IMG/VR virus record: IMGVR_UViG_3300010368_000139
Span: 1 to 21,528 of that record
From: a virus
Strand: one strand, 5' to 3'
DNA: 21,528 nt
Part shown: positions 1-21,528 of the stretch, piece by piece
Numbering within the stretch: the stretch's first letter is position 1
Layout of the letters: each line of letters starts with the position of its first letter
Notes under the pieces: generated by a model
The model's database searches: none
Seen by the model: the letters and a program-made list of their open reading frames with translations, nothing else
Told to the model about the DNA's origin: nothing
Translations under genes and position numbers: made by a program

Positions 1-1
1 A

Positions 2-304
2 TCTGGATTCGTCTTCCCCGGCCCCGGTGAGGATGGCCACCTGACCACCATCAAGAAATCATGGGCGGCATGGTGTAGACGCGCAGGTATCACAGACCTG
101 ACCCTGTATGACATGCGCCGTACCCTACTGACCAAGCTGATGGGGGCAGGTGTTGACCTCAAGACCGTCATGTCAATTTCCAACCATGCCACCCCATCGA
201 TCCTCTTGAAGCACTACGTTCAGGAGACCAAAGGCAACCAGCGGAACGCATTCAATTCCGTCCAGAACCCCACCAAACCATCCCTCAAAATAGTGGCCAA
301 TTGA
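2..304 (+). CDS. int: Tyrosine recombinase (integrase), C-terminal fragment
   Basis: This is the 3' end of a gene that begins before the window; the frame is open from base 2. The fragment holds the end of the catalytic domain of a tyrosine site-specific recombinase, which would integrate or excise the phage genome at an att site. The visible signature is LTLYDMRRTLLTKL, corresponding to the family HxxR box (Arg codon at 116-118), then SNHATPSILLKHYV with the second His/Trp position (His, 185-187) and the likely nucleophile Tyr (215-217). Position one of HxxR is Tyr (107-109) instead of the usual His, which is uncommon but does not by itself mean an inactive enzyme. The gene sits directly upstream of the phage RNA polymerase, as in integrase-carrying marine T7-like phages. 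The catalytic N-terminal half (first Arg, Lys) is outside the window, so integrity cannot be judged. Confidence 0.88.
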   Translation, partial: SGFVFPGPGEDGHLTTIKKSWAAWCRRAGITDLTLYDMRRTLLTKLMGAGVDLKTVMSISNHATPSILLKHYVQETKGNQRNAFNSVQNPTKPSLKIVAN

Positions 305-326
305 ATTAGTGCCACCTAGAGGCCCC
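304..326 (+). promoter_or_regulatory. Candidate phage RNA polymerase promoter P1 (upstream of RNAP gene)
   Basis: The motif AATTAGTGCCACCTAGAGG belongs to a family repeated six times at gene boundaries on the + strand. Aligned with T7 promoters, the expected +1 is G321. This copy has G in place of T at -2 (TAGAGG rather than TATAGG or TCTAGR), so it may be weak. It overlaps the integrase stop codon and lies 65 bases before the RNA polymerase start, so it would make the polymerase drive its own gene. The promoter role is inferred from repetition, location and resemblance to the T7 core. Confidence 0.5.
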
Positions 327-340
327 GCCTCGACCCCCAG

Positions 341-377
341 TTAACACTATAGGTTAACACTAAAGGTAAACTAAAGG
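341..377 (+). repeat. Tandem 13-bp repeats before the RNA polymerase start
   Basis: Three head-to-tail units are visible: TTAACACTATAGG (341-353), TTAACACTAAAGG (354-366) and a shortened TAAACTAAAGG (367-377). The first contains CACTATAGG, identical to the core of the T7 promoter. The last merges into the ribosome binding site AAAGGAG (373-379) of the RNA polymerase gene, six bases before its ATG. The array could be an extra promoter, an operator, or a simple expansion of a Shine-Dalgarno-like unit. The sequence alone does not decide. Confidence 0.6.
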
Positions 378-385
378 AGACCTGC

Positions 386-2809
386 ATGGACGTAACCACT
401 AATGATCTTACCACTGAACAGATCAACCTAGAGCGTGAATCACGTGACATGGGTATCAAGCGTTACAACAAGATTACCACCAAGCATCGTGAGAAGAGTA
501 CTGAGGCAGATGCAGACTTTGGACGTAAGTTAATCAAGCACCACGCCATGTTGGTAGCAGCGGGTGTCACTAAGTTCATCAACCATGCGAACAAGGGTGG
601 TGCTGGTAGACGTACATCATCAGTTAAGTACCTCAAGGATGTCACCCCTGAACATGCAGCAGTTACTGCCATGAGCGGTATCCTCAATGGTATCACCAGA
701 CCACGTAGCCTGACTGCTGTGGCTGCTGATGTGGGTGGTATGATTGAGGACATGCAGCGACTGAAGTTCATCGAAGAGCATGACTTCTGGATGGCCAAGC
801 GTATTGAGAAGATGGCTGCTGAGAGACACAGCTACCACAACAAGCGCACCCTCATGGTTCACATATCGAATGCAGAGGATATCCCGTGGAAGACATGGGA
901 TAAGATCGACAAGGTACGCCTTGGCGTCACCCTGATCGATATCGTCATGGATACCATTGGTCTTGTGACTATTGAACGGATGTCACGCCGTAAGGGCACC
1001 ACCACCAATATGGTTATCCTACGTGATGATGCCCGTGAACTGATTGAAGCATCGATCAACAACGGTGGCCTGTTAACACCTATCTACGAGCCAATGGTGG
1101 TGGAGCCACGTGATTGGGATACGCCATACACAGGTGCGTACCTAACCAATTACATCCGTAAGCCTAAGTTGGTGAAGTCACGTGCACGTGGGTACATGAA
1201 GTTCCTCAAAGGTGTGAAGATGGATGATGTCTACAAAGCAGTGAACATTGCCCAGAAGACCAAGTACACCATCGACACATGGGTACTTGATGTCATGGAG
1301 ACCGTATTCAATTTCAACAACGAAGAGGCTGGTCTCCCACCTGTGGAACGTCAGGAGCCACCAACTGTACCTGACATCAATGCGCTCACCGCTCAAGAGC
1401 GTAAGGAACACAGAGCGAAACGTGCAGCAGTACGTGACCTCAATATTGAGAACTCATCCAAGAGGCTGGCATTTCTTCAGGCATTGTCTACCGCTAAGAA
1501 GTTCAGCCAGTACCAGGATATCTGGATGCCTGTATGTTTAGACTTCCGGGGTAGGTTATACCAGATTCCCCAGTTTAACGTGCAGGGTCCAGACTACATG
1601 AAGGCCCTACTTCGGTTCTCTGAGGCTGGACCTATGGGTGATGATGGCGCACACATGCTGGCTCTCCACATCGCCAACACAGGTGACTTCGGTAAGATAT
1701 CGAAGAAGTCACACAAGGAGCGTAAGCAGTGGACAATTGATAACACTGAGATGCTCGTATCGTGTGCCAATGATCCACTAGGTGATAAGCGTTGGATGGA
1801 AGCTGACAAGCCATTCCAATTTCTAGTGGCTGCACGTGATTGGGCTGGGTACGTGGAACATGGACCATCGTTTGTATCCACCGTGATGTGTGCATTCGAT
1901 GGTACAGCATCAGGCCTACAACATTACTCAGCCATGCTACGTGATGAGGTAGGTGCCAAGCACGTGAACCTGTTACCCCTCGCCTCTCCATCTGACATCT
2001 ACTCAGTGGTGGCTGACCATCTGAACAACACTCTCTACTCTGAGATCGATGACCCACTGGCACGTGCTTGGCTTGTCATGGGTGTCGACCGTAAGACCAC
2101 CAAGCGTGGATGCATGACACTGGGCTACGGGTCTCGTTCATTCGGGTTCTCATCACAACTCCAAGAGGACATCCTGAAGAACGCTGATGTGGATGCCACA
2201 CTCAAACCGTACATGGCATCATTCCTCGCCAAGCGTCTGTACGCATCTGCATCCAACACTGTGATCAAAGCAGTTGAGGGTATGGAGTGGGTGCGTGGTG
2301 TCGCACGGCACATGACCAAGAATGGTAAGTCTGTGAAATGGGTGACGCCTGATGGTTTCCCTGTGGTTCAGAGTTACGCCATCGAAGAAGGTAAGCTGGT
2401 AAATTTCAAACTGGCTGGTCGTAGGGTTCGCCTGATGATTGTTGAGGAGACACAGAAGACCATGGCGCGTAACAGTCAGGTAACAGGTGCGCCCCCTAAC
2501 TTCGTCCATAGTTATGATGGTTACCACCTTCGGTCCTGTATATTGGACGCCAACGATGCTGGTGTTCATAACTTTGCACTTGTCCATGACTCGTTTGGGA
2601 CCAGTGCCGACCAAGCTGCTGCCCTCTTCAACAGCATCCGGTCATCCTTCGTGCGCCTATACCGTGATCACGATCCCATCAACGAACTATATGAAGAAGC
2701 ACTAGACTACCTTCCCACCCCAAAGGCTAAAGCAGCCCTGCCCTTACCACCAGCGCGTGGCACTCTCAACATTGAGGATGTTTTAAAGGCACCCTACTGC
2801 TTTAGCTGA
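386..2809 (+). CDS. T7-type single-subunit DNA-directed RNA polymerase
   Basis: This 807-residue protein (T7 gp1 is 883) would transcribe the middle and late phage genes. Landmark motifs are in order: DFRGR (386-390), the AFDGTASG metal site with Asp505 (T7 Asp537), DRKTTKRGCMTLGYGS with Lys573 and Tyr581 (T7 Lys631 and Tyr639), WVTPDGFPV (652-660), and ALVHDSFGT with His734 and Asp735 (T7 His811 and Asp812). The protein ends in an aromatic-rich tail, as T7 RNAP does. The promoter specificity loop (about 662-690) keeps an Asn aligned with T7 Asn748 (Asn673), but the flanking residues differ, so promoter preference should not be that of T7. The start is ATG 386 with AAAGGAG six bases upstream. 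The shortening relative to T7 is mainly in the N-terminal domain and in an insert before the Lys/Tyr motif. Confidence 0.97.
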   Translation: MDVTTNDLTTEQINLERESRDMGIKRYNKITTKHREKSTEADADFGRKLIKHHAMLVAAGVTKFINHANKGGAGRRTSSVKYLKDVTPEHAAVTAMSGILNGITRPRSLTAVAADVGGMIEDMQRLKFIEEHDFWMAKRIEKMAAERHSYHNKRTLMVHISNAEDIPWKTWDKIDKVRLGVTLIDIVMDTIGLVTIERMSRRKGTTTNMVILRDDARELIEASINNGGLLTPIYEPMVVEPRDWDTPYTGAYLTNYIRKPKLVKSRARGYMKFLKGVKMDDVYKAVNIAQKTKYTIDTWVLDVMETVFNFNNEEAGLPPVERQEPPTVPDINALTAQERKEHRAKRAAVRDLNIENSSKRLAFLQALSTAKKFSQYQDIWMPVCLDFRGRLYQIPQFNVQGPDYMKALLRFSEAGPMGDDGAHMLALHIANTGDFGKISKKSHKERKQWTIDNTEMLVSCANDPLGDKRWMEADKPFQFLVAARDWAGYVEHGPSFVSTVMCAFDGTASGLQHYSAMLRDEVGAKHVNLLPLASPSDIYSVVADHLNNTLYSEIDDPLARAWLVMGVDRKTTKRGCMTLGYGSRSFGFSSQLQEDILKNADVDATLKPYMASFLAKRLYASASNTVIKAVEGMEWVRGVARHMTKNGKSVKWVTPDGFPVVQSYAIEEGKLVNFKLAGRRVRLMIVEETQKTMARNSQVTGAPPNFVHSYDGYHLRSCILDANDAGVHNFALVHDSFGTSADQAAALFNSIRSSFVRLYRDHDPINELYEEALDYLPTPKAKAALPLPPARGTLNIEDVLKAPYCFS

Positions 2810-2839
2810 CTCTACCTTCATCCAGAACTGAATGGTACT

Positions 2840-2868
2840 CCAATTGGGCACACCATGTGCCTGATTGG
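2840..2868 (+). other. 13-bp RNA hairpin abutting promoter P2
   Basis: Bases 2840-2852 pair with 2856-2868 in RNA, 13 consecutive pairs including two G-U, closing a CCA triloop. There is no U-run after it; instead the GCCACCTCTAG promoter motif begins at 2870. It follows the RNA polymerase stop codon by 30 bases. It could end or process the RNA polymerase transcript, or protect its 3' end. The G-U pairs favour selection on RNA rather than a DNA operator. Confidence 0.6.
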
Positions 2869-2886
2869 TGCCACCTCTAGAACATC
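2863..2886 (+). promoter_or_regulatory. Candidate phage RNA polymerase promoter P2
   Basis: The sequence GATTGGTGCCACCTCTAGAA matches the repeated motif in the TCTAGA form, with a predicted +1 at G2880. It precedes the 2905 gene by about 25 bases of leader and would drive the early cluster through the SSB, endonuclease and amidase genes. Its upstream edge overlaps the right arm of the 2840-2868 hairpin. Confidence 0.7.
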
Positions 2887-2892
2887 CATTGA

Positions 2893-2904
2893 AAGGATAT
2901 CCTT
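2893..2904 (+). promoter_or_regulatory. Palindromic ribosome binding site
   Basis: AAGGATATCCTT is a perfect 12-base palindrome that contains the Shine-Dalgarno sequence GAAAGGAT and ends immediately before the ATG at 2905. In RNA it could form a four-pair stem with an ATAT loop, and in DNA it could be a small dyad operator. It defines the start of the 2905 gene. A regulatory effect is only inferred. Confidence 0.5.
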
Positions 2905-3705
2905 ATGACTGCAACCAACACACAACTCGCCACCCTCAATGACCTTATGGTTGACTATGATGGATGCGTTGAAGCATTCAAACAGGCTGACCGTATTACA
3001 GGTCAATCATTCGTTGTTCTATTGAATGCCTTAACCAGCGCACGTGATCTATACACAGAGACAAATGGGAAGACACGTGGGTTCATTAAACAGTTTGAGG
3101 CTGATACAGGCCGCTCAAACTCCTATCTAAGGCAACTTAATCGTATTTCAAAGTTGGAGTTAGGGACAGGCCCTGTCTCTAACTTAGGTTTTGATCGCTG
3201 TGTTGCACTCCTCACAGCACCTGATGATATCAAGGAAGAGATCGTCATTAAGGTAGAGGATGGTGAGACCGTAACTGTATCGGACATCAAGCAGCAGGTA
3301 GCCTCTGCCAAGGCTGCACTCTCCCCTGAAGCATTTGAAGAACTCAAGGAAGAAACACGTAAGGAAGATCGCCGTATCGCTGAACAGAAGAAGCGTGAAC
3401 GCGAAGAGGCAGTACGTGAGAAGGCAGAAGAGTACAGCCTTGATGCTGACTATGAAGAGATGTTGGCACGTAATGGTACTAACGATGATGACGATGAGCC
3501 TGACCTGTTGATCACAGACGCTGAATACGAAGAGGTTCCAAATCCAAAGGAACGCTCTGAGAACGAGCAAGATACCTACGATCAGATCACCTCAATGTTC
3601 CAACACTGTATGCCTTGGGCACCAAGCAAGGAACTGGCAGTCGATATTGTTTCTTATATCGTAGATCAATACTCCCTAAATTTGTCTGACATCATCCAGA
3701 AATGA
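2905..3705 (+). CDS. Unrecognised acidic, coiled-coil early protein with possible N-terminal HTH
   Basis: I do not recognise this 266-residue protein. The N-terminal 85 residues are helical; the stretch FEADTGRSNSYLRQLNRISK (64-83) looks like a helix-turn-helix segment. A highly charged region (about 141-180, rich in Glu, Lys and Arg) should be a coiled coil or long helix, followed by a very acidic run (Asp194-Asp200). The C-terminal 40 residues form another predicted helical patch. The ATG at 2905 has the ribosome binding site GAAAGGAT. It is the first gene after promoter P2, a position where T7-like phages put early host-takeover proteins. A DNA-binding or host-interaction role is a guess from architecture and position. 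Confidence 0.85.
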   Translation: MTATNTQLATLNDLMVDYDGCVEAFKQADRITGQSFVVLLNALTSARDLYTETNGKTRGFIKQFEADTGRSNSYLRQLNRISKLELGTGPVSNLGFDRCVALLTAPDDIKEEIVIKVEDGETVTVSDIKQQVASAKAALSPEAFEELKEETRKEDRRIAEQKKREREEAVREKAEEYSLDADYEEMLARNGTNDDDDEPDLLITDAEYEEVPNPKERSENEQDTYDQITSMFQHCMPWAPSKELAVDIVSYIVDQYSLNLSDIIQK

Positions 3706-3929
3706 ATACGTATTCAGAGACCATCCCTGTGCCTGACCACCCAGCAATCGAAGACGCCGCTGAACTCTGTGAGGCGTACTTCGACACACCTGAGGGTCAG
3801 GCCAGGATCAGCACCATGCAGGGCCACCTCGACTTCCAACACGCACTTGTCACAGGCCTGTGGGGAATTGCTGCCACCTCAAGGACAACCATCGACATAA
3901 CCGAAGAATTTGAAAGGACCACGCAATGA
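3702..3929 (+). CDS. Hypothetical protein, 75 aa
   Basis: The ATG overlaps the stop of the preceding gene (ATGA), indicating translational coupling. The 75-residue product is acidic, has no Cys-rich or membrane segment, and contains a central region around DTPEGQARISTMQGHLDFQH. I recognise no family. Its stop again overlaps the next ATG. A promoter-like match (about 3866-3888) lies within its coding sequence. Confidence 0.75.
   Translation: MNTYSETIPVPDHPAIEDAAELCEAYFDTPEGQARISTMQGHLDFQHALVTGLWGIAATSRTTIDITEEFERTTQ
3866..3888 (+). promoter_or_regulatory. Possible weak phage promoter inside the 3702 gene
   Basis: AATTGCTGCCACCTCAAGGA keeps the AATT-(3)-TGCCACCTC spacing of the proposed promoters but has A instead of T at -2. 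The predicted +1 is G3883. It would give an extra start ahead of the two tiny genes and the SSB gene. Because CCACCTC occurs by chance in other coding sequence here (for example near 5791 and 14726), this is only a candidate. Confidence 0.3.
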
Positions 3930-4051
3930 GAAACCTATCCATCGCCAAGTTCATCTGGGGACGCGGCAACCCCATCCCAGTAGACCTCGCCTTCCGTTTA
4001 GCAGCGGATGGTTATGACGTTACCGCCTTGGAACAGGAGTACCTGAAATGA
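3926..4051 (+). CDS. Small hypothetical protein, 41 aa
   Basis: This short gene starts at an ATG that overlaps the previous stop (ATGA) and ends with its own stop overlapping the next ATG. A GAAAGGA ribosome binding site lies about 11 bases upstream (3911-3917). The product begins MRNLSIAKFIWGRGNPIPVD and continues with FRLAADGYDV. There is no transmembrane helix. The conserved-looking N-terminal patch and tight coupling on both sides argue that it is a real gene. Function is unknown. Confidence 0.65.
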   Translation: MRNLSIAKFIWGRGNPIPVDLAFRLAADGYDVTALEQEYLK

Positions 4052-4215
4052 GCATGGGCATCACGATCAACCTAGGTTCCTCATCACGCAGTGCTGTGGT
4101 CGATGGCCAAGAGTTCAACCTCAACGCAATGACCAAACAAGAAGAGAACAAGTTTCGACGGTTACTCGTTGAGGCTTTCCGTATCAAACAAGAAGGAGCC
4201 AAAAAGAATGGCTGA
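4048..4215 (+). CDS. Small hypothetical protein, 55 aa
   Basis: The ATG at 4048 overlaps the preceding stop codon; a second in-frame ATG lies at 4054. The 55-residue product begins MSMGITINLGSSSRSAVVDG, has a basic helical C-terminal half (QEENKFRRLLVEAFRIKQEG) and ends eight bases inside the SSB gene. I recognise no family. It belongs to the chain of overlapping small early genes leading into the replication genes. Confidence 0.6.
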   Translation: MSMGITINLGSSSRSAVVDGQEFNLNAMTKQEENKFRRLLVEAFRIKQEGAKKNG

Positions 4216-4861
4216 TAAAATCCCTCAACACATCTCCCCGAAGGGTGTGTTCATGTACCCGAAACTCACCAAGCCTGACACCAAGTTCAAGGCAGAGGGT
4301 GAGTTCTCCGTTAAGCTTTCTGTTCCTCTCGCTGAAGCACGGGACTTGATGAAGATGGCTGATGAAGCAGCCGCTGAGTCCCTCGCCAATGCTAAAGAGA
4401 ATGCTGGCTCCCCTGCCAAGGCTAATAAGTGGGAGACCAAGTACCTGCCTTATGAGGTTGAAGAAGATGAAGACGGTAACGAGACCGGAAACGTCATCTT
4501 CAAGTTCAACAGTAAGGCATCAGGCGTAACCAAGGACGGTAAACCTTGGAAGCGTAAAGGTGTTTCTTTGGTTGATGCCGCTGGTAAGCCAATGCGTAAC
4601 GTTGATGTCTGGGGTGGAACCATTGGTTACATCGCATTCAAGCTGATTCCTTATGCCCCTACCGCACAGGTTGGTGCCTCTGTGAAGTTCCAGTTGGACG
4701 CTGCACAGATCATTAAGCTTGTCCAAGGTGGTGAGCGTGATGGCGCATCGTTTGGCTTCGCAGCAGAGGAAGGCTTCTCCGTTGAAGACCTGCCTGATGA
4801 GGAAGAAGACGAAGATGACATCGATGTAGATGATGATGAAGAAGACGAAAAGGACTTCTAA
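4208..4861 (+). CDS. Single-stranded DNA-binding protein, T7 gp2.5-like
   Basis: This 217-residue protein (T7 gp2.5 is 232) would coat single-stranded DNA at the replication fork and contact the polymerase and primase-helicase. An OB-fold-like body with strands such as FSVKLSVPL, NVIFKFNSKA and IGYIAFKLIPYAP is followed by a strongly acidic tail from about residue 193 (repeated Glu/Asp) that ends in Phe. A terminal aromatic on an acidic tail is the hallmark used by gp2.5 to bind partner proteins. The start is ATG 4208, supported by AGAAGGAG about ten bases upstream, in preference to an in-frame codon at 4169. The first eight bases overlap the previous gene and the tail-coding region overlaps the endonuclease gene. 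Confidence 0.93.
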   Translation: MADKIPQHISPKGVFMYPKLTKPDTKFKAEGEFSVKLSVPLAEARDLMKMADEAAAESLANAKENAGSPAKANKWETKYLPYEVEEDEDGNETGNVIFKFNSKASGVTKDGKPWKRKGVSLVDAAGKPMRNVDVWGGTIGYIAFKLIPYAPTAQVGASVKFQLDAAQIIKLVQGGERDGASFGFAAEEGFSVEDLPDEEEDEDDIDVDDDEEDEKDF

Positions 4862-5288
4862 GTCAGTTGGCCTAACACAGGGTTTCCGTTCAGGTCTCGA
4901 AAGTTCAATAGCGAAGGCACTCTCAGCAATGGGGGTGCCTTTTAGCTATGAGTCCCACGTGATCCGTTACGTCAAACCAGTGACGAAGCACAGGTACACA
5001 CCTGACTTCTTCTTGGCCAACTACATCGTGATTGAATCCAAAGGAAGGTTCCTTCCAGAGGATCGTAAGAAGCACCTGTTGGTGAAGGAACAACACCCGG
5101 ACTTAGACATCCGCTTTGTGTTCAGTAATGCCAACTCCCGTATCAACAAAACCAGCACCACCACCTACGCAATGTGGTGCGAGAAGAATGGGTTCTTGTA
5201 CGCAAACAAGATGATCCCACAAGCGTGGATCGATGAGCCTTATTGCGAGGTGCGTCACTACGCTTTGGAAGAAGCAATGAAACCATGA
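4830..5288 (+). CDS. Endonuclease I (Holliday junction resolvase), T7 gp3-like
   Basis: The 152-residue product (T7 gp3 is 149) should resolve four-way junctions and branched replication DNA and help degrade host DNA. The match runs along the whole length: FRSGLESSIAKAL, RYTPDFFLANYIVIESKG, DRKKHLLVKEQHPDLDIRFV and a conserved FCEKHG-like segment (MWCEKNGF). The active-site set of the family is intact: Glu24, Glu41, Asp59, Glu69 and Lys71, matching T7 Glu20, Glu35, Asp55, Glu65 and Lys67. Three consecutive ATG codons (4830, 4833, 4836) inside the SSB acidic tail are the possible starts. No clear ribosome binding site is seen, so translation is probably coupled to the SSB gene. Confidence 0.95.
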   Translation: MMMKKTKRTSKSVGLTQGFRSGLESSIAKALSAMGVPFSYESHVIRYVKPVTKHRYTPDFFLANYIVIESKGRFLPEDRKKHLLVKEQHPDLDIRFVFSNANSRINKTSTTTYAMWCEKNGFLYANKMIPQAWIDEPYCEVRHYALEEAMKP

Positions 5289-5704
5289 GGACTATAGACA
5301 CCATCATCATTCATGCGGCAGCAACACCACCGTCAATGGATATTGGAGCAAAAGAAATTGATCGTTGGCATCGTGATCCACCTCGCCTCTGGTCACGCAT
5401 TGGATACCATTATGTCATCAGGCGTAATGGTCTGGTTGAGGATGGCCGTCCTCTGTCTGTTCCTGGCGCTCATGCGGCTGGACATAATGACCACTCAATC
5501 GGCATCTGCCTTGTTGGTGGTTTATCTGAAGAGAAGCGTGAACCAGAGAACAACTTCACTGAAGAACAGTTCACAGCCTTATCAATCCTACTGGAAGACC
5601 TGACTGATGACTTCAGTGAACTGAAGATCATTGGACATCGTGACGTTAATCCACACAAGGACTGCCCATGCTTCGACGTAGCTGAGTGGCTCTCCCAGAA
5701 TTAA
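5285..5704 (+). CDS. N-acetylmuramoyl-L-alanine amidase (T7 lysozyme-like, gp3.5)
   Basis: A 139-residue zinc amidase of the T7 lysozyme family, which cuts the amide bond between muramic acid and L-alanine in peptidoglycan. The zinc ligands are in place: His10 in IIIHAAAT, His118 in IIGHRDVNPH and Cys127 in KDCPCFD; Tyr41 in GYHYVI and Lys125 match T7 Tyr46 and Lys128. The start is ATG 5285, overlapping the endonuclease stop (ATGA). It lacks about seven residues before the first zinc His compared with T7. In T7 the N-terminus also takes part in inhibiting the phage RNA polymerase, so that second role may differ here. No signal peptide is visible, so export would need a holin encoded elsewhere. 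Confidence 0.95.
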   Translation: MRTIDTIIIHAAATPPSMDIGAKEIDRWHRDPPRLWSRIGYHYVIRRNGLVEDGRPLSVPGAHAAGHNDHSIGICLVGGLSEEKREPENNFTEEQFTALSILLEDLTDDFSELKIIGHRDVNPHKDCPCFDVAEWLSQN

Positions 5705-5722
5705 CTCCACCTCTAGAACAAC
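5699..5722 (+). promoter_or_regulatory. Candidate phage RNA polymerase promoter P3
   Basis: AATTAACTCCACCTCTAGAAC matches the repeated motif with T in place of G at -10; the predicted +1 is G5716. It sits on the amidase stop codon (5702-5704) and would drive the 8-kb replication and nucleotide block from 5747 onward, in which no further copy at a gene boundary was found until 13852. Confidence 0.65.
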
Positions 5723-5746
5723 CCCTCAAACATAAAGGAACGACTC

Positions 5747-5965
5747 ATGTCGAACACCTATCTATGCCCCCAAGCACTGAAACTTCTGAACCACCTCAAG
5801 CGCAATAAGAACATCACCCAGCGATCAGCCTTGATCGACCTTGGGATCATGTCTCTTGGGAAGCGTATCTCTGATCTACGTCAGGCTGGTTACCGCATCA
5901 GCATACACATGATGAAGAACAAGTTCACTGGCCAACGGTTTGGTCGCTACACGTATCACGCTTGA
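5747..5965 (+). CDS. Small winged-helix-like DNA-binding protein
   Basis: A 72-residue basic protein with the pattern TQRSALIDLGIMSLGKRISD followed by LRQAGYRISI, which fits the small phage helix-turn-helix/winged-helix domain seen in many tailed phages. The second helix would be about residues 36-47 and the wing would fall near the C-terminus (FTGQRFGRYTYHA). The start ATG has AAAGGAA ten bases upstream and follows promoter P3 with about 30 bases of leader. Its stop overlaps the region just before the primase-helicase start. Role unknown; DNA binding at replication or regulatory sites is an inference from the fold. Confidence 0.75.
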   Translation: MSNTYLCPQALKLLNHLKRNKNITQRSALIDLGIMSLGKRISDLRQAGYRISIHMMKNKFTGQRFGRYTYHA

Positions 5966-5967
5966 CC

Positions 5968-7611
5968 ATGGAAACGGTGGAGAGCGAGTTCCTTCACCAC
6001 GAAGAGTGCCCTGAGTGCGGTTCCAAGGATAACTTGGGCCGCTACTCAGATGGCCATGGGCATTGCTTCGGGTGTGGGTTCTATATCAAAGGAGATGGAA
6101 CTGTGACGGCACCTGAACTAAGCCTGAAGAAGAACAAGCATGACCTACTCAATGGTGAATATAGAGCCTTGGGTAAACGTAGCCTCACCGAAGAGACCTG
6201 CCGTAAGTACGGCTACAAGGTTGGTGAGTTTAAAGGCAAGGCAGCACAGATCGCCACGTACCATAAGGATGGATTTCCTGTGGGACAGAAGGTGCGACTG
6301 CCGGGAAAAGAATTCCTCACAATTGGAGACATGAAGAACACTGATCTGTTTGGTCAGCACCTCTTCGGCTCCGGTAAGAAGATCGTAATTTGTGAGGGGG
6401 AGATTGATACGCTGACTGTGAGCCAAGTCGGTAACAACAAGTGGCCGACTGTAGGCATCCCTTTGGGCAGTAAATCTGCTGCAAAGAGTGTGGCGCATAA
6501 CCTGAAGTACTTCGCAAACTTTCAGGAAGTCATCATCATGTTTGACATGGATGAGGCAGGTCAAAGTGCAGCCTTAGAAGTCGCGAAAATCTTCCCCTCT
6601 GGCAAAGCTAAGATTGCCTCACTACCGATGAAGGATGCCAACGAATGCCTACAGGCTGGGCGTGGCGCTGACATCGTATCTGCCATCTGGGATGCTACAC
6701 CGTACACACCAGAGGGTATCGTTAAGCTGAGTGATGTGAAGGATTCCGTTCTCAATAAGATTGAGGAAGGCCTTCCATGGTTTCTACCGTCACTCAATAA
6801 GATGACCTTTGGTAGACGTATGGGTGAGTTGTATGCGGTAGGTGCTGGTACGGGTGTCGGTAAGACTGACCTTCTAACCCAGCAGATCAAGTACGACATC
6901 ATCGATCTTGATAAGAAGGTTGCTGCATTCTTTCTAGAGCAACAACCATCTGAGACCGTTAAGCGTATCGCAGGTAAACATGCAGGGAAGAAATTCCATG
7001 TACCTGATGATGCGTGGACACCAGAGCAACTGACCACCGCCATCGATGATATGGACAACGGTAACCTCTACATGTTTGACCACTTCGGCCTAGCCGATTG
7101 GGACACCATCGAAGAGAGCATCCGTTACCTGTACCACGCTGATGGTGTGCAGATATTCTACATCGATCACCTCACAGCCCTAGCCACAGGCGAAGGTAAT
7201 GAACGTGAGGAACTAGAGCGGATCATGGCTGAGATGGGTTCCATCGTTAAGGAACTCGACATCATGCTCATCATCATCTCTCACCTCACAACACCAGATC
7301 AAGGCAAGTCCCATGAAGAGGGTGGACGGGTAACCATTCGCCACTTCAAAGGATCACGTGCCATTGGCTTCTGGTGTCACTTCATGTTTGGCCTAGAGCG
7401 TGACCAGCAGTCAGAGAACGTATCCACCCGTCACACTACCACACTGCGCGTACTGAAGGATCGCCTCACAGGGCAGTCCGTTGGTGAGTGCATCTATCTA
7501 GGGTACGAGGCTGACACTGGCATCCTCTATGAAACAGATAAGCCTGAGAAAGATGGCCCTGCATTCAAATATCGAAGTAATGCAGAGCCTGAAGGTAACA
7601 ACGACTTCTAA
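5968..7611 (+). CDS. Bifunctional DNA primase-helicase, T7 gp4-like
   Basis: A 547-residue protein (T7 gp4 is 566) that makes primers and unwinds DNA at the fork. The N-terminal zinc ribbon has CPEC (Cys14, Cys17) and CFGC (Cys33, Cys36). The Toprim primase core shows CEGEIDTL (about 142-149) and MFDMDEAG (191-198). The hexameric helicase domain has Walker A GAGTGVGKT (292-300), Walker B FYIDHLTAL with Asp400, and IIISHLT (435-441). The protein ends in NNDF, a terminal Phe as in T7, where the acidic tail binds the polymerase; the tail is less acidic here. The start is ATG 5968, three bases after the previous stop; TTG 5962 is an in-frame alternative. No clear ribosome binding site is seen, so coupling is likely. 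Confidence 0.97.
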   Translation: METVESEFLHHEECPECGSKDNLGRYSDGHGHCFGCGFYIKGDGTVTAPELSLKKNKHDLLNGEYRALGKRSLTEETCRKYGYKVGEFKGKAAQIATYHKDGFPVGQKVRLPGKEFLTIGDMKNTDLFGQHLFGSGKKIVICEGEIDTLTVSQVGNNKWPTVGIPLGSKSAAKSVAHNLKYFANFQEVIIMFDMDEAGQSAALEVAKIFPSGKAKIASLPMKDANECLQAGRGADIVSAIWDATPYTPEGIVKLSDVKDSVLNKIEEGLPWFLPSLNKMTFGRRMGELYAVGAGTGVGKTDLLTQQIKYDIIDLDKKVAAFFLEQQPSETVKRIAGKHAGKKFHVPDDAWTPEQLTTAIDDMDNGNLYMFDHFGLADWDTIEESIRYLYHADGVQIFYIDHLTALATGEGNEREELERIMAEMGSIVKELDIMLIIISHLTTPDQGKSHEEGGRVTIRHFKGSRAIGFWCHFMFGLERDQQSENVSTRHTTTLRVLKDRLTGQSVGECIYLGYEADTGILYETDKPEKDGPAFKYRSNAEPEGNNDF

Positions 7612-7622
7612 GGAGATAAGTA

Positions 7623-7721
7623 ATGCTTCATGAAACCACACACACGGTGATCGTTTTTCTATCGGGAATGTTTGTAGGTGCAGTGACCTTTCTTACGGTT
7701 GTTGCACTTGTATTAAATTAA
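7623..7721 (+). CDS. Tiny membrane peptide, 32 aa
   Basis: A short gene with a strong ribosome binding site (AAGGAGAT, 7610-7617) five bases before its ATG. The peptide begins MLHETTHT and continues with one hydrophobic helix (VIVFLSGMFVGAVTFLTVVA), then ends. It fits the gap between primase-helicase and DNA polymerase, and the polymerase has its own ribosome binding site afterwards. The good start signal and single transmembrane segment suggest a real gene; function is unknown. A host-membrane or lysis-related role is possible but unsupported. Confidence 0.65.
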   Translation: MLHETTHTVIVFLSGMFVGAVTFLTVVALVLN

Positions 7722-7734
7722 AAGGAGAGGCTGT

Positions 7735-9594
7735 ATGTCTCGCTACATATTTGACTGTGAAACTAACGGCCTCTTGGACAAACTAGACGTACTACACTGC
7801 TTAACCCTGAAGGACATCGACACTGGCGTCATCAAGGACTTCGCAGATCAACCAGGATATACCCCAATCTCTGAAGGCATCTCACTGTTACAGGATGCTG
7901 AAGAGATTGTGGGTCACAATGTTATTGGCTTCGATGTACCTGCCATCAAGTTGGTGTACCCAGAGTTCAACCCTAGTGGGAAGATCACTGACACCATTGT
8001 GATGTCACGGCTCATCTACTCCAACATCAAAGACATCGACTTCCACAAGACCAACAAGGCTAAGACCCGTGGTGAAACATACGTCATTGCAGAAGCGAAG
8101 CTGTATGGCTCACAGGGACTGAAGGCTTGGGGTCTCCGCATGGGTAACCTTAAAGGTGACTATGATGGTGGTTGGGATAACTGGTCTGAAGAGATGCACA
8201 AGTACTGCATCCAAGACGTTGAGGTTACCCACGCTCTCTATGAATTGCTCATGTCTAAGGGATACCCTGAAGGCTCCATTAAGCTTGAGCATGATGTTGC
8301 ACAACTCATGTACCAACAGGAGACCAATGGTTTCACCTTCGATGAGGCTGCTGCTGATGACCTATACAAGAGGCTTAGTGTTCGACGGGCTGAGATACTA
8401 GATGACCTACGTAAGAACTTTGGCATCTGGTTCAAACCCATAGATATCATTGAGACTAAACGTACAGCCAGACGTAAGAACAGCGAAGGTTTAGTCGAGG
8501 GGTACACTAAGGGCATCGAACATACCAAGGTCGTATGCCTGACGTTCAACCCTGCCTCACGTGATCAGATCGCAGACCGCTTCATCACGAAGTATGGCTG
8601 GGAGCCTAAAGAGTTTACCGACAGTGGTAAGCCCAAGGTTGATGAGAACGTGCTATCTAAACTGAACTACCCTGAAGCCCAAGGTCTAGCTGAGTACATG
8701 ATGCTGGTTAAGCGTTGTGGTCAGGTACACGAGGGGTCACAGGGGTGGCTCAAGAAGGTGAAGTCTGATGGTCGTATCCATGGGCGTGTGAACACCAACT
8801 CCACTGTTACAGGTAGAGCCTCACACACCTCACCTAACGTTGCCCAAGTACCTACTGGTAAGAAGCCATACGGAAAGGAATGCCGTAGCCTATTTACGGT
8901 TCCTGAAGGTTGGTCACTTGTTGGTAGTGACATGGCTGGTCTTGAGTTGCGTGTGCTGTCCCACTTCCTCGCCAAGTATGACGGTGGGAAGTATGCAGAC
9001 CTCGTACTCAATGGTGACATCCACACACACAATCAGAAGGCCGCTGGTCTCCCTGATCGTAACACTGCAAAAACGTGGGTGTACGCTACGTTATATGGCG
9101 CTGGCCCTGATCTACTAGGTGAGATTTGTGGTGGTGACCGTAAGGATGGGCTGCGCTCCAAGCGTATGTTTATGAAGAACGTCCCTGCCCTCAAACGTTT
9201 CAATGAGTCCATCAAGTCACACCTAGATAAGCAGAGTGAAGCCAAGGAGTCCCTCACAGTTAAGGGCCTTGATGGTCGCACTCTATTTGTACGTTCAAAA
9301 CACAGTTGCCTGAACCTGATCCTACAATCTGGTGGTGCCCTGCTTTGTAAGAAGTGGATCACCTTGGTTGAACAATATCTTCAAGAACAAGGCTTGGTTC
9401 ATGGATGGGATGGTGACTACGCATTCTGTGCATGGATTCACGATGAAGTTCAAATCGCTGTAAAGAAAGGAAACGAAGATGTTGTCGGAGAAATATGTCG
9501 TAGAGCCGCAGAAGACACTGGAACCCACTTTAGATTTCGATGTCCACTCACCGCAGATTATTCGTCTGGGCGAACTTGGGCCGAAACTCACTGA
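7735..9594 (+). CDS. Family A DNA polymerase with 3'-5' exonuclease, T7 gp5-like
   Basis: A 619-residue replicative polymerase (T7 gp5 is 704). The proofreading domain has Asp7 and Glu9 in IFDCETNGL, HNVIGFDVPA (61-70) and a third-site YCIQDVEVT (157-165). The polymerase domain has motif A SDMAGLELR (Asp399, Glu404), motif B RNTAKTWVYATLYGAG (442-457; Lys446, Tyr450) and motif C AWIHDEVQ (His569, Asp570, Glu571). Tyr450 aligns with T7 Tyr526, which in T7 confers easy dideoxynucleotide use. The region between Trp232 and FNPASRD (271-277), which in T7 contains the roughly 75-residue thioredoxin-binding loop, is only about 38 residues here. The start has AAAGGAGAGG upstream. Confidence 0.97.
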   Translation: MSRYIFDCETNGLLDKLDVLHCLTLKDIDTGVIKDFADQPGYTPISEGISLLQDAEEIVGHNVIGFDVPAIKLVYPEFNPSGKITDTIVMSRLIYSNIKDIDFHKTNKAKTRGETYVIAEAKLYGSQGLKAWGLRMGNLKGDYDGGWDNWSEEMHKYCIQDVEVTHALYELLMSKGYPEGSIKLEHDVAQLMYQQETNGFTFDEAAADDLYKRLSVRRAEILDDLRKNFGIWFKPIDIIETKRTARRKNSEGLVEGYTKGIEHTKVVCLTFNPASRDQIADRFITKYGWEPKEFTDSGKPKVDENVLSKLNYPEAQGLAEYMMLVKRCGQVHEGSQGWLKKVKSDGRIHGRVNTNSTVTGRASHTSPNVAQVPTGKKPYGKECRSLFTVPEGWSLVGSDMAGLELRVLSHFLAKYDGGKYADLVLNGDIHTHNQKAAGLPDRNTAKTWVYATLYGAGPDLLGEICGGDRKDGLRSKRMFMKNVPALKRFNESIKSHLDKQSEAKESLTVKGLDGRTLFVRSKHSCLNLILQSGGALLCKKWITLVEQYLQEQGLVHGWDGDYAFCAWIHDEVQIAVKKGNEDVVGEICRRAAEDTGTHFRFRCPLTADYSSGRTWAETH

Positions 9595-9787
9595 GGTATT
9601 GGAGCATGTGTGGAAAAACCCTGTCTCTGTGCAGGGTGACTTCGCACGGCTTGAGGCACTGCATATCGCTATTGGTTTATCTGAGGGCCTACTCACAACA
9701 CGTGATGGGGAGTTCACCTATGGTCGCACTATTCGTGTGACCCCACGTGGACTTCAGGCTCTCTGGCAATTGGAGAACATCACATGA
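9479..9787 (+). CDS. Small protein with winged-helix-like C-terminus, overlapping the polymerase gene
   Basis: The 102-residue frame starts at an ATG with a good ribosome binding site (AAAGGAAA, about seven bases before) but lies 116 bases inside the end of the polymerase gene in another frame. The C-terminal part (IRVTPRGLQALWQLEN) looks like the final helix of a winged-helix domain, with a preceding EALHIAIGLSEGLLTT helix. Internal codons after 9594 could be alternative starts, which would shorten it to about 60 residues. It occupies the position of the small gp5.3-gp5.9 genes of T7, though I see no similarity to any of them. Confidence 0.65.
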   Translation: MLSEKYVVEPQKTLEPTLDFDVHSPQIIRLGELGPKLTEVLEHVWKNPVSVQGDFARLEALHIAIGLSEGLLTTRDGEFTYGRTIRVTPRGLQALWQLENIT

Positions 9788-10083
9788 TCTGGATGATCGT
9801 AAGCGACATCGCGCAGTGGGTCATCATCATTGTTCTCATAGTATTCCACCACATGCTGAAGACGGGAATCCAGCACTGCTGGGACTACATGACTGACTTC
9901 AGTGTCGAGAAGCGTATCAACCGTGTGATTGAGAAGGCTGGTTCAAACTACGAACAGCTTCTCCATCAGATGACCTCTATGCGTAAGGCCAGTGAAGAAG
10001 AGCGGATTGAATATGACCTCGTTCTACGGGACCACAAACACAAGATTGAAGGATTGTTGAGAGATGCGAACACTTCTAATTGA
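9784..10083 (+). CDS. Small membrane-anchored coiled-coil protein
   Basis: A 99-residue protein whose ATG overlaps the previous stop (ATGA). The N-terminus has one hydrophobic helix (IAQWVIIIVLIVFHHML, about residues 9-25), followed by a charged helical region rich in Glu, Lys and Arg (about 40-95) that should form a coiled coil, in the manner of Rz-like or other single-pass phage proteins. The end overlaps the exonuclease start by 20 bases. Function unknown; a spanin-like role is not supported because no outer-membrane partner is seen nearby. Confidence 0.7.
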   Translation: MIWMIVSDIAQWVIIIVLIVFHHMLKTGIQHCWDYMTDFSVEKRINRVIEKAGSNYEQLLHQMTSMRKASEEERIEYDLVLRDHKHKIEGLLRDANTSN

Positions 10084-10798
10084 CTCCGACATTAATGCCT
10101 TCAAAGCAGCCGCTGCTGTAGAACAGGCGATTGATTGGGGTGATGGTTACATGACATGGCATGTCGAAGTTGATGATGCCATCGATCACCTTGAAGACCA
10201 GATCACAGAATTAAAGGAGAAGTTTGAGCCTGATGATATGGTCTTCGCTCTAACGGATGAGCATAACTTCCGTATGGATGTATTAGACACCTATAAGTCG
10301 AACCGGAAGAACGTTAAGCGTCCTCTGGCTCTGAAGGCTGTGAAGCAATACATCGAAGATACCTACACCACGTACAAACGTCCCGGCCTTGAGGGTGATG
10401 ATGTCCTTGGCATCCTATCCACAAGCAACATCTTCAAAGGTGAGAAGATCATCGTGTCCATTGATAAGGACATGAAGACAATACCAGGAAAGTTCGTACA
10501 CCGTGTGGATGAAGGCATCTTGGACATCTCTGAAGAAGAGGCTGACTACTGGCACATGTACCAGACGCTAACTGGTGATGCCACTGATGGCTACAAAGGT
10601 TGCCCCGGTGTTGGCCCAGTGAAAGCAGAGAAAATCCTAACCTCTGGTCCCTACTGGCCAAAGGTTGTGGAAGCCTATGACAAGGCAGGGTTCTCCGAAG
10701 AGGAAGCACTCGTTCAAGCACGGTGTGCCCGTATTCTCCGCTCATGTGACTATGACTTTAAAAAGAAGGAAGTGATCCTGTGGAAACCCCAACAGTGA
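10064..10798 (+). CDS. 5'-3' exonuclease, FEN family (T7 gp6-like)
   Basis: A 244-residue nuclease (T7 gp6 is about 300) expected to remove primers and degrade DNA from 5' ends during replication and recombination. The acidic metal sites are visible in order: Asp7 and Asp9 in LLIDSDI, the YKSNR segment (77-81), GLEGDDVLG with Glu110, Asp112 and Asp113, SIDKDMKTI with Asp134 and Asp136, and TGDATDGYKGCPGVGPVKAE (Asp172, Asp175) leading into the helix-three-turn-helix that grips DNA. The start ATG overlaps the preceding gene, with GAAGGA upstream. The C-terminus is shorter than in T7. Confidence 0.94.
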   Translation: MRTLLIDSDINAFKAAAAVEQAIDWGDGYMTWHVEVDDAIDHLEDQITELKEKFEPDDMVFALTDEHNFRMDVLDTYKSNRKNVKRPLALKAVKQYIEDTYTTYKRPGLEGDDVLGILSTSNIFKGEKIIVSIDKDMKTIPGKFVHRVDEGILDISEEEADYWHMYQTLTGDATDGYKGCPGVGPVKAEKILTSGPYWPKVVEAYDKAGFSEEEALVQARCARILRSCDYDFKKKEVILWKPQQ

Positions 10799-11142
10799 GA
10801 CGATGTGAGAACTGTAAATACCAGAGAGAAGATTTAAATGGGCCTCATTGTGGGGCCTGTAGTTTCTCTGGTGATGCGCCAACACGTTGGGTGTCGAAGG
10901 ATCGTGATGTTGTAGATGTGTCAGCACTCGCCACCCAAGAAGGTGGTGACCACTACAAGACCATGGCCATCCAGCCTATTGAATACTCCTTCGCTAACAA
11001 ACTAGACCCATGCCAGCACACCATCATCAAGTACATCTCCCGCTTTCGTAACAAGAACGGGCGTGAGGACTTGGAGAAGGCAAAGCACTGCATCGATCTA
11101 CTTATCCAACTTGAATATGGTGATACTAATGGACCTCAATGA
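10780..11142 (+). CDS. DUF3310 protein with N-terminal zinc-ribbon-like motif (T7 gp1.7-related domain)
   Basis: A 120-residue protein starting at GTG 10780 with AAGAAGGA upstream, overlapping the exonuclease end. The N-terminus has Cys9-x2-Cys12 and Cys24-x2-Cys27, a probable zinc site. The C-terminal half carries the DUF3310 signature: GGDHYKTMAIQPIEYSFANK, HTIIKYISRFRNKNG and DLEKAKHCIDLLIQL. In T7 the DUF3310-bearing gp1.7 is a nucleotide kinase, so a role in nucleotide metabolism is plausible and fits the adjacent MazG and ribonucleotide reductase genes. Catalytic activity here is not demonstrable from sequence. Confidence 0.85.
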   Translation: METPTVRRCENCKYQREDLNGPHCGACSFSGDAPTRWVSKDRDVVDVSALATQEGGDHYKTMAIQPIEYSFANKLDPCQHTIIKYISRFRNKNGREDLEKAKHCIDLLIQLEYGDTNGPQ

Positions 11143-11473
11143 TTATCAAACGGCAGCTATTGAGACTGCCATCTACCCTGAAGATATGGAAATCCTCTAC
11201 CCCGCCATGCTTGTAGGTGCTGAAGCTGGGGAGATGCAGAACAAAGTCCAGAAGCTTATGCGGAAGGGCATCCTCACTGCCAGTGTCCATGACATCCTTG
11301 AGGATGACGAGATCGAAGCCATTGCTGATGAAGTGGGTGACATCCTGTGGGGCTGTGCTGCCCTGTTGTTCGACCTCAACATCTCAATGAGCCACTGCGC
11401 CCAACGTAACCTAGATAAACTCAAGTCACGCATGGAGCGTGGCGTCATTAACGGGAGTGGTGATGATCGCTAA
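11129..11473 (+). CDS. MazG-like nucleotide pyrophosphohydrolase
   Basis: A 114-residue all-helical protein of the MazG type, which hydrolyses nucleoside triphosphates to monophosphates. The metal-binding acidic pairs are visible as GAEAGEMQNK (Glu32, Glu35) and IADEVGDILW (Glu68, Asp71). The C-terminus [20 protein letters not shown] is the usual phage MazG ending. I prefer ATG 11129 (MDLNDYQTAA) over upstream in-frame codons because the family normally begins there; ATG 11117 is possible. The gene overlaps both neighbours. In phages MazG may adjust nucleotide pools or host (p)ppGpp; which applies here is unknown. Confidence 0.85.
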   Translation: MDLNDYQTAAIETAIYPEDMEILYPAMLVGAEAGEMQNKVQKLMRKGILTASVHDILEDDEIEAIADEVGDILWGCAALLFDLNISMSHCAQRNLDKLKSRMERGVINGSGDDR

Positions 11474-13178
11474 CAAGTACGGCCCTACCCTAGCGATCTC
11501 AGAACAGACCCACGCCAGTAAATACCGACTACCTAACGAAAGCTTCTATGAGGCCATGTGCCGCATTGCAGGTGAACTCAAGGACACAGAAGAACATCGT
11601 ATAGCCTTGAAAGACATCCTGTTGGACATGCGGTTCATGCCGGGGGGAAGAGTACAAGCCGCCATTGGTGCCCCCCGTAAAACCACTCCGTACAACTGCT
11701 TTGTCTCAATGACCATCCCCGACAGTGTTGATGGAATTTGTGATGCACACAAAGAGTCCATGCAGACTATGCGTATGGGCGGGGGTATTGGATATGACTT
11801 CTCTACACTTCGACCTAAAGGTGACCATATCAAATCCCTTGGATCACCAAGCAGCGGCCCTGTGTCCTTCATGCAAATCTTCGATGCAGGTTGCAAAACC
11901 ATCAGTTCCGCTGGTAACCGAAGAGGTGCCCAAATGGGTGTCCTCAGGTGCGACCACCCGGACATTGGTGAATTCATACGATGTAAGCAAAACGGTACGA
12001 GCCTCACAGCCTTTAATATCTCTGTGGGCATAACTGATGAGTTCATGGAAGCCGTACTGGCTGATGGGGATTTCGATCTCCGTTGGGGTGGTAAAGTCTA
12101 TGAGACCGTAAACGCCCGTATCCTATGGGATGAGATCATGCGATCCACGTATGATTGGGCTGAACCGGGGGTACTCTTCCTAGATCGTATCAACCAGATG
12201 AATAACCTCTGGTACTGTGAAGACATCGTTGCGACTAACCCATGCGCTGAACAACCACTACCACCTCACGGTGCTTGCCTGTTGGGTTCCTTTAACCTGA
12301 CTAAGTATATCACTGTGGAGCGGAACCCTAGTGGCTCCCTTCGGCGTGTGTTTGATTACCCTAAGTTCGTTGAGGATATTCCACAGGTTGTTCGCATGAT
12401 GGACAACGTGGTCGATGCAGCTATCTACCCTCTGCCTGAACAGGAAGCGGAAGCTAAAGCGAAGCGTAGGATGGGCCTAGGTATTACAGGCCTTGCCAAT
12501 ACGGTTGAAGCTTTAGGTTTCACTTATGGTTCACCTGACTTCATCGCTGAAACTGAAAAGATCATGCAGACCCTACGTAACTATTGCTACCAAGCGTCTG
12601 TCGATCTAGCGATTGAGAAGGGTCCATTCCCTATGTTTGAACGCTTAGACTATTGTGAGGGTGGTTTCACTGCGACCCTGCCACTTACCATACGCCAGAA
12701 GATATTCGTGAATGGCATCCGTAACTCACACCTGATCTCTATTGCCCCCACAGGCACGATCTCCTTATGTGCAGACTATGTGTCTTCAGGTATTGAGCCT
12801 GTGTTCGCATACAGCACCAACAGAACCATCCAAACAGAAGATGGACCTACTGTGGTGGAGATTGAGGACTATGGTGTATCTAAGTTTGGTGTGTACGGTA
12901 AACGTGCTGATGACATCTCTGTACAGGATCACCTTGCTGTACTCCTAGCCACGAACAAGTACGTAGACAGCGCAGTCTCTAAGACCTGCAACGTTGCTGC
13001 TGATGTTACGTGGGAAGAGTTCAAGCAGGTGTACGTGGATGCTTGGAAAGGTGGTGCCAAAGGCTGCACTACATTCCGGGCATCAGGTAAACGCTTCGGC
13101 ATCCTGAACTCCAACGACGAACCAAAAGTAGAAGCATGTTTCATTGACCCTGATACAGGGACCAAAACGTGTGAGTAA
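11463..13178 (+). CDS. nrdJ: Adenosylcobalamin-dependent (class II) ribonucleotide reductase
   Basis: A 571-residue enzyme that would convert ribonucleotides to deoxyribonucleotides for phage DNA synthesis. Typical class II features are [12 protein letters not shown] (58-69), TPYNCFVS with Cys79 (first redox Cys), [10 protein letters not shown] with Asn259, Cys261 (radical Cys) and Glu263, [10 protein letters not shown] (270-279), and [20 protein letters not shown] (427-446). A C-terminal Cys pair (Cys559, Cys570) would relay electrons. The [17 protein letters not shown] wording is characteristic of NrdJ rather than class I NrdA, and no small subunit gene follows. The start is ATG 11463, with GGGAG upstream, rather than GTG 11439. 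It overlaps the MazG stop by 11 bases. The host would need B12 or take it up. Confidence 0.93.
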
Positions 13179-13377
13179 GTGGAACTTAGGTGAAGACCCA
13201 CCAGACACTGAGCGTACAGTCTTGATGTACCTTGGTGGTCCCGGTGCGGTCTTCACGGGTTTCCACCAAAGGAAAGTCTGGAACTACACAGCAGGACACA
13301 AGGTAGGTTCACCCGTAACACATTGGCGTGAATTACCACCTGAACCAGACAGCGAGGAAAACCTAGGTCGCGCCTAG
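13171..13377 (+). CDS. DUF551-like small protein
   Basis: A 68-residue protein starting at GTG 13171, overlapping the end of the ribonucleotide reductase gene, with AGGGA about nine bases upstream. It opens with [19 protein letters not shown] and closes with VTHWRELPPEP. The pattern of an N-terminal Trp, a Pro-rich turn, two short strands and a terminal 'THW..LP.P' is that of DUF551, a small domain common in phages with no known activity. A start further upstream (TTG 13144) is less likely. Confidence 0.7.
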   Translation: MSKWNLGEDPPDTERTVLMYLGGPGAVFTGFHQRKVWNYTAGHKVGSPVTHWRELPPEPDSEENLGRA

Positions 13378-13382
13378 GGACC

Positions 13383-13443
13383 ACCAGGATTCGGGGGAGC
13401 TGGTCTATCAAAGCCCGACCATTTTCTAAGACCAGTAAAGGAG
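13383..13443 (+). promoter_or_regulatory. Possible alternative RNA hairpins before the 13448 gene
   Basis: The block CTGGTCT (13400-13406) can pair with AGACCAG (13429-13435), which lies two bases before the ribosome binding site AAAGGAG (13437-13443). Part of it (13400-13404) can instead pair with ACCAG at 13383-13387. The two pairings exclude each other, which is the layout of a simple RNA switch or of a chance repeat. The 70-base gap holds no gene. Confidence 0.3.
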
Positions 13444-13447
13444 TGTG

Positions 13448-13618
13448 ATGACTGTTGAAGAACAGAAGTTCCGTAAGCTTGTCCAGCTTCATAGGGCAAT
13501 ACAAAGAGCCAAGGTAAATCTTCAAGTATGCGAGACGGGGGTAGGTCGAATATCCCTTCAGATGCTTGAGGATCAACGGCACACATTAAGAAGCACCATG
13601 GATTGGACGGTTATCTAA
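13448..13618 (+). CDS. Small hypothetical protein, 56 aa
   Basis: An ATG at 13448 follows the ribosome binding site AAAGGAG with a five-base spacing (GTG 13445 is also possible). The product begins MTVEEQKFRKLVQLHRAIQR and appears helical, with one Cys (Cys28) and a basic character. The TAA stop shares its last base with the next gene's ATG. I recognise no family. The clear start signal and coupling support a real gene. Confidence 0.65.
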   Translation: MTVEEQKFRKLVQLHRAIQRAKVNLQVCETGVGRISLQMLEDQRHTLRSTMDWTVI

Positions 13619-13839
13619 TGACACTTATTGAACGGCTACGTAGCCCACTCAAGCATCCGCAAGAGTGTGTGAACCAGCGACAGGAAGCAGCCACTGAGAT
13701 TGAAAGACTCCAACACGAACTAGATGCTGCTGAACGGTATGCAGAAGATATGCACCTGAAGCTGAACATTTACCGCGCCAAGGAATATCTAGATAACCGT
13801 AAAGTTCCTGAAATAAAATTCCACTACCGTGAAGAGTGA
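13618..13839 (+). CDS. Small coiled-coil protein, 73 aa
   Basis: Starts at ATG 13618, which overlaps the previous stop (TAATG). The product is mostly helical with heptad-like spacing in EIERLQHELDAAERYAEDMH, so a coiled coil is likely, and ends in a basic then acidic tail. It resembles the many short helical proteins of phage accessory regions but no named family. It is the last gene before the tandem promoter at 13852. Confidence 0.65.
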   Translation: MTLIERLRSPLKHPQECVNQRQEAATEIERLQHELDAAERYAEDMHLKLNIYRAKEYLDNRKVPEIKFHYREE

Positions 13840-13851
13840 TCCATAAAAACG

Positions 13852-13873
13852 AATAACGCCACCTATAGGTAAC
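13852..13873 (+). promoter_or_regulatory. Candidate phage RNA polymerase promoter P4
   Basis: AATAACGCCACCTATAGGTAAC matches the repeated motif in its TATAGG form, closest to T7 at -5 to +2 (CTATAGG). The predicted +1 is G13868. It opens the block of genes from 13898 toward the structural genes. Confidence 0.7.
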
Positions 13874-13874
13874 C

Positions 13875-13891
13875 AATAACAAACCTATAGG
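13875..13891 (+). repeat. Second, degenerate copy of promoter P4
   Basis: AATAACAAACCTATAGG repeats the P4 sequence (AATAAC, then CCTATAGG) 22-23 bases downstream, with GCCA replaced by AAA. The palindrome CCTATAGG occurs at 13862-13869 and 13884-13891. The second copy might be a weak promoter, an operator, or simply the site providing the AGGA ribosome binding sequence of the 13898 gene. Confidence 0.55.
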
Positions 13892-13897
13892 ATTAAC

Positions 13898-14089
13898 ATG
13901 CGTATTAAAGCTTTTAAAGATGCTAAAGGCCCCATGAGTGTGGGCAATAAGTTTACCCTATACAAAAAGCAGTACACGGTTGTTCGCTACGAGTTGGATG
14001 CTAATAACGTCCCACTGATGCGGGCAACTGACGGCAAGAAGGATTTCTTCTTTTACGAAGATGATCTCAATGTCGAACCGGAAGCGTGA
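13898..14089 (+). CDS. Small hypothetical protein, 63 aa
   Basis: Starts at ATG 13898 with AGGA about eight bases upstream, directly after the tandem promoter. The product opens MRIKAFKDAKGPMSVGNKFT, looks like a compact beta-rich domain (alternating hydrophobic residues in YTVVRYELD and KKDFFFYEDD), and ends acidic. It has no membrane segment or Cys cluster. No family recognised. The end overlaps the HNH gene start by 20 bases. Confidence 0.7.
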   Translation: MRIKAFKDAKGPMSVGNKFTLYKKQYTVVRYELDANNVPLMRATDGKKDFFFYEDDLNVEPEA

Positions 14090-14309
14090 CTACAAGAAAG
14101 AGTACCGGGACTACCACGCTAAACCTGAACAGATTAAGAGGCGAAATGCACGTGGGACAGCTAGAAAGCTGATGATCAAGAAACATGGGAAAGCAGCCTT
14201 AAAAGGTAAGGATGTGGACCATAGAGATCGAAATCCACGAAATAACTCTACATCTAACCTCAGAATCCAATCAAAGAAGGTGAATCGTGCCCGAAACTCG
14301 CACAAATAG
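14070..14309 (+). CDS. Small HNH-type nuclease-like protein
   Basis: A 79-residue, strongly basic protein. The opening MSNRKRDYKKEYRDYHAKPE and the motif DVDHRDRNPRNNSTSNLRIQ (His, Asn, Asn-rich) match a widespread family of very small phage HNH proteins. In larger relatives this fold cuts DNA, either as homing endonuclease or in packaging. ATG 14061 is an in-frame alternative start nine bases upstream. It lies just before the virion genes, where small HNH proteins that help terminase are sometimes found, but the terminase is not in this window so that link is unproven. Confidence 0.8.
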   Translation: MSNRKRDYKKEYRDYHAKPEQIKRRNARGTARKLMIKKHGKAALKGKDVDHRDRNPRNNSTSNLRIQSKKVNRARNSHK

Positions 14310-14508
14310 TGCCACCTCTAGGAAGCCACCACCCCCATTCATTGACCCAGAAATCATCAAATACCTCGAAAAGGTGTTCCCTGATGTCATGCCTAAGTAC
14401 GACTTATCGAATGATGAGAAGTGTTTCAAGGCTGGGCAAGTCGATGTGGTGCGGCGACTGAAATCGATATCGAAATCTCAATCCGAAAATCTTCTAGAGG
14501 TAAAATAA
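14287..14508 (+). CDS. Small hypothetical protein upstream of virion genes
   Basis: The 73-residue frame starts at GTG 14287 with AAGAAGG about eight bases before and overlaps the HNH gene by 23 bases. A core IKYLEKVFPDVMPKYDLSND and an amphipathic C-terminal helix are visible; short proteins with a 'YLEKVFP' opening are frequent just ahead of the portal in T7-like phages. A promoter motif (14304-14326) lies inside its first codons, so transcripts from that promoter would lack this start and could use only internal codons (ATG 14390). Confidence 0.7.
   Translation: MPETRTNSATSRKPPPPFIDPEIIKYLEKVFPDVMPKYDLSNDEKCFKAGQVDVVRRLKSISKSQSENLLEVK
14304..14326 (+). promoter_or_regulatory. Candidate phage RNA polymerase promoter P5
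   Basis: AATAGTGCCACCTCTAGGAAG matches the repeated motif; predicted +1 is G14321. It sits on the HNH stop codon (14307-14309) and would drive the virion genes from 14511 (gp7.3-like, portal, scaffold). Confidence 0.7.
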
Positions 14509-14510
14509 AC

Positions 14511-14756
14511 ATGTGCATGTCACGCGCTCCCGCACCTGCGCCCACCCCTGCCCCACCTGTTGCAGCACCAGCAGTTTCAGTTCCTGAAGCACCAGTGTTG
14601 AACGAGGATACGGTAGGCGTGGAAGGTGATGCCCTGAACACAAAGAAGCAGGGTATTAAGAAACTGAAAATTGATAAGAACGTAGGGGGCATGACCGAAG
14701 GTGCTGGCCTCAATGTTCCCGGTGGTGCTACCACCTCAACTGGCTCCACTAATTAA
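14511..14756 (+). CDS. Pro/Ala-rich small virion-associated protein, T7 gp7.3-like by position
   Basis: An 81-residue protein that begins MCMSRAPAPAP, continues with a Pro/Ala-rich stretch, and ends with basic and glycine-rich segments (KKLKID, GAGLNVPGG). This layout, a short Cys- and Pro-rich opening and a 'lRID...GLNIP' closing block just ahead of the portal, is shared with many small T7-like proteins that I associate with T7 gp7.3 (tail assembly). Identification rests on pattern and position, not on strong similarity. AGAGGTAA precedes the ATG, and its stop overlaps the portal start. Confidence 0.6.
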   Translation: MCMSRAPAPAPTPAPPVAAPAVSVPEAPVLNEDTVGVEGDALNTKKQGIKKLKIDKNVGGMTEGAGLNVPGGATTSTGSTN

Positions 14757-16348
14757 TGGATGAGGTGGGAGCCGAAGCCAACGGTAAAGGACTTGGGGAA
14801 CAGCGTTATGCGAACCTTGAGACTGTACGTGAACCGTATTTATCACGGGCACGTGAGGCTTCTGAATTAACATTACCAGCATTGATCCCCCCGTCAGGAT
14901 CGAATGGTGCCACAAACCTAGACACCCCATATCAAAGTGTGGGTTCCAAGGGAGTTAATAACCTCAGTGGTAAGTTGCTGATGGCTTTGCTCCCACCGAA
15001 TCAATCCTTCTTTCGCCACTCCATTGATGACTTCACACTTGATGAACTTGCAAAGGAGAAAGGTGCTAGGGCTAAAGTTGAAGCTGCACTTGGTTCTATT
15101 GAACGTGCAGTCCAAACCAAGGTTGAACGTGATGCTCTTCGCGTACCCTTATTTGAATGCCTAAAGCACCTGATCGTTGGTGGTAACAGTCTATTGTATC
15201 TCCCTAAAGAAGGTGGGATGCGGGTATTCAAGCTTTCCCAATACGTAGTCAAGCGTGACCCAATGGGTAACCTACGTGAGATCGTGGTGCGTGAGTCAAT
15301 CTCCCCAGATCAGGTTCCAGATGATGTTAAGAAGACAATGGAAAATGATACCACAGATGAATCCCCAGATAAGACTGTGGACATGTACACGTATGTACGA
15401 GTTGTGGGTAAGCGTTGGAAAGTACACCAAGAGATCAAAGGTATCACCATTAAAGGCTCTGAGGGTACGTACCCATTGGACCGTGTTCCTTGGTTGGCCC
15501 TACGTTACACCCGTATTGACGGTGAAGATTATGGACGGGGTTTCGTTGAGGAATACCTAGGTGACCTGAAGTCACTTGATGGTCTCATGCAAGCCGTAGT
15601 CGAAGGTGCAGCAATCTCAGCCCGTGTGTTGTTCTTGGTGGACCCTAATGGTTCAACTGACCAAGAGACAATCTCAGAGGCAGAGAATGGTGATGTAGTT
15701 GAAGGTAACGCCAATGAGGTGTCAGCCCTTCAGGTACAGAAACATGCAGACATGGGCGTGGCTGAACGTGCTATTCAACGCCTAGAGGAACGCCTAGCTG
15801 AAGCCTTCCTGATGCGCTCATCGATCCAACGTAATGGTGAACGTGTTACCGCGACTGAGTGGAACCTCTTAGCATCTGAACTGGATGATGCCTTGGGTGG
15901 CCTCTATGGTCTCCTATCTCAAGACTTCCAGTTGCCACTGGTGAACATCCTGATGTGGCGCTTACAGAAAGCAGGTAAAGTCCCTGCCCTTCCTAAAGAA
16001 GCTGTACAGCCTACCATCATCACGGGCCTTGAAGCACTTGGCCGTGGTCAGGATTTGCAGACCTTACAAGCATTCGTCAAAGACCTCGTTGGTCTAGCAC
16101 AGGCTGACCCTACAGTTATGCAACGGTTGAACGTTGGTGACCTGTTGTCACGCCTAGCTACCGCACGTGGCATTGATGATAAGGGCCTTATTAAGGATGA
16201 AGATACCATCCAGAATGAACAGGCTATGGCTAAAGAGGAACAACAGAAGCAACAGGGTAACAACCAGATGATGGAACTGGCAGGTAAGCTAGGCCCTGAA
16301 GCCATGAAACAAATGGGTGGTATGAATCCCCCTGAAGGAACGCAATAA
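14756..16348 (+). CDS. Portal (head-tail connector) protein, T7 gp8-like
   Basis: A 530-residue protein (T7 gp8 is 536) that should form the dodecameric portal through which DNA enters and leaves the head. Aligned blocks include TPYQSVGSKGVNNLSGKLL (57-75), VGGNSLLYLP (141-150), SQYVVKRDPMGN (161-172), GEDYGRGFVEEYLGDL (256-271), GERVTATEWN (361-370), LSQDFQLPLV (387-396) and TGLEALGRGQDL (423-434), all in T7 gp8 order. The C-terminal tail is rich in Gln, Met and Gly, as in the family. The ATG shares a base with the previous stop; there is no clear ribosome binding site, so coupled translation is likely. Confidence 0.97.
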   Translation: MDEVGAEANGKGLGEQRYANLETVREPYLSRAREASELTLPALIPPSGSNGATNLDTPYQSVGSKGVNNLSGKLLMALLPPNQSFFRHSIDDFTLDELAKEKGARAKVEAALGSIERAVQTKVERDALRVPLFECLKHLIVGGNSLLYLPKEGGMRVFKLSQYVVKRDPMGNLREIVVRESISPDQVPDDVKKTMENDTTDESPDKTVDMYTYVRVVGKRWKVHQEIKGITIKGSEGTYPLDRVPWLALRYTRIDGEDYGRGFVEEYLGDLKSLDGLMQAVVEGAAISARVLFLVDPNGSTDQETISEAENGDVVEGNANEVSALQVQKHADMGVAERAIQRLEERLAEAFLMRSSIQRNGERVTATEWNLLASELDDALGGLYGLLSQDFQLPLVNILMWRLQKAGKVPALPKEAVQPTIITGLEALGRGQDLQTLQAFVKDLVGLAQADPTVMQRLNVGDLLSRLATARGIDDKGLIKDEDTIQNEQAMAKEEQQKQQGNNQMMELAGKLGPEAMKQMGGMNPPEGTQ

Positions 16349-16351
16349 ACT

Positions 16352-17179
16352 ATGGTTGATAAAGTAATCATCGATTCTCCCGATACAGCCCAAACCCCTC
16401 CCGAAGGCCACGATGCAGCAATGGCAGCACTTGTTGATAATGCAGGTGACCCTGATGCCGCACCACCAGCCGCGCCTGAAGAGGCACCTAAGTTTGCTGG
16501 TAAGTACGGCAGTGTTGAAGAGTTGGAGAAGGGCTACGCTGAGTTACAAAAGAAATTAGGTAACCAGGATAAAGCTGACGAACCTTCTACCGATACACCG
16601 CCAGATGAAGCTGACAAGTCTGCTAAGATTGAGAAGCCAGATGCAGAGAACCCTGATGTTGATGCAGCCAAGGAAGCTGTTGAGGCCGCTGGGTTAGACT
16701 TTGACTCTTACAGTAATGAGTTTGCTGAGAAGGGTGAGTTGTCTGAGGGTACGTATGAGGCCTTGGAAAAGGCTGGTATCCCTAAAGACATGGTGGATCA
16801 GTTCATTGCTGGTCAACAGGCTGTAGGCGCACAAGTCTACAACTCCATGATGGAAACTGCTGGTGGCGAAGAGGCATACCAAGGGATGTTATCTTGGGCT
16901 GCTGAGAACTTTGCTGAAGGTGAGATTGATGCCTTCAACGCAACCATCGACGCAGGTGACCTTAACTCTTCACGCCTAGCTATCGCAGGTCTGAAGGCAC
17001 GTTATGATGCATCTGAAGGTAACGAACCAACCCTGACAGGCGGTAACAATACATCGACTGATGGGGCTGTGTACGAAAGCTGGGCACAGGTAACGGCTGA
17101 CATGTCAGACCCACGTTACAAGAATGACTCAGCATATCGAAACAAGGTGAGCATGAAGTTGGGACGTTCCAACATTTAA
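16352..17179 (+). CDS. Capsid assembly scaffolding protein, T7 gp9-like
   Basis: A 275-residue acidic protein (T7 gp9 is 307) expected to guide procapsid assembly and leave before DNA packaging. It is rich in Ala, Glu, Asp and Pro in the first 120 residues, with the family's FAGKYGSVEELEKGYAELQK segment (48-67), a long helical middle, and a C-terminal basic end (YRNKVSMKLGRSN), typical of scaffolds that grip the coat protein. It lies between portal and coat genes as in T7. The start ATG 16352 has GAAGGAA some 11 bases upstream. Confidence 0.93.
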   Translation: MVDKVIIDSPDTAQTPPEGHDAAMAALVDNAGDPDAAPPAAPEEAPKFAGKYGSVEELEKGYAELQKKLGNQDKADEPSTDTPPDEADKSAKIEKPDAENPDVDAAKEAVEAAGLDFDSYSNEFAEKGELSEGTYEALEKAGIPKDMVDQFIAGQQAVGAQVYNSMMETAGGEEAYQGMLSWAAENFAEGEIDAFNATIDAGDLNSSRLAIAGLKARYDASEGNEPTLTGGNNTSTDGAVYESWAQVTADMSDPRYKNDSAYRNKVSMKLGRSNI

Positions 17180-17200
17180 TTAATGCCACCTATAGGAACA
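17178..17200 (+). promoter_or_regulatory. Candidate phage RNA polymerase promoter P6 (capsid promoter)
   Basis: AATTAATGCCACCTATAGGAAC is the best copy of the repeated motif, in the TATAGG form; predicted +1 is G17195. It starts on the scaffold stop codon and stands where T7 has its strong phi-10 promoter for the coat protein. Confidence 0.75.
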
Positions 17201-17461
17201 CTCACTGTAGAGGCGCGTTAAACCGCGCTCCGGTGAGCATTGCCCCCTGCCGTAGCTTTATCTCCTTTCACTACGGCGGGGGGCCTTACCTACCCTTGTG
17301 ACCATGATGCGCTGAATCCTTATTCGGCATCTAACTTCCACATCACACCCGAATCGAAGGCCCGACTGATTTCCTATGCGTAGGTGATCTTAGGACACCC
17401 GGATGTGCCGTGTTGTGAACGAAGGAAGCTAACTCTCCTTTAACTCACAAGGTAATTTAAT
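17195..17461 (+). promoter_or_regulatory. Structured 5' leader of the capsid gene
   Basis: A 267-base untranslated stretch from the predicted +1 of P6 to the capsid ATG. It holds a hairpin at the very 5' end (17201-17236, CTCAC/GTGAG plus GCGCG/CGCGC arms with internal bulges), a perfect 14-pair stem (17242-17255 with 17271-17284, one G-U, 15-base loop containing TCTCCTTT), a 7-pair stem (17311-17317 with 17322-17328) and a weaker one (17369-17388). None is followed by a U-run, so these are not simple terminators. The loop pyrimidine tract is repeated near 17433. No gene, tRNA or rRNA is visible in it. Stabilising or processing the abundant capsid mRNA is the likeliest role. Confidence 0.75.
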
Positions 17462-18427
17462 ATGTCTAATGCTACCGTTTCTCGTGTCGGCCAGAGCAAT
17501 CTGGCTGGTGACGATCAAGCACTATTCCTGAAAGTATTTAGTGGCGAAGTTATGGCTGAATTTGCCATTAACAACGTTGCACTCAACCGCACGATGGTGC
17601 GTACCATTTCCAGCGGTAAATCGGCTCAGTTCCCGATTATGGGTAAAACCTCTGCCGCATATCACACTCCCGGCGCTGAGATCGTAGGCACTGCCATCGA
17701 CCACGCTGAACGTGTGATCACGATCAACGACCTTCTGTTGTCGAGCGTGTTCATCTCCAACATCGATGAGGCCATGAACCACTATGGTGTTCGTAGCCAC
17801 TACTCGAAAGAGTTGGGTATGGCATTGTCGAACCAGATGGACCGCCACATCCTTGCTACCGGTGTCAAAGCTGCCCTTTCGACGGCAACGCTGACCACGG
17901 CTGGTAACGCTGGTGAAGTTGTTACGGACGCTGATGGTGACACCAGTGCTGACTCGCTCATTCAATCCATCTTTGATGCCGCACAGGCATTGGATGAGAA
18001 GAACGTTCCTGAGTCGGATCGCACGGTATTCTTGAAGCCAGCCCAGTACTACTTGCTGGTCAATTCGAGTTCCAAGCTGATCAACGTTGATTATGGTAAC
18101 TCCGGTAACGGTTCTACCGCATCCGGTAAAGTATATAACGTCGCTGGTATTGATATCGTCAAAACCAACCAACTTCCGACCACCAATATTACCACGGGTG
18201 TCGAAGCTGGTGGCGATGCTACCGCCCAAGCAGTTGATGCACGTAACGGTCTCGCACTTGTCATGCACAAGTCGTCTATTGGTACGGTCAAGCTGATGGA
18301 CCTGTCGAGCGAATCTGAGTACGACATTCGTCGCCAAGGTACGCTCATGGTTTCCAAGTACGCTTGTGGTCATGGTGTATTGAAGCCTGACGCAGCTGTA
18401 TGGATTCGTACCGCGACTCCTGCATAA
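17462..18427 (+). CDS. Major capsid protein, T7 gp10A-like
   Basis: A 321-residue coat protein of the HK97 fold (T7 gp10A is 345). Matching blocks run through the whole protein: ALFLKVFSGEVMAEFA, MVRTISSGKSAQFPIMGKTS, AERVITINDLLLSSVFI, IDEAMNHYGVRSHYSKELG, KNVPESDRTVFLKPAQYY, LVMHKSSIGTVKLMDLS and KYACGHGVLKPDAA. AAGG about ten bases before the ATG is a modest ribosome binding site after a long leader. Codon choice looks more restricted than in its neighbours (many TCG, ACG and GGT), which also leaves a long open frame on the opposite strand. It is flanked by a promoter and a terminator, so it probably forms its own abundant transcript. Confidence 0.97.
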   Translation: MSNATVSRVGQSNLAGDDQALFLKVFSGEVMAEFAINNVALNRTMVRTISSGKSAQFPIMGKTSAAYHTPGAEIVGTAIDHAERVITINDLLLSSVFISNIDEAMNHYGVRSHYSKELGMALSNQMDRHILATGVKAALSTATLTTAGNAGEVVTDADGDTSADSLIQSIFDAAQALDEKNVPESDRTVFLKPAQYYLLVNSSSKLINVDYGNSGNGSTASGKVYNVAGIDIVKTNQLPTTNITTGVEAGGDATAQAVDARNGLALVMHKSSIGTVKLMDLSSESEYDIRRQGTLMVSKYACGHGVLKPDAAVWIRTATPA

Positions 18428-18437
18428 TCTCTCTCTT

Positions 18438-18477
18438 AATGGGGGCTATCTCTTAAATGAGGTGGCCCCCATTTTTT
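18438..18477 (+). terminator. Strong intrinsic terminator after the capsid gene
   Basis: A 15-pair stem (18438-18452 with 18459-18473, G/C-rich lower half including GGGGGC/GCCCCC, two G-U pairs) closes a six-base loop (TTAAAT) and runs directly into six T residues (18472-18477). It starts ten bases after the capsid stop. T7 has its T-phi terminator at exactly this place, between genes 10 and 11, where partial read-through sets the ratio of coat to tail proteins. Confidence 0.92.
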
Positions 18478-18495
18478 GCATTTAATAGGAACCTC

Positions 18496-19101
18496 ATGGC
18501 AACTCTTGCACCAACTACAAAACTAGAAGCCATCAACGCAATGTTGGCGGCAATAGGACAAGCACCTGTGAACAATCTCACTGGGAGCGGGTCTTTGGAT
18601 ACCTCAGTGGCCATCCAGACACTTGATCGTGTTAACCGTGAGGTTCAGTCACGTGGATACCATTGGAATACTGATAAGTCCTACACGCTGACACCTGATG
18701 CAACCACAGGGAAGATTGCTGCTGTCGGTACGATGCTTCAGGTGGACACTGTAGGTACTTACATTAATACGGACATAATCAAACGTGGTGAGTTCTTCTG
18801 GGATCGTATCAACCACACCTTCGTATTCACAAAACCACTCAAAGCAGACATCGTATGGCTATTGGACTTTGAAGATATCCCTGAAGTCGCCCGTGTCTAT
18901 ATCTACACCCGCGCAGGTCGCCTGTTCGCTGATGGACGTATTGGTTCACAGATCATCGACTCGTTCACACGTGCTGATGAGTCTACGGCCAAGGCCATGC
19001 TGAAGAAGGCTGAAGGTAAGACCATGAAAGGTAATGTCCTGGTTGGAAATAGAAGTACGTTCCGCACGATTGATCGGCAGTCCAGAGGGAAGATTCTCTA
19101 A
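18496..19101 (+). CDS. Tail tubular protein A (adaptor), T7 gp11-like
   Basis: A 201-residue protein (T7 gp11 is 196) that forms the ring joining portal to nozzle. Family features are the opening LEAINAMLAAIGQAPVNNL, VNREVQSRGYHWNTD, and YIYTRAGRLFADGRIGS in the second half. The start is ATG 18496, preceded by TAGGAA, rather than an upstream in-frame codon at 18457 that lies inside the terminator. It is the first gene after the terminator, so it depends on read-through. The stop overlaps the next ATG by one base. Confidence 0.95.
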   Translation: MATLAPTTKLEAINAMLAAIGQAPVNNLTGSGSLDTSVAIQTLDRVNREVQSRGYHWNTDKSYTLTPDATTGKIAAVGTMLQVDTVGTYINTDIIKRGEFFWDRINHTFVFTKPLKADIVWLLDFEDIPEVARVYIYTRAGRLFADGRIGSQIIDSFTRADESTAKAMLKKAEGKTMKGNVLVGNRSTFRTIDRQSRGKIL

Positions 19102-21528
19102 TGGCTTCCCTAAAAGGAACCCTCGTAACAGGGACCATCCCAAACATGATCAATGGGGTGAGCCAACAGCCTTTTGTCTTACGGCTCCCCAACCAAGCTG
19201 AATCACAGGTGAATGGTTACTCGTCTGTGGTTGAGGGATTAACACAACGTCCATCAACTAAACACCTAGCAAAACTTGCAACCACATCACGATCTAATGC
19301 CTTCCTACATACCATGAACAGAGATGACACTGAGAAGTACTCAGCGATATTCAGTGATGGTGATGTTGAGGTGTTCGACCTGTTCACTGGTGCGCCTGTA
19401 ACGGTCAACTTTGAAGAGATGACGAAGAACCTTATTGTTGATGCTGTGGCAACTGAGACCAGTGATGGTTATCAAATAACACTCCCAGCTACCGTGACTA
19501 CGGTCACCTTGGTCACCACAGGTATCACCACAGCTACCGTGTTGTGGGAGAAGTCTGCCACAGGTGCTTTCGCTGGGGAAGAGACCCTTGTGCGTACCGA
19601 TACGGCAGACACCAGTGCAACTGTGGCTTGGACCTCTGGTGAGTACATCCGGGCACGGTTGTCAGCCTACACCACAGGCACGATTGATGCTGATGTCCTA
19701 TCTAACAACACCAACTACATCAAAGCTACAGACCCTAAAGCTGTACTACGTGCTGTCACTGTGGCTGACTTTACGTTCCTAGTGAACTCATCCACCACCA
19801 CAGCAGTACTACCAGACCTCACAACAGTGCGTGACCCTGAAGCAATCGTCTGGGTAAAGAAGTCAGACTACGGCAGAACCTTCAAGGTAACCGTTACGCC
19901 TGACTCAGGTACAACCCGTGCTGTTACCTACACCACACCAGATGGTTCCACTGCTGCCCACACCTCAAGCCTTGATACGGTCTACATTGCCTCACAGCTT
20001 GAGACTGTTCTAGCCACCTTCCCAGAACTGTACGTGGCACGTTATCAGGACGCTCTGCATATCAAGTATGTAGATGGGCGTGAGTTCTCTGTGGCAACTG
20101 AGGATGGCCAAGGTGGCACCGGGATGATTGGTGTTAAGGAAGCTGTTCAACAGTTTAAAGACCTGCCACAGCATGGACCTGATGGGTTCGATGCAGAGAT
20201 TGCTGGAGATGATCAGTCTGCATTTGATAACTACTACGTCAAATTTGATAAGCAGAATGATGATAATGGTAATGGTGTTTGGGTGGAAACGGTAAAGGGT
20301 GGAATAACCTACAAACTGGACCCAACCACGATGCCTCACATCATGGTACGTGAAGCTGACGGTACGTTCACATTTAAACAACAGACTTGGGCAGATCGCA
20401 CGGTAGGTGATGATACATCTAACCCAACACCATCGTTCATAGGGAATACCATTGAAGATGTGTTCTTCTACAGGAACCGCTTTGGTGTACTGGCTGATGA
20501 GAACGTTATTATGTCACGTGCTGGTAAGTTTGAGAACTTCTGGCAACCTACTGTGACCACTGTTCTTGATGATGGCCCCATCGATGTCGCGGCTGCACAT
20601 AACAAGGTGTCACTGCTGAAACACGCAGTACCTTACGATGAGCAACTACTCCTGTTCTCTGAGTTGACCCAGTTCCGAATGGGTAATGAGAAGATTCTCA
20701 CGCCTAATACGGTTGAGATTGAACAGACTACAGAGTTCCAAGTAGAGACCGTCACTAAGCCTATTGCCTCTGGTAACAACGTCTACTTCGCATCCCCTAA
20801 AGGCTCTTGGACGGGTGTACGTGAGTATGTGGTGGATAAAACTACAGCAGTGAAAGATGCTGCTGACGTGACCTCACATGTACCTAAGTATATCCCTAAG
20901 AACGTCTTCCAGTTCACCGCTGCTGACAACGAGGAAATCCTGGTTGCACTCAGCCGTGATGCCCCGGATACGATGTTCGTATACAAGTACTACTGGTCAG
21001 GAAACGAGAAGCTTCAGTCCAGTTGGTCTAAGTGGAAACTAGAGGAAACCAACGTCAACATCCTTGCTGCTGAGTTCATCCGTACAACCTTGTACCTAGT
21101 GATTGAGCGTAGTGATGGTGTGTACCTTGAGAGCCTTAATATTGAACTTGGGCAGACTGATACTGACTCAGCCTATGCATACCTCGTAGATCGTAAGGTG
21201 TATGAATCTGAATGTACTGTGGCTTATGACGCAGGTGCAAATCAGACCACAATCACCCTGCCATACACTGTAGCCACGGGTTCAACCATGGCTGTCTCTG
21301 TACGTGCAGGTGATGCCACCTCCCCTGAAGGCCGTGTGCTTCCAGTGGTGAGCCAGAGTGGGACTGATGTTGTCATTAGTGGTGATCATTCATCCACGTT
21401 GATGGTAATCGGGCAGCAGTACACCCTTCGTTATAAGTTCTCTACCTTCATTATGAGGGGAACTGAGAGTGGCGCGAAGGTGGCGATTAATGCTGGCCGT
21501 CTACAGATTGGTCAGATGACACTGAAAT
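19101..21528 (+). CDS. Tail tubular protein B (nozzle), T7 gp12-like, cut by the window edge
   Basis: The frame is open from ATG 19101 to the last base (about 809 codons), so the 3' end is missing or close by; T7 gp12 is 794 residues. The N-terminus NMINGVSQQPFVLRLPNQ, then QVNGYSSVVEGLTQRPS, is the characteristic family start. Further in-family blocks are VFFYRNRFGVLADENVIMSR, WQPTVTTVLDDGPIDVA, LLFSELTQFRM and FASPKGSWTGVREY. The protein forms the tube through which DNA leaves the virion. An insert-like Thr-rich region (about residues 115-200) lies before the central domain, with repeated short motifs such as VTTVTLVTTGITTATV; it may be an immunoglobulin-like or beta-rich insertion, which is a guess. 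Confidence 0.95.
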   Translation, partial: MASLKGTLVTGTIPNMINGVSQQPFVLRLPNQAESQVNGYSSVVEGLTQRPSTKHLAKLATTSRSNAFLHTMNRDDTEKYSAIFSDGDVEVFDLFTGAPVTVNFEEMTKNLIVDAVATETSDGYQITLPATVTTVTLVTTGITTATVLWEKSATGAFAGEETLVRTDTADTSATVAWTSGEYIRARLSAYTTGTIDADVLSNNTNYIKATDPKAVLRAVTVADFTFLVNSSTTTAVLPDLTTVRDPEAIVWVKKSDYGRTFKVTVTPDSGTTRAVTYTTPDGSTAAHTSSLDTVYIASQLETVLATFPELYVARYQDALHIKYVDGREFSVATEDGQGGTGMIGVKEAVQQFKDLPQHGPDGFDAEIAGDDQSAFDNYYVKFDKQNDDNGNGVWVETVKGGITYKLDPTTMPHIMVREADGTFTFKQQTWADRTVGDDTSNPTPSFIGNTIEDVFFYRNRFGVLADENVIMSRAGKFENFWQPTVTTVLDDGPIDVAAAHNKVSLLKHAVPYDEQLLLFSELTQFRMGNEKILTPNTVEIEQTTEFQVETVTKPIASGNNVYFASPKGSWTGVREYVVDKTTAVKDAADVTSHVPKYIPKNVFQFTAADNEEILVALSRDAPDTMFVYKYYWSGNEKLQSSWSKWKLEETNVNILAAEFIRTTLYLVIERSDGVYLESLNIELGQTDTDSAYAYLVDRKVYESECTVAYDAGANQTTITLPYTVATGSTMAVSVRAGDATSPEGRVLPVVSQSGTDVVISGDHSSTLMVIGQQYTLRYKFSTFIMRGTESGAKVAINAGRLQIGQMTLK

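Follow-up and report, generated by a model that had tools for sequence, protein, structure and literature searches.

A structured capsid leader in a T7-like phage that pairs the Shine-Dalgarno sequence, and a recurrent hairpin in the capsid leaders of related phages

The stretch of DNA analyzed here (the window; 21,528 nucleotides, IMG/VR record IMGVR_UViG_3300010368_000139) derives from a T7-like phage, with genes for a single-subunit RNA polymerase at 386-2809 and for a T7-type scaffold protein at 16352-17179. Positions 2-304, directly 5' of the RNA polymerase gene, encode the COOH-terminal portion of a tyrosine recombinase (Pfam Phage_integrase), so that this T7-like phage carries an integrase. 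At 7673-7712, a hairpin of 16 pairs (G-U allowed) lies within a 33-codon open reading frame that starts at 7623 and specifies a hydrophobic peptide directly 5' of DNA polymerase. An HNH_3-domain gene (14070-14309) is located 5' of the portal gene; given that a small protein similar to its product is encoded in the scaffold-capsid gap of relatives (L005:2226-2450), the gene seems mobile between such late-gene gaps. The features at and around the capsid leader are as follows.

17179-17198, + strand: phage RNA polymerase promoter for the capsid transcript, ATTAATGCCACCTATAGGAA, unchanged in the relative L004
17201-17237, + strand: SL1, the 5'-terminal hairpin (z -3.0), with its outer 7 pairs kept in L004
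17242-17284, + strand: SL2, a 14-pair hairpin with a 15-nt loop, CUUUAUCUCCUUUCA (z -6.1 for 17240-17287), with compensatory changes in L004
17294-17301, + strand: 5' strand of helix P1, CCUUGUGA, forming 8 pairs with 17445-17452
17311-17328, + strand: SL3, GCUGAAU-CCUU-AUUCGGC, present in the minimum-energy fold, its stem identical in L004
17368-17389, + strand: SL4, a UGCG-tetraloop hairpin, recognized by position and by a partial match (17373-17384) to the hairpin R1 described below, with a U-G to C-G change in L004
17413-17450, + strand: SL5/P3, a predicted hairpin adjoining the Shine-Dalgarno (SD) sequence, with a comparable arrangement in some relatives (for example L037 and L049)
17445-17452, + strand: 3' strand of P1, UCACAAGG, which includes the capsid SD AAGG (17449-17452)
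17462-18427, + strand: major capsid gene (Pfam Gp10A-like, E 3.3e-81)
18438-18473, + strand: terminator-like hairpin 3' of the capsid gene, 15 pairs followed by a T-run

The capsid promoter is one of a family of seven sites in the window (305, 2864, 3867, 5700, 13852, 14305 and 17179; consensus ATTRRTGCCACCTCTAGGAAC). By analogy with T7, the capsid transcript would start at 17195, and the leader up to the capsid ATG at 17462 then measures 267 nt, in agreement with a preliminary description of this DNA that had singled it out as unusually long and as lying between the capsid promoter and its gene. The accompanying statement that nearly every other leader is shorter than 70 bases was slightly generous: leaders behind three other promoters are 25-65 nt, whereas those behind the promoters at 3867 and 14305 are longer. 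The hairpin at 18438-18473 is the probable 3' end of a single-gene capsid transcript, and the capsid gene can therefore be transcribed as a unit of its own, as in T7 and the Pseudomonas phage LUZ100. A weak terminator-like hairpin (17158-17173) closes the scaffold gene directly 5' of the capsid promoter. No terminator-like site was detected inside the leader, with only that hairpin and sites from 18429 onward being found around it.

The whole leader (17195-17470) folded to -90.1 kcal/mol with a z-score of -3.5, and none of 200 shuffled sequences was as stable. The multi-hairpin structure seen previously is thus real, with both SL1 and SL2 also scoring well below zero. The SL2 stem, formed by 17242-17255 and 17271-17284, had been called perfect; it does contain 14 pairs, far beyond chance (dinucleotide shuffling of the leader 1000 times produced a stem of at least 14 pairs twice), although one of these pairs is U-G. 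Its loop, CTTTATCTCCTTTCA (17256-17270), contains the 8-mer TCTCCTTT at 17261-17268, which recurs in the leader at 17434-17441. The complementarity of this tract to SD sequences, also noted before, was confirmed: UCUCCUUU (17261-17268) is fully complementary to the AAAGGAGA SDs of the genes for RNA polymerase (366-385) and DNA polymerase (7713-7734), which begin at 386 and 7735, forming 8 pairs at approximately -10 kcal/mol, compared with -3.6 for the capsid SD. The 3' half of the leader is not unusually stable (z -1.5), and the evidence for that region therefore consists of conservation and covariation.

L004, whose capsid protein is 95% identical in amino acid sequence to that of the window, was the only diverged sequence found with the same type of leader, and covariation within this type rests on few changes because only two independent sequences, that of the window and L001-L003 and that of L004, were found. 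The SL2 stem arms, whose conservation the preliminary description had named among its checks, are kept in L004 by two double-sided compensatory changes together with replacement of the U-G pair by C-G, and the 15-nt loop is identical. The outer stem of SL1 changes from CUCACUG/CGGUGAG to CUCACAG/CUGUGAG, with the apical arm carrying an insertion in L004. The 30-base blocks of 17305-17440 are 90-100% identical between window and L004, compared with 59% (scaffold) and 74% (capsid) at third codon positions. These sequence comparisons indicate that the leader helices are maintained by evolution. No match to the leader was obtained with blastn among 50,697 phages. The loop pattern CTTTATCTCCTTTCACT gave 8 matches in IMG/VR, comprising 4 known kin and 4 in unrelated contexts, and other sequence patterns yielded known kin and chance matches only; 41 matches in GTDB genomes were dropped, a number close to that expected by chance for a 17-mer given the bases searched. 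The window leader and those of relatives at 65% capsid identity, in which an HNH-like gene fills the gap, were not alignable with MAFFT.

The helix P1 showed pair probabilities of 0.65-0.96 in the leader-only fold, in which the capsid SD was unpaired with a probability of at most 0.01. In L004, P1 reads UCCUGUGA/UCACAGGA, with two pairs changed on both sides and all 8 pairs kept; the probability of such matched changes arising by chance is below approximately 0.01, a rough estimate that assumes two random changes per strand. P1 is thus a conserved helix pairing the SD, as is characteristic of SD-sequestering translational control elements, with the conservation seen in one relative. The hairpin SL5, which is also conserved, has an inner stem GAAGGA/UCCUUU and an outer stem in which UUGUGA (17413-17418) pairs with UCACAA (17445-17450), the same strand that is taken by P1. 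In the leader-only fold, the P1 state is favored over the SL5 state by 2-3 kcal/mol; once 139 nt of capsid coding sequence are included, the two are about equal, with their order reversed. P1 and SL5 compete in silico, and the leader may switch between them. The phage polymerase would initiate at 17195, and SL1 and SL2 would form near the 5' end, where they may stabilize or insulate the capsid message. P1 would close the near-invariant 3' domain (17305-17440) and, while formed, would exclude ribosomes; capture of the shared UCACAA by the outer stem of SL5 would open P1 and free the SD. The balance might be tipped, for example, by a phage or host protein, by folding kinetics or by ribosome loading, and repression of the most abundant virion protein by P1 would be reasonable only as a conditional process. 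The earlier suggestion that the element times capsid expression is plausible in that the covarying P1 covers the SD; the switching we infer. The emphasis previously placed on the 5' hairpins missed P1, the near-invariant 3' domain and R1.

For comparison across the family, 229 capsid loci were collected and reduced to 107 leader clusters, that of the window among them. Most of these clusters share a hairpin, R1, of the form UU-GR-C-[3-5 bp]-YNMG-[3-5 bp]-ACAA-YC. In 48 seed sequences, six of six pairs vary on both sides and 97.2% of cells are paired, with 83 double-sided cells as against 23.4 in shuffled sequences and at most 16 in slid controls. Given that the seeds were picked for a paired upper stem, these counts lean towards the upper stem, and the lower two pairs (GG/CC, GA/UC, AG/CU, AA/UU) were one part of the seed selection score; the position of R1 is less affected by this selection. 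The strict motif occurs 67-109 nt 5' of the capsid ATG in 77 of 106 non-redundant leaders (median 87 nt, quartiles 83-94), compared with two occurrences away from capsid leaders in 533 kb searched on both strands. A match was present in 19 of 20 whole genomes or records, at about one strong match apiece. Sites include L171:1882-1920, L251:1401-1439 and L255:1411-1449, together with about 75 more capsid leaders. A held-out set of 23 loci was reached through the scaffold protein, outside the building of the R1 model; 15 of these had an R1 match with E no higher than 0.012, in each case on the + strand and 5' of the capsid gene, at 81-124 nt from its estimated start. Some of the held-out loci, with capsids 58-63% identical to that of the window, have altered loops such as ACAC, AUAC and AAAA, which shows that the internal loop of R1 drifts among the nearer relatives of the window. 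Thermodynamic z-scores were similar for capsid leaders (mean -1.38) and capsid coding sequence (-1.23) and did not tell the two apart; stability alone was therefore not taken as evidence for R1.

Isolates with R1 include Bordetella phage BB8, the Pelagibacter phages HTVC019P, Eistla and HTVC134P, the Roseobacter phages CRP-118 and CRP-125, and Rhizobium phage RHEph01, with weak matches in LUZ100 and Prochlorococcus phage P-SCSP1b. R1 was not found in T7, HTVC025P, Limnohabitans YIMV22061, S-CBP1, Kompost-2, Caulobacter S2B or the Podoviridae isolate ctgrD200. Some scaffold-capsid gaps contain a tRNA gene directly 5' of R1 (L250:1140-1215, L252:1242-1312, L037:2752-2823), which in LUZ100 and RHEph01 is tRNA-Asn. 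In 38% of 82 R1-bearing leaders, the strand directly 5' of R1 and the SD region form a helix of at least 7 pairs, compared with 12% (maximum 19.5%) when partners were swapped between leaders. The pairs of this helix vary by clade (for example UUACCUUU/AAAGGUAA, GUAUCUAU/AUAGGUAC, UUUGUACUUU/GAGGUACAAA). In other clades there is instead a hairpin that ends directly 5' of an open SD, and many relatives, such as L047 and L117, have no P1 over the SD. Pairing of the SD is therefore recurrent rather than universal.

The candidate for R1 in the window is SL4, which reads GA-UUU-CCUA-UGCG-UAGG-UGA-UC, with the upper hairpin CCUA-UGCG-UAGG at 17373-17384. Its loop is located 85 nt 5' of the capsid ATG on the same strand, within the 67-109 nt range of R1, and its stem of 3-5 pairs with a YNMG tetraloop is that of R1; it continues AUCUUAGG, much as relatives continue AAUCUUAG. 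SL4 nevertheless lacks the internal loop C/ACAA flanked by covarying GR...YC pairs, and the R1 model scored it at 8.7 bits, which is short of significance in the window (E 3.3) and in the leader alone (E 0.041); the E value for the L004 leader was 0.045. SL4 is probably a diverged counterpart of R1, and the window leader as a whole probably represents a divergent form of the leader RNA found 5' of the capsid gene in most related T7-like phages. Given the missing ACAA loop, however, membership of the window in R1 is not proven, and SL4 was not filed as a member.

The proposal of the preliminary description that the leader is an RNA element acting on the capsid mRNA stands, because its helices covary, it is strongly conserved and a related element is present in most leaders of the family. 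Our best reading, held with moderate confidence on the strength of conservation, covariation, complementarity to the SD and position, is that it is a cis-acting structured 5' untranslated region that controls translation of the capsid mRNA through ribosome access; in this reading P1 would repress translation, SL5 would trade places with it, and some trigger might act on the balance. More tentatively, the capsid-leader element might switch capsid translation in most related T7-like phages, for instance through autoregulation by capsid or scaffold protein or through a host factor at the C/ACAA loop, with the lineage of the window having rebuilt it as a bistable helix exchange around the SD. The leader could instead serve mainly mRNA stability or processing, with SL1 and SL2 shielding the 5' end or with an RNase III hairpin trimming readthrough transcripts to a defined capsid mRNA end, as at T7 RNase III sites. 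SL1 and SL2 are the most stable parts of the leader and lie directly 3' of the start site, a capsid gene that has a promoter and a terminator to itself would profit from a stable single-gene mRNA, and T7 mRNAs are processed by RNase III, which provides a precedent. The domain near the SD, not the 5' hairpins, is most conserved, however, and R1 occurs at a fixed distance from the start codon about once per genome, unlike dispersed processing sites; we regard a mainly stabilizing or processing role as possible but doubtful.

Conservation and covariation also weigh against the leader being functionless, lineage-specific filler. The scaffold-capsid gap does vary widely in length and content, and relatives at 65% capsid identity carry an HNH-like gene there, but the leader is near-invariant compared with 59-74% identity at third codon positions, two of its helices show compensatory changes, and structured RNA directly 5' of the capsid gene is kept in relatives with or without the HNH gene, making filler very unlikely. 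The preliminary description had also raised a separate small RNA, and the leader might be released as such or act in trans, with the UCUCCUUU loop of SL2 pairing with early-gene SDs and silencing them late. The identity of this loop in L004 while its stem covaries, as well as its stronger pairing with the polymerase SDs than with the capsid SD, would suit such a role. Anti-SD-like tracts pair with any good SD, however, SL2 was seen in this genus only, and the leader has no terminator while its structure reaches into the capsid ribosome-binding site, so that the small-RNA proposal was not borne out; action of the SL2 loop in trans is only a possibility, and this alternative as a whole seems very unlikely. 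The separation of promoter and capsid gene by a long structured leader might also suggest that the element acts on transcription and not on translation, as an attenuator or by pausing the phage polymerase. Most hairpins do not stop single-subunit polymerases, no hairpin of terminator type with a U-run was detected in the leader, and the covarying P1 involves the SD, all of which leave attenuation with very little likelihood.

Among the late proteins of T7-like phages, capsid is made in the largest amount, and the control of its synthesis is usually viewed in terms of promoter, strong SD and terminator. The presence of R1 at a fixed distance in phages of Pelagibacter, Roseobacter, Rhizobium, Bordetella and probably Pseudomonas suggests a shared post-transcriptional step, which could be tested in cultured phages. 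R1 is also a candidate RNA family missing from Rfam, and it can serve to mark the late transcription unit. With Rfam 15 at the gathering threshold, no match was obtained in the window and one tRNA only in 20 related loci, matches for the leader being at chance level only; no description of R1 or of the window leader was found in the open literature searched. Structured leaders are a known kind, and the window leader, and R1 especially, appear undescribed in Rfam and the open literature.

The manA and wcaG RNA motifs are structured RNAs of marine phage genomes that were likewise found by comparative analysis (PMC2864571), but they occur in T4-like cyanophages 5' of metabolic genes, whereas R1 occurs in T7-like phages 5' of the capsid gene. 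The window leader resembles SD-sequestering operators and riboswitches in having a long-range helix that includes the SD and a competing alternative helix; it differs from them in having no known ligand or binding protein and no Rfam family match. In the T7-like LUZ100, according to the available part of its description, the capsid gene has a local phage promoter on one side and a strong terminator on the other, and no RNA element is described there for the capsid leader (PMC10134795). The LUZ100 leader is long, as is that of the window, with a weak, extended R1-like hairpin 5' of the capsid gene, and unlike that of the window it also contains small open reading frames and tRNA-Asn. The T7 gene 10 unit (phi10, Tphi) shares with the window a phage promoter of its own directly 5' and a terminator directly 3' of the capsid gene, and the UUUAAC tract 5' of the window capsid SD resembles the enhancer region of T7 gene 10 (PMC8748333). 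The window thus has the flanking promoter and terminator of a T7 gene 10-type unit but not its short leader with an open SD: the T7 leader, of about 60 nt, has a small 5' hairpin, leaves its strong SD open and lacks R1, whereas that of the window extends over 267 nt and its SD is paired.
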